Origin: Psychroflexus maritimus
Lineage (GTDB): Bacteria > Bacteroidota > Bacteroidia > Flavobacteriales > Flavobacteriaceae
Reading direction: 5' to 3'
Assembly (NCBI RefSeq): GCF_011089875.1
Contig: NZ_JAANAS010000083.1
Location: 1 to 64,000, forward strand
Length of the DNA stretch: 64,000 nucleotides
Part shown: in pieces, positions 1 to 64,000 of the stretch
Numbering within the stretch: position 1 is the first letter of the stretch
Layout of the letters: each line of letters starts with the position of its first letter
Program-made: the position numbers and the translations under genes
Notes under the pieces: model-generated
What the model was told of the DNA's origin: nothing
Seen by the model: only the letters and a program-made list of their open reading frames with translations
Databases searched by the model: none

Positions 1-61
1 AGGGTGTAATTTGAACTCTGTCTAAAATTTATTAAATTAAACCTTTAAAATTTAGATAGAG

Positions 62-1327
62 ATGAAAAAAGTAGAACAATCCGAATTAGAACAAAAAATA
101 TTAGACCAATTTTTGTCAGGCAAAAATTTATTTGGAGAAGACGGAGCTTTGGCTCCCTTATTAAAAAATGTTTTAGACAAGGCTTTACAAGCCGAGATGG
201 AGAACCATTTGAATGAATCAGAGCGAAGCTCTGGCAACAAGCGCAACGGACTAAAAACTAAAACAGTAAAGAGTAGTTTGGGTAATTTTGAATTAGAAGT
301 ACCCCAAGATCGTAACAGTAACTTTGAACCTGAAATAGTGAAGAAACGTCAAACTGTTTTAGCTGATCAATTAGCCGATAAAATTATTGGTTTATATGGT
401 TTAGGTATGAGTTACAGAGACATCTCTTCTCACATTAAAGAGATGTATGATACAGAGGTATCGCATAGTGTTTTAAGTCAGATTACCGATAGAATAATAC
501 CTGAGATTAAACGATGGCAAAATCGTCCTTTAGAATCGATGTACTGCATTGTTTGGTTAGATGCAATGCACTACAAAGTAAAAGTGGATGGACTCATAAA
601 GAGCAAAGCTCTTTATAACGTGCTTGGAGTAAACAAAAATGGCTACAAAGAAGTTTTAGGTATTTATTTATCCGAGAGTGAAGGAGCTAACTTCTGGTTA
701 AGTGTTTTAACAGATTTAAATAATCGTGGATTACAGGATATTTTAATTGCTTGTACAGACAACCTAAAAGGCTTTAGTGAAGCTATTTTAAGTGTATTTC
801 CAAAGACTGAAATACAGAAACGTGTTATACATCAGATTAGAAATTCCCTAAAGTACATAGCCTCTAAAGACAAAAAAGACTTTATGAAAGACCTGAAAGA
901 GGTCTATAGAGCAGATACCAAGGATTTAGCAGAAGAAGCTTTAAAAGCACTCGAAGAGAAGTGGGTACAGAAATACCCTTTAGTGATAGAAAGCTGGAAA
1001 AACAACTGGGAAGAACTCAGTACCTATTTTCAATATACTAAGCCAATACGTAAGCTTATTTACACGACAAACACCGTAGAGGGTTATCATCGCCAAGTAA
1101 GAAAAGTAACAAAAACAAAAGATGCATTCCCAACTGATATGGCTCTTCTAAAGATAGTTTACTTAGCTACAATGAATATACAAAAAAAGTGGAAAGCACC
1201 ACTGCACAATTGGAGTTTGACGATTCAACAATTATATATTAAATTTGGCAACAGAATCCCATTGGATTTGGAACTTCGTTCTGGAGGGGCTAGCCCCTCC
1301 AGAACGAAAAAATCGGACAGAGTTTAA
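62..1327 (+). CDS. IS256-family (mutator-type) transposase
   Basis: This 421-residue protein catalyses cut- or copy-and-paste movement of the element that surrounds it. It has the IS256 layout: a helical N-terminal DNA-binding part, then an RNase H-like catalytic core. The visible acidic triad is D in VWLDAMHYK (about residue 167), D in ACTDNLKGF (about 234) and E in NTVEGYHRQ (about 340). The length fits the family (about 390-420). The last residues, RSGGASPSRTK, are encoded by a perfect 34-bp palindrome, and the stop codon lies inside the right terminal repeat, so the very C-terminus is element-end sequence read as protein. No frameshift is seen and the gene looks intact. Confidence 0.93.
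   Translation: MKKVEQSELEQKILDQFLSGKNLFGEDGALAPLLKNVLDKALQAEMENHLNESERSSGNKRNGLKTKTVKSSLGNFELEVPQDRNSNFEPEIVKKRQTVLADQLADKIIGLYGLGMSYRDISSHIKEMYDTEVSHSVLSQITDRIIPEIKRWQNRPLESMYCIVWLDAMHYKVKVDGLIKSKALYNVLGVNKNGYKEVLGIYLSESEGANFWLSVLTDLNNRGLQDILIACTDNLKGFSEAILSVFPKTEIQKRVIHQIRNSLKYIASKDKKDFMKDLKEVYRADTKDLAEEALKALEEKWVQKYPLVIESWKNNWEELSTYFQYTKPIRKLIYTTNTVEGYHRQVRKVTKTKDAFPTDMALLKIVYLATMNIQKKWKAPLHNWSLTIQQLYIKFGNRIPLDLELRSGGASPSRTKKSDRV
1275..1308. repeat. perfect 34-bp palindrome inside transposase 3' end
   Basis: Two 17-bp arms meet at a central GCTAGC with no loop. The palindrome lies in the last codons of the transposase and just inside the right terminal repeat. In RNA it would form a very stable hairpin, but no T-run follows on the plus strand, so it is at best a weak terminator. 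It may instead block read-through transcription into the transposase or mark the element end. Confidence 0.85.
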
Positions 1328-1340
1328 ATTACACTCCCCT

Positions 1341-1484
1341 ATAAAAATCAGAAAAGTATATAATCTAAAGCTTCCTGATAGTATTATCATATCTACAGCT
1401 TTATATTTAGATTTACCCATAATTACATCCGATGTTGAATTCAAAAAAGTAAATGAACTTTCTTTGATTCATTACGAAAATTAA
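1341..1484 (+). pseudogene. PIN-domain (VapC-like) toxin, C-terminal fragment
   Basis: The reading frame just beyond the insertion sequence encodes about 46 residues containing LPDSIIISTALYLDLPIITS followed by DVEFKKV. This matches the C-terminal half of PIN-domain ribonucleases of VapC type: the D-x-x-I-x-x-T helix, the buried strand with I-I-T and the D-x-x-F that follows. The N-terminal half, with the first catalytic acids, is missing because the insertion sequence sits there. The matching antitoxin would lie left of the window. The fragment has no start codon and is not expected to be functional. Confidence 0.7.
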
Positions 1485-1634
1485 TCCCACCCTACTACAA
1501 AAAAGAAGATTTCCCTGATTTGGAGTATCTTTGGGGGGAAGAGGAGTAGGCATTAAAAACATACTTTTATTCCATACTACGCTGCACCTTCCTATTAGCA
1601 ATAAAAGCATCAATAACGGAGAAGATATGATTTG

Positions 1635-1964
1635 TTATTCAGGTACAAATTCCAACAATTCTTTGAGTTCTTTGTTTGTTAGGCTGTCTTTATCAGATTT
1701 GTCGTAAATGGTGAGCAAATACACGGTAGTATCAGCTATAACGATATTGGTAATCACCCTTGCGTCGCCACTTTTACCTTTGCCTTTAGAAGCAATAGCC
1801 AGTCGTATTTTGTAGCAGTTTTTATCAAGATCAGTTCCTTGTTAAGGATTTTCTTTTAGGCTGTTAATTAGCTGTATATATTCCGTTTTAAGCGATGGAT
1901 ATTTTTTAGCTAATTTCTTTAAGTTTTTTTCAAACTTAGGAATACTTTTAACACTATAATTCAT
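1635..1964 (-). pseudogene. RelE/ParE-superfamily toxin with premature stop
   Basis: Read on the minus strand from the ATG at 1964, the frame gives 109 codons resembling RelE-type toxins: a helical N-terminus (PKFEKNLKKLAKKYPSL), then YKIRLAIASKGKGKSGDARV and TVYLLTIYDKSDKDSL. Codon 41 is TAA (1842-1844), where family members usually read ENP-(T/L)-QG. The frame is open on both sides of it, so one base change explains the loss. The gene overlaps the end of its antitoxin remnant by 11 nt, the typical antitoxin-toxin layout. A suppressed or re-initiated product cannot be excluded but is unlikely. Confidence 0.75.
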
Positions 1965-2184
1965 TGATTAAATCTTCAGCATTACGAGCTTCTAACTTAC
2001 CTTCTCGCACCAATTTTAACTCTTCAACAGCATCCTTAATATCTTCTATCAAATCAGCTTTTGCATTAGAGATTTGAGTTGCTTTTTTTACAAAAGAAAA
2101 GTTTTTTAGCACTTCCAAAAAGAAAGATGCTTTATTGTCTTGTATTTCTAGTAATAGTTTGATTTTACACGTGTAAATTATGTT
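1954..2184 (-). pseudogene. antitoxin remnant of RelE-type pair
   Basis: An open frame of 77 codons ends in VREGKLEARNAEDLINEL, a common C-terminus of small Bacteroidota antitoxins that pair with RelE-like toxins. Its stop overlaps the start of the toxin gene. No ATG, GTG or TTG is found in frame at the 5' end before the upstream stop (2185-2187), so the N-terminal part with its DNA-binding segment seems lost or frameshifted. Together with the toxin's internal stop this marks a dead toxin-antitoxin locus. Confidence 0.6.
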
Positions 2185-2187
2185 TTA

Positions 2188-2544
2188 GTATTGTAGAGTT
2201 TTATCTCTTTCAGATTTTTCAAGTTGATTGTCCTTTTTTCTGTTATTTAGTACATGGTTTACTACGGTCAATTTCTTTACCCTGATAATCTGTTGTAAAT
2301 CATTACTTTTTTACCTTCAGCAAAGTTACAAAATTAATATAAACCGCGATTACCTGCCTTCCTTCTTTCGCCTTGGTGAGGCAGGTTCACAGTTTATTAA
2401 TATTTTTTTTTTTTTGGCGGTTAACTTCCTAATAATAAAATCATATTTTGTTATTATTCGAGAATCCCCTGTTCTGTAATTTAATTCATTGAAATCAATT
2501 AAAACAGAAACGGAACCCGTTTTAGAAAAACTTAAATTTGAGTA
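2188..2544. other. AT-rich intergenic stretch, no gene seen
   Basis: No reading frame here looks like a protein. The only local structure is a short inverted repeat with arms acctgcct and aggcaggt near 2352-2387 and a long T-run near 2401-2415. It lies between the decayed toxin-antitoxin locus and the tRNA-Gln terminator and is probably leftover accessory DNA. Confidence 0.4.
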
Positions 2545-2583
2545 AATAAAAAAAATCGAACTCTAATTAAGAATTCGATTTTA
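2545..2583 (-). terminator. intrinsic terminator of tRNA-Gln
   Basis: On the minus strand, nine base pairs (AAAATCGAA with TTCGATTTT) enclose a 12-nt loop and are followed by a run of eight T. The hairpin lies a few bases downstream of the tRNA-Gln 3' end. Confidence 0.8.
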
Positions 2584-2590
2584 AATTATG

Positions 2591-2663
2591 TTGGCCTACT
2601 AGGGCTCGAACCTAGACTCTTCTGGACCAAAACCAGACGTGTTGCCAGTTACACCATAGGCCA
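2591..2663 (-). tRNA. tRNA-Gln (anticodon TTG)
   Basis: On the minus strand the sequence folds as a standard tRNA: acceptor TGGCCTA with TAGGCCA, an anticodon stem TCTGG/CCAGA with loop TTTTGGT, and T-arm GGTTCGAGCC. The anticodon TTG reads glutamine CAA codons (and CAG by wobble). The 3' CCA is not encoded (ACA follows), so it must be added by the nucleotidyltransferase. A promoter and a terminator frame it as a single-gene unit. Confidence 0.95.
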
Positions 2664-2680
2664 ATTGCTGTTTGCGGGTG

Positions 2681-2711
2681 CAAATATAAAATATAAAAAT
2701 AGATTAGCAAA
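2681..2711 (-). promoter_or_regulatory. promoter of tRNA-Gln (TTTG-N19-TATATTTG)
   Basis: On the minus strand TTTG (2708-2711) is followed after 19 nt by TATATTTG (2681-2688), which matches the Bacteroidota housekeeping sigma consensus TTTG/TAnnTTTG. The -7 box runs into the palindrome TTTGC-ACCC-GCAAA (2671-2684), also found at the two other tRNA genes of the window. Confidence 0.8.
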
Positions 2712-2868
2712 AAAATAATTCGTTTTTATAAAAAATATTTTAAGTATTAATCGGTTAGCTATAAATCAATAAAAAAACCAACTTTTATGCTTTATTTCAA
2801 AAAAATAGGAACCCCTCAATACAATATTTATCCCTATTTTCGCTTTTTATATAATAAAACTAAATCAA

Positions 2869-5800
2869 ATGCCTCAACTTACTTTTAGGACTTGGAATAA
2901 ACTATTAGGATGCTTTGCTTTTTTGGTGGCTTTAGTCACTTATTGGTCAACCGTTGAACCAACTGCTAGTTTCTGGGATGCGGGTGAATATATTTCAACC
3001 GCTGCCAAACTTCAAGTAGGCCACCCGCCTGGTGCGCCTTTATACCAAATCTTTGGTGCTGCTTTTTCTACTTTTGCTTTTGAAGCTTCTCAAGTAGCAC
3101 TTATGGTCAATCTAATGTCGGTTTTTTCTAGTGCTTTCGCAATTTTATTCCTGTTTTGGTCAATAACTCTACTCTTCAGAAAATTTATTCCCAATTTAGA
3201 TGAAGCAGAAACGAGCACTAAAATAGCCGTTTTATCTAGTAGTTTAATTGGTGCGCTTACGTTTACCTTTACCGATAGCTTTTGGTTTTCTGCAGTGGAA
3301 GCAGAGGTTTACGCCATGGCCGCCTGCATTATGGCCGCTATGTTTTACCTAGCTCTATTGTGGGAAAGAGACATGCATAAACCTAGAGGTCATCGTTGGG
3401 TGGTGCTTATTGCTTTTTTAGTAGGTCTTTCATTTGGGGTTCATTTTATGGGACTTCTTACCATACCCGCTATTGGGTTTTTATATTATTTCAAAAACAC
3501 CAAAAAAGTAACTATCAAAAACTTCATTATAGCTAATTTTATTGTGGTTGGAGTGTTGATGTTTATTTTCAAATTACTGCTTCCTTACACCATGACCTTT
3601 TTTGCTGAAATGGAATTGTTTTTTGTGAACACTTTGCGACTTCCATTTAATTCAGGAACTATTACCGCAGGACTATTACTTATCGGCCTTTTTGCTTACT
3701 TACTTTATTATACTAGACAAAAAAAGTACTTTCAACTGAATACTTTAGTTTTAAGTATATTATTTATTTTGATAGGATTTTCAAGTTGGATTATGCTTCC
3801 TATTCGAGCCAATGCAGGTACCGTAATCAATGAAAACGACCCCAATAATGCACGCGAATTACTGGCTTATTATAATCGTGAACAGTATCCGGAAACTAAA
3901 CTTTTTTACGGCCCTCAGTTTACCGATATGTTTGCTGGTTTAGACGCTGTTAATCCCTTTAAAGACGATAAGCCAAAATACGAAAAAGACGAAGCAAATA
4001 ATAAGTACATCATTGTTAACGATTATAAAAATGCAAAACAAAACTCTGATGCAGCCCATAATACCATTCTACCACGAATGTGGTCTAATGAACATGCACA
4101 CAATTATTTGATGTACACCGGCCCATTAGAGGTAAAGCCATTACCCGAATATGCTGATAATCCTGAAATACTTGGTATGTTGAATGATTTAGAGCAACGA
4201 CTAAGACAAGGAGCAGTAGATTACCAAGAATATATTGGTTACTTGAAAGAACTTTCTCCCTATGTTGAAGTTAAAAAACCAGGTTATGCTTCTAACCTTA
4301 ATTACCTCTTGGATTTTCAAATTGGTTATATGTATTGGCGCTATTTCTTCTGGAATTATATAGGAAAACAAGATGATATTCAAGGAAAGAAAAACGACTT
4401 ACATGGTAATTGGATTTCTGGGATTGACTTTATTGATGAAATGCGTTTGGGTAACCAAAGTGAGTTAACTTCAGATGCTAAAAATAACCCAGGAAGAAAT
4501 ACCTATTACTTTTTACCTTTTATTCTAGGACTACTTGGTTTGTTATTTCATATTCAAAAAGATAAATCTACTTTTTGGGTGCTAACTGTATTTTTCTTAT
4601 TCACAGGAATTGCGCTGAAAATTTACTTAAATGAACGTCCTTTTGAGCCGCGTGAACGCGATTACGCCCTGGTGGGTTCATTTTATGTGTTCGCCATGTG
4701 GATCGGTTTTGGCGTTTATGCACTTTTTGATACTTTAAAAAAGTACGTTACACCAAAAATTGTTGCCCCGGCTGTAGGGGCCTTGTGTTTGTTTGCTGTT
4801 CCTATTTTGATGGCGACAGAAAATTGGGATGATCACGATCGCTCTGGAAGAACATCGGCTTTGGCTATGGCAAAAAAATACCTCGATTCGGTTGATGAAG
4901 ACGCTATTGTTTTTACCATTGGCGATAATGATACTTTTGCCCTCTGGTATGCTCAAGAAATTGAAGGCTACCGAACCGATGTGAGAATTATTAATACCAG
5001 TCTTTTTGCAACCGATTGGTATATTGATCAAATGCGCAGAAAAGCTTATGAAAGCGATCCGGTTAAAACAACTTTGGAACATCCTCAATATGCTTATGGT
5101 ACCAATGACTTTGTTTGGTATCAAGAGGATCCACGAATTAAGGACACCATGGATATCAAGCAATGGATGAAATACATTAAAAGCGATAACCAAACAACGA
5201 AAGCAGAGTTGCAAAGCGGACAGGTGATTAATACCTTTCCCGCTAAAACACTTCGAATTCCTGTTGATCAAGAACAAGTTTTAAAATCAGGAATTGTAAA
5301 AGAAGAGGATGCTGATTTAATTGAAGATGAACTTTTCCTAACTATAGGCAGCTCAATTGTAGGTAAAAATAGATTGATGATGTTAGATTTATTAGCCAAT
5401 AATAATTGGGAACGTCCAATTTATTTTACGGGTGGAAGTTTTGGTGATGAGGATTACCTATGGCTGAAAGATTATCTGCAAATGGATGGTGTAGTTTATC
5501 AGTTAGTGCCTATAAAAACACCAATTAACCCAAGAATTCCTTTTGATATGGGAAGGGTTGATGCAGATAAGAATTTTGAGATTATGACGAACTGGTGGTG
5601 GGGAAGTAGTGGTAATCCAGATGTATATCACGATCCAGAAACACGTAAAAACTCAATCACTTACCGAAGTAATATGGGAAGGCTTTTAGAAGCCTTGCTT
5701 CAAGAAGAGGACAAAAAAAGAGCTAAAGTGATTATAGATTTGGCGGTTGAAAAAATGCCAGTCAACTCCTTTGGCTATTATACCTTAGTAGAACCATTTA

Positions 5801-6195
5801 TTTCTGGTTATTACGAAGTTGAAGAAAAAGAAAAAGCGCGTGAACTTTGGCAAGAAGTAGTTGCTAAATACCAAGAAAAATTAACTTTTTTTGCTAGTTT
5901 AGACCGCCAAAGACAAAATCAATATGGCGAGGATTTAGTAACTGAAATTGAACGTTATAGAGGATTTGTGGATATTTTGATTATTTATGATGATGAAGAA
6001 TATGCCAAAAAAGAAGCCGAAGTATTTAATTCGTATGTTTCTTTATTTGACCACTTTGCAGAATCTGATGATGATTTAGACGAAAGTTTGCTGGAAGAAA
6101 TCATGGAGGAAGATATTGATGATTCTCTTGAGGATGCAAAAATACCTTCTGAAGCTGACTTTGAGTTAAATAATCAGGAATTAGAGTTAAAGTAA
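2869..6195 (+). CDS. DUF2723 family membrane protein (GT-C-like, putative O-mannosyltransferase type)
   Basis: This is a 1108-residue integral membrane protein. The N-terminal half carries many hydrophobic segments in GT-C glycosyltransferase style. The first periplasmic loop holds FWDAGEY with D37 and E40, the position of the catalytic acid in GT-C enzymes. A large soluble C-terminal part follows from about residue 620, and the tail (about 1075-1108) is very acidic. DUF2723 is widespread in Bacteroidota, and the human relative TMEM260 transfers mannose to proteins, so a role in protein or envelope glycosylation is inferred. The stop is 2 nt before the deacetylase gene, suggesting co-transcription. 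The substrate is unknown. Confidence 0.8.
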   Translation: MPQLTFRTWNKLLGCFAFLVALVTYWSTVEPTASFWDAGEYISTAAKLQVGHPPGAPLYQIFGAAFSTFAFEASQVALMVNLMSVFSSAFAILFLFWSITLLFRKFIPNLDEAETSTKIAVLSSSLIGALTFTFTDSFWFSAVEAEVYAMAACIMAAMFYLALLWERDMHKPRGHRWVVLIAFLVGLSFGVHFMGLLTIPAIGFLYYFKNTKKVTIKNFIIANFIVVGVLMFIFKLLLPYTMTFFAEMELFFVNTLRLPFNSGTITAGLLLIGLFAYLLYYTRQKKYFQLNTLVLSILFILIGFSSWIMLPIRANAGTVINENDPNNARELLAYYNREQYPETKLFYGPQFTDMFAGLDAVNPFKDDKPKYEKDEANNKYIIVNDYKNAKQNSDAAHNTILPRMWSNEHAHNYLMYTGPLEVKPLPEYADNPEILGMLNDLEQRLRQGAVDYQEYIGYLKELSPYVEVKKPGYASNLNYLLDFQIGYMYWRYFFWNYIGKQDDIQGKKNDLHGNWISGIDFIDEMRLGNQSELTSDAKNNPGRNTYYFLPFILGLLGLLFHIQKDKSTFWVLTVFFLFTGIALKIYLNERPFEPRERDYALVGSFYVFAMWIGFGVYALFDTLKKYVTPKIVAPAVGALCLFAVPILMATENWDDHDRSGRTSALAMAKKYLDSVDEDAIVFTIGDNDTFALWYAQEIEGYRTDVRIINTSLFATDWYIDQMRRKAYESDPVKTTLEHPQYAYGTNDFVWYQEDPRIKDTMDIKQWMKYIKSDNQTTKAELQSGQVINTFPAKTLRIPVDQEQVLKSGIVKEEDADLIEDELFLTIGSSIVGKNRLMMLDLLANNNWERPIYFTGGSFGDEDYLWLKDYLQMDGVVYQLVPIKTPINPRIPFDMGRVDADKNFEIMTNWWWGSSGNPDVYHDPETRKNSITYRSNMGRLLEALLQEEDKKRAKVIIDLAVEKMPVNSFGYYTLVEPFISGYYEVEEKEKARELWQEVVAKYQEKLTFFASLDRQRQNQYGEDLVTEIERYRGFVDILIIYDDEEYAKKEAEVFNSYVSLFDHFAESDDDLDESLLEEIMEEDIDDSLEDAKIPSEADFELNNQELELK

Positions 6196-6197
6196 GT

Positions 6198-6836
6198 ATG
6201 CCTAACATAATTCCAATTAAATCGCCTGCTTGGTGGAAAAAGCTTATGCCTAAAAGGAGGTGGAACTTTTCAGATACTGAGCAAAGTATCTACTTAACTT
6301 TTGATGACGGTCCTATTCCTGAAGTCACCCCTTGGGTCCTTGATTGCTTAAAAGAATATCAGGCCAAAGCTACGTTCTTTTGCATTGGAAATAATATAGA
6401 AAAGCATCCTGAATTATTTAGTCGCATTATTGAAGAGGGGCACTCGGTAGGAAACCATACACAAAACCACCTCAATGCTTGGAAAACAAAAACTGAATTA
6501 TACTTGACCAACATTCAATATGCGCAAGAAACTTTTTATCATCATAAATCCTTTACTAAATTATTTAGACCTCCTTACGGAAGATTGAAGAGAAAACAAG
6601 AGGAGGTTTTGTTGGCTAAAGGTTTTGATATTATTATGTGGAGTGTATTAAGTAAAGATTACAATCAGAAAGTGACTCCCGAACAGTGTCTTAAAAACAT
6701 AGTAGAAAACCTTGTTTCTGGAGATATTGTAGTTATGCACGACAGTAAAAAAGCCCAAAAAAACCTCATGTATAGTTTGCCAAAAATGCTTGAACATTTT
6801 AGCAAAGAAGGCTATGTTTTTAAGAAAATTAGTTAA
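6198..6836 (+). CDS. polysaccharide deacetylase family protein (NodB/CE4)
   Basis: The 212-residue protein removes N-acetyl groups from a glycan, probably peptidoglycan or another envelope polysaccharide; the actual substrate is not shown. The carbohydrate-esterase 4 motifs are all visible: TFDDGP at 34-39 (catalytic base and metal Asp), GHSVGNHTQNH around 81-91 (metal histidines), RPPYG at 124-128 and, near the C-terminus, GDIVVMHDS with the last motif histidine. No clear signal peptide is seen, so location is uncertain. It sits 2 nt after the DUF2723 gene, which suggests a shared role in surface glycans. Confidence 0.88.
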   Translation: MPNIIPIKSPAWWKKLMPKRRWNFSDTEQSIYLTFDDGPIPEVTPWVLDCLKEYQAKATFFCIGNNIEKHPELFSRIIEEGHSVGNHTQNHLNAWKTKTELYLTNIQYAQETFYHHKSFTKLFRPPYGRLKRKQEEVLLAKGFDIIMWSVLSKDYNQKVTPEQCLKNIVENLVSGDIVVMHDSKKAQKNLMYSLPKMLEHFSKEGYVFKKIS

Positions 6837-6838
6837 AA

Positions 6839-7135
6839 TTATTGACTTTGTTCTAGATGTAGAATCAAATCATTAGCATTTAAAACCCCACTTTTACGCC
6901 ACACCATTTCGCCATTGACGTAGATGATATGCGTGGGAATAGTTTTGATACGTAAAGCCTCTGCCAAATCCTGATTTTTGTCTAAATCAATTTTAATCAC
7001 TTTAGCTTTATCTCCAATCGCAGCGGCTACATCTTTTAAGATAGGATGCATTCGCTTGGACTCGTCGTCCCATTCTGTGTAGAAATTTAACAAAACAGGA
7101 ATATTAATATCAATTAACTGGCCAAATTTTGACAT
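6839..7135 (-). CDS. thioredoxin-like protein lacking the CXXC motif
   Basis: This 98-residue single-domain thioredoxin fold has the core strand VLLNFYTEW, the cis-proline segment RIKTIPTHI and the final GVLNANDLILHLEQ helix. At the active site, where active thioredoxins have WCGPCK, it reads WDDESK (residues 22-27), so both redox cysteines are replaced and there is no cysteine in the protein. It cannot do dithiol chemistry; a chaperone or binding role is possible. The ATG at 7135 is preferred to the upstream TTG at 7141. It converges with the deacetylase gene, leaving only 2 nt between the stops. Confidence 0.82.
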   Translation of the reverse strand: MSKFGQLIDINIPVLLNFYTEWDDESKRMHPILKDVAAAIGDKAKVIKIDLDKNQDLAEALRIKTIPTHIIYVNGEMVWRKSGVLNANDLILHLEQSQ

Positions 7136-7208
7136 ATCCAAATATATTAGTTAGTTAAAGATAGTCAATTTTTGTTGCTTAGAATAGTTTTAATATAAAT
7201 TTAATGTC

Positions 7209-7481
7209 TAATAACCTGAGTTCGATCATAATCACAAAGTCAAAATCAATAAGGATATTCAGTTACAAGGCAATTTTTTGAAGGATAGCCTTAGCTATCG
7301 TGATAAAAATTAACGCAGTAAATGGATGTTCTTATTGAACGAAATAGAGTAATCAGTTTTAAACAGCAATCTACGTTACTTTTTTACTCCGCAATATCCA
7401 GATATTTCGTCTTAAAAAAGTTTGTATCTTACTATTTAAAACAGTTTTGACAAAGTGAGAATAATCGAACTCAGGTTAATA
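7209..7481. mobile_element. MITE-like element with 5-bp target duplication
   Basis: The segment 7214-7476 (263 bp) begins ACCTGAGTTCGAT and ends with the inverse ATCGAACTCAGGT. The inverted similarity continues inward for about 30 bp (through the TTTGAC/GTCAAA part). It is flanked by the direct repeat TAATA at 7209-7213 and 7477-7481, as expected for a transposition product. No reading frame inside looks like a protein, so this would be a non-autonomous element. Its right end recurs at 47867-47903 with 3 differences in 37 bp. Confidence 0.7.
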
Positions 7482-7634
7482 CGCTTCGTGTCTTGAGTTT
7501 ACTCAAAAAAAAAATTTGACTTTTTATCCTTTATTTCGTAGCAAAAAATTAAGCTTTAGTCAGGATGGATGCTTGTTTGAAAAAAAATCTATCATTAAAT
7601 GAAGTTAATAGAAGTAGAAATGAATATACGAAGT

Positions 7635-7679
7635 TACCGATTTAGACAAGAAAGCAAATCTTACTCGCTTAAATCGGTA
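7635..7679. repeat. 10-bp inverted repeat (TACCGATTTA / TAAATCGGTA)
   Basis: Two perfect 10-bp arms lie 25 nt apart in the stretch between the MITE-like element and the DksA-like gene. There is no T-run on either side, so it is not a convincing terminator. The role is unknown. Confidence 0.5.
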
Positions 7680-7688
7680 TTTGATTAA

Positions 7689-7725
7689 AAGGTTATTTCT
7701 TAACTAGGTACTAGTTGCTAACCTT
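7689..7725 (-). terminator. possible terminator overlapping the DksA-like stop codon
   Basis: Nested arms AAGGTTA/TAACCTT and AACTAG/CTAGTT form a two-part hairpin that includes the stop codon at 7718-7720. The downstream minus-strand sequence is only weakly T-rich, so termination efficiency is doubtful. Confidence 0.4.
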
Positions 7726-8101
7726 GTTGGTTTTTAGCTTCAATACTTAGTGTTGCATGAGGAACTAGTTTTAATCGTTCTTTATTGATTAATTTTCCTG
7801 TAACTCTGCACACCCCGTAAGTTTTATTCTCTATTCTAATCAAGGCGTTTTTTAAGTCTCTAATAAACTTTCCTTGACGTATAGCTAAAGCAGAATTAGC
7901 TTCTTTACTTAAAGTGTTGCTGCCATCGTCAAAAGACTTAAACGTAGGTGCTGTGTCTTCTGTATCATTAGCACTCCCGTTTTTAAAAGCTTCTTGATAA
8001 AGGTTTAATTGCTTTTCAGCTTTTACAATTTTATCTTCGATGAGCGCTTTAAATTCAGCTAATTCTTCATCGCTATACCTAACTTTTGTAGTGGTGTTCA
8101 T
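7718..8101 (-). CDS. TraR/DksA-family protein
   Basis: The 127-residue protein has a helical N-terminal half (about 5-90) and the family C-terminal block YGVCRVTGKLINKERLKLVP (95-114). DksA-type proteins enter the RNA polymerase secondary channel and tune transcription, often with ppGpp. Classical DksA binds zinc through four cysteines, but here only C98 remains, so the zinc finger is absent; this is common in the flavobacterial branch of the family. The start codon overlaps the ileS stop by one nt (TAATG), so it is translated with the upstream synthetase gene. Confidence 0.85.
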   Translation of the reverse strand: MNTTTKVRYSDEELAEFKALIEDKIVKAEKQLNLYQEAFKNGSANDTEDTAPTFKSFDDGSNTLSKEANSALAIRQGKFIRDLKNALIRIENKTYGVCRVTGKLINKERLKLVPHATLSIEAKNQQG

Positions 8102-11100
8102 TATTCAGTTTTTTTAATTTTGAGAACTGTTTTTAAATTGTCAAATTCAATTTCAACTCCCTGATTAATATCGGTTTCAAATGTAAGGCTTGAAGTTAAA
8201 GTTTCTTGTCTTATGTAGGTTAAATTTTTGTTTACTGCAGCCTCAATTTTTGGATTAGACTGCATGGTAATTTCAACTTGATCGGTAACTTCAAATCCGC
8301 TATCTTTTCTCAAGTTTTGTATTCTATTTACTAGTTCTCTTGCTATTCCTTCATGAATTAACTCATCGTTTAAGCTCACATCTAAAGCAACGGTTAATCC
8401 ATTTCCGCTAGCTACCAGCCAACCTTCAATATCTTGAGAAGTAATTTCTACATCCGATTTGGAAATATACTGCTTTTCGTCTAGTAAATCAATTTCTAAG
8501 CCACCATTTTTTTCAATCTGAGCTATTTCGTTCTCACCAAATTGTTGAATGGCTTGTACGGCTTGTTTCATGTTTTTTCCAAACCTTGGCCCTAAGGTTT
8601 TAAAATTAGGCTTAATATCTTTCACTAGAATTCCTGAAGTATCATCTAAAAATTCGATTTCTTTTACATTCACTTCAGATTTAATCAAGTTAGCCACAGC
8701 CGCAATTTCTTCTCTAATGCTTTCGTCTAACACAGGAATCATAATTCGTTGAAGCGGTTGTCTTACTTTGATTTTTTCTTTTTTCCTTAGCGAAAGAGTT
8801 AAGGAAGAAATTTGTTGAGCTTTTTGCATCTTACGCTCTAAAACTTCATCAATTAATTCTTTATTTACTGTTGGGAAGTAACTTAAATGAACGCTTTCAT
8901 GCTCTTCATGAGCAGTAGCATTTGTTAAATCTTTATATAATTTTTCTGCAAAAAATGGAGCTACTGGTGCTATTAATTGAGCTACGGTTTTTAAACAAGT
9001 AAATAATGTTTGATAGGCCGAAATTTTATCCTGCTTATAGTCACCTTTCCAGAATCTTCTTCTGCTTAAGCGCACATACCAGTTGCTTAAGTTTTCTTGA
9101 ACAAAATCTGAAATTGCTCTTGTCGCTCGGGTGGGTTCATATTCGCTGTAAAAATGATCTACATTACCCACTAAAGTATTTAATTCAGAAAGAATCCAAC
9201 GATCTATTTCTGGACGTTCTTTGTTGGCTATTTCAGCTTCAGCGTAGGAAAATTCATCAATATTAGCGTAAAGACTAAAAAAGGAATAAGTATTGTATAA
9301 AGTTCCGAAGAATTTTCTTTGTACTTCGGCAATTCCTTCTAAATCAAATTTTAAATTATCCCATGGATTGGCATTGCTAATCATGTACCAGCGCGTGGCA
9401 TCTGGACCATAATCGTTTAAGGTTTTGAATGGATCTACTGCATTGCCCAAGCGTTTGGACATTTTTTGTCCGTTTTTATCTAGGACAAGTCCGTTGGATA
9501 CCACATTTTTGTAAGCAACATCATCAAAAATCAACGTAGCAATGGCGTGGAGCGTGTAAAACCAACCTCTTGTTTGATCAACACCTTCGGCAATGAAGTC
9601 GGCGGAGAGGCCCCCTAACCCCCCAAGGGGGAATTTTCTCAACGCTTCCTCAATTTTTTGTAGAACTTTGTCAATATCACCAATAATTTCATCATTGGTA
9701 AACCTAATCACACTGAAGCCAAATTTTTCTTTCAGAAATTGAGTTCTAAACTCATCACTCTCCTTCACTTCTGGATTCTTATGGTAGCCACCATCCACTT
9801 CAACAACGAGTTTTTGACCTAAACAAACAAAATCTACTATATATTCATCAATGATATGTTGTCTCCTGAATTTAAAACCTCCTAATTGCTTTCCTCGTAA
9901 TTGTTCCCAAAGAATACTTTCAGCTTCGGTAGGCTTTTTTTTGTGCTTTTCAGCGTTTTCTTTTAATCTATTGTAAGAAGATTTTCTTGCTGTTTGGTAG
10001 CCGAGAGTGTCGACTCCCCCTCCTTTGGAGGGGGCTGGGGGGAGGCTGAACGGATAATGCCATTGTGCGTAGGGCATACTTCCTGAATCAAACCAAACAT
10101 CGATCAAATCGGCTTCACGATACATGGGTTGCCCACTTTCACTCACTAAAATAATTTGATCAACTACATTTTTATGTAAATCAATTCGGTCATAATTTTC
10201 ATCGCTTAAATTACCTACCTCAAAAGTTTCATAAGGGTCTTTCTCCATTAGTCCAGCTTCTATGGAACGAGAAATTTCGTATTTTAATTCTTCTACGGAA
10301 CCAATGATCATTTCTTCTTTTCCATTTTCTGTTCGCCAGATTGGCAAAGGTATTCCCCAGTATCTTGAGCGGGATAAATTCCAATCATTGGCATTGGCTA
10401 ACCAGTTGCCAAACCTACCTTCGCCAGTAGATTTAGGTTTCCAGTTGATGGTTTTATTAAGCTCATGCATACGCTCTTTCACCTCGGTTACTTTAATGAA
10501 CCAAGAATCTAGCGGGTAATACAGAATAGGCTTGTCCGTACGCCAACAGTTAGGATAGGAGTGAACGTATTTTTCGACTTTAAAAGCACGATTTTCTTCT
10601 TTTAATTGGATGGCGATTTCTACATCCACCGATTTTTCTGGAGCTTCGCCTTCTGGATAATATTCATTTTTTACAAATTTACCTCCATGTTTACCTACTT
10701 CAGGTCTAAATTTACCTTGCAAGTCAACCAACGGAACTAAATTTCCATTTTCATCTTTGACTAACATTCCAGGAACTTCGGGAGTAGCTTGTTTAGCTAC
10801 AAGCGCATCATCCGCACCAAAAGTTGGCGCTGTGTGTACAATTCCTGTACCATCTTCGGTAGTTACAAAATCACCTGCAATAACGCGGAAAGCATTTTCA
10901 GGATGATGATAAGGTTGAGCGTATGGAAGTAGTTGTTCGTATTTTATTCCGACTAAATCTTTACCGATAGTTTCATGAACAATTCGGTAAGGAATTTTTT
11001 TATCTTCTTTTTGATAAGCTTCTATTTCTTCCTTAGTTTCAACCGCTTTAAATTTCTTACTGAACTGCTTTTTTACTAGGGCTTCAGCAAGCATTACATG

Positions 11101-11913
11101 GATAGGTTTATACGTATATTGGTTGTAGGTTTCTACCACTACATACTTGATTTTTGAGCCTACAGTAAGCGCTGTGTTACTTGGAAGCGTCCAGGGAGTT
11201 GTAGTCCACGCCAATAAAAATAAGTTTTCAAAAGCTTGTAAACCTGATGGCAGACTTTCTTTAACTGTTTTAAATTGCGCAGTGACTGTAGTATCGGTAA
11301 CGTCTTGGTAAGTTCCAGGTTGGTTTAACTCATGCGAACTCAAACCTGTACCTGCTTTTGGTGAATAAGGCTGAATGGTATATCCTTTGTAAATGAGGCC
11401 CTTTTTGTAAATTTGGGACAACAACCACCAAACGCTTTCCATGTATTTGGATTTGTAGGTGATGTAGGGATTTTCCATATCTACCCAATACCCCATTTTT
11501 CCGGTGAGGTTATTCCATACATCGGTATATTTCATCACCGCTTTTTTACAAGCTTGGTTGTATGCTTCAATAGAAATTTTCGTACCAATATCCTCTTTGG
11601 TAATCCCCAGTTCTTTTTCAACGCCTAATTCAACCGGCAAGCCGTGGGTGTCCCAACCTGCTTTACGATTAACTTTGTAGCCTTTTTGGGTTTTGTATCT
11701 GCAAAAAATATCTTTAATACTTCTTGCCATTACGTGGTGAATACCAGGCATTCCGTTAGCCGATGGTGGGCCTTCAAAAAACACAAAATCTTCTGCATCA
11801 TTCCGGGTAGTAATACTTTTTTGGAAGATTTGTTCTTCTTTCCAAAAAGCTAATACTTCATCTGCTATTTGGGGTAGGTTTAAACCTTTATGTTCTGGAA
11901 ATTTCTTTGCCAT
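8101..11913 (-). CDS. ileS: isoleucine-tRNA ligase with in-frame DUF559 domain insertion
   Basis: This class I synthetase joins isoleucine to tRNA-Ile. It shows the HIGH-type motif in PSANGMPGIHH (50-60), the editing domain, the motif KMSKR (about 816-820) and a C-terminal tRNA-binding region. At 1270 residues it is about 140 longer than the usual Bacteroidota enzyme. The excess lies at about residues 623-769, between WFDSGSMPYAQWHYPF and ADFIAEGVDQTRGW, and is a complete DUF559 (Vsr/PD-(D/E)XK-like) domain. As the only ileS seen here it is presumably active, so the insert must be tolerated. No intein splice junctions (Cys/Ser at the start, His-Asn at the end) are visible. Confidence 0.95.
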   Translation of the reverse strand: MAKKFPEHKGLNLPQIADEVLAFWKEEQIFQKSITTRNDAEDFVFFEGPPSANGMPGIHHVMARSIKDIFCRYKTQKGYKVNRKAGWDTHGLPVELGVEKELGITKEDIGTKISIEAYNQACKKAVMKYTDVWNNLTGKMGYWVDMENPYITYKSKYMESVWWLLSQIYKKGLIYKGYTIQPYSPKAGTGLSSHELNQPGTYQDVTDTTVTAQFKTVKESLPSGLQAFENLFLLAWTTTPWTLPSNTALTVGSKIKYVVVETYNQYTYKPIHVMLAEALVKKQFSKKFKAVETKEEIEAYQKEDKKIPYRIVHETIGKDLVGIKYEQLLPYAQPYHHPENAFRVIAGDFVTTEDGTGIVHTAPTFGADDALVAKQATPEVPGMLVKDENGNLVPLVDLQGKFRPEVGKHGGKFVKNEYYPEGEAPEKSVDVEIAIQLKEENRAFKVEKYVHSYPNCWRTDKPILYYPLDSWFIKVTEVKERMHELNKTINWKPKSTGEGRFGNWLANANDWNLSRSRYWGIPLPIWRTENGKEEMIIGSVEELKYEISRSIEAGLMEKDPYETFEVGNLSDENYDRIDLHKNVVDQIILVSESGQPMYREADLIDVWFDSGSMPYAQWHYPFSLPPAPSKGGGVDTLGYQTARKSSYNRLKENAEKHKKKPTEAESILWEQLRGKQLGGFKFRRQHIIDEYIVDFVCLGQKLVVEVDGGYHKNPEVKESDEFRTQFLKEKFGFSVIRFTNDEIIGDIDKVLQKIEEALRKFPLGGLGGLSADFIAEGVDQTRGWFYTLHAIATLIFDDVAYKNVVSNGLVLDKNGQKMSKRLGNAVDPFKTLNDYGPDATRWYMISNANPWDNLKFDLEGIAEVQRKFFGTLYNTYSFFSLYANIDEFSYAEAEIANKERPEIDRWILSELNTLVGNVDHFYSEYEPTRATRAISDFVQENLSNWYVRLSRRRFWKGDYKQDKISAYQTLFTCLKTVAQLIAPVAPFFAEKLYKDLTNATAHEEHESVHLSYFPTVNKELIDEVLERKMQKAQQISSLTLSLRKKEKIKVRQPLQRIMIPVLDESIREEIAAVANLIKSEVNVKEIEFLDDTSGILVKDIKPNFKTLGPRFGKNMKQAVQAIQQFGENEIAQIEKNGGLEIDLLDEKQYISKSDVEITSQDIEGWLVASGNGLTVALDVSLNDELIHEGIARELVNRIQNLRKDSGFEVTDQVEITMQSNPKIEAAVNKNLTYIRQETLTSSLTFETDINQGVEIEFDNLKTVLKIKKTE
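9605..10047 (-). mobile_element. DUF559 endonuclease-like insert within ileS, with G/C-rich hairpin ends
   Basis: The insert encodes about 147 residues. Its core contains ENAEKHKKKPTEAESILWEQ, LRGKQLGGFKFRRQHIIDEY, IVDFVCLGQKLVVEVDGGYH and FGFSVIRFTNDEI, the pattern of stand-alone DUF559 proteins with the D...ExD acids of the PD-(D/E)XK fold. Its two ends are repeats: CCCCCTCC-TTT-GGAGGGGG at 10016-10034 and CCCCC-AA-GGGGG at 9620-9631. They are translated as LPPAPSKGGG and PLGGLGGL. The ends resemble the REP-like sequence at 22607-22682. The insert keeps frame with ileS on both sides. Confidence 0.8.
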
Positions 11914-12271
11914 TTTTACTGGATTTCAAAAGATGTGCGAAATTAAGTATTTTTTGCTAATAGCCTAATTATTAAAGCCTGAAAAATTGAATTCAGATTT
12001 TTCATTATTTTAACCTGTGGTGAGTTATTTAGACTAGATTGATTTTGAAGTTAGTCCTATTTTTTGAGCTAAATATCCTTTCTCTGCAAGGATTTCACAA
12101 TCAGACATTTGATTTTTTATGCCTTTAAATTTTTTAAAATTCAATACAATGAACTTCTTTTTTGCAGTTTGTATAACTTTTTTTTAGGCGGAGTTGTTAA
12201 TTAATAATTAGGTTTTTCAGATTAGCTAAATTTTAATTGTTATCGGCAAAATTTTAGCCCTAAGTATTTTT
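11914..12271. other. divergent intergenic region ileS/rnpA
   Basis: The stretch is AT-rich and carries no convincing reading frame. It must hold the ileS promoter (minus) and the rnpA promoter (plus); only the rnpA -7 box at 12273-12280 is clear. Confidence 0.4.
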
Positions 12272-12272
12272 G

Positions 12273-12280
12273 TATATTTG
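12273..12280 (+). promoter_or_regulatory. -7 box (TATATTTG) of rnpA
   Basis: TATATTTG fits TAnnTTTG and lies 15 nt before the rnpA start codon. A matching -33 TTTG at the usual spacing is not present. Confidence 0.5.
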
Positions 12281-12294
12281 CAATAAAACAAGGC

Positions 12295-12660
12295 TTGAAA
12301 TTTACTTTTCCTAAATCAGAAAAATTAACCCATAAGAAACGAATTGCTTATTTGTTTAGTCAAGGAGAATCAATGAAAGTTTTTCCTTTGCGGGTGTTGT
12401 TTTTGGAGAATGATTTGCCTGAACACCGAGTACTGATTAGTGTACCTAAAAGGCGACATAAAACTGCGGTGGCCAGAAATCGCATTAAACGATTAATGAG
12501 AGAGGCTTATCGAAAAAATCAACACCTAATCAAAAACGGAACTACGCATTTTGATTTGGTATTGATTTACTTGGCTTCAGAAGAACTTAGCCACCAAGCC
12601 ATTGAAGCATCGATAAATAAAATAATTGATAAGTTAGCTAATTCAAAACCATCAACTTAA
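12295..12660 (+). CDS. rnpA: ribonuclease P protein component
   Basis: The 121-residue basic protein assists the RNase P RNA in cutting 5' leaders from pre-tRNAs. The family signature is present as KRRHKTAVARNRIKRLMREA (about residues 51-70), with the RNR motif and its basic helix. The start codon is TTG (12295); no ATG upstream is in frame, and the protein begins with the expected FPKSEKLTHKKRI segment. It stands alone here, without the rpmH neighbour seen in many phyla. Confidence 0.93.
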   Translation: MKFTFPKSEKLTHKKRIAYLFSQGESMKVFPLRVLFLENDLPEHRVLISVPKRRHKTAVARNRIKRLMREAYRKNQHLIKNGTTHFDLVLIYLASEELSHQAIEASINKIIDKLANSKPST

Positions 12661-12694
12661 ATTCACATTCTACGGTAGCCTTTTGTTTTCAATT

Positions 12695-12802
12695 CTACTT
12701 GAGTAGGTTCAATTGAAGTACTTTTCCAACTGTGGTCCTTTCCACATTTTTATAGTCTTCAAATTGCATTTCTAACATTTCGGCGTTAGAAATTTTTAAT
12801 CC
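12695..12802 (-). pseudogene. possible C-terminal protein relic
   Basis: A short open frame of 35 codons reads GLKISNAEMLEMQFEDYKNV then ERTTVGKVLQLNLLK and stop. It has protein-like composition and resembles the end of envelope-associated LolA-like proteins, but there is an in-frame stop immediately upstream and no start. It could be a decayed gene end or chance. Confidence 0.25.
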
Positions 12803-12862
12803 CTAGCAGTTGTAATTTAATAATTGTATAACTAGTAATTTGAATAGGCTGCTTGACTAGAG

Positions 12863-14149
12863 TTAGTCTTTTTTAATCTTCAGTTCAACCAAGTTAAGTC
12901 GTCTATTGGAAGCCTCCTTCACCTTAAAGTGTAAGTCGCCAATTTTTATATAATCATCTTTTTCTAGGATATCTTCGCTATGGTGGACTATCAATCCGCT
13001 TAGGGTTTCATACTGATCACTTTCAGGCAAATCAATTTTGTATTTTTCGTTGATGTAATCTACTTCCAATCGTGCAGAAAATAAGTAATGCTGCTCAGAG
13101 ATTTTCTTTTCGGTTAACATCACGGGGTCGTGTTCATCTTCAATTTCGCCAAAAAGCTCTTCAACAATATCTTCTACGGTCATAATTCCGCTTGTTCCTC
13201 CGTATTCGTCTATTACCACAGAGATACTTTTTTTCTTTCTTATTAGCGTATTTAGGGCATCTTTAATGAGCAGGGTTTCTGGAACAAAAACAACAGGAAT
13301 TAAAATTTCTTTTATTTTTTTAGGTCGTTTAAACATATCAAACGAATGCACATAACCAATAATATTGTCCTTATTTTCTTTATAAACCAGTATTTTAGAG
13401 TACCCAGTTTGAGTAAATAATTGGATGACGTTTGCAATTTTTTCTTTTACTTCAACAGCTACAACTTCATTTCTTGGCACCATGGCTTCTCTAGCTTTCA
13501 CTTCTGAAAATTCTAGTGCATTTTGAAAAAACTGAATTTCAGAATCTACTTCATCTTCTTCACTAATATCTTCCATTTGTTCAGTAATGTAATCACCAAG
13601 TTCAACTTTAGTGAATGAAAGCTGAATTTTATCGCCTTCAATATTGAAAAATTTAATGAGTAAAACATCAGAAATCCACATTACAAAGAGGGCTAATGGA
13701 TGGAAAAGTTGGTAGAATAAATAAGCGGGTAGTGCTAAAAACCGAATTAATTTGTTGGCATAAATTTGAAAGAACACCTTTGGAAAGAACTCTGCAGTAA
13801 ATAGAATAATAAAGGTAGAAATTAGCGTTTGACTAAGAATTTTAGCATCCGATATAAAGAAATTAATTACTGTATTTTGAACAGGAAGTAGGCTTTCAAA
13901 AAAAGTAATAATCACTTCTCCCATAATCAAGCCGTAAATGACTAAAGCAATATTGTTTCCTATGAGCATTGAAGCAATAAACTTAGAGGGTTTAGAAGTA
14001 AGTTTATTTAAGAGGGTTGAAATAAAGCTTTTTTGCTTTTTTTCAATTTCAATATACACTTTATTTGCAGAAATATAAGCAATTTCCATACCTGAGAAAA
14101 AGGCAGAAAAAAGGAGTGAAAGTAATATAATAAGGCTTTGGTTTTCCAT
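12863..14149 (-). CDS. CNNM/CorC-type membrane protein (DUF21-CBS-CorC_HlyC)
   Basis: The 428-residue protein has the domain order DUF21 membrane region (about 1-190, four hydrophobic segments), a CBS pair (about 205-335, with AREAMVPRNEVVAV and VVIDEYGGTSGIMTVEDIVE) and a C-terminal CorC_HlyC domain (about 345-425). The family is linked to magnesium or cobalt export and is often labelled hemolysin-like; in flavobacteria a member, GldE, supports gliding, but that identity is not shown here. It is last in the coaX-lptC chain, starting 3 nt after the small membrane protein gene. Confidence 0.88.
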   Translation of the reverse strand: MENQSLIILLSLLFSAFFSGMEIAYISANKVYIEIEKKQKSFISTLLNKLTSKPSKFIASMLIGNNIALVIYGLIMGEVIITFFESLLPVQNTVINFFISDAKILSQTLISTFIILFTAEFFPKVFFQIYANKLIRFLALPAYLFYQLFHPLALFVMWISDVLLIKFFNIEGDKIQLSFTKVELGDYITEQMEDISEEDEVDSEIQFFQNALEFSEVKAREAMVPRNEVVAVEVKEKIANVIQLFTQTGYSKILVYKENKDNIIGYVHSFDMFKRPKKIKEILIPVVFVPETLLIKDALNTLIRKKKSISVVIDEYGGTSGIMTVEDIVEELFGEIEDEHDPVMLTEKKISEQHYLFSARLEVDYINEKYKIDLPESDQYETLSGLIVHHSEDILEKDDYIKIGDLHFKVKEASNRRLNLVELKIKKD

Positions 14150-14152
14150 AAA

Positions 14153-14356
14153 TTAACCGCCTCGTTTTTTTCTATAATTTCGCCTAAAGAAAAACATAAA
14201 TATAGCAGCTAATGCCAATCCTACAAAAATATACGCATTGTTATTTTCCTCTTTAAAAGCTAGGTAGGCTTCAATTATAAATAGAATAGCTATACCAATG
14301 TAAGCAATTTCAAAAAATTTTAAAAACTTTGGGGGTGTAGGTTGTTTTTTACTCAT
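14153..14356 (-). CDS. small membrane protein, two TM segments
   Basis: A 67-residue protein starts at the ATG (14356) that overlaps the lptC stop by 8 nt. The sequence shows two hydrophobic helices, FFEIAYIGIAILFIIEAYLA and AYIFVGLALAAIFMFFF, and a basic tail RRNYRKKRGG facing the cytoplasm. A longer frame to 14419 only reads lptC codons in another frame and is not the start. I do not recognise a named family. The position between lptC and a CNNM protein suggests an envelope role. Confidence 0.75.
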   Translation of the reverse strand: MSKKQPTPPKFLKFFEIAYIGIAILFIIEAYLAFKEENNNAYIFVGLALAAIFMFFFRRNYRKKRGG

Positions 14357-14906
14357 CGATGTATTGTTTACCACTATTTGTTCTGGAGTTGAAGTTATCA
14401 AAATTATCGTTAGCATCAAAACCTTCTCCCTTATTTATGGCTCCATTAGGCATTTGAATTTCATAACTTACGTCTGTAAATATCCAATTAGCGTTTTGGT
14501 CAAAGTAAATTTGATTTGATTTGAGCACCGTTGAATCTGAGGTAACAATAACCACATTATCTCTTAAGTCTATGAGTTCATCTTTTTCATATACCACGGC
14601 AAAGTCGGCAACAATTGTGTTTTTTGTAGAGTCATCGTCAAAAACATCAACCTCTACACCCGCTGGAAATTTTCTGTAAGGATAATCAAAATGTGTATAA
14701 TCAAGCATAATAGGTCCTCTAATATTGGCTTTCACACGACCGCTATCGGTGTAAAATAAATTAAAGTTTTTCGCTTCAGATTGTGGGTCAGTAATTTCCT
14801 GTTCAAGCATTCTTACTTCATTTAGATTGCCATCACAAGAAAAAAACATTGTTGCCCAAAAAAGGACAACAATGCTAGTTATAGTTTTATGTATGGTTTT
14901 GTTCAT
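14349..14906 (-). CDS. lptC: LptC-like LPS export periplasmic protein (lipoprotein)
   Basis: The 185-residue product has a lipobox (MFFSC) after a short signal sequence and a beta-jellyroll-like region: YTDSGRVKANIRGPIMLDY, AGVEVDVFDD and LKSNQIYFDQNANWIF. This is the LptC/DUF1239 pattern, the bridge protein that passes lipopolysaccharide from LptB2FG to LptA. Bacteroidota versions are often predicted lipoproteins, as here. The ATG at 14906 is chosen over the TTG at 14918. It is preceded by the TPR gene and overlaps the small membrane protein gene. Confidence 0.83.
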   Translation of the reverse strand: MNKTIHKTITSIVVLFWATMFFSCDGNLNEVRMLEQEITDPQSEAKNFNLFYTDSGRVKANIRGPIMLDYTHFDYPYRKFPAGVEVDVFDDDSTKNTIVADFAVVYEKDELIDLRDNVVIVTSDSTVLKSNQIYFDQNANWIFTDVSYEIQMPNGAINKGEGFDANDNFDNFNSRTNSGKQYIDE

Positions 14907-14937
14907 TATACTAGGCAATTATTGCCTAAATTACAAA

Positions 14938-16314
14938 TTATAAATTAGGAACCAAAACAGATTCATTAATCCAACAGGAGTTAAAGCTAATTTTTTCTCC
15001 ACCCGTGTAATTTTTTTGGAATACATCAGATTTTTTAGGGGCTCTAGCGCTATAGCTTTTTACTGCTTGCTGGGCATTACTTTTTAGCTTTGGCGATACT
15101 CTTCCTGCTTTAGACGCATATTCTGCAGCTAACCAATATACGGCTTGTTTATTGAAGGTATCTGTTCCACAATCATTAGCGCTTTTGGCGTACATTTCTG
15201 CTATTTTCAAGTAAGCTATACCAAGAGAGGGCTGATTTTGTAATGCTTTTTTATAATAGGTTCTAGCATTTGAAAAGCTACCCATATCTTTATATGTGTT
15301 GGCAATTTTATACAGTACTTTAGCTTTATCTGCTTGGTTTTCTTCTAGTTCTGCAGATTCTTTAAAATATTTCATGGCCTGATTCACTTCTTTTTTATCA
15401 AAAGACAACTGACCTAGGTAAAGTGCAGATTTAGCAGAAGGTTCTAGTTGATGCTGTTGAGCTACAACTTGTACAAAGAAATCGGTGTCTGTACATTCTT
15501 TTTTAAATAATCTATCTGCGGCATTATTAATCCAATCGATGTTATTTTTGTTCTCTTCATAATCTTTTTCAAAAATTGGAATTAAGTTTTCACAATCTGC
15601 TCGGCTTCCAATAACCTTATCTACACTGTTTCTAATTACATCATAATTTTTAAGACGTAATTCAGCATTTTTTAGTTTTCTTGATTGCGTAGAAGTAAGT
15701 TTTTCTTGTTTATCTTGTTTTTCAATAAGTGGTTTAGCCACAATAGCTTGTTGATTTTCAAGTTCTTCTAAGTGGGCTTGAATTTCATCGTATTTTTCAA
15801 AAACCTCTTGCAAGTTAACTTCTCCTTGGTCTAATAAGTTAACCATTTGAAGGAAGTAAGTGTATATAGACTTTGGATTAGTGAAATTTTCTTGATCTTC
15901 TGTCCAGGCTTCATCAAAAATCATAAACTGCTCTTTTTCTTCCCCAATATTATGGTCATTCATCATTTGAGCAATACCAGGTAAAATATCGCCTTTATCA
16001 GATCTAGACTTAAAAAATTTTAACCTAGCTTTTTCGTTTGCAATAAAGCGTTTAGCTAAAGCTAATTGTTTAGTTTCGTCTGCTTCAGCTTTGATTAAAG
16101 CTTTAAACATAATTTTTCCGTATTGGTAAGTTACCATAGAAAAATCCTCACAATGTGCTAAAAGATTGTTGTAGTTTTCTAAGGCTTCTTCGTAGTTTTT
16201 CACCTTTGCAGATTCTGCGTAAAGCGAAAGCTCAGTTTGACAATCGTAGTCTTCTTGGGCAAAAGCAAAAAAGCTTATTAATAAGGAAAGAAATGAAAAT
16301 AAATTAGTTTTCAT
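14938..16314 (-). CDS. tetratricopeptide repeat protein, exported
   Basis: The 458-residue protein begins with a signal peptide ending near AFAQ and then has helical TPR units. The clearest are at about 325-400: AKVLYKIANTYKDMGSFSNA, RTYYKKALQNQPSLGIAYLK. A lysine- and glutamine-rich coiled segment lies in the middle (about 170-215). It probably acts in the periplasm as a scaffold. It sits between an outer-membrane beta-barrel gene and lptC, which suggests a role in envelope assembly. No specific function can be named. Confidence 0.82.
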   Translation of the reverse strand: MKTNLFSFLSLLISFFAFAQEDYDCQTELSLYAESAKVKNYEEALENYNNLLAHCEDFSMVTYQYGKIMFKALIKAEADETKQLALAKRFIANEKARLKFFKSRSDKGDILPGIAQMMNDHNIGEEKEQFMIFDEAWTEDQENFTNPKSIYTYFLQMVNLLDQGEVNLQEVFEKYDEIQAHLEELENQQAIVAKPLIEKQDKQEKLTSTQSRKLKNAELRLKNYDVIRNSVDKVIGSRADCENLIPIFEKDYEENKNNIDWINNAADRLFKKECTDTDFFVQVVAQQHQLEPSAKSALYLGQLSFDKKEVNQAMKYFKESAELEENQADKAKVLYKIANTYKDMGSFSNARTYYKKALQNQPSLGIAYLKIAEMYAKSANDCGTDTFNKQAVYWLAAEYASKAGRVSPKLKSNAQQAVKSYSARAPKKSDVFQKNYTGGEKISFNSCWINESVLVPNL

Positions 16315-16340
16315 AGCAATAAATGTATTTGATTTTATTA

Positions 16341-17591
16341 TTAATTATATTTTTTCTCAATGAACCAACGATCATTAAAGGTGAAGTTTAAGAAAAAGCT
16401 AAAGAAGTTTTCTTGAACTAAATTATTAGAAGTTGTTCCTCTTTGACCATACTCTAGACCTAAGTTAGCGTTAGTGAAAAAGGAACCTCCTGGAATACCT
16501 ACTCCAAAAGATATGCCAAACTCTTCTATGTTTTGTCCGTTAATGTTTAAACCAGTTTCCTCAAAGCGCAATCCAGCTCGATAAACAAACCTTTTATAGA
16601 ATCGTTTTTGGTTGGGTTCGTCATACCTAGGGATGTAAAAGCCACCTAACCTAAATTTATTAGAAGCCACATAAGAAGCATTTTCTGTATTATTAAAAGT
16701 TAGTGCATCAAAATTAGATTGGCCTTCTCTTACATAATCTAGTCCAACATACCAACTAGTTTCTTTACCCACACCAATTCCTAAAGTTAATAAGTCGGGA
16801 AGTTCAACATCAAAATTAGCATCGCCAAAACTCAATTCATTGACAACAATTTCGCTGTTATTATTTCCAAATCTAACGGCAGCAATAGTTCTGTTGTTAT
16901 CTACATTAATGGTAGCAGCAGGCACGTAATTAAAAGAAGTTCTTATTCTTACTTTGTTTTTAAGAGGAATGTCATACATCGCTCCAAAATTGTATGAAAG
17001 CCCGCTAAATTGATTAATGTTTAAATCTCTTGTTGAATATTGAACGTTGTTCAAAATAATGAGCGCTTTATTTTCTGAATTTCCAAAACGATAGTTAAGT
17101 GATGCCCCAATATTTAAGTTTTTAAAAGGCTGAACACCGTAGGCAAGTCTAAACGAATTAAGCCCTCCACGCCCTTCAAATTCATTTAGTTGCTCATCGC
17201 CTAGCGCACTAATTTTATAACCTACCGTAGTTTCAGGAATTAACTCTGCACCAAAGCCTCCAATTTTGGTTGGAAGACCAAGCGCAAAATAATCAACCGA
17301 GGTAATATTGAATTGGTCACTAGAATTGTTGTCTTTGTAATTTACACTTTCAACGCTAATTGCTCCTGTAAATGCCACCGCTTTAAGGCTACCGTAAGCA
17401 GCAGGATTCCTTAGGTTGAGGTGAATACTATCTGAGTAATTACTAATTCCGCCCATCGATCTATTCTCAACAGTACCTTTAAAATTATTGCTTCCAAGAC
17501 CGTAAAATGAATAAGGAGAATTAAGCCCCTGCTGTGCAAAAGCAAAGCTACCAATTACAAGTAAAATACAGGTTATAAACTTTTTAAACAT
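16341..17591 (-). CDS. outer-membrane beta-barrel protein (FadL/OmpP1-like)
   Basis: The 416-residue product has a signal peptide (about 1-19, ending SFAFA) and alternating beta-strand sequence to the C-terminal FNDRWFIEKKYN. The block SPYSFYGLGSNNFKGTVENR followed by SMGGISNYSDS is typical of a conserved Bacteroidota OmpP1/FadL-like family. It likely forms a barrel that passes hydrophobic small molecules, but no substrate is known. The gene starts one nt into the coaX stop (ATG/TAA overlap), so the two are co-translated. Confidence 0.8.
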   Translation of the reverse strand: MFKKFITCILLVIGSFAFAQQGLNSPYSFYGLGSNNFKGTVENRSMGGISNYSDSIHLNLRNPAAYGSLKAVAFTGAISVESVNYKDNNSSDQFNITSVDYFALGLPTKIGGFGAELIPETTVGYKISALGDEQLNEFEGRGGLNSFRLAYGVQPFKNLNIGASLNYRFGNSENKALIILNNVQYSTRDLNINQFSGLSYNFGAMYDIPLKNKVRIRTSFNYVPAATINVDNNRTIAAVRFGNNNSEIVVNELSFGDANFDVELPDLLTLGIGVGKETSWYVGLDYVREGQSNFDALTFNNTENASYVASNKFRLGGFYIPRYDEPNQKRFYKRFVYRAGLRFEETGLNINGQNIEEFGISFGVGIPGGSFFTNANLGLEYGQRGTTSNNLVQENFFSFFLNFTFNDRWFIEKKYN

Positions 17592-18325
17592 TAGTTTGTG
17601 TTCTGTTCTAAAATATGATTCAATCCTTTTAATTGAAAATTTGAATTTGCAAATATGCTATTTTTTAATCGCCCAGCCAACAAATTTGCGTCTCCTCCAC
17701 ATAATATTACTGTTAAATCATGAAACTGCCTACGGTATTGTCTTACAAACCCTTGTATTTCATAAATAATACCCTCAAAAACACCTATGCTTAAAGCATT
17801 TTCTGTAGAATTTCCAATACTTTTAAATCTGTGGGCTTTTGCGTCCTTTTTTATTAACGGCAAATTTTCTGTAAAATTATTCATTGATTGAAATCGCATT
17901 TTAATTCCTGGCGAAATTGCTCCTCCATGGTAACAATTTTTAGAATCAATAAAGTCGTAAGTTATACAAGTCCCCAAGTCAATAACGAGTACATTTTGGA
18001 GAGGAAAGTCAACTGATGCAGCGGCCACAAGCGCTTTTCGATCTAATCCTAAAGTCTTGGGGGTAGTGTAGTTACTAATAAAAGGAACTTTTGAAGATGG
18101 TGAAAAAACATGTAATTGAGTTTTTTCTTTTAGCAAGTTAATCCATTTTTGATCAATTTTGCCCGAAGCTGAAACAATTGACTTATAAATTGAATCATAC
18201 TTAGAAAAAATGAAATTTAATTCATCTTCTACCTCTTCTTTAAGAACGGCATTAACATACTTGTTCTCAGCTGAAAACACCCCTAGTTTAACGCGTGTGT
18301 TGCCGACATCTATAGCTATATTCAT
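17591..18325 (-). CDS. coaX: type III pantothenate kinase
   Basis: The 244-residue ASKHA-fold enzyme phosphorylates pantothenate, the first step of coenzyme A synthesis, in the cytoplasm. Visible motifs are the phosphate-binding DVGNTRVKLGVF (6-17), the substrate loop GLDRKALVAAA, the catalytic-region VIDLGTCITYDF and GGAISPGIKMR. The length is normal. It is the first gene of the minus-strand chain that continues with the FadL-like, TPR, LptC, small membrane and CNNM genes, an arrangement typical of flavobacteria. Confidence 0.94.
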   Translation of the reverse strand: MNIAIDVGNTRVKLGVFSAENKYVNAVLKEEVEDELNFIFSKYDSIYKSIVSASGKIDQKWINLLKEKTQLHVFSPSSKVPFISNYTTPKTLGLDRKALVAAASVDFPLQNVLVIDLGTCITYDFIDSKNCYHGGAISPGIKMRFQSMNNFTENLPLIKKDAKAHRFKSIGNSTENALSIGVFEGIIYEIQGFVRQYRRQFHDLTVILCGGDANLLAGRLKNSIFANSNFQLKGLNHILEQNTN

Positions 18326-18364
18326 GGGGTAAAATTACAAAAATCAAATTTTTATAGCTTTTAT

Positions 18365-18395
18365 TTTGGTAAATAAATAAATGAAATTATATTTG
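18365..18395 (+). promoter_or_regulatory. promoter of tRNA-Phe (TTTG-N19-TATATTTG)
   Basis: TTTG at 18365-18368 and TATATTTG at 18388-18395 are 19 nt apart, matching the Bacteroidota sigma consensus. The -7 box overlaps the palindrome TTTGC-ACCC-GCAAA (18392-18405), which ends 5 nt before the tRNA. Confidence 0.82.
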
Positions 18396-18410
18396 CACCC
18401 GCAAACAACG

Positions 18411-18483
18411 GGTGCCTTAGCTCAGTTGGTAGAGCAAAGGACTGAAAATCCTTGTGTCCCTGGTTCGATTCCTGGAGGCACCA
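18411..18483 (+). tRNA. tRNA-Phe (anticodon GAA)
   Basis: Acceptor GGTGCCT pairs with AGGCACC, the D-arm is GCTCAGTTGGTAGAGC, the anticodon loop CTGAAAA gives GAA, and the T-arm is CTGGTTCGATTCCTG. The discriminator is A (18483) and CCA is encoded at 18484-18486. A strong terminator follows. Confidence 0.96.
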
Positions 18484-18493
18484 CCAAGTTGTA

Positions 18494-18525
18494 AAACCGC
18501 TTTCTTTTGAAAGCGGTTTTTTTTT
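18494..18525 (+). terminator. intrinsic terminator of tRNA-Phe
   Basis: AAACCGCTTTC pairs with GAAAGCGGTTT around a 4-nt loop, followed by a run of T. Confidence 0.9.
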
Positions 18526-18772
18526 GAAGAGATGCAGTTTATGATTTGTTTCAAAAAAGTTGAATCACCCTTATATTCTGTTGTTGTCCGATTGTGTTTT
18601 GCGGTATAAATTCATCTTTCAGCCTTTGATAATTTTCCTATTTTTTCGATTATTTATACAAAAGAATGCATTTTTACGTTAGTTGATGTATAATTAAGTC
18701 ATTTGAGCCTATTTGGAGACTTACTTGTATCAAGTTTTTAAAATTAATTACTTGTCACGTAAAACACTTATA

Positions 18773-19216
18773 ATGAAGACTATTACTCTTTGTTTGAATC
18801 CAATTAACCTAAACGCTTTGAGTAGAAAAGCAATTTTGTTTTTGGTAATTTCTTTCAGTTTGATAGCTTGTTCTAGTGATGATGTTTTTATAATTGAGGA
18901 TGCTTCTTTAGGTGTAAATGTTCGAGTTACTAATGTAAGTGATTTTGATTTTGAAGACATTATAGTAAATGCTTCAACAAACAACGCTAATGTTAATTTC
19001 AATATTGAGAATTTAGACGTTGGAGAGACAACCGATTATAGAAACTTTGCTGAAGTTTTTCCTTACCCTTGGGCTAGCTTAGTGTTAGATGGAGAAACTT
19101 TAGTTTGGCATGGATATACAACTGGTTTAGACGTTCCCTATTTTGAAGGAAGCTTTACGTGCTTTATAGATATTATAGATGGTCATAACCAAGAAAAAAG
19201 TCTCTTGGTTTTTTAA
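18773..19216 (+). CDS. small lipoprotein of unknown function
   Basis: The 147-residue product has a signal peptide with lipobox SLIAC followed by SSDD, the aspartate-rich signature that in Bacteroidota often goes with surface export of lipoproteins. The rest is predicted beta-rich (LGVNVRVTNVSDFDFEDIIV, GETTDYRNFAEVFPYPW), like a small immunoglobulin-like domain. I do not recognise a named family. The ATG at 18773 is chosen because it places the signal peptide correctly. Its stop codon is inside a terminator hairpin, and it stands alone between tRNA-Phe and the Uma2 gene. Confidence 0.7.
   Translation: MKTITLCLNPINLNALSRKAILFLVISFSLIACSSDDVFIIEDASLGVNVRVTNVSDFDFEDIIVNASTNNANVNFNIENLDVGETTDYRNFAEVFPYPWASLVLDGETLVWHGYTTGLDVPYFEGSFTCFIDIIDGHNQEKSLLVF
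19187..19214 (+). terminator. terminator overlapping the lipoprotein stop codon
   Basis: AACCAAGA pairs with TCTTGGTT around an 8-nt loop, and six T follow, containing the stop codon TAA at the edge. Confidence 0.75.
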
Positions 19217-19310
19217 TTAGTGATGATTAATTTGAATTTTAATAAAAAAACAGCTTGTCTTTCAACGACAACAGGTCATTCTGGTTTTTTTTGAAATGCA
19301 ACCCTAAACT

Positions 19311-19910
19311 TTAATATTCAAACACACTTACCATAGGGATTTGTAGTTCTGGAAATAATTTTGATGTAATAGTTTCTTCCTTCTCTTCAAGGGTTTCAAA
19401 TTCTTCGTATTTATCGTTCTCCAAATGAAAAATCTGTAAAGACCTACCTTCTGGATTTACCAGCCAGTATTCTTTTACTTTGTTTTCTTCGTATAAATTG
19501 AATTTTTCATAATAATCCTTTTTCATGGTTGAAGGAGAAAGGACTTCAATAATTAAATCGGGTGCGCCAATGCAACCTCGATCATCCAATTTTTCAGGAT
19601 CGCATATTACTGAAATGTCGGGTTGAACTACCGTAGTAATTTCGTGGTCAGACTGTCCTTTATTTTTAATCAGTCGAACATCAAAAGGTGACTGGTAAAC
19701 TTCGCATTTTTTGTGCTCAAAATATCTCCATAATTGAGAGGATAATGAAGTTTCAATTCTTTGATGTGTTCTTCTAGGTGCTGGACTCATCTTATAAACC
19801 CAACCTTTAATTAATTCCAAACGTTCATTAAATCGCCAAGTCAGGTAATCGGCATAAGTGTAGGTTTTGTTTAAATCTAATTGCGAAAAATCTGTTACCT
19901 TAGGTTTCAT
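19311..19910 (-). CDS. Uma2 family protein (DUF820, PD-(D/E)XK fold)
   Basis: The 199-residue protein belongs to the Uma2/DUF820 family of restriction-endonuclease-fold proteins. Seen are YADYLTWRFNERLELIKGWV at the N-terminus, VQPDISVICDPEKLDDRGC with the first acidic residue, and the core APDLIIEVLSPST then KFNLYEENKVKEYWLVNP with the E...K pair. The biological role of the family is not settled; nuclease activity is assumed from the fold. The ATG at 19910 is preferred to the TTG at 19934. It has no operon partners. Confidence 0.85.
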   Translation of the reverse strand: MKPKVTDFSQLDLNKTYTYADYLTWRFNERLELIKGWVYKMSPAPRRTHQRIETSLSSQLWRYFEHKKCEVYQSPFDVRLIKNKGQSDHEITTVVQPDISVICDPEKLDDRGCIGAPDLIIEVLSPSTMKKDYYEKFNLYEENKVKEYWLVNPEGRSLQIFHLENDKYEEFETLEEKEETITSKLFPELQIPMVSVFEY

Positions 19911-20276
19911 GAGAAAATCTTTTGAGCTTTTCAAAAATAAGCAATTTATTTTTATTCAATAAACTAATTAGAAGCAGCTTCTATAGACTACTCTCCGCCT
20001 TAGGGATTGTAGTGAAAAACCCGTAACCTACAAAGGCTTAGTTATACCAGTTATTATTTGAAATTACTGGAAAAGAAAACGATGATTTCAATTGATAAAT
20101 TGTATTTTTTGCTTAATGAAGAGCGACCCGTAGGAAGCTCCTGAACAAGATAAAATAACTTACCTTTGTATAGCGGATTTGAAACGAAAAGCCCGACCTC
20201 AACACTAATTTTTAGTTATGTAGAAAATGTTGAATGTTGAGGTAAGGCCATTAAAATAGGAACAAAAAAGCTTATT
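19911..20276. other. intergenic region between Uma2 and M20 genes
   Basis: I see no plausible reading frame and no strong hairpin in this stretch. The Uma2 promoter must lie here on the minus strand, but no TAnnTTTG box at a good distance stands out. Confidence 0.35.
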
Positions 20277-21677
20277 TTAGTTTTTCTCTTTTAAATATAA
20301 CTCCGTGAAATGCTTGTAGAAAAACGGAATGGTTTCTATGCCTTTAAGGTAATTCCATATTCCAAAATGTTCGTTGGGGGAGTGGATGGCATCAGTGTTT
20401 AGGCCAAAGCCCATCAAAATGGTTTTGCTGCTGAGGTAGTGTTCAAACATAGAAACAATGGGAATGCTTCCGCCGCTTCGTTGAGGAATAGCCGATTTGC
20501 CAAAAGTTTCTTGAAAAGCGTTGTCGGCAGCTTGGTATTCAATGCCGTCTATGGGCGTAACATAGGCCTGTCCGCCGTGATGAGGTTTCACTTTTACGTG
20601 AACGCCTTTAGGAGCAATGCTTTCAAAGTGTTTTTGAAAAAGTTCTGTAATTTCTTTCCAATCCTGGTTAGGCACCAAACGCATGGAAATTTTAGCATAA
20701 GCTTTGCTAGGGAGAACGGTTTTTGCGCCTTCACCAATGTAACCACCCCACATTCCATTGACGTCTAGTGTGGGTCTGATGGAGTTTCTCTCGTTAGTGG
20801 TGTAGCCTTTTTCTCCGTGAATATCGGGAATTTTGATGTGGTCTTTATAGTCGTCTAAATCAAATGGAGCTTCAGCCATTTTAGCACGCTCTTTTGGGGT
20901 GAGTTCTTCAACTTTGTCGTAAAATCCAGGAATAGTGATTTTGTTGTTTTCATCTTGCAAAGAAGCAATCATTTTTGATAAAATATTCAACGGATTTGCC
21001 ACTGCACCGCCGTAAAGCCCAGAGTGTAAATCGCGATTGGGTCCTGTAATTTCTACTTCAACGTAGCTAAGTCCGCGCAATCCTGTGGTAATAGAAGGAA
21101 CGTCTTTGCTAATCATTCCAGTATCGGAAATTAGGATAACATCATTTTCTAAGCGTTTTTGATTGCGTTCTAGAAACCAACCTAAACTCTCGCTGCCTAC
21201 TTCTTCTTCGCCTTCAATCATGAATTTGATGTTACAAGGAAGCTGATTGGTTTTTGTCATAAGCTCAAGCGCCTTCACATGCATATACATTTGACCTTTA
21301 TCATCACAGGCACCACGTGCAAAAATGGCACCTTCTGGGTGGATTTTTGTTTTTTTGATCACGGGTTCAAAGGCAGGCGAATCCCATAAGTTGATAGGGT
21401 CGGGCGGTTGCACATCATAATGTCCATACACCAAAACGGTAGGTAAATTAGGGTCGATAATCTTTTCGCCATACACAATGGGATAACCGGGAGTTTCGCA
21501 AATTTCTACTTGTTCACAGCCGGCTTCAAGTAATCTTTTTTCAACCTCGTTTGCCGTGCGTAAAACCTCTTTTTTGTAGGTTGAATCGGCAGAAACAGAA
21601 GGTATTTTTAGCAGTTCAATAAGTTCATCTATAAAGCGTTGTTGGTGTTGGTTGATGTATTCTTTTACGTTATTCAT
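20277..21677 (-). CDS. M20 family dipeptidase
   Basis: The 466-residue metallopeptidase is of the dipeptidase/carnosinase-like M20 branch. Metal-binding motifs are in order: VLVYGHYDVQP (His, Asp), ARGACDDKGQ (bridging Asp), EGEEEVGS (catalytic and metal Glu), ILISDTGM (Asp) and a late His in DAIHSPNEHFG. The dimerisation domain sits in the middle. It likely hydrolyses dipeptides in the cytoplasm. The ATG at 21677 fits the usual start MNNVKEYINQHQQRFIDEL; the TTG at 21704 is not needed. No operon partners. Confidence 0.9.
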   Translation of the reverse strand: MNNVKEYINQHQQRFIDELIELLKIPSVSADSTYKKEVLRTANEVEKRLLEAGCEQVEICETPGYPIVYGEKIIDPNLPTVLVYGHYDVQPPDPINLWDSPAFEPVIKKTKIHPEGAIFARGACDDKGQMYMHVKALELMTKTNQLPCNIKFMIEGEEEVGSESLGWFLERNQKRLENDVILISDTGMISKDVPSITTGLRGLSYVEVEITGPNRDLHSGLYGGAVANPLNILSKMIASLQDENNKITIPGFYDKVEELTPKERAKMAEAPFDLDDYKDHIKIPDIHGEKGYTTNERNSIRPTLDVNGMWGGYIGEGAKTVLPSKAYAKISMRLVPNQDWKEITELFQKHFESIAPKGVHVKVKPHHGGQAYVTPIDGIEYQAADNAFQETFGKSAIPQRSGGSIPIVSMFEHYLSSKTILMGFGLNTDAIHSPNEHFGIWNYLKGIETIPFFYKHFTELYLKEKN

Positions 21678-21739
21678 GAGTTGTATTTGATTTAAAAACG
21701 ACAAGATAAGAATTTTTGATTTTTTTTCTAATGCTTTTG

Positions 21740-21769
21740 TTTGTTTTATCTAATCTTTAATTATATTTG
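21740..21769 (+). promoter_or_regulatory. promoter of tRNA-Leu (TTTG-N18-TATATTTG)
   Basis: TTTG at 21740-21743 and TATATTTG at 21762-21769 are 18 nt apart. The -7 box overlaps the palindrome TTTGC-ACTC-GCAAA (21766-21779), which ends 1 nt before the tRNA. Confidence 0.82.
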
Positions 21770-21780
21770 CACTCGCAAAA

Positions 21781-21862
21781 GCGAGCGTGGTGGAATTGGT
21801 AGACACGCTAGACTTAGGATCTAGTGCTTCACGGCGTGAGAGTTCGAGTCTCTCCGCTCGCA
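21781..21862 (+). tRNA. tRNA-Leu (anticodon TAG)
   Basis: A class II tRNA of 82 nt: acceptor GCGAGCG with CGCTCGC, anticodon stem CTAGA/TCTAG with loop CTTAGGA (anticodon TAG, reading CUN codons), a variable arm (TGCTTCACGGCGT) and T-arm GAGAGTTCGAGTCTCTC. The discriminator is A and CCA is not encoded. Its last 16 nt are the start of a downstream tandem repeat. Confidence 0.95.
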
Positions 21863-22180
21863 CAATGTATAAAGGCTAAATGATTGTTGTAAATCGTTTA
21901 GCTTTTTTTGTTGATGAATTATTGTTTTTAGAGAGGCGAGAAGTTTATGCTGAGCGGCGTCGAAGTAAGTCTCTCCGCTCGCACTTTTTAAAAGGCTAAA
22001 TGATTGTTGTAAATCGTTTAGCTTTTTTTGTTGATGAATTTTTGTTTTTGGAGAGGCGAGAAGTTTATGCTGAGCGGCGTCGAAGTAAGTCTCTCCGCTC
22101 GCACAATATATAAAGGCTAAATGATTGTTGTAAATCGTTTAGCTTTTTTTGTTGATGAATTTTTGTTTTTGGAGAGGCGA
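21847..22180 (+). repeat. three tandem copies of tRNA-Leu 3' end plus terminator
   Basis: Copies start at 21847 (inside the real tRNA), 21968 and 22088, with periods of 121 and 120 bp. Each has AGTCTCTCCGCTCGCAC (the tRNA T-arm and acceptor end), a hairpin GCTAAATGAT...ATCGTTTAGC with a T-run, and, in the first two full units, a REP-like tail ending GCTGAGCGGCGTCGAAGTA. The third copy breaks off after GGAGAGGCGA. The unit copies differ by a few bases only, so the duplication is fairly recent. Confidence 0.9.
21873..21909 (+). terminator. intrinsic terminator of tRNA-Leu (first of three copies)
   Basis: GCTAAATGAT pairs with ATCGTTTAGC (one T-G pair) around an 8-nt loop and is followed by a T7 run. 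Near-identical hairpins recur about 120 and 240 bp downstream in the tandem repeat. Confidence 0.85.
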
Positions 22181-22187
22181 TTGAATG

Positions 22188-22230
22188 TTTTATTGTAGAG
22201 GCGTTTGAATCAAACGCCTCTACAATAAAA
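22188..22230. repeat. 43-bp perfect inverted repeat (21-bp arms, 1-nt centre)
   Basis: The arms begin TTTTATTGTAGAGGCGTTTG and its complement, with a single A between. It directly follows the tRNA-Leu tandem repeat. It has no T-run, and the sequence resembles the spread-out GTAGAGGCG-type intergenic repeats of Bacteroidota. Confidence 0.85.
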
Positions 22231-22340
22231 TACGGTATTATCTTTTGCATGGATACTTTTTTCTTTCCCTTGTCGGTCAAGAAAAAAACTCGAACTGAAA
22301 TTTGGTTTCATAACAGTAAGATTCCGGATAAATTTCTTAG

Positions 22341-22552
22341 GAAATTTTCCGGAATGACAGTTCAATGAGGATGGGGAAATTTTCTGGAATGACAAGTTAA
22401 TGAGGGTGAAGGAAAATTTTTGCGGTAAGACAGTTCAATGAGGATGAGGAAATTTTCCGGAATGACAGTTCAATGAGGATGGGGGATTTTCCAGAATGAC
22501 AGGTCAATGAGGGTGAAGGAAAATTTTTGCGGTAAGACAGTTCAATGAGGAG
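22341..22552. repeat. minisatellite of six about 36-bp units (two trimers)
   Basis: Six units follow the pattern (A)AATTTTCCGGAATGACAG then TTCAATGAGGATGGGG. Units 1 and 4 are alike, 2 and 5 are alike, and 3 and 6 (with TTGCGGTAAGACAG) are alike, so a block of three units of about 107 bp was itself duplicated. No protein frame spans it convincingly. Confidence 0.85.
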
Positions 22553-22606
22553 CTTTTGTAACACCAAGGAACGAGGTGTCCCATCCTGCTAATCACGCCC
22601 TGCTCA

Positions 22607-22682
22607 TAAAAGCCTCCCCATCGGGGAGATTTAGAGGGACTCTTCCCCTCCCCTTTGGGGAGGGTTAAGGTGGGGCTTTTAG
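22607..22682. repeat. REP-like element with CCCTCCCC-TTT-GGGGAGGG hairpin
   Basis: Outer arms TAAAAGCCTCCCCA and TGGGGCTTTTAG enclose two hairpins: CTCCCC-ATC-GGGGAG and CCCTCCCC-TTT-GGGGAGGG (22644-22662). The second has the same head design as the ends of the DUF559 insert in ileS. It lies about 30 bp beyond the 3' end of rfbB and may act in both directions as a transcript end. Confidence 0.75.
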
Positions 22683-22709
22683 GGGATGGGCTTTTAGGAA
22701 TGGGTTTTT

Positions 22710-23717
22710 TTAATACTTCTCTAAATAGTAACTTATGGTTTTTTCTATGCCTGTTTCAAAATTTTCTGCGGCTTTCCAGCCTAGCTCTTGTTCTAATTTT
22801 GAAGCATCTATAGCGTATCTTTGGTCATGTCCTGGGCGGTCTTCAACAAAACTGATTTGAGATTTATAAGATGCTTTTGCTGGTAGAGGTTTTATTTGGT
22901 CTAATATAGAACAAATTTTTTCTGCAATATAACTATTTGTTCGTTCGTTCCTTCCGCCAATATTATAAGTTTCTCCTAGTCTTCCTTTTTGAAAAACAAG
23001 TTCTATTCCTTTGCAGTGGTCTAAAACAAACAACCAATCTCTTATGTTTTGTCCATCTCCGTAAATGGGTATGTTTTCTCCCTTCACTGCTTTCCTAATT
23101 ATGGTTGGAATCAACTTTTCGTCATGCTGACATGGTCCATAATTATTAGAACAATTGGTGGTGACCACTGGTAGTTGGTAAGTGTGGTAATAGCTTCTCA
23201 CTAAAAAATCGGAAGCAGCTTTACTTGCGCTATACGGACTGTTTGGTGCGTAAGGAGTTTCTTCAGTAAACAATCCTTCCTTGCCTAAACTGCCGTAAAC
23301 TTCATCGGTAGAAACGTGAAGAAAACGTGCATTTTGATAGGTTTCTTTTAACTGATTGGGGCCATTCATCCATAATTCATAAGCCGCATGAAGCAAATTA
23401 AATGTTCCGTTGACATTGGTTTCTACAAAAGCTTGTGGGTTATGAATAGAATTATCTACGTGTGATTCGGCAGCAAAATGCACCACTTTTTGAAACTTGT
23501 ATTTTTTAAATAATTCTGAAATAAATTCCTTGTCGCGGATATCTCCTTTTACAAAAGTGTAATTTGAATGTCCATCTACTTCTATATGATTTAGGTTAGC
23601 AGCATAAGTTAGTGCATCTAAATTGATATAGTGATATTCTTTAGATAGAGGAACCCTGTGGTTTAAATAGTTAGCGCCTATAAATCCTGCTCCTCCGGTG
23701 ACTAATGCATAGTTCAT
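22710..23717 (-). CDS. rfbB: dTDP-glucose 4,6-dehydratase
   Basis: The 335-residue extended short-chain dehydrogenase converts dTDP-glucose to dTDP-4-keto-6-deoxyglucose, the branch point to dTDP-rhamnose and other surface sugars. It has the NAD motif GGAGFIGANYL (7-17), the STDEVYG segment with active-site Thr-Asp-Glu, the catalytic YSASKAASD (Tyr and Lys) and the substrate loop NCSNNYGPCQ. The length is normal. The usual rfbA, rfbC and rfbD partners are not beside it in this window; instead the DUF6909-like gene precedes it by 14 nt. Confidence 0.93.
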   Translation of the reverse strand: MNYALVTGGAGFIGANYLNHRVPLSKEYHYINLDALTYAANLNHIEVDGHSNYTFVKGDIRDKEFISELFKKYKFQKVVHFAAESHVDNSIHNPQAFVETNVNGTFNLLHAAYELWMNGPNQLKETYQNARFLHVSTDEVYGSLGKEGLFTEETPYAPNSPYSASKAASDFLVRSYYHTYQLPVVTTNCSNNYGPCQHDEKLIPTIIRKAVKGENIPIYGDGQNIRDWLFVLDHCKGIELVFQKGRLGETYNIGGRNERTNSYIAEKICSILDQIKPLPAKASYKSQISFVEDRPGHDQRYAIDASKLEQELGWKAAENFETGIEKTISYYLEKY

Positions 23718-23731
23718 TTGTTTAGTTTTAA

Positions 23732-25408
23732 TTAGTTGATGATTTGTTTTAGTATTTGTTGTGTAATTAAATAAGTGGGTTTAACTCCTGTAGTTCCAAG
23801 CCCTCCTGAAGCTAATGTACTTCCTGTTTCTAGTGGATTATCACTAGCGTAGTAGGCATATCTTACCTTGATTTCTTCTTTTACGTTTCTTCTAATTCTT
23901 GAAGATGCTTGAATGGCTTTTTGGTAGTGTGCTCCTTCCATTTCTAGTCCTATGGTGCTCCATGAAGATTTATGGAAAAATTCAAGAATGTCTTTATTTT
24001 GTAGCGAAGTTCCTAAAACGCTTACCATAGCGCCAGAAAAAACGCGTAATCCGTGACCTTCAAAATCTTCTTTTTTTAGTTCGTTTTTAAAAGGGTAGTT
24101 GTCGGCTGTCCCTTCAAATAAGTGAGCATCTGGAATCATTAAATCGCCTTTTCCGCCTTCAAGAATTCCAGCTTTTCCCATAATTGAAATGGAATCAAAA
24201 TCCAAGTAGATTTTTCTACCGTTTTTTTGGTGTGGTTTAAGCAATTCATCTAAGGTTTCATAGGCTTGTTCACCGAAGGCATAATCCATTACTACAAGTA
24301 CTTCGTTTGGGTGATCCTTTACGTTAAAAAGGCAATTGGAGTTAGGCACTTTTGATAAGTCGAATAGCTGTACATTAATGTTGGTTCCGCTTTTGTCTTG
24401 AATAAAAGTCATTCCGTTATTAAGGGCAAAATCTTCAACTTTTTTTCTCAGCTGAAGGTTTTTACTATCGCTTAAAGCTTCATAAGTGGGTAACATGTTG
24501 TTTTCATCAGCTTCTTTATTAAGTGCTGGTTTAGCGTAAAGCGTGTTCATAACCGAATGCATGTTTGCGCTAATAATATGTAATTTTTTATCTAATAATT
24601 TTTTTTCGGCTAAGGCCATTTTAATATTTTCTGCCCAAACCTCTCCATGTATATGATGACCTAATCGTTCTCTAAGTACGGGGCTAAAAGAAATAATTCG
24701 CTTTTTGTTTTGAGTTTCTTCTAAAATGGCAAGTTTACCTAAGTGATAAATGATTTCTAAAAAACGATCTGGACGTTGGGTAGTAGCAAAATTTGTATAA
24801 ATGCTATGCACTTCTTTAAAGGTTCTTCCTAAGATAGTAGCCACATGGGTAATAGCGATGTCTTTTTGCTGGCTGCTAAGTTTATGTGCTTGTTTTACAG
24901 CTTCTTCTAGTTTTTCCCAGTCCCTGCTTAAATGGCCATCTTCATTGAGAAGAACACGTTTCATTATTTTATGCGACTCCATAAACATGAAAGTTAGATG
25001 GGTTAGGATATCGTAAATTTCTGACCTTCCGCGTGTAATTTCAATGTTCATTTGTTCCTCATCAATGCGGTAACAATTTCTTCTTCGCTTTGGCGGAATA
25101 ATGGGTTTAAAGTGAGAGGAGGAGTAGCCTTCATCAGAAGTAAGGTTGATGTAGGTACATTCTTCAATACCCATGGGAAGACGTTCTATAATGTATAAAA
25201 GTCCGTTGAGTTCAACTTTATCTTCGGCAATTGAGCCATAAATTTCTGGGCTTAAGGTTAGTAAGGATTGCCTTAATGTTTCTCCAGAAACTCCCATAGG
25301 TTTATAAAAACCACGAATAAACAAGTGCCTCATGGTAATGTAAATGCGTTCAATGGCATTAGTGCTTTCACGGGCTCTGGTTCTTTTTACGTCTTCAATT
25401 TTTTTCAT
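23732..25408 (-). CDS. DUF6909-like protein with nucleoside-phosphorylase-like C-terminus
   Basis: This 558-residue cytoplasmic protein is typical of Bacteroidota. The N-terminal half (about 1-220) is helical and starts with TRARESTNAIERIYITMRHL. The C-terminal half holds HLFEGTADNYPFKNELKKED, SGAMVSVLGTSLQN and STIGLEMEGAHYQKAI, resembling the PNP/UDP phosphorylase segment where a Met-Glu pair binds ribose. I recall the family as DUF6909 but cannot confirm it. No enzymatic role is established. It lies between the GH3 gene (29 nt upstream) and rfbB, so these three are probably one transcript. Confidence 0.65.
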   Translation of the reverse strand: MKKIEDVKRTRARESTNAIERIYITMRHLFIRGFYKPMGVSGETLRQSLLTLSPEIYGSIAEDKVELNGLLYIIERLPMGIEECTYINLTSDEGYSSSHFKPIIPPKRRRNCYRIDEEQMNIEITRGRSEIYDILTHLTFMFMESHKIMKRVLLNEDGHLSRDWEKLEEAVKQAHKLSSQQKDIAITHVATILGRTFKEVHSIYTNFATTQRPDRFLEIIYHLGKLAILEETQNKKRIISFSPVLRERLGHHIHGEVWAENIKMALAEKKLLDKKLHIISANMHSVMNTLYAKPALNKEADENNMLPTYEALSDSKNLQLRKKVEDFALNNGMTFIQDKSGTNINVQLFDLSKVPNSNCLFNVKDHPNEVLVVMDYAFGEQAYETLDELLKPHQKNGRKIYLDFDSISIMGKAGILEGGKGDLMIPDAHLFEGTADNYPFKNELKKEDFEGHGLRVFSGAMVSVLGTSLQNKDILEFFHKSSWSTIGLEMEGAHYQKAIQASSRIRRNVKEEIKVRYAYYASDNPLETGSTLASGGLGTTGVKPTYLITQQILKQIIN

Positions 25409-25437
25409 TTAAATAAGGCTTGATTATTTTTGTTTTA

Positions 25438-26931
25438 TTAAACAGTAAATTGTTCTAGTTGTTCAGCAATTTTACGATCGTTAGAAAGTCTAGGCACTTT
25501 ATTTTGTCCGCCTAATTTTCCAATGGATTTCATGTAGTTGTTAAAGCCGTCCTTTTTAACTTTGGTAACCACTAACTTTCTAAGAATTTTGCCAACAATT
25601 AAGTCGTCGTAATAAGAATTTTGACTCCGCACACTTTCTTCAAGCAAGTTGGTAAAATCTTCCATGTTTTTAGGTTCTTTTTCAAACTCAATAAACCACT
25701 CGTGGTAAGGTAAACCTTCCTTTGGCTTTACCTGTGGGGCAACGGTAAACTCGCTGATTAATGCTTTTGTTTTTGCTGATGCTTTTTGAATAGCTTCTTC
25801 AACTTCTTTAGCAATTACATGTTCTCCAAAAGCAGAGGTAAAATGTTTTATTCTTCCAGAAACTTTTACCCGATAAGGTGAGGTTGAAGTGAACATCACT
25901 GTATCTCCTACATTGTATCTCCACAAACCAGCATTTGTAGAAATAATCATGACATAGTTAACGTCTTTTTTTACTTCGCCAATTTCGTAAACCTTAGGGT
26001 TTTCTTCATAAAATTTCTCGGCTTCAATAAACTCGTAATATATACCAGCGTTTAAAAGTAAGAGCATTCCTTCTGCATCTTGTTGGTCTTGATAAGCAAA
26101 AAATCCTTCAGAAGCTGGGTAAAGTTCTATACTAGGAAGTTGTTGACCAATTAACTCTTCAAATTTAGTTCGGTATGGTTCATAATTTACCCCACCATAA
26201 ATAAATAAGTCAAAATTAGGAAATATTTCTTTGATGGTTTTGCCTGTCTTTTGGTGTAGTTTTTCAAAATAAGTCTGTACCCAAGAAGGTATTCCGCTAA
26301 TTACGCTCATGTTTTTATTCATGGTTTCTTCAACAATAGCGTTTATTTTTGTTTCCCAATCTTCAATACAATTTGTTTCCCAACTGGGCATTCTATTTTT
26401 TTGGAGGTAGTTGGGGACAAAATGTGCTGAAATTCCTGAAAGGCGACCAAAAAGAATTCCGTTTTTTTCGCTTAATTCTGGACTTCCTTGTAAGAAAATC
26501 ATTTTTCCATCTATAAATTTTGCATTTCCAGATTCGGCGATGTAATTAAGTATAGCATTTCTTGCCGCGCTAATGTGGTAAGGCATAGATTCTTTGGTAA
26601 GGGGAATGTATTTTGCGCCACTAGTGGTACCCGAAGTTTTGGCAAAATACAGAGGTTTTCCTGGCCAAAGTACATCGCTTTCTCCTTTTAAAATTCTTTC
26701 AACATAAGGCCTTACAGCTTCATAATCGCTAATTTTTACCTTATTTCTAAAATCTTCAGGTGTTTTTATTGCCGCAAAGTTATGGGCTCTTCCATAAGCT
26801 GTATTTTTAGCTTTATGAAGCAGCATTTGAAATACCTTTTGCTGGGTTTGTACGGGCTTATTTGCCCAAGCCTTAGTTTGAGCTTGCACTAGTTTAGCAA
26901 AGATTTTAGCAGCAAAACTTTTTAATGACAT
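25438..26931 (-). CDS. GH3 auxin-responsive promoter family protein (acyl-adenylate-forming)
   Basis: The 497-residue protein belongs to the GH3 branch of the firefly-luciferase/acyl-CoA-synthetase superfamily; plant members attach amino acids to hormones. The ATP/AMP motifs are visible: YFAKTSGTTSGAKYIPLTKE (P-loop-like), LYPASEGFFAYQ and the hinge region YRVKVSGRIKHFTSAFGEHV. Bacterial GH3 proteins of this size are common in Bacteroidota, but the substrate is unknown. It follows the M23 peptidase gene by 8 nt and precedes the DUF6909-like gene. Confidence 0.88.
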   Translation of the reverse strand: MSLKSFAAKIFAKLVQAQTKAWANKPVQTQQKVFQMLLHKAKNTAYGRAHNFAAIKTPEDFRNKVKISDYEAVRPYVERILKGESDVLWPGKPLYFAKTSGTTSGAKYIPLTKESMPYHISAARNAILNYIAESGNAKFIDGKMIFLQGSPELSEKNGILFGRLSGISAHFVPNYLQKNRMPSWETNCIEDWETKINAIVEETMNKNMSVISGIPSWVQTYFEKLHQKTGKTIKEIFPNFDLFIYGGVNYEPYRTKFEELIGQQLPSIELYPASEGFFAYQDQQDAEGMLLLLNAGIYYEFIEAEKFYEENPKVYEIGEVKKDVNYVMIISTNAGLWRYNVGDTVMFTSTSPYRVKVSGRIKHFTSAFGEHVIAKEVEEAIQKASAKTKALISEFTVAPQVKPKEGLPYHEWFIEFEKEPKNMEDFTNLLEESVRSQNSYYDDLIVGKILRKLVVTKVKKDGFNNYMKSIGKLGGQNKVPRLSNDRKIAEQLEQFTV

Positions 26932-26939
26932 ATTTTTAG

Positions 26940-27812
26940 TTAATCAAAATTGATAAATTCTGTAGGATCAATAGGGTATCCATCGCTCCATAATTCAAAG
27001 TGCAAATGCGCGCCTGTAGTTAGTTCTCCTGTATTTCCTATGGTGGCTATTACTTCACCAGCTTCAACTGTTTCTCCTTGCTTTTTTAATAAGGATTGAT
27101 TGTGTTTATATACTGAAATTAAGGCAAATCGGTGTTCAATAATAATCACATAACCTGTTTCTGCGGTCCATTCTGCAAAGATTACAGTTCCGTCATCGGT
27201 AGCTTTAACGGGCTCGTCTAAGTTAGTTGAAATATCGATAGCAAAGTGATTAATTGCAGGGTTAAAATGCGAAGTAACCGTTCCTTTTACGGGTGGATAC
27301 AATGAGAAATTGGCTTTATTAATAGCTTCTTCCATCAAGTTATATCGGTCTTCTTTTAGCACTATCTGACGTAAAACGCTATCTTGTTCAGAAATTTCTA
27401 CTTCTCGGCGTTTAAATTCTGCTGCGTTTACTCCAGCGTAACTTTCTGTCGTCTCTACTTCATCTTCATCTTCTCCTGTTAAAGCCGTTTTAATTGACTT
27501 TACATAATTTTCATTTTGTTGCTGAACAAGTTTCAAGGAATCTAACTCATACCTTAGTTCAACAGCCTTTCGTTTTAATGCAGTAGAAGAATAACCAGGT
27601 ATGTATTCACGCAAAGGGGTAAAAGCAATTAATAAGGTAGTGAGTAAAATGAGTAAAAAAGCAGCTAAAAAGGAGGCTACAAATGTATTGAGGCGGTTGA
27701 TTTTGAAACTTAACTTTTCTTCAAATGTGTCTTCATTCAAAACTACTAGCCGATAGCTAAGACGCAGTTTTTGTACAAATTTTTTCCGTTTATGTTTCTT
27801 TTTTTTATTCAT
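26940..27812 (-). CDS. M23 family metallopeptidase (membrane-anchored)
   Basis: The 290-residue protein has a basic N-terminus, one membrane helix (about 47-68, FVASFLAAFLLILLTTLLIA), a coiled-coil stretch (about 80-115) and a C-terminal LytM domain. The zinc motifs are intact: NHFAIDIS (His, Asp) and GAHLHFELW (HxH). It likely cleaves peptidoglycan cross-links or activates other cell-wall hydrolases in the periplasm. It starts the probable transcript that continues with GH3, the DUF6909-like gene and rfbB. Confidence 0.9.
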   Translation of the reverse strand: MNKKKKHKRKKFVQKLRLSYRLVVLNEDTFEEKLSFKINRLNTFVASFLAAFLLILLTTLLIAFTPLREYIPGYSSTALKRKAVELRYELDSLKLVQQQNENYVKSIKTALTGEDEDEVETTESYAGVNAAEFKRREVEISEQDSVLRQIVLKEDRYNLMEEAINKANFSLYPPVKGTVTSHFNPAINHFAIDISTNLDEPVKATDDGTVIFAEWTAETGYVIIIEHRFALISVYKHNQSLLKKQGETVEAGEVIATIGNTGELTTGAHLHFELWSDGYPIDPTEFINFD

Positions 27813-28109
27813 ACATCTTATGTGCCTGCAAATATACTTTTAAATTAAGACCGTTACAACCAATTTTCAAGCAACTTGGTCGCAGCTTAGTTATTTACAA
27901 AAAAAATGTTTTTTATTGAATTTTGTATTAAATTAAAAACAATATTACGTATTTTTAAACGAATGCTCAGCTATTTTATTAACTAAGCTAGACAAGGAAG
28001 CCTAGAGGAAGTGGTTGAAAATTGTTTATACAGATAAAAAGTCATCAAATATTATGGGTATCATTCAATATTTTTTGTGAAGAAACCTAACTTAAGTCCA
28101 AGCTTTTCT
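27813..28109. other. divergent intergenic region M23/bioB
   Basis: AT-rich and without a credible reading frame. It holds the promoters of the M23 chain (minus) and of bioB (plus, -7 box at 28110-28117). No BirA operator-like palindrome of the usual biotin type is evident. Confidence 0.4.
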
Positions 28110-28117
28110 TATTTTTG
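28110..28117 (+). promoter_or_regulatory. -7 box (TATTTTTG) of bioB
   Basis: TATTTTTG fits TAnnTTTG and ends only 8 nt before the ATG at 28126, implying an almost leaderless message, or use of the in-frame ATG at 28138. Confidence 0.5.
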
Positions 28118-28125
28118 ACTTTCTA

Positions 28126-29238
28126 ATGAAATACAACATGGTAAGACACGATTGGACAAAAGAAGAAATTTTAGCAATTTACAATAAACCGCTCATGGAG
28201 CTCATGTATGAGGCGGCAACAATACACAGGAAACACCACAACCCTAACCAAGTTCAAGTTTCTACATTGTTATCTATAAAGACTGGTGGATGTCCAGAAG
28301 ACTGCGGGTACTGTCCGCAAGCAGCAAGATACCACACCGATATTGAAGGAAACGACTTAATGAGTATTAATCAAGTAAAAGCCCAAGCTTTACGTGCAAA
28401 ATCTTCGGGAAGTTCAAGGGTATGTATGGGTGCGGCTTGGCGAAATGTAAAAGATGGTGAAGAATTTGACCAAGTTTTAGAAATGGTAAGAACCATCAAT
28501 AAACTTGATATGGAGGTATGTTGCACCTTAGGGATGCTTACCGAAAATCAGGCACAACGTCTTGCAGAAGCTGGACTTTACGCTTATAATCACAATTTAG
28601 ATTCTTCTGAAGAATACTATAAAGAAGTAATTTCTACACGAGGTTATGAAGACCGATTGAAAACCTTAGCTAACGTAAGAAAAACTAATGTTACTGTTTG
28701 TAGTGGAGGAATTATTGGTATGGGCGAAAAAATTGAAGACCGCGCTGGTATGTTAGTGGCTTTAACTACCTTAAACCCTCAGCCAGAATCAGTTCCTATC
28801 AATGCCTTAGTTCCTGTTGAAGGCACTCCCTTAGAAGAACAACAACCCGTTTCCATTTGGGAAATGATTAGAATGATTGCCACGACAAGAATTGTTATGC
28901 CAGAAACCCAAGTAAGGCTTTCGGCGGGAAGAACGCAGATGTCTAAAGAAGGACAAGCCATGTGTTTTTTTGCAGGAGCAAATTCAATTTTTGCGGGCGA
29001 TAAATTGCTTACAACACCAAATCCCGATGTAAATGAGGATATGGAATTATTTAAAGAATTAGGCTTACAACCCATGGAACCTTTCGTGAAAAAAGAGAAA
29101 CCTCAATCGGTTGAAGCAGGAGCCTCTCAATTTAATCCAAAAGGTGAGAAACCCAAATGGTCTAGGCCAGGGCATACTATAGAGCGAAATGAAGAAGCCA
29201 AGCAAAAGGCAAAAATGAAAAAACAAGAGGTTGAATAG
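28126..29238 (+). CDS. bioB: biotin synthase
   Basis: The 370-residue radical-SAM enzyme inserts sulfur into dethiobiotin, the last step of biotin synthesis. The [4Fe-4S] motif CPEDCGYCPQ (about 53-62) is present, as are the downstream cysteines that hold the auxiliary [2Fe-2S] cluster (SRVCMGAAW and MEVCCTLGM regions) and the conserved RLSAGR segment. A lysine-rich C-terminal extension (about 330-370) makes it longer than the E. coli enzyme, as often in flavobacteria. It stands alone, without other bio genes in the window. Confidence 0.94.
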   Translation: MKYNMVRHDWTKEEILAIYNKPLMELMYEAATIHRKHHNPNQVQVSTLLSIKTGGCPEDCGYCPQAARYHTDIEGNDLMSINQVKAQALRAKSSGSSRVCMGAAWRNVKDGEEFDQVLEMVRTINKLDMEVCCTLGMLTENQAQRLAEAGLYAYNHNLDSSEEYYKEVISTRGYEDRLKTLANVRKTNVTVCSGGIIGMGEKIEDRAGMLVALTTLNPQPESVPINALVPVEGTPLEEQQPVSIWEMIRMIATTRIVMPETQVRLSAGRTQMSKEGQAMCFFAGANSIFAGDKLLTTPNPDVNEDMELFKELGLQPMEPFVKKEKPQSVEAGASQFNPKGEKPKWSRPGHTIERNEEAKQKAKMKKQEVE

Positions 29239-29266
29239 GAAAGCATATTGGTAATAAAACTTTTTG

Positions 29267-29274
29267 TATTTTTG
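29267..29274 (+). promoter_or_regulatory. -7 box (TATTTTTG) before the cupin-like gene
   Basis: TATTTTTG fits TAnnTTTG; TTG at 29248-29250 lies 16 nt upstream. Its position means transcription would begin near 29280, which favours the ATG at 29312 over those before it. Confidence 0.55.
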
Positions 29275-29311
29275 CTTTTACTTAATGGCGAAAGCCTTAA
29301 AATCTAATCAA

Positions 29312-30178
29312 ATGAGTCATCAATTGAATTTAACCAAAATACCTCGCGTAAATCAAATTTCTAAAGAGGATTTTGTTAATCATCACCTGAAGCCTCAAAA
29401 GCCCGTAGTTATTGGTAATTTAACCAGTAAATGGAAAGCTTTTGATCTTTGGAGTTTTGATTATTTTAAAGAAATTGCTGGTAATGTTGAAGTTCCTTTA
29501 TACGATAATAGACCCATTTCTCATAAAAATAAATTTAATGAGCCTCATGCTCAAATGAAGCTTAAAGATTATGTTGATTTATTAAAAGAAGAAAATACCG
29601 CCTACAGAATCTTTTTGTATAACCTAATTAAGGAAGTACCTGAACTGCAAAACCACTTTGATGTCCCCGATTTAGGAATTAAATTTTTGAAAGATTTGCC
29701 TTTTCTGTTTTTTGGTGCTAAAGATTCTAAGGTTTTTATGCATTATGATATAGATTTTGCTAATATCTTTCACGTTCATTTTGAAGGAAAAAAACGATGT
29801 ATTTTATATCCTCCATCAGAAACGAAGTATTTGTACAAAGTGCCTAATTCCTTAGTTACGGTAAGTAGCATTGATTTTTGTAATCCAGATTTCAAAAAAT
29901 TTCCAGCTTTAAAAAAAGCAAAAGGAATGGTAGCCGAACTCAATCACGGAGATACACTATACATGCCCGAAGGTTATTGGCATCACATGCATTATTTAAC
30001 CCCAGGATTTTCTATGAGTTTAAGAACCTTGCCAAGCTCCGCTCTAAACATTGGAAAGGCAGTTTATAACTTAACCATTATGCGTAACTTTGAAAACTTA
30101 ATGAGAAAAACTAGAGGTGATGCTTGGATGAAATACAAAGAAAAATTAGCTTTTGAAAACACAAATAAAAATCTTTAA
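29312..30178 (+). CDS. cupin-like (JmjC/FIH-type) protein
   Basis: The 288-residue protein has the cupin_8 fold of Fe(II)/2-oxoglutarate-dependent hydroxylases. The metal triad is visible as HYDIDFANIFHVHFEG (H-x-D) and, later, the His in MPEGYWHHMHYL. The N-terminal segment IPRVNQISKEDFVNHHLKPQ is typical of Bacteroidota members. It may hydroxylate a protein or small molecule; the substrate is unknown. The ATG at 29312 gives a normal leader after the promoter; ATG 29285 is also in frame. A terminator follows. Confidence 0.82.
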   Translation: MSHQLNLTKIPRVNQISKEDFVNHHLKPQKPVVIGNLTSKWKAFDLWSFDYFKEIAGNVEVPLYDNRPISHKNKFNEPHAQMKLKDYVDLLKEENTAYRIFLYNLIKEVPELQNHFDVPDLGIKFLKDLPFLFFGAKDSKVFMHYDIDFANIFHVHFEGKKRCILYPPSETKYLYKVPNSLVTVSSIDFCNPDFKKFPALKKAKGMVAELNHGDTLYMPEGYWHHMHYLTPGFSMSLRTLPSSALNIGKAVYNLTIMRNFENLMRKTRGDAWMKYKEKLAFENTNKNL

Positions 30179-30203
30179 TGAGCTAATTTAACTATAAAAC
30201 TAT

Positions 30204-30233
30204 AACCGTCTCCAAATTTAGAGACGGTTTTTT
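30204..30233 (+). terminator. terminator of cupin-like gene
   Basis: AACCGTCTC pairs with GAGACGGTT around an 8-nt loop, followed by T-rich sequence. Confidence 0.85.
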
Positions 30234-30248
30234 CATTTACTTTTTAGC

Positions 30249-30884
30249 GTGGATTTACTCGAAATTTTATTTCAACCTTACCAAAAAACTCCTTTAAAAT
30301 TTATTGTTTTAGAGGGAATAGCTGTAGTTTTTGGTTTGTTAAGTGTAGTTTTTTCAAAAAGAGACAACATTTTAGTCTTCCCTTCCGGAATGATTAGCAC
30401 ACTAATTTTTGTATATCTTTTATGGGAGTATCAATTAATAGGAGACTTAATGATTAATTCCTATTATTTTATCATGTCTATTTACGGTTGGATTGTCTGG
30501 ACAAGAAAAGTAGATAACACCAACTTTATTCCAATTACTAAAATCAATGCAAGTGAATGGAAAAAAGCTATCGCATTTTTTATGAGTGCTAGTGTTTTTA
30601 CTATACTTATTTATTTTGTTTTTGGCAAATGGGAAAACTGGATTTCTGCAGTTGATGTGCTAACCACAGCTATTTTTTTTGTGGGGATGTGGCTCATGGC
30701 CAAAAAGAAAATTGAAAATTGGATTTTTTGGATTATTGGCGATTTAATCTCAGTACCTTTATATGTTTATAAGGGCCTTTACCTTAGTTCTATTCAATAT
30801 TTAATATTTACATTAATTGCTCTATTAGCTTATCAAGCATGGAAAAAGAAATTAAACAAGCCCCAAGCCAAATTGCTAAAATAG
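30249..30884 (+). CDS. pnuC: nicotinamide riboside/mononucleotide transporter
   Basis: The 211-residue membrane protein of the PnuC family imports nicotinamide riboside for NAD synthesis. It has about seven hydrophobic segments, a family-typical YGWIVWTRK motif after the third, and WIFWIIGDLISVPLYVYKGL near the end. The start codon is GTG (30249). Its last 46 nt overlap the kinase gene, so the importer and kinase are translationally coupled: transport and trapping of the vitamin by phosphorylation act together. Confidence 0.92.
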   Translation: MDLLEILFQPYQKTPLKFIVLEGIAVVFGLLSVVFSKRDNILVFPSGMISTLIFVYLLWEYQLIGDLMINSYYFIMSIYGWIVWTRKVDNTNFIPITKINASEWKKAIAFFMSASVFTILIYFVFGKWENWISAVDVLTTAIFFVGMWLMAKKKIENWIFWIIGDLISVPLYVYKGLYLSSIQYLIFTLIALLAYQAWKKKLNKPQAKLLK

Positions 30885-31402
30885 TTTTGTTTGGTCCAGA
30901 ATCTACAGGAAAATCTACTTTAGCCAAAGCATTGGCTAATCATTATAATACACATTACGTAAATGAATACATGCGTATTTACCTTGAGCAAAGACTTAAT
31001 CAGCCTAATTTTGAGTTCACCCAAAAAGATTTAATTCCTATAGCTGAAGGACAAATGCAACAGGAAAACCTAAAAACAAAACAAGCAAATAAATTCTTGT
31101 TTTGCGATACCAATTTACTTCAGATTTATACCTATGCTAAAGAATATTACCCCAGTTACACCCATCCTGTCTTTGAAAACGCGATAAAAAAACACAACTA
31201 CGATTTGTATTTGTTAACTGATATAGATATTCCATGGGAAGCAGACCCACTTAGAGACAAGCCCCACGAACGAGAGAAAATGTTTAGAATTTTTGAAAGA
31301 ACCTTAAAAAAACTTAAATTGCCGTATATTTGTGTTTCAGGTAAACTTGAAAAACGCATACAACTAGCCATAAAGGAGATAGAGAGGTTGGAGAATGAAT
31401 GA
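30839..31402 (+). CDS. nadR: nicotinamide riboside kinase-type ATPase (NadR C-terminal-like)
   Basis: The 187-residue P-loop kinase phosphorylates nicotinamide riboside to NMN. It has the Walker A GPESTGKST (about 20-28), the HYVNEYMRIYLEQ segment with catalytic acid and the lid region DIPWEADPLRDKPHERE. It matches the kinase domain of NadR without the N-terminal repressor or adenylyltransferase domains. It overlaps pnuC upstream and DUF4301 downstream (ATGA), forming one operon for NAD salvage. Confidence 0.9.
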   Translation: MEKEIKQAPSQIAKIVLFGPESTGKSTLAKALANHYNTHYVNEYMRIYLEQRLNQPNFEFTQKDLIPIAEGQMQQENLKTKQANKFLFCDTNLLQIYTYAKEYYPSYTHPVFENAIKKHNYDLYLLTDIDIPWEADPLRDKPHEREKMFRIFERTLKKLKLPYICVSGKLEKRIQLAIKEIERLENE

Positions 31403-32937
31403 AAAGACCAAATGAAATGAAGTTAAGTGACGAAAACCAAAAACTAATAAATCAAAAAAACATAAGTCTAAATCAATTAAAAAATCAAGTTGATACCTTT
31501 ATAAAGGGTATTCCTCCAGTACAACTTATGCGTCCCGCAACAATAGGCGATGGAATTTTAACGTTGAATGAAAAGCAAATTGAAAACTATATTAATTTAT
31601 ACGAATCTACCAATGAACAAGTTTTAAAATTCACGCCAGCCTCAGGTGCTGCCACTAGAATGTTTAAAAAACTTCACCAGTTAATGAAACACAGTGAAAA
31701 CTTAGAGGCGTTTAATACACATTTAAATTCAACTGCATTTAGCTCCATTAAAGAAGCTATTGAAGACATAGAAAGCCTAGCGTTTTATTCTTTAGTAGAA
31801 CAAGAAATTAAGCGTGAATTTAAGGTTTCGCTTGCTCAAATAAGTAAAGAAGAAAAAGCTTATTATGCAGTTCAAGTAATGTTGAATGAAAATCTACTTA
31901 ATTTAGCCAATCTCCCCAAAGGCTTAATTTATTTTCACAACTACAATGGTGTTTTAAAAACCCCTTTTGAAGAACATTTTTACGAAGCCGCTGCTTATGC
32001 TAAAAAAGGAAACCATGCCCAAATACATTTTACCATAAGTCCCAAACACCAAGGTAAGTTTGAAGCTAAATTCAACGCCGTTAAAAATCAACTTCAAGCA
32101 CAAACAGGAGTAAGCTTTAAGGTAGATTATTCCTATCAAAAAGAAAGCACAGACACCATAGCGGTTGATTTGAACAATGCCCCAGTTTTAATTGATGAGC
32201 AACTTTATTTTAGACCAGGAGGCCATGGTGCACTTATTGAAAATTTGAACAAGGTTGATGCTTCCATTATTTTTATTAAAAATATAGACAATATTCCGCA
32301 TAGAGATGGACTTGAGAATAATTCAAAATACAAAAAAGCACTAGCGGGTATTTTAATTGAAAAGCAAAATGAGATTTTTACACTCATTAAGAAGCTGCGA
32401 AATGAGGCTTCTGAAGAAAGCATTAAAGCCTCTCAAAACTATATTAAACAGGAATTTAACGACACCAACCATTACCCAACGGCTAGTGATTTAATTAAGC
32501 GCTTAAACCGACCCATACGCGTTTGTGGAATGGTTGAAAACACAGGTGCGCCTGGCGGAGGACCTTTTTGGATTAAAAATGGTAAAAACGAAATGAGTTT
32601 GCAAATTGTTGAAAAAGCGCAAATGAATACAGAGAGTGAAGAGCAGAAAAAAATCATAAAACAAGCAACTCATTTCAATCCAGTTGATTTGGTATGTGGT
32701 GTAAAAGATGTTGATGGCAATAAGTTTGATTTAACCAAGTTTGTTAATCCAGAACGCGGGTTTATTACCGAAAAGTCGGTGGATGGAAAATGCATAAAAG
32801 CGCTTGAATTACCTGGGCTTTGGAATGGCGCAATGGAATATTGGAACAGCTATTTTGTAGAAGTTCCACTGAGTACATTTTGTCCGGTAAAATCAGTTTT
32901 TGATTTATTAACCCCTATGCACTTGGCAAAAAGTTAG
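31399..32937 (+). CDS. DUF4301 family protein
   Basis: The 512-residue protein is a Bacteroidota-typical DUF4301 member. Visible blocks are VLKFTPASGAATRMFKKL (about 75-92), LIEDQ-type LYFRPGGHGALIENLNKV, IIFIKNIDNIPHR and GMVENTGAPGGGPFWIKNGK. The GGHGALIENL/FIKNIDN arrangement resembles nucleotidyltransferases, but no activity is known to me. It overlaps the nadR stop by 4 nt and is always seen near NAD-salvage genes in flavobacteria, so a nucleotide-related role is a reasonable guess. Confidence 0.83.
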   Translation: MKRPNEMKLSDENQKLINQKNISLNQLKNQVDTFIKGIPPVQLMRPATIGDGILTLNEKQIENYINLYESTNEQVLKFTPASGAATRMFKKLHQLMKHSENLEAFNTHLNSTAFSSIKEAIEDIESLAFYSLVEQEIKREFKVSLAQISKEEKAYYAVQVMLNENLLNLANLPKGLIYFHNYNGVLKTPFEEHFYEAAAYAKKGNHAQIHFTISPKHQGKFEAKFNAVKNQLQAQTGVSFKVDYSYQKESTDTIAVDLNNAPVLIDEQLYFRPGGHGALIENLNKVDASIIFIKNIDNIPHRDGLENNSKYKKALAGILIEKQNEIFTLIKKLRNEASEESIKASQNYIKQEFNDTNHYPTASDLIKRLNRPIRVCGMVENTGAPGGGPFWIKNGKNEMSLQIVEKAQMNTESEEQKKIIKQATHFNPVDLVCGVKDVDGNKFDLTKFVNPERGFITEKSVDGKCIKALELPGLWNGAMEYWNSYFVEVPLSTFCPVKSVFDLLTPMHLAKS

Positions 32938-32992
32938 TTTTTCTAAAAGCAGTTTATTTTAGTAAAAGGAAGCGAGGTTTTTTCTTTTTACA

Positions 32993-34228
32993 TTATCTTT
33001 TAGTTGCCAATTCAGCTATTTTTACAATTACCTCAGTGGCTTTTACCATACTTTCTAAAGGAACATATTCAAATCTGCCATGAAAATTATGTCCGCCAGC
33101 AAAAATATTTGGACAAGGTAAGCCCATGTAACTAAGCTGAGAACCATCGGTACCTCCTCGTATGGGTTTTATAATTGGTTTGATGTTTAGGGATTTCATG
33201 GCTTCTTCAGCTAAATCTACAATGTGCATCATAGGCTCAACTTTTTCGCGCATGTTGTAATACTGATCTTTAATTTCTAGTTGAACACTAGCTTCTCCGT
33301 ACTTTTCATTAAATTGCTGTACTAAGTTTTGCAAAAATTCTTTGCGTGCTTCAAATTTGTCCTTATCGTGATCGCGAATAATGTAACTCAATTGGGTTTC
33401 ATCTACTTCACCTTTCATTTCAGTTAGGTGAAAAAAACCTTCTCTACCTTCAGTTTTTTCCGGCACTTCATCAGCAGGAAGCGAACTGATAAATTGGTTG
33501 GCAATGTACATAGAATTAATCATTTTCCCTTTGGCATAGCCTGGATGCACAATCTTTCCTACAAACTTAATTTCCGCAGCAGCTGCATTAAAATTTTCGT
33601 ATTCCAATTCGCCTATAGTGCTTCCATCCATGGTATAAGCCCACTCAGCACCAAATTTTTTAACATCAAATTTATGTGCACCACGCCCAATTTCTTCATC
33701 GGGGGTAAAACAAATTCTAATTTTTCCATGCTCAATTTCTGGATGTGCCAAAAGGTGCTTCATGGCTTCCATAATTTCAGTAATGCCTGCTTTGTCGTCA
33801 GCGCCTAAAAGTGTGTTTCCGTCTGTAGTAATTAGGGTCTGTCCTTTGTAGCTTGGTAATTCTTCAAAATAAGAAGCCGACAACACAATGTTTTTTTCTT
33901 TGTTTAAAAGGATGTCTCCCCCATCGTAATTCTCATGGATTTGCGGATTAACATCGGTCCCTGTAAAATCTGGAGTAGTATCAAAATGCGAAACAAAACC
34001 CATTACTGGAATTTCTTTTTGAGTAGTGGGGGGAAGCGTAGCCATGACGTAAGCATTTTCATCGATACTCACTTCTTGCATTCCCATTTCTTCTAACTCT
34101 TCTTTAAGCAAATTAGCAAGCTTCCACTGCTTTTTTGTACTGGGTGTTGTAGTACTTGAAGCATCACTTTGGGTGTCTATTTTTACGTATTTTATAAATC
34201 GGTTTAATAATTCTTGCTTATTAATCAT
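32993..34228 (-). CDS. pepT: peptidase T (tripeptidase)
   Basis: The 411-residue M20B enzyme removes N-terminal residues from tripeptides in the cytoplasm. The two-zinc motifs are in order: [11 protein letters not shown] (His, Asp), [10 protein letters not shown] (bridging Asp), [11 protein letters not shown] (catalytic Glu pair), [11 protein letters not shown] (Asp) and a final His in [10 protein letters not shown]. The length matches the family. It stands alone and converges with the DUF4301 gene. Confidence 0.94.
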
Positions 34229-34602
34229 AGTGAAATTCGAATTTTTATAAGGTGGGCTAAGTTAATTAATTTCAACTAAATTATTGCTCTAATTCATATA
34301 GCAATTTTAGTAAATTTCCTATTAAATAGCTAATCAACTTGTTTTCCTCTGGCTTTTTCCCAAAGTAAAAACCAATCTGTTAAGTTCAGCTTAATCGTGT
34401 TTGCTTCGCTGGCCTACCGAAATTGTGAACAAGGAAATGTATGGAAAAATGAATGAGCTGAATTACGACATTTGATGGTTAAATTTGTATAATCTAGGCA
34501 TCAACCATAAGACGTAACACCAAATTAACATAGGTAACGTTTTAATAACATTAAAGACACTTTATTTAAGGTTCACTTAAAATATTATGCTTGTTCCAAA
34601 CA
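34229..34602. other. divergent intergenic region pepT/lipoprotein
   Basis: This holds the promoter regions of pepT (minus) and the beta-helix lipoprotein (plus). A minus-strand frame at 34330-34413 reads KLNLTDWFLLWEKARGKQVD before a stop and looks like a protein C-terminus, but an in-frame stop precedes it at 27 codons, so it is a relic at best. No other feature is seen. Confidence 0.35.
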
Positions 34603-34610
34603 TACATTTG
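34603..34610 (+). promoter_or_regulatory. -7 box (TACATTTG) of lipoprotein-TonB receptor unit
   Basis: TACATTTG fits TAnnTTTG and lies 31 nt before the start codon. No clear TTTG sits at the standard spacing, which suggests an activator-dependent promoter. Confidence 0.5.
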
Positions 34611-34641
34611 CAAAAAAATAATTCATTTAAATTAAAAAACA

Positions 34642-35952
34642 ATGACAAAATTAAATTCAAACATTTTAACAATTCTAGCTTTAGTTTTTAGCTTTAGTTT
34701 GTTAACTACTAGCTGTAGTGATGATGATGACAACAACAATGGGGGGGGTACTGATCCAGATCCAGATTCAGAAACAGAAGTTCGCGTATCTGGCTTTATT
34801 GAAGAAGATGCTACTTGGACAAATGATAAAATCTGGATTTTAGAAGGTAAAGTAGTTGTAGATAACGGCGCTACTTTAACTATTGAGCCAGGAACAATTG
34901 TTAAAGGTGAGCAAGGTATTCAAACTTTAGCTTCTGCTTTAATTATTGACAATGGTGCTAAACTTGATGCTGTTGGAACGGAAAGCGAACCTATTATCTT
35001 TACTTCGATTTTAGACGATATTGAAATTGGTCAAACTGCTGGTTCTAACTTAACTATTGATGACAGAAACCTTTGGGGTGGTGTTTTAGTTTTAGGAACT
35101 GCTCCTTGTTCTTTTACAGGAAATGCAGAGCAAGCACTTATTGAAGGATTACCTGAAAATTCTGGTTACGGACTTTATGGAGGTGACAATCCTGCTGACA
35201 ATTCTGGTCACTTAGAATACATTTCTATCCGTCACGGTGGTGCTGAGATAGGTGAAGGTAACGAAATTAACGGATTAACTCTTGGTGGTGTTGGTAACGG
35301 AACAATCATTAGAAACATTGAAGTTATCGCGAACTTAGATGACGCTATCGAATGGTTTGGTGGTACTGTAGATTCTTCAAACTTAATTGTATGGGCGCAA
35401 GGTGATGATGGTTTTGATATAGACCAAGCTTATTCAGGTACAATCTCTAATGGTGTAATTGTTCAAACGAATGTTTCTGACCACGCATTTGAAATTGATG
35501 GTCCTGAAGGAGATTATCAAGATTCTTATACCATCCAAAACGTAACTGTATTTAACGACAACTCAGCTGATGAAACTGCTAACACAGGGAACAGAGAAGT
35601 AGCTCAGTTTAGAGATGGCGCTAGAGGTTCAATGAGCAATGTTTTAATGGTAGATGGTTTAGAAACTTCTACTTTTCAAGTTAGATGTGATTCAGAACCA
35701 AATTATAATGAAGGTTCATTAACTTTTTCTAATTTAGAAATTGTATTGGCAGCGAATACAACAATAGCAGATATCTTTATTGATAATCCAAATTTTGATC
35801 CAGAAAAATGTAGTGAAGGAGGAACAACAACTTTCACTCAAGACGCTCAAGATTTTGTAACTGAATTACCATCTAAAGATGATGCTACTGTTGGTGCAAA
35901 CACAAGTGTATTCTCATGGTCTTATACAGCACAAAACTCAGGTAAATTTTAA
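34642..35952 (+). CDS. beta-helix surface lipoprotein paired with TonB receptor
   Basis: The 436-residue product has a signal peptide with lipobox TTSC followed by SDDDD, the acidic tag for surface export in Bacteroidota. The mature part has repeating parallel-beta-helix-like runs: KIWILEGKVVVDNGATLTIE, TLASALIIDNGAKLDAVG, GVGNGTIIRNIEVIANLDDA. It is probably a binding protein on the outer membrane that hands a ligand to the receptor encoded next to it. A terminator lies between the two genes, so expression may be high for the lipoprotein and lower for the receptor. The ligand is unknown. Confidence 0.78.
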   Translation: MTKLNSNILTILALVFSFSLLTTSCSDDDDNNNGGGTDPDPDSETEVRVSGFIEEDATWTNDKIWILEGKVVVDNGATLTIEPGTIVKGEQGIQTLASALIIDNGAKLDAVGTESEPIIFTSILDDIEIGQTAGSNLTIDDRNLWGGVLVLGTAPCSFTGNAEQALIEGLPENSGYGLYGGDNPADNSGHLEYISIRHGGAEIGEGNEINGLTLGGVGNGTIIRNIEVIANLDDAIEWFGGTVDSSNLIVWAQGDDGFDIDQAYSGTISNGVIVQTNVSDHAFEIDGPEGDYQDSYTIQNVTVFNDNSADETANTGNREVAQFRDGARGSMSNVLMVDGLETSTFQVRCDSEPNYNEGSLTFSNLEIVLAANTTIADIFIDNPNFDPEKCSEGGTTTFTQDAQDFVTELPSKDDATVGANTSVFSWSYTAQNSGKF

Positions 35953-35981
35953 TTAGCCAAAATTTAACATTGATTGTAAAT

Positions 35982-36011
35982 GCTCACCCTTTTTTGAAGG
36001 GTGGGCTTTTT
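35982..36011 (+). terminator. terminator between lipoprotein and TonB receptor genes
   Basis: GCTCACCCTT pairs with AAGGGTGGGC (one T-G pair), then a T5 run. It lies 23 nt before the receptor start and probably lets only part of the transcripts continue. Confidence 0.8.
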
Positions 36012-36033
36012 CATAATCTATAAATTACTAATA

Positions 36034-38850
36034 ATGAAATATAATTTCTTACTATTTTTTGTTCTATTATCAGGTTTAGGTTTTGCTCAAGAAGGAATTT
36101 TGCGAGGAACAGTAATGGATGGTGAACTTAATGATGTGCTTCCGTTTACGGAAATTAAAGTAATTGGTACTACATTGGGTACAACTACAGATTTTGATGG
36201 TAAGTATCAATTGAATGTTGAGCCCGGTGTTTATACTGTATCATTTTCTTTTGTAGGCTACAAAACAATAAACATCTCTGATGTTGAAATTAAAGAAAAT
36301 CAAACGGAAAGTCTCAATGTTACTCTTGAAATGAGTGAAAATAGTCTAGATGAAGTAATTATTACTACCACAGCAAAAAGAAATACAGAACAATCGGTAC
36401 TTAATTTACAAAAGAAATCAACTATTGTTATGGATGGCCTTTCTGCTGAAGGTATCGAAAAAACCGGTGCTAGTAGTGTAGCTTCTGCTGTAAAACAAGT
36501 GCCAGGGGTTTCTATACAAGGCGGCAAGTTTGTTTACGTTAGAGGTCTAGGTGATCGTTACACCAAGTCTTTGTTAAACGGTATTGATATTCCTGGACTT
36601 GATCCTGATAAAAATACTGTGCAAATGGATATCTTCCCAACCAACATGATTGAAAATGTACTGGTTTCTAAAACAGCTTCAGCCGATTTACCAGCTGATT
36701 TTACGGGGGGTGTTGTTGATATTAATTTGAGAGATTTTTCTTCAAAAGAAGAATACAGCATTAGTGTGGGGAGTAGTTTTAACCCTACAATGCACTTTAA
36801 TGATAACTATGTAAAAGGCGAAACGCAAACTAGCGATTTCTTTGGTCTTGACAACGGAAGTAGAGATTTACCCATACCTAGAAATCTAGATATCCCAGCT
36901 GCAGTTGGTAATGGTACTAATTCTGATGGCCTAAGCATTAGTGATGTAACCAGTTCTTTTAATCCTACCTTAGGTCCTACACGCTCAACAAGTGATGCCG
37001 ATTTAAACTTGAGCTTTACTGCAGCCAACCAATTTAAATTTTCTAAAAACAGAAAACTAGGGTACCAAGCTGCATTTTCCTTGAGAAATACCGTTGAATA
37101 TTTTGAAGATTATGAACAAAACTTCTACTTTAAACCTCCAGAAACTGATGTTTTTCAAATTATTCCTAACCGAACTCAAATTGGAGATGTAGGTATAAGA
37201 AATAACTTGATGAGTGCTTTAGGTGGCCTAAGTTATCAAACGGAACAATCAAAGTATAAGTTCAGTATAATTCATTTACAAAATGCAGAATCAAGAGCAG
37301 GTTTTTTTACCGGTAAAACGTTAATCTTGGATGATATTGAAATTAAACGAGACAACCTAGAGTATTCAGAACGTTCCTTAACTAATTTGCTTTTGCATGG
37401 AAAACATACCAGTAAAGAAGCTAATTGGATTGTTGAATGGAAAGCCTCGCCAAGTTTTTCTAAGGTAAACGACAAGGATGTACGAGTAACTCCATTTGAA
37501 GTGACTAACACAGGTTTTTCTATTCGGCCTTCAACAGCGGGTGCACCTCAAAGAATTTGGCGTAATTTAGAGGAAATAAATCTTGTTGGAAAATTAGATA
37601 TTACCAATAAACATGATTTGTTTGGTAAACAAGCAAAGTTGAAGTTTGGCGCGGCTTATACGTATAAAGAGAGAGATTTTTCAATCGATCAATACCTCAT
37701 TTCTTTTAAAGGCTCCAACGCTGTACCGGTAAATGGTGAGCCTAATAATATTTTGCTTGATGATAATATTTGGAGAGCAGATAACGATGGAGGTTTCTTT
37801 ATTCAAGGAAACTTTCAGCCTGCCAATACCTTTAACTCGAGTGCGCAAATTAGAGCCGCGTATGCCATGGAAGAATTTAAAATTACTGAAAAATTAAAGT
37901 CGATTGTAGGCTTGCGTTTTGAGCAGTACCTCTTAAATTATACAGGCACAAATAATCAAGGTGACATTTCATTAGATGATGAAGAAGTAATTAATGATGC
38001 GAATGTGTATCCTTCAGCTAACTTCATTTACGAATATTCAGACAACACCAATTTTAGGCTATCTTATTCCAACACGACAGCAAGACCAAGCTTTAAAGAA
38101 GCATCAATTGCCCAAATATTTGACCCCTTAACCAACTTAACTTTTGTGGGTAATATTGACGTAAAGCCTTCCTTTATCCAAAATTTTGACGTCCGTTATG
38201 AGCGTTATTCGGATAATGGTGGGATGATTTCGGTTAGTGGTTTTTACAAAGATTTTAAAGACCCTATAGAAATGGTAGCTTTTCCTACTAGACCTACTAA
38301 TATTGAACCAAGAAATGTAGGTTCTGCAAGAGTATTTGGCCTTGAGTTTGAAGCAAGACAAAAATTAGACTTTACTCCTGCGCTTGAAAAGTTCAGTGTA
38401 AACATGAATATTTCTCTTATTAATTCTGAAGTAGAAATGGACCCTAGAGAATTTGAATCTAGACAATTGGCTGCTCGGGATGGTCAAAAAATCAAGAAAA
38501 AGAGACAATTGCAAGGTCAATCCCCGTTTTTAATTAACTTTAGTTTAAACTATGACGATTCAGAAAAAGGATGGCAAGGTGGTTTGTTTTATAATGTTCA
38601 AGGAGAAACCTTAGAGGTAGTAGGAATTAGAAATGTACCTGATGTATATACGCAGCCTTTTCATAACTTGAGTTTTCAATTAACCAAAGCCTTTGGAGAA
38701 AATAAAAACTCTAGTATAAATATTGGTATTTCTAACTTACTAGATGATACTATACGAAGCTATTACAAATCCTTTAACTCTGCCTCAGAGATTTTTTCTA
38801 AACGAAAAATAGGACAAGCCTTTTCTGTAGGTTATTCGTATAATTTTTAA
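36034..38850 (+). CDS. TonB-dependent outer-membrane receptor
   Basis: The 938-residue product has a signal peptide (about 1-19), a CarboxypepD_reg-like domain (about 20-110; TTLGTTTDFDGKYQLNVEPG, SFVGYKT), a plug domain (about 130-240; SSVASAVKQVPGVSIQGGKF, VYVRGLGDRYTKSLLNGIDI) and a beta-barrel to the C-terminal aromatic GYSYNF. It imports a bound substrate using TonB energy. The ATG at 36034 places the signal peptide correctly. The lipoprotein gene lies upstream, the reverse of the usual SusC-SusD order, and the partner is not SusD-like. Confidence 0.9.
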   Translation: MKYNFLLFFVLLSGLGFAQEGILRGTVMDGELNDVLPFTEIKVIGTTLGTTTDFDGKYQLNVEPGVYTVSFSFVGYKTINISDVEIKENQTESLNVTLEMSENSLDEVIITTTAKRNTEQSVLNLQKKSTIVMDGLSAEGIEKTGASSVASAVKQVPGVSIQGGKFVYVRGLGDRYTKSLLNGIDIPGLDPDKNTVQMDIFPTNMIENVLVSKTASADLPADFTGGVVDINLRDFSSKEEYSISVGSSFNPTMHFNDNYVKGETQTSDFFGLDNGSRDLPIPRNLDIPAAVGNGTNSDGLSISDVTSSFNPTLGPTRSTSDADLNLSFTAANQFKFSKNRKLGYQAAFSLRNTVEYFEDYEQNFYFKPPETDVFQIIPNRTQIGDVGIRNNLMSALGGLSYQTEQSKYKFSIIHLQNAESRAGFFTGKTLILDDIEIKRDNLEYSERSLTNLLLHGKHTSKEANWIVEWKASPSFSKVNDKDVRVTPFEVTNTGFSIRPSTAGAPQRIWRNLEEINLVGKLDITNKHDLFGKQAKLKFGAAYTYKERDFSIDQYLISFKGSNAVPVNGEPNNILLDDNIWRADNDGGFFIQGNFQPANTFNSSAQIRAAYAMEEFKITEKLKSIVGLRFEQYLLNYTGTNNQGDISLDDEEVINDANVYPSANFIYEYSDNTNFRLSYSNTTARPSFKEASIAQIFDPLTNLTFVGNIDVKPSFIQNFDVRYERYSDNGGMISVSGFYKDFKDPIEMVAFPTRPTNIEPRNVGSARVFGLEFEARQKLDFTPALEKFSVNMNISLINSEVEMDPREFESRQLAARDGQKIKKKRQLQGQSPFLINFSLNYDDSEKGWQGGLFYNVQGETLEVVGIRNVPDVYTQPFHNLSFQLTKAFGENKNSSINIGISNLLDDTIRSYYKSFNSASEIFSKRKIGQAFSVGYSYNF

Positions 38851-38874
38851 ATTGTTTTTTATTTAATTTAAATG

Positions 38875-38913
38875 AACTGCTCAACTCTTTTTTAAGGCTT
38901 GAGCAGTTTTTTT
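38875..38913 (+). terminator. terminator of TonB receptor gene
   Basis: AACTGCTCAA pairs with TTGAGCAGTT, followed by a T7 run. Confidence 0.88.
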
Positions 38914-39016
38914 ATATCAATTTGATTATTAAATAGCTTCGTTTGATGCTTAAGTTGGTAGTATTGTTTGTAATCGCCTAAGCTTTTAAAATTCTTAAAA
39001 CCTATTAAATAGAGGT

Positions 39017-39634
39017 TTATTTTCTACCAAAATCGGCTGGAATTTCTCCCCAATTTTTGGTTTCCCATTTCAAAATTGGGTTTTTGTAGGTGTTTTTTTT
39101 CAGCCATAACTCTGCACGCTGAATAAGCTCAAATAAAATTTTATTATTTTCAGTTGGTTTTAATTTTGATTTACATTTTTTATTTTTCACCCAAGCCATG
39201 GCTATTTTAGAATCGGAGTAAATAGGTAAATCAGATTTTTTTTCTTTTAAAAAGGCAAGTGCATGTACCAAAGCTAAAAATTCACCAATATTATTAGTGC
39301 CGTCTGCAAAAGGCCCTTTTTTAAACAATAAACGTTTGTCTTTGGTTACCACCCCTTGATATTCCATTAGTCCAGGATTTCCGCTGCAAGCCGCATCTAC
39401 AGCAATAGATTTTAAGTTGATTTGTTGTAAGCTTTTGGCTTGATTTTCTTTTTGCTGTTGTATAAAGTTGTAAAAACCTAATTGAAAAGCCGCTTTAGCT
39501 TCGGTTTCTGTTTTAAAGGATTTGTATTTGGCGTTTTTATAATTTTTAATAGCTTGCTGGCAGGAAGTCCAATTGTCAAAAACCCCCATTTCATAACCTT
39601 CCCAAACAACGTAAAATTTTTTCTTTTTACTCAA
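39017..39634 (-). CDS. rnhA: viroplasmin-domain ribonuclease H
   Basis: The 205-residue protein joins an N-terminal caulimovirus viroplasmin/RNase H N-terminal domain (about 4-50; KFYVVWEGYEMGVFDNWTSC) to an RNase HI domain. The catalytic acids are seen in AVDAACSGNP (Asp), IGEFLALVHAL (Glu), IYSDSKIAMAW (Asp) and the late Asp of IPADFGRK. It cuts RNA in RNA-DNA hybrids. The start is TTG (39634), since KFYVVW must be included and no ATG lies upstream in frame. It is 21 nt after purN and probably transcribed with it. Confidence 0.88.
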   Translation of the reverse strand: MSKKKKFYVVWEGYEMGVFDNWTSCQQAIKNYKNAKYKSFKTETEAKAAFQLGFYNFIQQQKENQAKSLQQINLKSIAVDAACSGNPGLMEYQGVVTKDKRLLFKKGPFADGTNNIGEFLALVHALAFLKEKKSDLPIYSDSKIAMAWVKNKKCKSKLKPTENNKILFELIQRAELWLKKNTYKNPILKWETKNWGEIPADFGRK

Positions 39635-39655
39635 AAATATAAATTTTAATATGGA

Positions 39656-40252
39656 TTACTTGTTTAATAACTCATGAATCACCTTTGGGTAAGTCGTGTA
39701 TTCTAAGCTATGAATTTTATCGCGAAGTGTTCTTAGGGTATCTACCGCTTCCAATTCTACTTCAATTTGTTTGATAATTTGACCTTCATCATATTTTTCG
39801 TTGACGTAATGAATACTTATACCGCTTTTTTCTTCCTTATTTTCTAATACAGCTCGGTGTACATGATCGCCATACATGCCTTTTCCGCCGTATTTAGGAA
39901 GTAAAGCAGGATGTATATTGATGATTTGATTAGGAAAAGCTTTGATTAAGGAAGTGGGAATAAGCCATAAAAATCCAGCTAAAACAATTAGATTAGGTTG
40001 AATTTCTTGGAGTAATTTTAGCATCTCATTAGAGTCATAAAATGATTGTCGATCAAAAACCCCTGCCGAAACATTTTTAAAATGTGCTTTTTGAAGAACT
40101 TTAGCCTTAGCGTTATTGGAAAAAACGTGGCTCACTTTAACGTTTGGCACCTTATTAAAATAATTAATGATGTTTTCTGCATTAGTTCCGTTTCCAGAAG
40201 CAAAAATTACTATCTTTTTGAAATTGTGCGAGTTAGCCTTAGAATTGTCCAT
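39656..40252 (-). CDS. purN: phosphoribosylglycinamide formyltransferase
   Basis: The 198-residue enzyme transfers a formyl group from 10-formyl-THF to GAR, the third step of purine synthesis. The FASGNGTNAENII nucleotide loop (13-25), the catalytic NIHPALLPKYGGKGMYG segment (Asn and His) and the Asp in NEKYDEGQII are all present. The length is normal. It is divergent from acpP and first in a short transcript with rnhA. Confidence 0.94.
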   Translation of the reverse strand: MDNSKANSHNFKKIVIFASGNGTNAENIINYFNKVPNVKVSHVFSNNAKAKVLQKAHFKNVSAGVFDRQSFYDSNEMLKLLQEIQPNLIVLAGFLWLIPTSLIKAFPNQIINIHPALLPKYGGKGMYGDHVHRAVLENKEEKSGISIHYVNEKYDEGQIIKQIEVELEAVDTLRTLRDKIHSLEYTTYPKVIHELLNK

Positions 40253-40333
40253 AATTTTGAAAATTTAGTACTGCCTAATCTGTTTGAATTCGGTAAATTT
40301 ATGTATTTTTACTCACATTTTTTTTATAAAAAC

Positions 40334-40362
40334 TTGTTTTAAACTAAAGTTTTTTATTTTTG
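40334..40362 (+). promoter_or_regulatory. promoter of acpP-fabF-rnc (TTG-N18-TATTTTTG)
   Basis: TTG at 40334-40336 and TATTTTTG at 40355-40362 are 18 nt apart, a good match to the Bacteroidota consensus, and the acpP ATG follows 30 nt later. Confidence 0.72.
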
Positions 40363-40392
40363 CTCACTGAAATAAACTTAAAAATAATAATC

Positions 40393-40629
40393 ATGTCAGA
40401 CATTGCATCAAGAGTAAAAGCTATTATCGTTGACAAATTAGGCGTTGACGAGAACGAAGTAGTAAACGAAGCTAGCTTTACTAATGACTTAGGAGCGGAT
40501 TCATTAGATACCGTTGAACTAATCATGGAATTTGAAAAAGAATTTGATATTCAGATTCCAGACGACCAAGCTGAAAACATATCAACAGTTGGTCAAGCAA
40601 CTTCTTATATAGAGGAAGCTAAAAAGTAA
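40393..40629 (+). CDS. acpP: acyl carrier protein
   Basis: The 78-residue acidic helical protein carries growing acyl chains in fatty-acid synthesis. The phosphopantetheine attachment site is S37 within [10 protein letters not shown]. The ATG at 40393 is chosen over the upstream in-frame codons, which lie within the promoter. It is followed by fabF after 15 nt and then rnc, the classic arrangement. Confidence 0.96.
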
Positions 40630-40644
40630 TTCAATTTATTTTAC

Positions 40645-41895
40645 ATGGAACTAAAGCGAGTAGTTGTCACAGGTTTAGGGGCGCTTACGCCCATAGGTAA
40701 TAATCTCAACGAGTATTGGGAGGGGCTTTCCACAGGTAAAAGTGGTTCTGCTCCAATTACCTATTACGATACTGAAAAGTTCAAAACTAAATTTGCTTGT
40801 GAACTCAAAAACTTTGATGTTAAAAATTATTTTGACAGAAAAGAAGCAAGACGCTTAGATAAATTTACCCAATACGCTATGATAGCTTCCGATGAAGCTA
40901 TCATAGATTCGGGTTTAGTACTTGATCAGGTAGATAAGTCTAGGGTTGGTGTTATTTGGGGAGCAGGTATTGGCGGTCTTGAAACTTTTCAAGAAGAAGT
41001 GATTAACTTTGCTAAAGGAGATGGAACACCTAGATTCAATCCTTTCTTTATTCCTAAAATGATTGCTGATATTGCCCCTGGTCATATTTCTATTAAACAT
41101 GGTTTTATGGGGCCAAATTACACCACTGTATCAGCTTGTGCTTCTTCAGCAAATGCATTAATTGATGCACTTAATTACATTAGACTAGGCCACAGTGATG
41201 TTATTGTTACTGGGGGAAGTGAAGCCGCCGTTACCCAAGCAGGTATGGGCGGGTTTAATGCCATGCATGCCTTATCTACAAGAAATGATAGCCCAGCAAC
41301 AGCTTCAAGACCTTTTGATGGAACACGTGACGGCTTTGTCTTAGGAGAAGGCGCAGGTTCATTAATTCTAGAAGAATACGAACATGCCAAAGCTAGAGGA
41401 GCCAAAATTTATGCTGAGGTAATTGGCGGTGGCCTTTCAGCCGATGCCTACCACATGACAGCCCCTCATCCTGAAGGACTTGGTGTTATTGCAGTAATGA
41501 ACAATTGTTTGAAAAATGCAGGAATTCAACCAGAAGATGTTGACGCGATCAATACACATGGAACATCAACTCCACTAGGAGATGTGGCCGAATTGAAAGC
41601 GATTAAACAAGTTTTTGGTAATCATGCTAAAAACATCAATATTAATTCTACCAAGTCAATGACAGGTCATTTACTTGGAGCAGCCGGCGCCATTGAAGCA
41701 ATTGCTTCAATTTTAGCGATGCAAAATAGCTTGGTGCCACCAACAATTAACCACTCTACTCCAGATGAAAATATTGACCCTGAACTAAATCTCACGCTAA
41801 ATAATGCTCAAAAAAGAGAGATTAAAGTGGCTATTAGTAATACATTTGGCTTTGGAGGACACAATGCTTGTGTTGCCTTTAAAAAGTTAGACTAA
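40645..41895 (+). CDS. fabF: 3-oxoacyl-ACP synthase II
   Basis: The 416-residue condensing enzyme extends acyl-ACP with malonyl-ACP. The Cys-His-His triad is visible: VSACASSANAL (Cys), THGTSTPLGD (His) and STKSMTGHLLGAAGA (Lys, His). The glycine-rich end SNTFGFGGHNA is intact. It lies between acpP and rnc in one operon. Confidence 0.96.
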   Translation: MELKRVVVTGLGALTPIGNNLNEYWEGLSTGKSGSAPITYYDTEKFKTKFACELKNFDVKNYFDRKEARRLDKFTQYAMIASDEAIIDSGLVLDQVDKSRVGVIWGAGIGGLETFQEEVINFAKGDGTPRFNPFFIPKMIADIAPGHISIKHGFMGPNYTTVSACASSANALIDALNYIRLGHSDVIVTGGSEAAVTQAGMGGFNAMHALSTRNDSPATASRPFDGTRDGFVLGEGAGSLILEEYEHAKARGAKIYAEVIGGGLSADAYHMTAPHPEGLGVIAVMNNCLKNAGIQPEDVDAINTHGTSTPLGDVAELKAIKQVFGNHAKNININSTKSMTGHLLGAAGAIEAIASILAMQNSLVPPTINHSTPDENIDPELNLTLNNAQKREIKVAISNTFGFGGHNACVAFKKLD

Positions 41896-41905
41896 ATGAA
41901 TTAGC

Positions 41906-42634
41906 ATGGGGCTTTTAAAAAACTTATTTGAATCCCGTTCCAAAAAGAACGGGATTTTATTTGATAAAGTCACAGAAATCCTAGGCTTTAAGCCTAAAAA
42001 CTTGTCTATTTACCAAAAAGCCTTTACTCACAGATCGGCTCAAATAAAAGACAAATTTGGCAATCAAGTGAATTATGAACGCTTAGAGTTTTTAGGAGAT
42101 TCTATCTTAGGCGCAGTAATTTCATGCTACCTCTTTGACCAAGTACCCGATGCGGATGAAGGTTACCTCACAAAAATGCGTTCTAAAATTGTGAGCAGAC
42201 AAAACCTTAATCAACTTGGTAAAGACCTTGCCCTTTCTTCCTTGCTCATCACTAACTATCACTACGATTCCCTAGGAAAAAATATTGAAGGCAATCTTTT
42301 TGAAGCCTTGATAGGTGCTATTTATTTAGACAAAGGTTTTAAAAATTGCGAAACTTTTATTTATAAAAAAGTAATAGACCCTTACGTAGATATTAAACGA
42401 CTTGAGGGAAAAATAATTAGTTATAAAAGCCTAGTTATTGAATGGTGTCAAAAAAATAAACACGTCTTTAATTACCAAATTACAGAAGAAGAAGGCCTAG
42501 ACGGTTTTCCGTACTTTTCGGTTCATTTTTTCATCAATGATGAAGTTATTTCTAAAGCTAGAGAAACTTCTAAGAAGAAAGCCGAAGAAAAAGCATCACG
42601 CAGAGCTTATTACGCACTTCAAGATCAGTTTTAG
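41906..42634 (+). CDS. rnc: ribonuclease III
   Basis: The 242-residue enzyme cuts double-stranded RNA in rRNA and mRNA maturation. The signature NYERLEFLGDSILGAVI (about 53-69) carries the catalytic acids, with a second acidic site in GNLFEALIGAIYLDKG. A C-terminal double-stranded RNA-binding domain (about 170-240) ends with KKKAEEKASRRAYYAL. It starts 10 nt after fabF and ends the operon. Confidence 0.95.
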   Translation: MGLLKNLFESRSKKNGILFDKVTEILGFKPKNLSIYQKAFTHRSAQIKDKFGNQVNYERLEFLGDSILGAVISCYLFDQVPDADEGYLTKMRSKIVSRQNLNQLGKDLALSSLLITNYHYDSLGKNIEGNLFEALIGAIYLDKGFKNCETFIYKKVIDPYVDIKRLEGKIISYKSLVIEWCQKNKHVFNYQITEEEGLDGFPYFSVHFFINDEVISKARETSKKKAEEKASRRAYYALQDQF

Positions 42635-42896
42635 TTCAAACTAGAAGATTTTAGCCTTTTTTAAGCTTGCTATGTCTTGATTTTCAATTCACTAAAACCT
42701 TATAGTTTCTTGTTTAGATCTCTTAGTTAACAAAATTATTCTTCCTATAATTGCTTTTATATCTCTGTAAATAAGGAGTTTAAGTAGGGTGATAGTGAGT
42801 AGAAGTAGATTTCAATTTAATTTAATGGTAAAACTACTCCATTAAATAAGAGTATTTTTTAAATTTATAAGTTAATTTTAGACAATGATTTAAAGT

Positions 42897-43379
42897 ATGC
42901 CAACAAAGCTGAGTCTTGATTTTTTTGAAGAAGAAAAGTTTTCCTTAGTAGCCATAAATACTGCTTTGCCTTTGTATCGTTTGCTTTTTATTATCAATAA
43001 ACAGTTGGAAGTAAGCTTTAAACGATTAGATAAAGATTTAGATTTTCAGTATAAAAATGGGCAAGCCAATTATGCTATTTATTCCTATTTCTCTCAAGAT
43101 TATAAGGCAAAAGCATACGTAATAGCTAATAAGGCAAAATTGCAATCCTTTCATACACTTAGTACCGGAACTTTATTTAATGACGCACCAACTCAATCCT
43201 TTACTTATTTATTACCCGAATTAAAGGCGGTTGATTATCTTTTAAAAATAGAACAGGAAAATGAATTAATAAATTTAAAGACCATACTGTCTCAATTGAA
43301 ATCACTAGACCAAATAGCAACTGCATTTCAAGTGAATCAAGAAAAAATAAAACATCCAGAAAACCTAATTGTTGAATAA
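42897..43379 (+). CDS. IPExxxVDY family protein
   Basis: The 160-residue protein belongs to a small family found only in Bacteroidota and named after a motif, here LPELKAVDY (about 109-117). It has no signal peptide or membrane segment. It begins LSLDFFEEEKFSLVAINTAL, as do its relatives. The function is unknown. It overlaps or abuts pyk (20 nt before the pyk start) and lies downstream of rnc, a neighbourhood conserved in flavobacteria. Confidence 0.85.
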   Translation: MPTKLSLDFFEEEKFSLVAINTALPLYRLLFIINKQLEVSFKRLDKDLDFQYKNGQANYAIYSYFSQDYKAKAYVIANKAKLQSFHTLSTGTLFNDAPTQSFTYLLPELKAVDYLLKIEQENELINLKTILSQLKSLDQIATAFQVNQEKIKHPENLIVE

Positions 43380-43398
43380 ATTAAGAAATATAATTCTA

Positions 43399-44829
43399 AT
43401 GAAATTAAATAAGAAAACAAAAATTGTGGCCACCTTAGGTCCCGCAACTAGCAAAAAAGAAGTACTTAAGTCTATGCTTGAAGCAGGGGCTAATATTTTT
43501 AGAATAAATTTTTCTCATGCCGATTATGAAGACGTTCGTGAACGTGTAAAAATGATACGTTCTTTGAATGATGAATATGGCTTTAACGCCGGAATTTTAG
43601 CCGATTTACAGGGGCCAAAATTACGAGTGGGTAAGATGAAAGAAGATGTTTTAGTTAGTCCGGGTGATCAAATTAAGTTTAAAACGGGTAATGCTTTTGA
43701 AGGCAGCAAAGAAGAAGTCTATATGAATTATGAGACTTTTCCAAGCGATGTGAAACCCGGTGAACGTATTTTGCTAGATGATGGTAAACTTATTTTTGAA
43801 GTAAAAAGTACAAATAAAAAAGATGAAGTTCTTGCCGAAGTAATTCAAGGAGGTCCCTTGCGTTCAAGAAAAGGCGTAAACCTCCCAAATACTAATATTT
43901 CATTACCAGCACTTACTGAAAAAGATGTTGAAGATGCCAAGTTTGCTTGTGAATTAGAAGTAGATTGGATGGCTTTGTCTTTTGTTAGGTATGCTTCTGA
44001 TTTAAAATTATTGCAAAAGCTAATCAATGCGCATAGTGACCATAAAATCCCTATTGTAGCTAAAATAGAAAAACCTGAAGGCGTTAATAACATTGATAAA
44101 ATTATTGCTTATTGCGATGGTTTGATGGTAGCTCGAGGCGATTTAGGCGTAGAGATTCCGGCGCATGAAGTTCCTTTAATTCAGAAAAGGCTCGTACTTA
44201 AAGCAAAAGAGGCAAGAATACCGGTAATTATTGCTACACAAATGATGGAAACTATGATTGATAGTTTAACACCAACTAGAGCTGAAGTAAACGACGTAGG
44301 AAACTCGGTTATGGACGGCGCAGACGCTGTCATGTTGAGTGGAGAAACATCGGTAGGAAAATACCCTGTTCAAGTTATTGAAAAAATGAGCCAAGTTATA
44401 CGGGCGGTAGAAAACTCCCCTTTAATCAAAGTTCCTCACCAACCTCCCTATATTAAAACAAAACGCTACATTACTAAATCGGTTTGTTATCACGCTGCAT
44501 TAATGGCTAATGAAATTGGTGCAAATGCTATTTGTACATTAACCAATAGTGGTTATACCGCCTTTCAGATTTCAGCCTGGAGACCTAGTTCAAACATTTT
44601 AGCTTTTACTTCGAATAAAAGAATTTTAACTCAATTAAGTTTACTTTGGGGAGTTAAGGCCTATTTCTATGATAAGTTTAATAGTACCGACGAAACTATA
44701 GAGGATATCAAAAGCATTGCTAAAGAAAAAGGCTATGTAACTAAAGGAGACTTTACAATCAACTTGGCAGCTATGCCTATTGAAGCTAAAGGGATGGTAA
44801 ACACGCTTCGCGTTTCAGAAATTAAATAA
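43399..44829 (+). CDS. pyk: pyruvate kinase
   Basis: The 476-residue glycolytic enzyme makes pyruvate and ATP from PEP and ADP. It starts KTKIVATLGPATSKKE and has the catalytic segment VDWMALSFVRYASD, the signature IPIVAKIEKPEGVNNID (with the proton-donor Lys) and GLMVARGDLGVEIPAHEVP for metal binding. MLSGETSVGKYP is intact. The ATG at 43399 is chosen; the longer frame at 43369 overlaps the IPExxxVDY gene. A strong terminator follows. Confidence 0.95.
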   Translation: MKLNKKTKIVATLGPATSKKEVLKSMLEAGANIFRINFSHADYEDVRERVKMIRSLNDEYGFNAGILADLQGPKLRVGKMKEDVLVSPGDQIKFKTGNAFEGSKEEVYMNYETFPSDVKPGERILLDDGKLIFEVKSTNKKDEVLAEVIQGGPLRSRKGVNLPNTNISLPALTEKDVEDAKFACELEVDWMALSFVRYASDLKLLQKLINAHSDHKIPIVAKIEKPEGVNNIDKIIAYCDGLMVARGDLGVEIPAHEVPLIQKRLVLKAKEARIPVIIATQMMETMIDSLTPTRAEVNDVGNSVMDGADAVMLSGETSVGKYPVQVIEKMSQVIRAVENSPLIKVPHQPPYIKTKRYITKSVCYHAALMANEIGANAICTLTNSGYTAFQISAWRPSSNILAFTSNKRILTQLSLLWGVKAYFYDKFNSTDETIEDIKSIAKEKGYVTKGDFTINLAAMPIEAKGMVNTLRVSEIK

Positions 44830-44863
44830 TACGAGGTATAAATTTGAACAAACATAAGCAACC

Positions 44864-44897
44864 AAAAAGCCGTTTCGCAAGAAACGGCTTTTTTTAT
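44864..44897 (+). terminator. terminator of pyk
   Basis: AAAAGCCGTTTC pairs with GAAACGGCTTTT around a short loop, followed by T residues. The flanking A- and T-runs make it usable in both directions between the convergent pyk and foldase genes. Confidence 0.9.
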
Positions 44898-44951
44898 TAA
44901 TTGCTACTAATTTGATTAATAACCCAATTGGTATGCTACTATTCTCACAAT

Positions 44952-47024
44952 CTAATAAAAGTCAAATCGATTGTCTTCTATTTCTGCAGCTTCTTTTAAC
45001 GCTTGAATTAAAACTGAATTTCGACCTTGTAAGCCATTCACGCGTTTCTCGTTTTCCTGTCTTGCTATAGCTCTATAAGAAGGCAATTCGGCTGCTTCAG
45101 AGCGGCTTAAAAGCTTAACTACAAAGACTCCTTTTTCTCCTTCTACTGGGCGACTCACATTTCCTTCTTGTAAAGCAAACGCTGCTCCAACTACTTTAGG
45201 TTCTTTACCAACACCAGGCAAGTTTGGGTTTTCTGCATTAACAGCAGAGGCACGTTCTACTTCTACGTTATAATTTGCAGCGATACTATTAAGGTCGTCT
45301 CCAGAAATTTGACCTCTTAACTGAGCTGCTTGTTTTTGGCGTTTAATAATAGGTGTTACTTCATCAGCTACACTTTCAACACTTTTTAAACCTTCTTCAC
45401 TTCGCTCAACTAATTGAGCAATTACAAAACCTTCGTTGGTTTCAAACAAATCAGTTTCACCTGGTTTAGTGTTCTTTTTGAAGGCCCACTTAATTATAGG
45501 ACGTTGATTTCCTAAACCAGAAATGCGTTCGTCTAACTTTTTAATTTCATTTACAGGTTTTACTTCAACATCTGCCTTCTCAGCGAGTTCAATAAAATCA
45601 CTTTCTCTAGAATCTATAAAAAATGTTTTTGCTTCACGTTCTATTAGGTCAAGTGTTTTTTGAGAAGGCTCAATATTAATAGCAACATGGCCAAGCTTTA
45701 CAGCTTTTCTTGGCTCTGTACGTTCAGTTGCACGAACAATATGCCATCCAAAATCAGATTCTAAAACGGCAAATTCTTCACTAGAATCAAAAATGAATCC
45801 GTTGAAATTGTCAAATAAGCTTCCGTATTTCAACTTGCCTAAATCGCCTTCCTTATCTTTAGTTTGCTGATCAGCAGAAAATTCTGAAACTAATTCAGCA
45901 AATCTATTCTTATCAGCCTTAATTACATTGACTAAAGAATCTGCTAATTGTTTAGCTTCTTCATTACTTCTTGTTTGTTGTGGGTCAACTTGAGAGCCTT
46001 CAAAAGAGATTAAAAGATGATTAACTTGAGCTGAATCTACTAAAGTTTTAGCTTCCATCATTTTACTTGCTCTCCACGTATTTTTAAATTTGTAAGGGCC
46101 GTAAACCTCACTTTCTTCGAGGTTGAACAGCTGCTCTTTAACATCTTGGTCTAAATCGTATTCAAACTGAAATGCGTCTTTAAATTCTTCATCAGAATTT
46201 AGACTAATAAAAGCTTCAGCATCATCGGTTGTTTTAAACTCTTGAATTAAATCTTCTAAATCTTCTTTGATTTTAGTTTCATCTTCAGCAGAAGCTTCTT
46301 CTTTAAAGAACACATATTGAATGTCTGTTGTGGCTTTCTGCTTGTAGTTTTCTGAATTGTCTTCGATGTATTTTTTAATATCAGACTTACTTACTTCAAC
46401 TTCACCACCGCTAGAATAAGGTATTTTTACAAACTGAAAAGTCAAATTATCATTTTCTTGTTTGTACAATTGGCGCGCTTCAAAGTTAGTAGTAGTCATT
46501 CCCGCCTTTACCAAGTTGTAGTACATGTCGGTAAGTACAGCTACTTCAATGTTTCTTTCAAATTCTTTCCAGCCTTCGTATTCTCTTGGGCTTGTTGCTT
46601 TTAAGTTCGAAACATAGGCTCGCATTCTTCGCTCGCTAAAGTTACCTTCATCATCAGAAAATTCTGGTGAACCTGCCAATTGCTCAGACATATAATCAAT
46701 AATAAGTGCTGGTGTAGCCTCAAGGCCAAGCGCGTCAAACTCTTGACGTAATAATTTTCGGTTAACTTCTGCATCCCAAACTTGGTTTACTGCTTGCATA
46801 GATGAAATTCTCCCTTGCATTTGTTGGTTGTAATTCTCCACCATTCTAGCAAAGGCTTCTCTTCCAATTTCGTCTCCATTTACGCTACCCACGTAGTTTG
46901 CCACTTTATCTTCTCCGAAATCTCCTTGTTGAATAACGTCTGCCAAAACAAAAGAAAATAATGCTAAAGCAATAATGATAATCAAGAAAACTGTTCTTTC
47001 TCTAATTTTACTTAGTATAGCCAT
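44952..47024 (-). CDS. SurA/PpiD-type peptidylprolyl isomerase
   Basis: The 690-residue protein has one N-terminal membrane helix (about 12-30, VFLIIIIALALFSFVLADVI), a SurA_N-like chaperone region (about 35-250), and two parvulin-type regions, of which the first (about 335-445) has VNHLLISFEGSQ, LVSEFSADQQTKDKEGDLG and ESDFGWHIVRATERTEPR. It is anchored at the periplasmic face and helps outer-membrane proteins fold. The size matches Bacteroidota PpiD. It is a single-gene unit. Confidence 0.9.
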   Translation of the reverse strand: MAILSKIRERTVFLIIIIALALFSFVLADVIQQGDFGEDKVANYVGSVNGDEIGREAFARMVENYNQQMQGRISSMQAVNQVWDAEVNRKLLRQEFDALGLEATPALIIDYMSEQLAGSPEFSDDEGNFSERRMRAYVSNLKATSPREYEGWKEFERNIEVAVLTDMYYNLVKAGMTTTNFEARQLYKQENDNLTFQFVKIPYSSGGEVEVSKSDIKKYIEDNSENYKQKATTDIQYVFFKEEASAEDETKIKEDLEDLIQEFKTTDDAEAFISLNSDEEFKDAFQFEYDLDQDVKEQLFNLEESEVYGPYKFKNTWRASKMMEAKTLVDSAQVNHLLISFEGSQVDPQQTRSNEEAKQLADSLVNVIKADKNRFAELVSEFSADQQTKDKEGDLGKLKYGSLFDNFNGFIFDSSEEFAVLESDFGWHIVRATERTEPRKAVKLGHVAINIEPSQKTLDLIEREAKTFFIDSRESDFIELAEKADVEVKPVNEIKKLDERISGLGNQRPIIKWAFKKNTKPGETDLFETNEGFVIAQLVERSEEGLKSVESVADEVTPIIKRQKQAAQLRGQISGDDLNSIAANYNVEVERASAVNAENPNLPGVGKEPKVVGAAFALQEGNVSRPVEGEKGVFVVKLLSRSEAAELPSYRAIARQENEKRVNGLQGRNSVLIQALKEAAEIEDNRFDFY

Positions 47025-47494
47025 TTTAATAGTTCATTTTAATATAGTGGGCGAAAATAAGATAAATCATTTATTTGATGAAACTTTCTGCTAAAATTAA
47101 TCTACACATGCTAAAAAAGATAGTTTAATAGAAAAACTGAAGCGGTAAATTACCTGATAAACGAAATGTTTAAAATTTTAACACTTAAAGCTTATGTATA
47201 TCGTTTTTTTTTAGGTTTGTGTAATTAACCATAAAACCAAACTAATAAACAGGCAGTATATTAACCCAAAAAAGAGAATGCTCCTACGGTTTATTAATCT
47301 TTAAAAGTCAAAATTTAATAATACCGATAGAGATTTTAAGGAGTTTTTAATAAAATGACATTAAAATCATTTTCGGTATAGAAGCACTCACCGTAATTTA
47401 GACATGAAAAACATATCCAAACAACCACAATTGCGAAGATAAGTTTTTTATGAGACGTGAACGTACATTTAAGGTATAAATTTACTTTAAAACG
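47025..47494. other. intergenic region, 470 bp, no confident gene
   Basis: AT-rich. A 7-bp inverted repeat (ATACCGA...TCGGTAT) lies near 47320-47380. A 12-codon frame MKNISKQPQLRR near 47404 is too short to claim. No promoter box matches well. Confidence 0.35.
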
Positions 47495-47620
47495 ATGGCG
47501 ACCCCTTATGTCGTAAAACTGAGAAAAAACTTATTTTTAGCTTTTTCAGTTATATTTATAGTGTCATGTAATAATGATTTAGAAGAGTCTCAAACAATTA
47601 TTGAAAAAAACAGTAACTAA
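47495..47620 (+). CDS. tiny lipoprotein, 41 residues
   Basis: The product begins MATPYVVKLRKNLFLAFSV and has a lipobox IFIVSC followed by NNDLEESQTIIEKNSN. After processing only about 16 residues would remain on the lipid. The stop overlaps the next start by one nt (TAATG), so the two are translated together. The family is not recognised. The frame is short, so the coding claim rests on the signal peptide and coupling. Confidence 0.5.
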   Translation: MATPYVVKLRKNLFLAFSVIFIVSCNNDLEESQTIIEKNSN

Positions 47621-47868
47621 TGAAGCAAAAAATAACTTATATATTTCTCATATGTACATTGCTAAGCTGCACAAGTCTTGCAAAATTTATCAACGGAGAA
47701 AAAAAAATGAAAACAGAAACCCATCAATCCATTGTGAATTTTGCTAATGAGCAGCACTTAATGATTGATTTTGAAAAAAATCTATACCTAAAGCAACCAA
47801 AAAAAAACCAGGCCTTAGCCCAATTAAGAAGCTACAATAATTTGGATAAAGTTTCTTTTATCAGATAA
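47620..47868 (+). CDS. small lipoprotein, 82 residues
   Basis: The product starts MKQKITYIFLICTLLSCTSL with a good lipobox (LLSC), followed by a lysine-rich mature part. Its C-terminus (SYNNLDKVSFIR) ends two bases into a 37-bp repeat that also forms one end of the MITE-like element at 7214-7476. The repeat provides the stop and the terminator, so the gene may have been shortened by that insertion. Function unknown. Confidence 0.6.
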   Translation: MKQKITYIFLICTLLSCTSLAKFINGEKKMKTETHQSIVNFANEQHLMIDFEKNLYLKQPKKNQALAQLRSYNNLDKVSFIR

Positions 47869-47903
47869 AACGGTTTTGACAAACTGAGAATAATCAAACT
47901 CAG
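47867..47903 (+). repeat. solo copy of the MITE-like end repeat
   Basis: The 37 bp AAAAC(A/G)GTTTTGACAAA... to AACTCAG match 7438-7474 with three differences. No partner end is found upstream in this region, so it is a single end or a decayed element. Confidence 0.7.
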
Positions 47904-47912
47904 TTTTTTTTT
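47881..47912 (+). terminator. terminator formed by the end repeat
   Basis: AAACTGAG pairs with CTCAGTTT around a 10-nt loop, followed by a run of T. The single-base differences from the 7.4-kb copy are what make this copy a good hairpin. Confidence 0.75.
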
Positions 47913-48004
47913 AAAAAAAACTACAACTTTTAACTTAGCACATATTTATTACCTCTCCCTAATCTTTTTTCTATCTTTGCCAACACCTGAAAAAAGTTAC
48001 TTCT

Positions 48005-49525
48005 ATGGAAAATAAAGTGCGTGTTAGATTTGCTCCAAGTCCCACAGGGCCTTTACATATTGGCGGTGTAAGAACGGCCTTATACAATTATTTATTTGCT
48101 AAAAAACACCAAGGCGATTTTATACTTCGTATTGAAGATACCGACCAAACTCGCTATGTAGAAAAAGCTGAAGATTACATTATTGAAAGTTTAAACTGGT
48201 GCGGAATACCTTATGACGAAGGCCCAGCTAAACCCGGAAACTTTGGTCCATACAAACAAAGTGAACGCAAAGAAATCTATCAAAAATACATTCAAGTGTT
48301 ATTAGATAAAGGCCACGCTTATTACGCCTTTGATACCCCAAGCGAATTGCATGATTTGCGTCAAAAAGCAGAACAAAAAGGCGAAAAATTTAGCTATGGT
48401 CCTACCAATAGAAACGAATTAAACAATTCGCTTCACTTTTCTGAAAACGAAGTGAAAAAACGTATTCAGGCCCAGGATTATGTGGTTCGTTTTAAAACTC
48501 CAGTGAATAAAACCATGAATATCAAAGATGAAGTGCGTGGTTATATTGAAGTGCAAACCGACAACCTAGATGATAAAATTCTTTTTAAAAGTGATGGCAT
48601 GCCCACCTATCATTTAGCCAATATTGTAGATGACCATTTAATGGAAATTTCGCATGTTATTCGTGGCGAAGAATGGTTACCATCCTTACCGCTTCACGTT
48701 CTTCTATACGAAGCTTTTGGTTGGGAAGCACCTAGTTTTGCGCATTTACCTTTAATCTTAAAACCTAATGGAAAAGGAAAACTAAGCAAACGCGATGGCG
48801 ACAAAGACGGATTTCCCGTTTTTCCACTTCAGTGGAAAGACCCTAAAACAGGAAGTTTATCTAGTGGTTACCGAGAAGAACATTACCTGCCAGAAACCTT
48901 GGTTAATGTGTTGGCTTTTTTAGGATGGAACCCCGGAACAGAGCAAGAATTATTTAGCCTAAAAGAATTAATTCAGGCATTCGATTTAAAGAAAGTAAAT
49001 AAAGCGGGAGCAAAATTTGATCCCAAAAAAACACTTTGGTTTCAACAACAATACCTTCAAAAAGCACCTATTGAATATTTGCTAGAAGAGTTTTTAAACG
49101 AATTAGAATCAATGGATATCCATCCTTCACAAGCTTATGTAGAAGAGGTCATCCAGACCGTAAAAGAACGCGCTGCGTTTGCATCTGATTTATGGGAGTT
49201 AAGTAGCTTTTATTTTGAAGCACCTAAAGATTTTGCCCAAAAAGCTTCAAAAAAAGTCTGGAAAGAAGATACAGAAGTAGTCATGAAAAAACTAATTGAA
49301 GTAATTTCTGAAGTTGATGACTTCTCAGAAGAAAACCTGAAGGAAGAAGTGAAGCCATGGATAGCCGACTCAGGTTATGGTTTTGGAAAAGTGATGCAAC
49401 CTTTGCGACTTTCATTAGTGGGTGATATGAAAGGCCCAGATGTTTTCCATATTCTTGCTTGTATCGGGAAAAACGAAGCCGTAAAACGAATTAATTTCGC
49501 CATTAAATCGCTTGGTCTTGCTTAA
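48005..49525 (+). CDS. gltX: glutamate-tRNA ligase
   Basis: The 506-residue class I synthetase loads glutamate onto tRNA-Glu. The HIGH motif is in FAPSPTGPLHIGGVRTALYN (about 8-27), the zinc-free connective region follows, and the KMSKS equivalent is KLSKRDGDK. The C-terminal helical anticodon domain is complete. It starts shortly after a weak promoter region and is followed by pdeM after 17 nt. Confidence 0.95.
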   Translation: MENKVRVRFAPSPTGPLHIGGVRTALYNYLFAKKHQGDFILRIEDTDQTRYVEKAEDYIIESLNWCGIPYDEGPAKPGNFGPYKQSERKEIYQKYIQVLLDKGHAYYAFDTPSELHDLRQKAEQKGEKFSYGPTNRNELNNSLHFSENEVKKRIQAQDYVVRFKTPVNKTMNIKDEVRGYIEVQTDNLDDKILFKSDGMPTYHLANIVDDHLMEISHVIRGEEWLPSLPLHVLLYEAFGWEAPSFAHLPLILKPNGKGKLSKRDGDKDGFPVFPLQWKDPKTGSLSSGYREEHYLPETLVNVLAFLGWNPGTEQELFSLKELIQAFDLKKVNKAGAKFDPKKTLWFQQQYLQKAPIEYLLEEFLNELESMDIHPSQAYVEEVIQTVKERAAFASDLWELSSFYFEAPKDFAQKASKKVWKEDTEVVMKKLIEVISEVDDFSEENLKEEVKPWIADSGYGFGKVMQPLRLSLVGDMKGPDVFHILACIGKNEAVKRINFAIKSLGLA

Positions 49526-49542
49526 TTAACTCTTCCGCTTTT

Positions 49543-50190
49543 ATGATTTCAGCTGAAAAAATAAGCATCACCATAAAGGGCGAACAATTAGATTTAGATG
49601 CCTCTGGAGCAGTATATTGGGAAGCACAAAAAGCATTGCTTATAGCTGATGTTCACTTAGGGAAAATTGAACACTTCAGAAAAAATGGAAGCCCTCTGCC
49701 TGCTATTTTAGGTAAAAAAAATTACGTACAGTTAGATCGAGTAATTGAGAAATACTTGCCTTCAAAAGTCTATTTTTTAGGCGATTTATTTCATTCGGAG
49801 CTCAATTCTGAATGGATGCGGTTTGAAAACTGGGTAAAAAGACAAAGCACGGAGTTAGTTTTAATTAAAGGCAATCACGATATTATACACGCCCAAGCTT
49901 TTGAAAAATTAGGAATTCAATTATTCAATGAATTAAAAATTAATCCTTTTTTACTCAACCACGAACCTACAGAAAATAAAGCATTTGTTATTTGTGGCCA
50001 TGTGCATCCGGGTTTTCGTTTACGTGGAAAAGGCAAACAATACCTTCAATTACCTTGCTTTTATCAACAAAAAAATCAACTGATTTTACCTGCTTTTGGC
50101 GCTTTTACAGGACATCATTATATACAACCTGAAGAAGGAGAACAAGTTTATTTAGTAGCGCAAAATAAGCTATTTAGCCTTGAAGGTTAG
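49543..50190 (+). CDS. pdeM: ligase-associated DNA damage response endonuclease PdeM
   Basis: The 215-residue calcineurin-like phosphoesterase has the metal motifs IADVHLGKIEHFR (Asp, His), LGDLFHSELNSEW (Gly-Asp), IKGNHD (Asn-His-Asp) and VICGHVHPG (His pair). PdeM proteins are usually encoded with an ATP-dependent DNA ligase and a Lhr-type helicase; neither is next to it here, so it is separated from its typical partners. It follows gltX closely. Confidence 0.88.
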   Translation: MISAEKISITIKGEQLDLDASGAVYWEAQKALLIADVHLGKIEHFRKNGSPLPAILGKKNYVQLDRVIEKYLPSKVYFLGDLFHSELNSEWMRFENWVKRQSTELVLIKGNHDIIHAQAFEKLGIQLFNELKINPFLLNHEPTENKAFVICGHVHPGFRLRGKGKQYLQLPCFYQQKNQLILPAFGAFTGHHYIQPEEGEQVYLVAQNKLFSLEG

Positions 50191-50239
50191 TTATGTTTTT
50201 TAATTAACGAAATCAAACAAATTCAAGTTGGAGAATAAT

Positions 50240-51454
50240 TCAGTATAAGAACCCAAAAAGCCAAAGTGGGATTTTATTTCCAAATCCCGTTTCAATAAAA
50301 TCTGAAGCGATATAGGAGTGCGCTGACATTCCAATTTGTTGATAGGTTTTGTTTTTACCTCCTATTTCAAAAAGATAGTTTTTATTAACTACAAAATCTC
50401 CTTTTTTTGGATAGCAAACATTTGCCATAAAACTAACTTGGTTAAAGAAGAAAGTTTCTCTTTCATTACCAATATTGGTTTCTCCAAAACTTAATGCGTG
50501 CTTATAATTGGTGTTGTTCAAAAAGATTTTATCTGGTTTTTCCAATTGTTTGTTCCCGATTGCATTAGCATGAAGTAGTGCTATTAACTGCGCTTGTTCC
50601 AATAAATACAAATATTTCAATAAAGTTCTATGATCGGTTACGCCTATCAGTTCAGCTAAATTCTTCATATTTGGCACATACGGAACGGTAGTGCTTATGG
50701 CACCGAGCAATCGTTTTAATTGTTCTTTAGCTTTTATAGAGATAGGAGCTAAGTAAGGTAAATCTACATCTATAATTAAGTTGACCATATTTCTTAGTTG
50801 TCGAAAATAAACCTCTTCATTTTTTTTAAAAAATGGAAAAAAACCAGTTTTGAGGTAAGATTTATAATAAGCTAAAGGTTTAAATTGCTCAATAAATTCA
50901 AGAGCGATTTTCTCATGACCTGTGAGTATTTCTTCTAAAGTTAAAACAGGAAATTGAATTTGGTGCTGAAATTCTAAATACTCCCTAAACGACAAACCAT
51001 TCATTAAATAACTTGCCTTTCTTCTGCTTAAATCGCCTTTCCCTTCATATAAATGAAGGATAGATGACCCTGAATATACAATCTGAAGTTTAGGAAACGC
51101 ATCAAAAATATTTTTAATTTCCAATGACCAATCAGAGTTTTTGTTTTTAGAAGGGTAACGATGTACTTCGTCTAAAAAAATATGTGTACCACCAAATTTT
51201 GTAAATTCATCAATAAAATCAAATAAACTGTTGGTGAAGAAAAAGGGAAGGTCAAGCGATGCATATATCACATGTTTACCTGCATCTTTCAATTCTTTGC
51301 TTTTCTGAAGCAAAAGCGTGGTTTTTCCAACGCCTCGACTTCCTCGTATTTCAATGAGTCTTTGTGACCAATCTATACGCTCAATCAAAGAACGTTTAAA
51401 ACCAAAATCAACACCATCCATTAACCGATTACTAATTTCTACTATAGCATCCAT
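50240..51454 (-). CDS. AAA family ATPase with DUF4143
   Basis: The 404-residue protein has an AAA_14 ATPase domain, with Walker A GSRGVGKTTLL (about 34-44) and Walker B HIFLDEVHRYP, followed by a winged-helix and DUF4143 region (about 190-400; VNKNYLFEIGGKNKTYQQIG), a nuclease-like fold. Such proteins are frequent in genomes of free-living bacteria, and their role is not settled; some are linked to toxin-like or mobile loci. It lies alone, transcribed toward pdeM, and has a striking four-site palindrome array just upstream. Confidence 0.85.
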   Translation of the reverse strand: MDAIVEISNRLMDGVDFGFKRSLIERIDWSQRLIEIRGSRGVGKTTLLLQKSKELKDAGKHVIYASLDLPFFFTNSLFDFIDEFTKFGGTHIFLDEVHRYPSKNKNSDWSLEIKNIFDAFPKLQIVYSGSSILHLYEGKGDLSRRKASYLMNGLSFREYLEFQHQIQFPVLTLEEILTGHEKIALEFIEQFKPLAYYKSYLKTGFFPFFKKNEEVYFRQLRNMVNLIIDVDLPYLAPISIKAKEQLKRLLGAISTTVPYVPNMKNLAELIGVTDHRTLLKYLYLLEQAQLIALLHANAIGNKQLEKPDKIFLNNTNYKHALSFGETNIGNERETFFFNQVSFMANVCYPKKGDFVVNKNYLFEIGGKNKTYQQIGMSAHSYIASDFIETGFGNKIPLWLFGFLY

Positions 51455-51476
51455 AATTCAATATATAATAATATGT

Positions 51477-51586
51477 TGTAATAGATTACAATATTAAAAC
51501 AAAAAAACTGTAACTTATTACAATTTTAAAATAAATTAATTGTAGTCAATTACATTTACAAGGAATCTATATTGTAATAGATTACA
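51477..51586. promoter_or_regulatory. four TGTAATnnATTACA palindromes at exact 32-bp spacing
   Basis: Sites are 51477-51490 (TGTAATAGATTACA), 51509-51522 (TGTAACTTATTACA), 51541-51554 (TGTAGTCAATTACA) and 51573-51586 (TGTAATAGATTACA). Start-to-start distance is 32 bp each time, with 18-bp AT-rich spacers of unrelated sequence. Sites 2 and 3 have one mismatched position each. The sites lie between the ATPase gene (minus) and the copper-efflux locus (plus) and are probably an operator array for a dimeric regulator, position consistent with control of either side. Confidence 0.85.
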
Positions 51587-51703
51587 GTTTTTGAAAAATT
51601 CTTCATCAAATTAAGAGGTATAAACTCAAATACACAATTTTACTATGGAATTAAAAATAAATCTCACTTAACCAATTAAAAACCAAACTATAAAAAAAAT
51701 CCT

Positions 51704-51711
51704 TATCTTTG
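51704..51711 (+). promoter_or_regulatory. -7 box (TATCTTTG) of the HYC_CC_PP gene
   Basis: TATCTTTG fits TAnnTTTG and ends 6 nt before the ATG, implying a nearly leaderless transcript. No clear -33 element lies at the normal spacing, so an activator may be needed. Confidence 0.5.
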
Positions 51712-51717
51712 CTTTTA

Positions 51718-52134
51718 ATGAAATTTTGTTTTCAACATATAACCAGCTTGCTTTTAGCACTTTTAGTTTTGGTATCTACCCAAAGTTATAGTGTGAATTC
51801 GCATTATTGCAGCAATATTTTGGTCGATAAAGCCATTATGAAGCCCGCTAAAAAATGTGAAATGCATGGCGAGAAAACTCATTCTGAGCAAAAGCATGAA
51901 CATAAAAAAGACGAATGTTGCGATGATGAGGTTGAACTAATTAAAGGCCAAGACCAACTAAAAATTCAATCTTCAGACTTCGAATTACCTCTCCCCATTT
52001 TTGTTGAAGCTTTTGTGTTTACATTTTTCTCAACAACTTATTTTGAAACAGAAGTAAACACCACTATTTACGAAGATCCGCCGCCTTTACTGCAAAGGGA
52101 TTTTCAAACTTTGTACCAAGTCTTCTTGATTTGA
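51718..52134 (+). CDS. HYC_CC_PP family protein of copper-efflux locus
   Basis: The 138-residue product has a signal peptide, then HYCSN (His-Tyr-Cys), a His/Cys-rich stretch KKCEMHGEKTHSEQKHEHKK, a CC pair in DECCDDE and the C-terminal PPPLLQRDFQTLYQVFLI. These three motifs name the family, which in Bacteroidota lies upstream of Cus-type efflux genes. It is likely a periplasmic or outer-membrane metal-binding protein. The ATG at 51718 is the first good start after the -7 box. Confidence 0.82.
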   Translation: MKFCFQHITSLLLALLVLVSTQSYSVNSHYCSNILVDKAIMKPAKKCEMHGEKTHSEQKHEHKKDECCDDEVELIKGQDQLKIQSSDFELPLPIFVEAFVFTFFSTTYFETEVNTTIYEDPPPLLQRDFQTLYQVFLI

Positions 52135-52177
52135 TATTAAAACTTTTTTGTTTGCCTGCCTGTTCAGTCAGACAGGC

Positions 52178-52298
52178 TCGAGTGGTTTCAATTCGTTTTT
52201 TTAAAAACAAATTGAAATTGTATCGAGAGCTCACTGCGTAATGGTTCTCGATACATTTTTAAACTGCTTTTTCATCAAAGCAATTTAAAACCACTCGA
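52178..52298. repeat. nested inverted repeats between HYC_CC_PP and cusA
   Basis: Outer arms TCGAGTGGTTT (52178-52188) and AAACCACTCGA (52288-52298) enclose TGTATCGAGA (52219-52228) with TCTCGATACA (52246-52255). Just outside, CCTGCCTG and CAGACAGG form another hairpin (about 52155-52176). Together this is a long REP-like structure and may reduce transcription from the small gene into the efflux genes. Confidence 0.75.
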
Positions 52299-52358
52299 AC
52301 TGACAGTACCTGAACTACATTTAGTACTCAAAAAAAGGTTTTTTAATTTCAAATTTTT

Positions 52359-55300
52359 ATGCTTAATAAAATCATTCAATTTTTTCTGAACCAACGATTG
52401 GTATCGTTTATCCTTTTGGCAGCCATTGTCATCGGTGGTTTAATGGTGTCGCCTTTTCAATGGGCAGATTCGTTTTTGCCTAAAAACCCCATTCCTGTTG
52501 ATGCCATTCCTAATACGGGAGCCAATCAACAAATTGTATTTACCGAATGGCCTGGTCGCTCTCCTCAGGATATCGACGACCAAATCACCTATCCGCTTAC
52601 CACGTATTTACTGGGATTGCCTGGCGTAGAATCCGTCCGAAGCAATTCTATGTTTGGGTTTTCTAGTATTTATATCATTTTTGAGGACGATGTCGAATTT
52701 TATTGGTCGCGTTCGCGTATTTTGGAAAAGCTGAGTTCCATTCCACAGGGTCTTTTACCTGCAGAAGCCAAACCCACCCTTGGACCAGATGCGACAGCAC
52801 TCGGTCAAGTCTTTTGGTACACGCTAGAACCTAGAGATAAAGATAACGAACCCACGGACGGTTGGAATCTGGATGAAATCCGAAGTGTGCAAGATTTTTA
52901 TGTGAAATACGGCTTGAGTAGTGCTAAAGGTATTTCAGAAGTGGCTTCCATCGGTGGATTCGTCAAAGAATACCAAATCGATGTGAATCCCGATGCCTTA
53001 AAATCCTATGGCATTTCTTTGATGCAAGTCGCCAAAGCCGTGAAAGAAAGCAATCGGGATGTCGGCGCCAAAACCTTGGAAATTAATCAGGTGGAATACA
53101 TTGTTCGGGGTTTAGGCTATATCGAAAATCTCGAAGATTTCGAATTAATCGTGGTCGATGAGTACCAAAATGTTCCGATTTATCTAAAAGATGTCGCCAA
53201 AATCAAAACGGGTCCGGCCCAGCGTCGCGGCATTCTTGACAAAGCTGGCGCCGATGTAGTCGGTGGCGTTGTCGTGGCTCGTGATGGTTTTAATCCGATG
53301 CAAGCCATCACTAACATCAAGGATAAAATTGAAGAAATTTCACCTGGATTGCCAAGCAAAACCCTAGCCGATGGCACCGAAAGTCAGCTGAAAATCGTAC
53401 CCTTTTACGACCGCTCCGAACTGATTAACGAAACCATTGGAACACTCGAAGAAGCCATCAGCCTGCAATTGATTATCGCACTTTTGGTCGTGATTATCAT
53501 AGTGTTCAACTTGCGTGCTTCGCTAGTGATTTCAGCGGTATTGCCTATTTCGGTATTGCTGGTGTTTATCGCGATGAAATTCTTTAATGTGCAGGCCAAT
53601 ATTGTGGCCTTATCGGGAATTGCTATTGCCATTGGGACGATGATAGATTTGGCAATTATCCTTTCTGAAAATGTGCTGAAAAAGCTAGAAGATTCACCCG
53701 ATGATTCATTGGTTAAAAATATCTACCAAGGTTCAGCCGAAGTGAGTTCAGCAATTTTAACGGCGGTGTTAACCACCGTCATCAGTTTTGTGCCTGTGTT
53801 TGCCTTGGAAGCTGCCGAAGGAAAACTCTTTATTCCCTTAGCTTATACCAAAACCTTTGCACTAATTGCCGCCTTTTTGGTGACTGTTTTGGTGTTGCCC
53901 ACCTTGATGTATGTGGCATTCAAAATTAAAATCAATAAAAGAAAAACGGCTTATTACCTGAATGCTTTTTTAGGAATTATAGGCGTTTGGACAATTTTTA
54001 ATTCTTTTTGGCTAGGGCTATTTATTCTGATTTATGCGGTAAGTTATTTCGTTTCCTATCAAAATTTTGCTGAAAAGTACAAACTTAAAAACCTGCATTT
54101 TTATGTGTTAATCGCAGGTATTTTGGTGTTGCTATCAAAATTTTGGCTACCACTAGGTCCGCAACAATCCATGTTCTCAAATATTGTTTTTGTTGGGATT
54201 TTGGTAGGAGTCTTACTGACGTTTTATTTGTTACTGCAACGGTATTATGAACAGATTTTGACGTTCTTTTTAAAACACGTCAAAGCCTTTTTAGTACTTC
54301 CCATTTTTGCAATTTTTATCGGATTAATGATTTGGCTCGGCTTTTCAAGGGTGTTTCATTATCCGCAACAAGCTTCCAATGCGCTTGGTTTTGCGATTGA
54401 AGATACTGGATTTTGGAAACACATGGATGAGACTTTCCCGAGCATTGGAAAAGAATTTATGCCCAGCTTAGCTGAAGGTAGCTTCATCTTGATGCCGACC
54501 AGCATGACGCATTCGGGCATTGAGTTCAATAAAGACAAGCTTCAGCAGATGGATATTTTGGTGAAGCAAATCCCTGAAGTAAAAACGGTGGTGGGCAAAC
54601 TAGGACGAGTAGAATCCGCCATCGACCCGGCGCCTATTTCCATGTTTGAAAATTTGATTACTTATAAACCAGAATTCATCTTGGATGAAAACGGCAAACG
54701 CCAGGCTTTCAAAACCAACGCTGAGGGGCTTTTTGAATTGAAAGGTTTAAAAGTTCAAAATAATCAAGTCGAAATCACCAACAATTCTGAAGATGTGCTA
54801 TGGTTTGATAATGCTGAATTTGTTTTTCAGAATACATCGAATGAAGCCTATTCAGATGAAATTCAATCTGAGATATTATATGAAATTGAAAATGATTTCA
54901 AGCCGTTTTTAAGCGAAGATGAAGATGGTAATTACTTTAGAAACTGGCGAAAACATATTCAATCGCCAGATGATATTTGGAATGAAATTGCTAAAGTCAC
55001 CAAAATTCCAGGCATTACTTCAGCGCCCAAATTACAACCCATTGAAACACGCCAAGTGATGTTGCAAACCGGCATGCGTGCGCCGATGGGCATCAAAGTA
55101 TCCGGGCCAGATTTAGAAACCATTGAAAGTTTTGGGCAACAACTAGAAGGCATTTTAAAACAAACAGACAACATCAAAACCCAAGCGGTTTTCGCCGATC
55201 GAGTGGTGGCAAAACCTTATTTACATTTGAATCTGAATCGAAAAAATCTGGCTCGTTATGGGTTGAGTATCGATGAGGTGCAAAATTATATCTCGGTAGC

Positions 55301-56273
55301 CATTGGCGGTCAAAACCTGACTCAGACTGTAGAAGGTCGTGAGCGTTATAACGTGCGAGTGCGTTATCCACGAGAATTGCGAAATACGCCAGAAGCTATT
55401 GAAAATATGCTGATTTCCACCTCTTCAGGAACACAAATTCCTTTAGGAGAACTCGTGGATATTGAGTACGAACGCGGTCCGCAAATGATAAAACGCGAAG
55501 AAACATTTCTCAATTCTTACGTGCTTTTTGACCGTGCCGATGGCGTTGCCGAAGTCACCGCTGTGGAATCGGCAAGAGAGGCCATTCTTACTGAAATTGA
55601 CAATGGAAATCTAAACGTCCCCAGTGGTGTAAGCTACCGTTTTGCAGGAAGTTTTGAAAATCAAGTGCGTTCGGAAAAGCGATTATCTATGATTATTCCT
55701 GTGGTAATGGTAGTTATATTCTTGATTTTGTATTTTCAATTTAAGTCGGTGCGCATCAGTTTGATGGTGTTTTCGTCGATTGCTTTGGCATTTAGTGGTG
55801 GATTTATCATGATTTGGTTTTACGGTCAGGATTGGTTTCTGAATTTCAGTTGGTTTGGTGAAAATCTGCGGGATATTTTTCAGTTGAAAACCATCAACTT
55901 GAGTGTGGCGGTTTGGGTAGGCTTCATTGCTTTATTCGGAATTGCTACTGATGATGCGGTCTTGATGGCCACCTATTTAAGGCAATCCTTCAAAAGAAAT
56001 CCCACCCAAACCAAAAAAGAACTGCGTGAAGCGGTGATGGAAGGTGGCCTCAAAAGAATTCGCCCAGCAGTCATGACTTCCGTAACTACCGTCATCGCCC
56101 TTTTACCGGTATTGTCTTCCACAGGAAAAGGCTCGGATATTATGGTACCGATGGCGATTCCAGCCTTTGGCGGGATGTTGATGGCAAGTTTGACCTATTT
56201 TTTACTGCCGATTTTGTTCTATCTGGTTTACAGTAGAGTGTTGAAAAACACTTCAGAAATCGAACTCAAATAA
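52359..56273 (+). CDS. cusA: CusA/CzcA-type heavy-metal efflux RND transporter
   Basis: The 1304-residue inner-membrane pump uses proton flow to expel monovalent copper or silver (or divalent metals) through a tripartite complex. The proton-relay region GIAIAIGTMIDLAIILSENV holds the conserved Asp, and a matching GIATDDAVLMATYLR lies in the second half. It is longer than E. coli CusA (about 1047) owing to extra membrane and periplasmic segments at about 530-680 and 770-860, as in other Bacteroidota. It is the first gene of cusA-cusC-cusB and its base use looks richer in G and C than the neighbours. Confidence 0.9.
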   Translation: MLNKIIQFFLNQRLVSFILLAAIVIGGLMVSPFQWADSFLPKNPIPVDAIPNTGANQQIVFTEWPGRSPQDIDDQITYPLTTYLLGLPGVESVRSNSMFGFSSIYIIFEDDVEFYWSRSRILEKLSSIPQGLLPAEAKPTLGPDATALGQVFWYTLEPRDKDNEPTDGWNLDEIRSVQDFYVKYGLSSAKGISEVASIGGFVKEYQIDVNPDALKSYGISLMQVAKAVKESNRDVGAKTLEINQVEYIVRGLGYIENLEDFELIVVDEYQNVPIYLKDVAKIKTGPAQRRGILDKAGADVVGGVVVARDGFNPMQAITNIKDKIEEISPGLPSKTLADGTESQLKIVPFYDRSELINETIGTLEEAISLQLIIALLVVIIIVFNLRASLVISAVLPISVLLVFIAMKFFNVQANIVALSGIAIAIGTMIDLAIILSENVLKKLEDSPDDSLVKNIYQGSAEVSSAILTAVLTTVISFVPVFALEAAEGKLFIPLAYTKTFALIAAFLVTVLVLPTLMYVAFKIKINKRKTAYYLNAFLGIIGVWTIFNSFWLGLFILIYAVSYFVSYQNFAEKYKLKNLHFYVLIAGILVLLSKFWLPLGPQQSMFSNIVFVGILVGVLLTFYLLLQRYYEQILTFFLKHVKAFLVLPIFAIFIGLMIWLGFSRVFHYPQQASNALGFAIEDTGFWKHMDETFPSIGKEFMPSLAEGSFILMPTSMTHSGIEFNKDKLQQMDILVKQIPEVKTVVGKLGRVESAIDPAPISMFENLITYKPEFILDENGKRQAFKTNAEGLFELKGLKVQNNQVEITNNSEDVLWFDNAEFVFQNTSNEAYSDEIQSEILYEIENDFKPFLSEDEDGNYFRNWRKHIQSPDDIWNEIAKVTKIPGITSAPKLQPIETRQVMLQTGMRAPMGIKVSGPDLETIESFGQQLEGILKQTDNIKTQAVFADRVVAKPYLHLNLNRKNLARYGLSIDEVQNYISVAIGGQNLTQTVEGRERYNVRVRYPRELRNTPEAIENMLISTSSGTQIPLGELVDIEYERGPQMIKREETFLNSYVLFDRADGVAEVTAVESAREAILTEIDNGNLNVPSGVSYRFAGSFENQVRSEKRLSMIIPVVMVVIFLILYFQFKSVRISLMVFSSIALAFSGGFIMIWFYGQDWFLNFSWFGENLRDIFQLKTINLSVAVWVGFIALFGIATDDAVLMATYLRQSFKRNPTQTKKELREAVMEGGLKRIRPAVMTSVTTVIALLPVLSSTGKGSDIMVPMAIPAFGGMLMASLTYFLLPILFYLVYSRVLKNTSEIELK

Positions 56274-56292
56274 ATTAATAAACAAAAAATTT

Positions 56293-57558
56293 ATGTTTAA
56301 AATTCAATATATACAACCAGTTAGCTTTTCAACGCCACTTCTGTTGATTGGTGTTTTGTTATGTTTTGGTTTTCAGCTGAAGGCACAAAGCTTAGAAGAG
56401 CTGAAAACCATCTCCGCTGAAAACAATTTGGAATTGAAAGCACAATTCAAGGCCTTTGAAGCGAAGTTAGAAAGCGTTACTCAAGCCAAAGCTTGGCAAG
56501 ACCCTAATTTGAGTTTCGGCTATTTTATCAGTCCAATTGAAACGCGAGTAGGACCACAAATCGCCAGATTTTCGCTCACGCAAATGCTGCCTTGGTTTGG
56601 CACCTACAAAGCCAAAGGCAATATCGCTGCCTACCGAGCAGAAGCTGAATTTGAAAAATTTCAAGATCAAAAATTGAAGTTGTTTCTGAAGGTGGCAGAA
56701 AAATATTACGACCTTTCTGCTTTAAGGCACATCGCCGAATTGGAAGCCGAACAGCTTCAAATTTTAAAAGATTTAAAAGCCATTGTGGAGTCCAATTACG
56801 AAAACAACAAAGCAAATTTGGTAGATGTTTTGAGAGTTGAGCTTCAAATTGATAAACAAAGCAATGTGCTTCAAGTCTTGAAAGACCAAGACCAAGCTTT
56901 AGTCACTCAACTCAACCAATTGACGAATCGACCTTTGAAAACTCCCGTTCTCATTTCAAATCCAAAACAAATTTTGGAGCAAAAAGACATACTTGAAACA
57001 GATTCTATTTCCAAAAATCACCCACGACTGGAAGTTATTCGGAATTTACAGGCATCCAACAAAGCGGAACGTCTGTTAGCCAAAAAACAAGCTTTACCAC
57101 AATTTGGTGTGGGCTTGGATTACGCCATCATTCAAGATCGAAATGTGATGGCGGCAGATGCGGGTCAGGATGCGATTATGCCAATGCTTTCGGTGAGTTT
57201 GCCCATTTTTGGAAAGAAAAATAAGTCCAGAAAAAAACAAGCTTCCCTTCAAGGTGAATCCCTTGACCTTCAACTGGAAAATGAAGAAACACAAATAGCT
57301 ACAGAAATTCAAGTTGCACAATACCAACGCGACGAAATCTATAGTCTTTTGGATTTATATGAGCAACAACTTTTGCGTTTGGAAGATATGTTACAACTGT
57401 CAGAAACCGCATTAGCCAACGCCTCCATGGAAATTGAAGAAGTATTGCGACTACATGAAGAGCGTTTGCTTTACGAAAAGCAAAAAGCTAAAACGCTAGC
57501 GAAACTTCAAAAAACAAATGAAACTTTAATTTATCTCACCTCAAATTCAGAATTATGA
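56293..57558 (+). CDS. cusC: TolC-family outer-membrane efflux protein
   Basis: The 421-residue product has a signal peptide (about 1-32) and two long helical hairpin repeats typical of TolC/CusC channels (for example NNKANLVDVLRVELQIDKQS and the late ETALANASMEIEEVLRLHEE). It forms the outer-membrane duct of the metal pump. It starts 19 nt after cusA, and its stop overlaps the start of the adaptor gene (ATGA). Confidence 0.88.
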   Translation: MFKIQYIQPVSFSTPLLLIGVLLCFGFQLKAQSLEELKTISAENNLELKAQFKAFEAKLESVTQAKAWQDPNLSFGYFISPIETRVGPQIARFSLTQMLPWFGTYKAKGNIAAYRAEAEFEKFQDQKLKLFLKVAEKYYDLSALRHIAELEAEQLQILKDLKAIVESNYENNKANLVDVLRVELQIDKQSNVLQVLKDQDQALVTQLNQLTNRPLKTPVLISNPKQILEQKDILETDSISKNHPRLEVIRNLQASNKAERLLAKKQALPQFGVGLDYAIIQDRNVMAADAGQDAIMPMLSVSLPIFGKKNKSRKKQASLQGESLDLQLENEETQIATEIQVAQYQRDEIYSLLDLYEQQLLRLEDMLQLSETALANASMEIEEVLRLHEERLLYEKQKAKTLAKLQKTNETLIYLTSNSEL

Positions 57559-59282
57559 AAAATAATTTAAAAACATACATTATTGCAGGGCTAATTTTAG
57601 TCTTGGGGGTCTTTCTGGGTGCTACTTTATTTTCTTCAGAAGACAAAACAGAAGCACACGACCATTCACAAGAGCAGGCAGAGGAGACAGTTTGGACCTG
57701 TTCTATGCATCCGCAAATTCGTAAAAATGAACCTGGCGATTGCCCTATTTGTGGCATGGATTTGATTCCTGCTAACAAGATGGAAGATGATGTCGATCCC
57801 GATGCCATCAAAATGAGTAAAACAGCTCGCAAATTGGCTCAAGTGGAAACTACGACCGTTGGAGAAGAAGCATCAAAATCAAGTATGAATTTCTCCGGAC
57901 GCTTAGAAGTTAATCAGGATAATACGTCTTCTATTTCTGCTAATTTCAAGGCGCGAATTGAACGTTTGTATATCAACGAAGAAGGTGAAGAAGTGCAAAA
58001 AGGACAAGTCATTGCCGAATTGTATGCGCCAGAAATTCAGGTTTTAAAAGACGAATTGGCCTTAGCCACTCGACAGGAAAATGATGTTCTTCTGAAAAGC
58101 ATCACTAAGAAAATACAAAACTATGAGCTTTCTGTTAGCGACATTCAATCCTTAAAAAATGCAAGATTGAAATTAAGATCTCCTAAAAATGGAGTGATTT
58201 CAAGTCTGAATGTGAAGCAAGGCGATAATGTAAAAGCCGATCAAAATTTGATGCGCATTGCCGATTTATCAACACTATGGGCAATTTTAGATATCTATGA
58301 AAGCGATTTGAATAGAATTAATGAAGGCGATGAACTTAGAGTTTCTATTCCTAATGAAGAAAATGTGACAGGCAAAGTGACTTTTGTGTCGCCTGTTTTG
58401 GATGCGAATTCTAGGTCGGCTAAAGCACGCGTGGTGATTCAGAACCCAAAACGAAACCTGAAGCCAGGGGTGTTTATAACGGCTGAGCTGATGAATACAG
58501 AATCAGAATTAACTGAAAACCAAGTTTTAATGCTACCAAAATCGGCTGTACTTTGGACGGGCAAACGTTCGGTGGTGTATCAGCAATTGGAAAATGAAAA
58601 CGGTCTGTATTTCAAAATGTTAGAAGTGAAAACAGGAGGCACTTCATCAGATTTTGTTGAAATTCTTTCAGGTTTAGAAGCAGGTGATGAAGTGGTAACC
58701 CGCGGTGCTTTCAGCATAGATTCTGAAGCACAACTTTCTGATAAGCCGAGTATGATGAATCCGAAAGGAGAGGAAACATCATCAAGTCATCAGCATAAAC
58801 ATGGAGAGATGAACGCTTCAACTGAAACTGAAAATAACTTTGATGAAATAGCTTGGGATGAAATTCAGTTAAACCATAAGGATTTAAAAGAAATTCTTCA
58901 ATTTTATCTTCAGTTAAAAGAAGCTTTAGCCAATGATGATCAAAGTGAAGCCATTTCGATTGCGCAAAATTTTCAGCGGGAATTAAAATCCATGCCTATT
59001 GAAGAGGTCCAAGCCAAAAAAGCAATTCAAAACTTGGTGAATGAAGTGTCGAACTCCAAAAAAATGGAAGATGCACGTCAATATTTTCAGTATTTATCGG
59101 ATGTCCTTATCGCTTTAGCGGAACAAGAAAATCCATTAAACGAAACTTTATATGTTCAGTTTTGCCCGATGGCAGATAACGACCAAGGCGCTTTTTGGTT
59201 AAGTACCGAAGAAGAAATTAAAAACCCTTACTATGGGAGCATGATGCTAAAATGTGGAAGTGTAGAGCAGGAGTTGAAATAG
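57555..59282 (+). CDS. cusB: RND periplasmic adaptor with metal-binding and DUF3347 domains
   Basis: The 575-residue product has an N-terminal membrane anchor (about 8-28), a heavy-metal-binding domain with WTCSMHPQIRKNEPGDC and PICGMDLIP, the adaptor barrel-sandwich and beta-barrel core (about 95-400), and a C-terminal DUF3347 domain (about 440-575; QFCPMADNDQGAFWLS). It links CusA to CusC and takes up metal from the periplasm. The extra C-terminal domain with Cys/Met pairs may store or relay metal. The 4-nt overlap couples it to cusC. Confidence 0.9.
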   Translation: MKNNLKTYIIAGLILVLGVFLGATLFSSEDKTEAHDHSQEQAEETVWTCSMHPQIRKNEPGDCPICGMDLIPANKMEDDVDPDAIKMSKTARKLAQVETTTVGEEASKSSMNFSGRLEVNQDNTSSISANFKARIERLYINEEGEEVQKGQVIAELYAPEIQVLKDELALATRQENDVLLKSITKKIQNYELSVSDIQSLKNARLKLRSPKNGVISSLNVKQGDNVKADQNLMRIADLSTLWAILDIYESDLNRINEGDELRVSIPNEENVTGKVTFVSPVLDANSRSAKARVVIQNPKRNLKPGVFITAELMNTESELTENQVLMLPKSAVLWTGKRSVVYQQLENENGLYFKMLEVKTGGTSSDFVEILSGLEAGDEVVTRGAFSIDSEAQLSDKPSMMNPKGEETSSSHQHKHGEMNASTETENNFDEIAWDEIQLNHKDLKEILQFYLQLKEALANDDQSEAISIAQNFQRELKSMPIEEVQAKKAIQNLVNEVSNSKKMEDARQYFQYLSDVLIALAEQENPLNETLYVQFCPMADNDQGAFWLSTEEEIKNPYYGSMMLKCGSVEQELK

Positions 59283-59429
59283 AAAGTTATTAGCGGTACA
59301 AAATTGATAATGATGCATTCAACTTGCTAAAGGTGATAAGATTTTGTACTACGACATCTAAACTTTAAATTTTAATTATAGAATATTCATTAAAATCTAT
59401 GTTATTTTGCATCTAAATAAATAAAAACT

Positions 59430-60467
59430 ATGAAAGGTGTTTTATTAGTTAATCTTGGTTCGCCAAAAAGTACAAACCCTAAGGACGTGAAGACTTACTT
59501 AGGTGAGTTTTTGATGGACGAGCGGGTAATTGATTTGCCGTACATTCTAAGGGCTATTTTGGTAAAAGGTATTGTTTTGAACACTCGCCCTAAGAAATCT
59601 GCTGAGGCTTATGCTAAAATTTGGTGGGATGAGGGCTCGCCACTGATTGTACTTTCTGAACGTTTACAAGAAAAAATTGATGAATTTACTAGTGTACCCA
59701 TTGCTTTAGCTATGCGTTATGGAGAGCCTTCTATTCATAATGGAATGAAAGAATTACACGACAAAGGTGTGGATGATGTACTTTTAGTGCCTTTGTATCC
59801 GCAATTTGCTATGGCAACAACGGAAACCATTGTTGTGTTGGCGGAGCAACTCAGAAATGAGCATTTCCCGCAAATGAATTTGACCGTCCTGCCTCCTTTT
59901 TATAACCACCCCGATTATGTAACGGTACTTGCTAGAAGTATTATTGAAAAAATTGAAAATACAGATTACGAACATCTGTTATTTTCATACCACGGAGTGC
60001 CAGAACGACATATAAGAAAGAGTGACATTACCAAAAGTCATTGTAAGATTGATGGAAGTTGTTGTCAAACCCCTTCTAAAGCACATCAATTTTGTTACCG
60101 CCATCAGTGTTTTGAAACAACGCGTTTAGTGGCTGAGAAACTAAATTTGAAAGAAGGTACTTACAGTACAAGTTTTCAATCTAGGTTAGGCTTTGACCCA
60201 TGGTTGAAACCTTACACCGATAGGACTATTGAAAAATTAGCGCAGAATGGAATTAAAAAAATGGCTATTGCAACACCTGCTTTTGTCTCAGATTGTTTAG
60301 AAACACTGGAAGAAATTGCCATGGAAGGTGAAGAGATTTTTGAAGAAAATGGCGGTGAGGAGTTTACTTTTATTCCTTGCCTGAATGACCGAGAAGATTG
60401 GGTTAAAACAATGAGTAGGTGGATTGACGAGTGGGCGCACAAAGAAACAACTGAAACAATCGTATAA
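59430..60467 (+). CDS. hemH: ferrochelatase
   Basis: The 345-residue enzyme inserts iron into protoporphyrin IX or coproporphyrin. SYHGVPERHIRKSD (about 190-203) has the catalytic His; the conserved Glu lies in SDCLETLEEIAMEG. A cysteine-rich stretch HCKIDGSCC and FCYRHQC (about 206-227) resembles the [2Fe-2S]-binding part of some bacterial ferrochelatases, so a cluster is possible. It lies alone downstream of the metal-efflux genes. Confidence 0.93.
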   Translation: MKGVLLVNLGSPKSTNPKDVKTYLGEFLMDERVIDLPYILRAILVKGIVLNTRPKKSAEAYAKIWWDEGSPLIVLSERLQEKIDEFTSVPIALAMRYGEPSIHNGMKELHDKGVDDVLLVPLYPQFAMATTETIVVLAEQLRNEHFPQMNLTVLPPFYNHPDYVTVLARSIIEKIENTDYEHLLFSYHGVPERHIRKSDITKSHCKIDGSCCQTPSKAHQFCYRHQCFETTRLVAEKLNLKEGTYSTSFQSRLGFDPWLKPYTDRTIEKLAQNGIKKMAIATPAFVSDCLETLEEIAMEGEEIFEENGGEEFTFIPCLNDREDWVKTMSRWIDEWAHKETTETIV

Positions 60468-60630
60468 AATACGTGCTCTTGCTAAGTAAGTTGATTGCCA
60501 ATTATCTAAACAATAGATTTTAGGATATTCATTTGTTATTTTAAGTTGATTTAGTGCACTTCTTTTAAAACCTAAATGCGAATAATAATTTTATTCTAAA
60601 CCTTTACAATTAGTAATTTTTTGAAATAAC

Positions 60631-61986
60631 ATGAGGAAAGGAAACTCAGACGAGCTTGGGAAATTACCTATAAGCAAATTGATTATCAAGCAGTCTGTAC
60701 CTGCCTCCATTGGTATTTTGGTCATGTCTATCAATATTTTGGTGGACACTATTTTTGTTGGAAATTGGATTGGACCTGATGCTATTGCTGCTATTAACGT
60801 AGTTTTACCCGTTTCTTTTTTTATTGCAGCTTTAGGTATGGCTATTGGTATTGGCGGAGCTTCCATAATTTCTAGAGCATTGGGGGCTTCTAACAATAAA
60901 AAAGCCTTAACTACTTTTGGTAACCAAATAAGTATTACCTTGTTGTTAACCTTAAGTATGATTACGCTTGGTCTTGTTTTTATAGATCAACTTATTCCTG
61001 CTTTTGGAGGTAAAGGAGCCATTTACGAACCGGCTAAAATCTACTACCGTATTGTTTTGTATGGCGTGCCTATTTTAGGCTTAGCGATGATGGGAAACGC
61101 CGTAATTAGAGCGGAAGGAAAACCTAATTTTGCCATGATTGCCATGATTATTCCTTCGGTAGGTAATTTGATTTTGGATGTAATTTTAATTAAAGGTTTT
61201 GACCTTGGGATGCAAGGAGCGGCATGGGCTTCTACAGGTTCATATGTATTATGTTTAATTTGGGTGGTCTATTTTTTTCTCTCTAAACATTCTGAATTAA
61301 AAATAAACTTTTCTCATTTTAAGCTTCAATTTGATGTGTTAAGAGAAATTTCTTCCCTCGGAATGGTTACCTTAGCCCGGCAAGCTGTAGTTAGCATTAC
61401 CTATTTGTTACTGAATAATATTTTGTTTGAATTAGAAGGAGAGTCGGCCGTAACTACTTACGCAATTATAGCTAGAATGCTCATGTTTGCCTTGTTTCCA
61501 GTGCTCGGTGTAACCCAAGGGTTTTTGCCTATTGCCGGATACAATTACGGTGCCGAAAATTACAAACGGGTTAGGGAAACAATTAATAAAGCTATTTTAT
61601 ATGCTTCCATTGTGGCCGTTTTTGTCTTTGGAATAATCATGATTTTTCCGCAAGAAATCGTTTCAGTTTTTACGCAAGACGAAAAAATTCTTGAACGCAC
61701 CCCTTCAGCTATGCGTTGGGTGTTTGCAGCCATACCAATCATTGCCTTGCAATTAATAGGTTCTGCCTACTTTCAAGCCATAGGAAAAGCTACACCAGCT
61801 TTGTTACTAACACTTACCAGGCAAGGCTTTTTCTTTATTCCGCTAATTTTAATTTTACCGCCCTATTTTGGCGTGATTGGGGTATGGATTTCTTTCCCAT
61901 TATCTGACGTTATTTCAACAGTAGTTACCGGCTACTTTTTGAATCGTGAAGTGAAAGCCACATTGATTGAAAAGCAATCAAACTAA
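60631..61986 (+). CDS. MATE family efflux transporter
   Basis: The 451-residue membrane protein has about twelve hydrophobic segments in two pseudo-repeats. The NorM/DinF-like features are visible: VPASIGILVMSINILVDTIF at the N-terminus and VTLARQAVVSITYLLLNNIL before the second half. It likely exports drugs or other cationic compounds using sodium or protons. It is a single-gene unit after hemH, separated by about 160 bp. Confidence 0.92.
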   Translation: MRKGNSDELGKLPISKLIIKQSVPASIGILVMSINILVDTIFVGNWIGPDAIAAINVVLPVSFFIAALGMAIGIGGASIISRALGASNNKKALTTFGNQISITLLLTLSMITLGLVFIDQLIPAFGGKGAIYEPAKIYYRIVLYGVPILGLAMMGNAVIRAEGKPNFAMIAMIIPSVGNLILDVILIKGFDLGMQGAAWASTGSYVLCLIWVVYFFLSKHSELKINFSHFKLQFDVLREISSLGMVTLARQAVVSITYLLLNNILFELEGESAVTTYAIIARMLMFALFPVLGVTQGFLPIAGYNYGAENYKRVRETINKAILYASIVAVFVFGIIMIFPQEIVSVFTQDEKILERTPSAMRWVFAAIPIIALQLIGSAYFQAIGKATPALLLTLTRQGFFFIPLILILPPYFGVIGVWISFPLSDVISTVVTGYFLNREVKATLIEKQSN

Positions 61987-62110
61987 ATTTTTCAGTAAAT
62001 GCTTAAATTGATATAAGATTAGGTATTCCTGTAAAAATGATTAGTTTTGCAATAATTGCCCTAAAATAAAGTTTAGTAATAAAACAAGTTAAAAAAATTC
62101 ATTTGTAAGA

Positions 62111-63379
62111 ATGTTAAAAAGAATCCTCTCCATTATTCTCTTTATGGTGTTGCTAACTTCCTGCCAAGAAGGTGCAAGTAAAAAAAACACTAACAAAAGC
62201 ATAGCGAAAGATAGTTTAGTTACAAAAGCAACTGAAAAGCCTAAAGACTTAAAGTTTGGATTGAACTTAGAAGATTATGAAGTTCATTTTGACACGGTAA
62301 GAAGAGGCGATTTTTTTGGCGGTATCCTTGACCAACACAAGGTAAATCCGCAGATGGTATATACTATTACACAGCAAATTCCAGATACGGTTTTTAATTC
62401 AAGGAAAATTAATGTGGGCAAACCTTATTTAATATTAAAGGATAAAGACTCTTTAAGAACCTTGGGAATGATTTACGAGAACTCTAAAGTTGAAGCCACT
62501 AAACTTTTTTTTGATGATTCTATTTATGTTGAAAAACACATTAAACCAATTGTTGAAAAGAAAAAAATAGCATCGGGGGTAATTACCAGTTCACTTTCTC
62601 AAGCCATTGATGACGCAGGTATCAATTACCGTGTTACAAGTAAGTTTGCCGATATTTATCAATGGAGCGTTGATTTCTTTAAGTTACAAAAGGGAGATCA
62701 GTTTAAGATTATTTATAATGAACGTTTTATTGATGATACAGTTTCTATAGGCGTAGGTGAAATTGATGCGGCCATTTTAAAGCATAAAGACAGAGAATTT
62801 TATGCCTTTAATTTTTTGGTGGATAGCACAACAGGACGTTACGATTACTTTGACGAAAAAGCCAAAACTCTGCGCAGCTTTTTCTTGAAAGCACCTATAC
62901 AATACAGTAGAATTTCTTCGCGTTACACCCGGAAGCGATTTCATCCTGTTCAAAAACGTTGGAAGGCACATTTAGGAACCGACTACGCCGCTCCAACAGG
63001 AACGCCCATTTGGGCAACTGCCGATGGTGTAGTTACTAAATCAGGATATACTAGGGGAAATGGTAATTATGTAAAGCTAAAACACACCAACAAATACAGT
63101 ACACAATACTTGCACATGTCTAAACGGGCAGTAAAAGTAGGAGAGTACGTTAAACAAGGAGAATTAATTGGTTATGTTGGAGCAACAGGTTTAGCAACTG
63201 GCCCTCATGTTTGTTATCGATTTTGGGTAAATGGGAAGCAAGTTGATCCCTACAAACAAGATTTACCCGATGCAGAACCCATGGAAGAAGAAATGAAACC
63301 TAGCTATTTTGAATTTATACAACCTATTAAAGAAGAACTAGACAGCCTAGAATATATTGAAGTGGATGTGGAGGCTTAA
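62111..63379 (+). CDS. M23 family metallopeptidase-like lipoprotein with altered HxH motif
   Basis: The 422-residue product has a lipoprotein signal (lipobox LLTSC), an SH3/OapA-like middle part and a C-terminal LytM domain. The first zinc motif, HLGTDYAAPTG, is intact. The second should read HxH, but here it is GPHVCYRFW, so the final His ligand is Cys. The enzyme may bind zinc in a different way or may have lost hydrolysis and serve as an activator. It precedes the tail-specific protease gene. Confidence 0.88.
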   Translation: MLKRILSIILFMVLLTSCQEGASKKNTNKSIAKDSLVTKATEKPKDLKFGLNLEDYEVHFDTVRRGDFFGGILDQHKVNPQMVYTITQQIPDTVFNSRKINVGKPYLILKDKDSLRTLGMIYENSKVEATKLFFDDSIYVEKHIKPIVEKKKIASGVITSSLSQAIDDAGINYRVTSKFADIYQWSVDFFKLQKGDQFKIIYNERFIDDTVSIGVGEIDAAILKHKDREFYAFNFLVDSTTGRYDYFDEKAKTLRSFFLKAPIQYSRISSRYTRKRFHPVQKRWKAHLGTDYAAPTGTPIWATADGVVTKSGYTRGNGNYVKLKHTNKYSTQYLHMSKRAVKVGEYVKQGELIGYVGATGLATGPHVCYRFWVNGKQVDPYKQDLPDAEPMEEEMKPSYFEFIQPIKEELDSLEYIEVDVEA

Positions 63380-63489
63380 CTAAAAATAGATACTTTAACA
63401 AGCTATTAGTTTTAAAAATTTGTTTACTAACTTATTTATTTAGTAGTTTTGATACTTGCCTTAAAAAATCTAATAATCAAGAATTTAGT

Positions 63490-64000
63490 ATGAGGAATAA
63501 TATTATGATTTTGATGATAACTGTGCTACTAGCAGTTACATCCTGTAGTTTTACCACCAAGAAGTTTGATGCCGATTCCGATAAAGATCGGGTATTAATT
63601 GAATTAATGATGTACGTTTTAGAGCGTGGTCATTTTGATTTAAGAGAAGTTGATGATGAATTTTCTGAACAGGTTTTTGAAGACTTCATTCAAGCTCTAG
63701 ACCCCTTAAAACGTCACTTCTTGCAAGAAGATATTGATGATTTTGAAGAATATCGTTTTCTAATTGATGACCAAATTAAAAATCAAGAATTCGATTTTTT
63801 TGATTTGGCTTATAATCGACTTCAAATGCGAATTAAAGATGCTAAAGCGATATACCCGAAGCTATTAGATACCTCTTTTAACTTTGAAGAAGATGAAGAA
63901 ATTGATACCGATTATGAAAAATTACCCTATGCTGAAACCAAAGCCGAACTTCAAGATCGTTGGAAAAAGCAATTAAAGTTCTCTGCTTTAGGAACTTATT
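63490..64000 (+). CDS. prc: tail-specific protease (S41, Prc-type), 5' part
   Basis: The first 170 codons, cut by the window end. The product begins with a lipoprotein signal (MRNNIMILMITVLLAVTSCS), then the helical N-terminal domain with VLIELMMYVLERGHFDLREV and FIQALDPLKRHFLQEDIDDF, as in Prc/Tsp. The PDZ and catalytic Ser-Lys domains lie beyond the window. It degrades mislocalised or tagged proteins in the envelope and can regulate cell-wall hydrolases such as M23 enzymes. Confidence 0.85.
   Translation, partial: MRNNIMILMITVLLAVTSCSFTTKKFDADSDKDRVLIELMMYVLERGHFDLREVDDEFSEQVFEDFIQALDPLKRHFLQEDIDDFEEYRFLIDDQIKNQEFDFFDLAYNRLQMRIKDAKAIYPKLLDTSFNFEEDEEIDTDYEKLPYAETKAELQDRWKKQLKFSALGTY

Follow-up and report, generated by a model that had tools for sequence, protein, structure and literature searches.

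Introduction

Homing endonucleases are known inside inteins and introns, and mobile elements in essential genes are thought to need splicing in order to be tolerated. The terminal splice residues of inteins include His-Asn. When homing proceeds by break repair, flanking DNA is often dragged along. The Rickettsia palindromic elements (RPE) and the intragenic REPs are short units that lack an enzyme of their own. Excerpts of two reports describe in-frame palindromes in Rickettsia and other bacteria, and intragenic REPs in the uvrA, UvrD-like and recBCD genes (PMC10969869, PMC3733652). The EDxHD enzymes are presented in a review as a family of homing endonucleases (PMC3943268), and a DUF559 gene was already assigned to this family in the section on inteins of a report on a cyanobacterial genome (PMC9403480). 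The Caulobacter DUF559 protein VsrA is, according to part of its description, free-standing and Vsr-like with a predicted role in mismatch repair (PMC12907096).

The stretch of DNA analysed here (the window) comprises 64,000 nucleotides from Psychroflexus maritimus and contains an isoleucyl-tRNA synthetase (IleRS) gene with a DUF559 domain read in frame. The additional block is probably a homing-like nuclease element that does without splicing, has REP-like ends and is carried as an extra domain inside host proteins.

Results

The in-frame element in IleRS

The Pfam matches of the window IleRS are tRNA-synt_1 in two stretches, Anticodon_1, DUF5915 and DUF559. The last covers residues 649–758 (profile 2–108 of 109, E = 2.2e-34); it is nearly complete and statistically beyond chance, in agreement with the full DUF559 domain proposed in a preliminary description of this DNA. 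It is the only DUF559 match in the window genome. The block is real and in frame; its first codon follows WFDSGSMPYAQWHYPF and its last precedes DFIAEGVDQTRGW (447 nt). The earlier bounds were 9605–10047 and about 147 residues; those found here are given in Table 1. The first in-frame ATG, GTG or TTG of the insert does not occur before codon 84 of 149, so the nuclease would, barring rarer start codons, be made only as a part of IleRS. An own start codon was considered as a marker of the element and rejected as weak, since 43 of 61 in-gene copies have an in-frame ATG near the start.

Table 1. Features of the ileS gene and of its in-frame element in the window
Feature	Position	Strand	Remarks
ileS, isoleucyl-tRNA synthetase, in-frame element read through	8101..11913	-	1270 aa ORF
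In-frame element, 149 codons	9601..10047	-	Replaces short ENKEKVENTWRS-like loop of empty-site relatives; exact ends +/- few codons
DUF559 (PF04480) nuclease domain, seven invariant residues included	9640..9969	-	Pfam profile, structure model
5' REP-like palindrome of the element, translation SLPPAPSKGGG	10014..10047	-	Hairpin and sequence
3' REP-like palindrome of the element, translation FPLGGLGG	9607..9633	-	Hairpin no better than shuffles

The G/C hairpins that had been proposed to flank the domain are both translated, and one of them stands out from shuffled sequence. The left palindrome (AGCCTCCCCCCAGCCCCCTCCAAAGGAGGGGGAG on the host strand) has a z-score of -2.0, with 4 of 200 shuffles equally good. 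The right palindrome (TTCCCCCTTGGGGGGTTAGGGGGCCTC, same strand) is unremarkable as a hairpin (z -0.33, 70 of 200 shuffles equally good). As inverted repeats of each other the two ends are not significant in this copy (44 of 100 shuffles equally good), and its palindromes are weaker than those of many relatives.

The nuclease domain

The AlphaFold2 model of the insert has a mean pLDDT of 81.4; a model of the insert in the IleRS context was set aside (mean pLDDT 52.7). The best solved match is the putative endonuclease 3hrl (TM 0.91 by target length in Foldseek; profile E = 4.8e-32). The nearest characterised solved relative is the homing endonuclease I-Bth0305I, whose catalytic domain (3r3p) matches with TM 0.77 (Foldseek E = 1.4e-5; profile E = 5.1e-7); Vsr ranks lower by structure. 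E43, W47, D72, F73, E83, D85 and D98 (insert numbering) are invariant and H89 is nearly invariant in 84 aligned domains, an invariance that holds for a chosen set because the alignment consists of the window insert and 83 of 110 domains, with 27 others (free-standing and in-gene) left out. The 3r3p chain has an alanine opposite D72 in the profile alignment.

The dN/dS of the domain is 0–0.30 over 12 pairs, which were picked as close or telling and several of which have dS near saturation. Between genomes G307 and G309 it is 0.18, compared with 0.04 and 0.07 for the host flanks. These ratios indicate that purifying selection on the DUF559 domain is real and, in the pairs with host flanks measured, mostly weaker than on the host gene.

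Filled and empty sites

The IleRS site was compared across the 27 genomes of the genus of the window genome. Four are filled, 20 have a short loop and three have no readable site; at 20 of the 24 readable sites a stretch of 10–14 residues takes the place of the block, the pattern that the preliminary description had expected from an alignment of relatives. The other three filled proteins are 70–72% identical to the window copy over 190 residues, flanks included. Thirteen of the 20 empty sites were read in detail, and 11 of these have a 14-residue native-type stretch, e.g. ENKEKVENTWRSAD. G317 reads EEPQGGLSAN and G320 reads EKPESRMQAD. On a tree of 18 IleRS rows calculated without the insert, a fully supported branch unites G317 and the window genome as sisters, and the GGL-type stretch of G317 is therefore best read as the likely remnant of a lost element. 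On the same tree G316 (filled) is sister to G303 (native-type loop), and the presence of the element forces at least three changes. Outside the genus, G248 (another genus) is the only one of the 299 genomes of the family with this site filled. Among named loci (best 80 of 574) the same site is filled in 13, P. salis among them; these belong to Prolixibacteraceae, Marinilabiliaceae, Winogradskyella, Galbibacter, Flammeovirgaceae and others.

The LeuRS site in the same genus is filled in five genomes, empty in 19 (one of them unreadable) and undetermined in three. G307 has kept a lone palindrome at this site, likely a remnant of the element. The housekeeping genes that host DUF559 are generally regarded as essential. 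Such a gene had been thought to shelter the element from deletion; the shelter is incomplete, since the likely remnants point to losses. Comparison by eye of filled and empty IleRS, LeuRS and MetH sites shows that the element replaces a short native loop, and no target-site duplication was seen at these sites.

Two further observations concern empty sites. In LeuRS, several members of the genus (loci L192, L193, L195, L197 and L199) have tandem repeats of AATTCAAAATTC, read KIQNSKF or similar, which are perhaps another small repeat landing in the same loop. At MetH site B, G176 (locus L085) has a palindrome-like SPLGGDLEA where G215 has the full element; this is a possible remnant.

Transfer between alleles of the same site

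The IleRS inserts of G307 and G309 are 97.3% identical in DNA, with flanks at 84% (left) and 80% (right). The dS of the domain is 0.084, and that of the IleRS flanks a few hundred bases away is 0.97 and 1.32. In bins of 40 nt, few differences fall between about -80 and +400 relative to the start of the domain and many lie beyond, so the tract of low divergence approximates the element's own extent, with a slight effect only in the nearest flank. The 12 differences in 447 nt have a binomial chance of 4e-20 at an assumed background of 16%. The LeuRS copies of G174 and G300 (domain dS 0.126, flanks 0.82 and 0.77) and the RecG copies of G404 and G601 (0.032, flanks 0.30 and 0.36) behave alike. Over the three cases domain dS is 6–16 times below flank dS, and each of these recent transfers lies within one genus. 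No recent donor was found for the window copy.

By these comparisons the DUF559 element is mobile and moves horizontally into element-free alleles of the same site. A mobile, homing-like element had been proposed at the outset, and both the patchy presence on the IleRS tree and the recent movement of some inserts support this; related genera do not uniformly carry the domain with the normal decay of an old fixed insertion. Of 356 same-site pairs (one MetH row, one of the two G215 copies, was skipped), 8 lie above a 5-point excess similarity of the insert and 348 are without such excess; by the medians, the domain changes slightly faster than the flanks. The 348 pairs fit long vertical inheritance with faster change, and long residence with occasional transfer therefore fits better than constant movement. 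Because the G307/G309 tract stops near the element ends, while homing by break repair often takes flanks along, direct insertion may also have occurred.

Copies at new sites and palindromic ends

MetH of G215 contains two copies in different loops. In local alignment they are 82.5% identical over 418 nt; AGCCCCCC..CCCCCAAAGGGGGAGC stands at the start and its inverted counterpart at the end, so that the alignment runs from palindrome to palindrome. The differences are mostly synonymous (dN/dS 0.033, with dS near saturation). In L312, a Flavobacterium MAG, the same two MetH sites are filled, and the alignment of the copies (83.9% over 459 columns) ends at palindromes. Both alignments point clearly to copying between sites with the palindromes as ends, which suggests a second and less frequent route to which the hairpin ends contribute.

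Inverted repeats flanking the domain were scored against 100 dinucleotide shuffles. In the 122-domain set no shuffle was as good for 38 of the 94 in-gene domains and for 7 of the 28 free-standing ones. Among the named loci tested this applies to 41 of the 72 in-gene domains and to 7 of the 8 short ones, whereas control stretches taken at random from these loci reach it in 2 of 81 cases. G/C-rich hairpins are found on the left in 52 and on the right in 57 of the 72 in-gene loci (controls, 11 and 8 of 81). The search suggested earlier for the same domain elsewhere was productive: DUF559 with translated, G/C-rich palindromic ends is located inside many other housekeeping genes.

The window genome also has such palindromes without DUF559, either singly or in a short inverted pair. 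A lone in-frame palindrome is located in a methylmalonyl-CoA mutase fusion, in the linker before the GTPase (L186, G000:C22), and another in an HsdS-like ORF (L070, G000:C104), both genes being recognised by eye. An intergenic G/C palindrome pair within the window (CTCCCCATCGGGGAG ... CCCTCCCCTTTGGGGAGGG, 22611–22690), beside a gene that by eye is dTDP-glucose dehydratase-like, looks like a short REP pair without nuclease.

Hosts and distribution

DUF559 was found in 143 of 299 genomes of the family and, at E 1e-20, in 159 of 395 genomes of the phylum. The best 80 of 574 named matches are all from Bacteroidota. Stop-to-stop frames of 240 aa or more hold 72 of these, and the other eight are short. 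In 64 of the 80 the frame stays open for at least 100 residues on either side of the domain, and in eight of the 72 the domain is near an end of the frame or cut by the contig end. DUF559 had been described beforehand as usually free-standing, and this view has to be given up for the 80 best of the 574 named matches, where the in-gene state is the rule. The 122-domain set contains 94 in-gene domains (73 with at least 100 residues on both sides, 21 near one frame end), which is not a frequency because the set includes loci chosen for lying in long frames.

Hosts were identified by Pfam or from flanks judged by eye. The aminoacyl-tRNA synthetases are IleRS (with a second site in L252), LeuRS (two sites), ValRS and MetRS. 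Other metabolic hosts are MetH (three sites), a methylmalonyl-CoA mutase fusion, chorismate synthase, aldehyde dehydrogenase and DegT aminotransferase; a GH31 glycosidase and an M23 peptidase were also found. The DNA-related hosts are RecG, UvrA, UvrD-like and Lhr-like helicases, HsdR, HsdM and other restriction-modification proteins. The domain lies near one end of the frame in HemD, HemF, HisD, HisF, a PurL-type amidotransferase, RNase H, guanylate kinase, aconitase and N-formylglutamate amidohydrolase. Because frames were taken from stop to stop, those cases in which the domain is near the N-terminal end (HemD, HemF, HisF, RNase H, guanylate kinase, aconitase) may instead represent a distinct gene that lies upstream in the same frame. 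In the HsdR of L151, a GIY-YIG and a DUF559 domain both lie between HSDR_N and the SWI2/SNF2 ATPase domain.

An explanation by a tendency common to small nuclease domains was considered and rejected: GIY-YIG (149 genomes) is found nearly always in short frames, with two of at least 240 aa among the best-scoring matches listed, compared with 45 of the 150 best-scoring matches listed for DUF559 (299 genomes), both counts being made by eye. Carriage by phages or plasmids was also rejected, DUF559 being present in only 2 of 50,697 phage and 38 of 72,556 plasmid records. There are no Bacteroidota among the organism names listed for these matches, 23 plasmid records and six names lying outside that list; the two phage records name no bacterial host.

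Trees of the domain

On a tree of 122 domains the host labels need 18 changes, compared with 74.2 in shuffles. IleRS, RecG, LeuRS, MetH and a few others form a clade of 61 rows (SH-aLRT 94) with no free-standing member. This purely in-gene clade was lost in a larger sample, where the smallest group with all IleRS copies has 85 rows, six of them free-standing. In the larger tree (200 domains) the labels need 30 changes (122.6 in shuffles), and RecG, HemD, HemF and MCM are each on one side of a branch. This tree is weakly resolved: IleRS requires 8 changes on it, LeuRS 7 and MetH 5, although the starred branches force one each. Given these changes, the element may have entered the sites repeatedly. 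The labels of both trees had assumed a third LeuRS site, which on checking proved to be the second.

Discussion

The element would measure about 420–460 nt and consist of two inverted, or nearly inverted, REP-like G/C palindromes around a DUF559 domain of Vsr/EDxHD type, free of stops throughout. It would remain in the host protein without being spliced out, forming an additional domain that usually occupies a variable loop; the long IleRS presumably works uncut. Many copies would represent lineages bound to one site of one conserved gene (RecG, MetH, LeuRS, IleRS and others). Like homing elements, they would spread into unoccupied alleles of that site in other species; jumps to new sites, in the same gene or in another, would be rare. 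The nuclease is predicted to break or nick the unoccupied allele close to the loop, and repair templated by the filled copy would then install the element. The site-bound lineages, the patchiness, the same-site transfer and the homing-type fold support this homing route. New sites would be reached by the second, rarer route, and the palindromes probably take part in moving the element.

The mobile unit could also be the palindromes themselves, REP/REPIN-like and served by a transposase in trans (e.g. RAYT), with DUF559 as a passenger between two of them. We regard this as unlikely. The lone palindromes and the short inverted pair without DUF559 in the same genome would be in keeping with it, as would the Y1 transposase matches in 24 of the 27 genus genomes and the paired MetH copies of G215 and L312, which start and end at palindromes. 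However, none of the 17 Y1 loci read has the C-rich palindrome pattern (20 were found, and three weak matches left out), and on this count a RAYT-driven repeat was set aside as the main reading and kept as a rival. The window genome has seven Y1 matches, the best with three stops and the rest weaker or partial. A passenger role is also unexpected because DUF559 groups by host and stays under purifying selection.

It is very unlikely that DUF559 is an accessory domain, kept for a benefit to the host in DNA repair, regulation or restriction and spread by ordinary recombination. The hosts are very different and unrelated, presence is patchy with likely remnants, two copies occur in one protein and the transfer tract ends near the element ends, all of which speak against this explanation, although the domain is under purifying selection, several hosts are DNA repair or restriction-modification proteins, and VsrA of Caulobacter is predicted, in the part of its description cited above, to act in mismatch repair (PMC12907096).

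An old insertion domain, inherited vertically and repeatedly lost with no real mobility, is extremely unlikely as a general explanation: the 348 same-site pairs without excess similarity and the presence of IleRS, MetH and LeuRS copies in many families would suit it, but the low domain dS in the three transfers and the second-site MetH copies of G215 and L312 ending at palindromes contradict it for the named pairs; it could hold for the window copy. An intein was rejected, as the absence of splicing claimed in the preliminary description would have it, since the block matches only DUF559 and the weaker nuclease model MTES_1575, starts with Ser, ends in ...GGLSA and has no terminal His-Asn; at the cut-offs used, no splicing domain was found in 47 other proteins scanned. 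A group I or group II intron was likewise rejected, with no Rfam match at gathering score over 9000–10700 and the reading frame open through the block.

A homing-like nuclease element without splicing is thus the reading that we prefer. Whether it also stands for a separate class of selfish element appears evenly balanced to us. Such a class would be a homing nuclease that has no intron or intein and lives as a tolerated extra domain, its palindromic ends supplying, in the required frame, a flexible Pro/Gly linker. It would parasitise housekeeping coding sequence across the phylum and shift from site to site, with translated palindromes as the traces left behind. In the open-licence literature, covered mostly at title level, we found no DUF559 inserted in frame in housekeeping genes, which is not proof of novelty. 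Within the same scope there was no nuclease-bearing, palindrome-ended element that stays in the protein and has lineages bound to sites in housekeeping genes.

The nuclease element appears to persist in many kinds of host, above all in aminoacyl-tRNA synthetases and MetH, with no splicing domain in the proteins scanned. It makes testable the survival of a homing endonuclease as a plain domain, the choice of tolerated loops and the selection of translated palindromes as linkers. It would explain odd insertions in annotated Bacteroidota proteins and could provide natural, pre-tested insertion points and linkers for protein engineering. If the separate class is correct, debris of the element could account for much of the Pro/Gly-rich loop variation that lacks an explanation in the housekeeping proteins of Bacteroidota.

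Among known systems, insertion sequences and MITEs differ in the target-site duplication, which was not seen by eye at the IleRS, LeuRS and MetH sites. REPIN/RAYT systems have two inverted REPs around a centre, an arrangement that is strong in many relatives (the 41 of 72 loci against 2 of 81 controls) and not significant in the window copy, and the window genome has a short inverted palindrome pair of this kind; they differ in that the element has DUF559 in place of a Y1 transposase, and the Y1 loci read lack these palindromes (0 of 17). RPE and intragenic REPs also place palindromes in frame, translated, in unrelated protein genes, a likeness that is weak at the right end of the window copy. 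The excerpts of the two reports cited describe no nuclease, site-bound lineage or same-site transfer for them (PMC10969869, PMC3733652), whereas the window block has a DUF559 domain. Free-standing DUF559/Vsr-like proteins have the same Pfam domain, and similar ends occur in 7 of 8 short named Bacteroidota loci; these proteins have their own gene and start codon, whereas here the domain lies inside another protein. Inteins with a homing endonuclease resemble the element as in-frame nucleases in conserved proteins with same-site spread. They differ in their splicing domain, for which no equivalent was seen here; the block stays as a loop and replaces native residues. The EDxHD homing endonucleases share the fixed sites in conserved genes and the patchy, horizontal distribution. 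Of these, I-Bth0305I (EDxHD/Vsr-like, PDB 3r3p) has a homologous catalytic domain by profile and fold. The PDB names it a mobile intron protein, whereas the nuclease described here is read through in the host protein and has palindromic ends.
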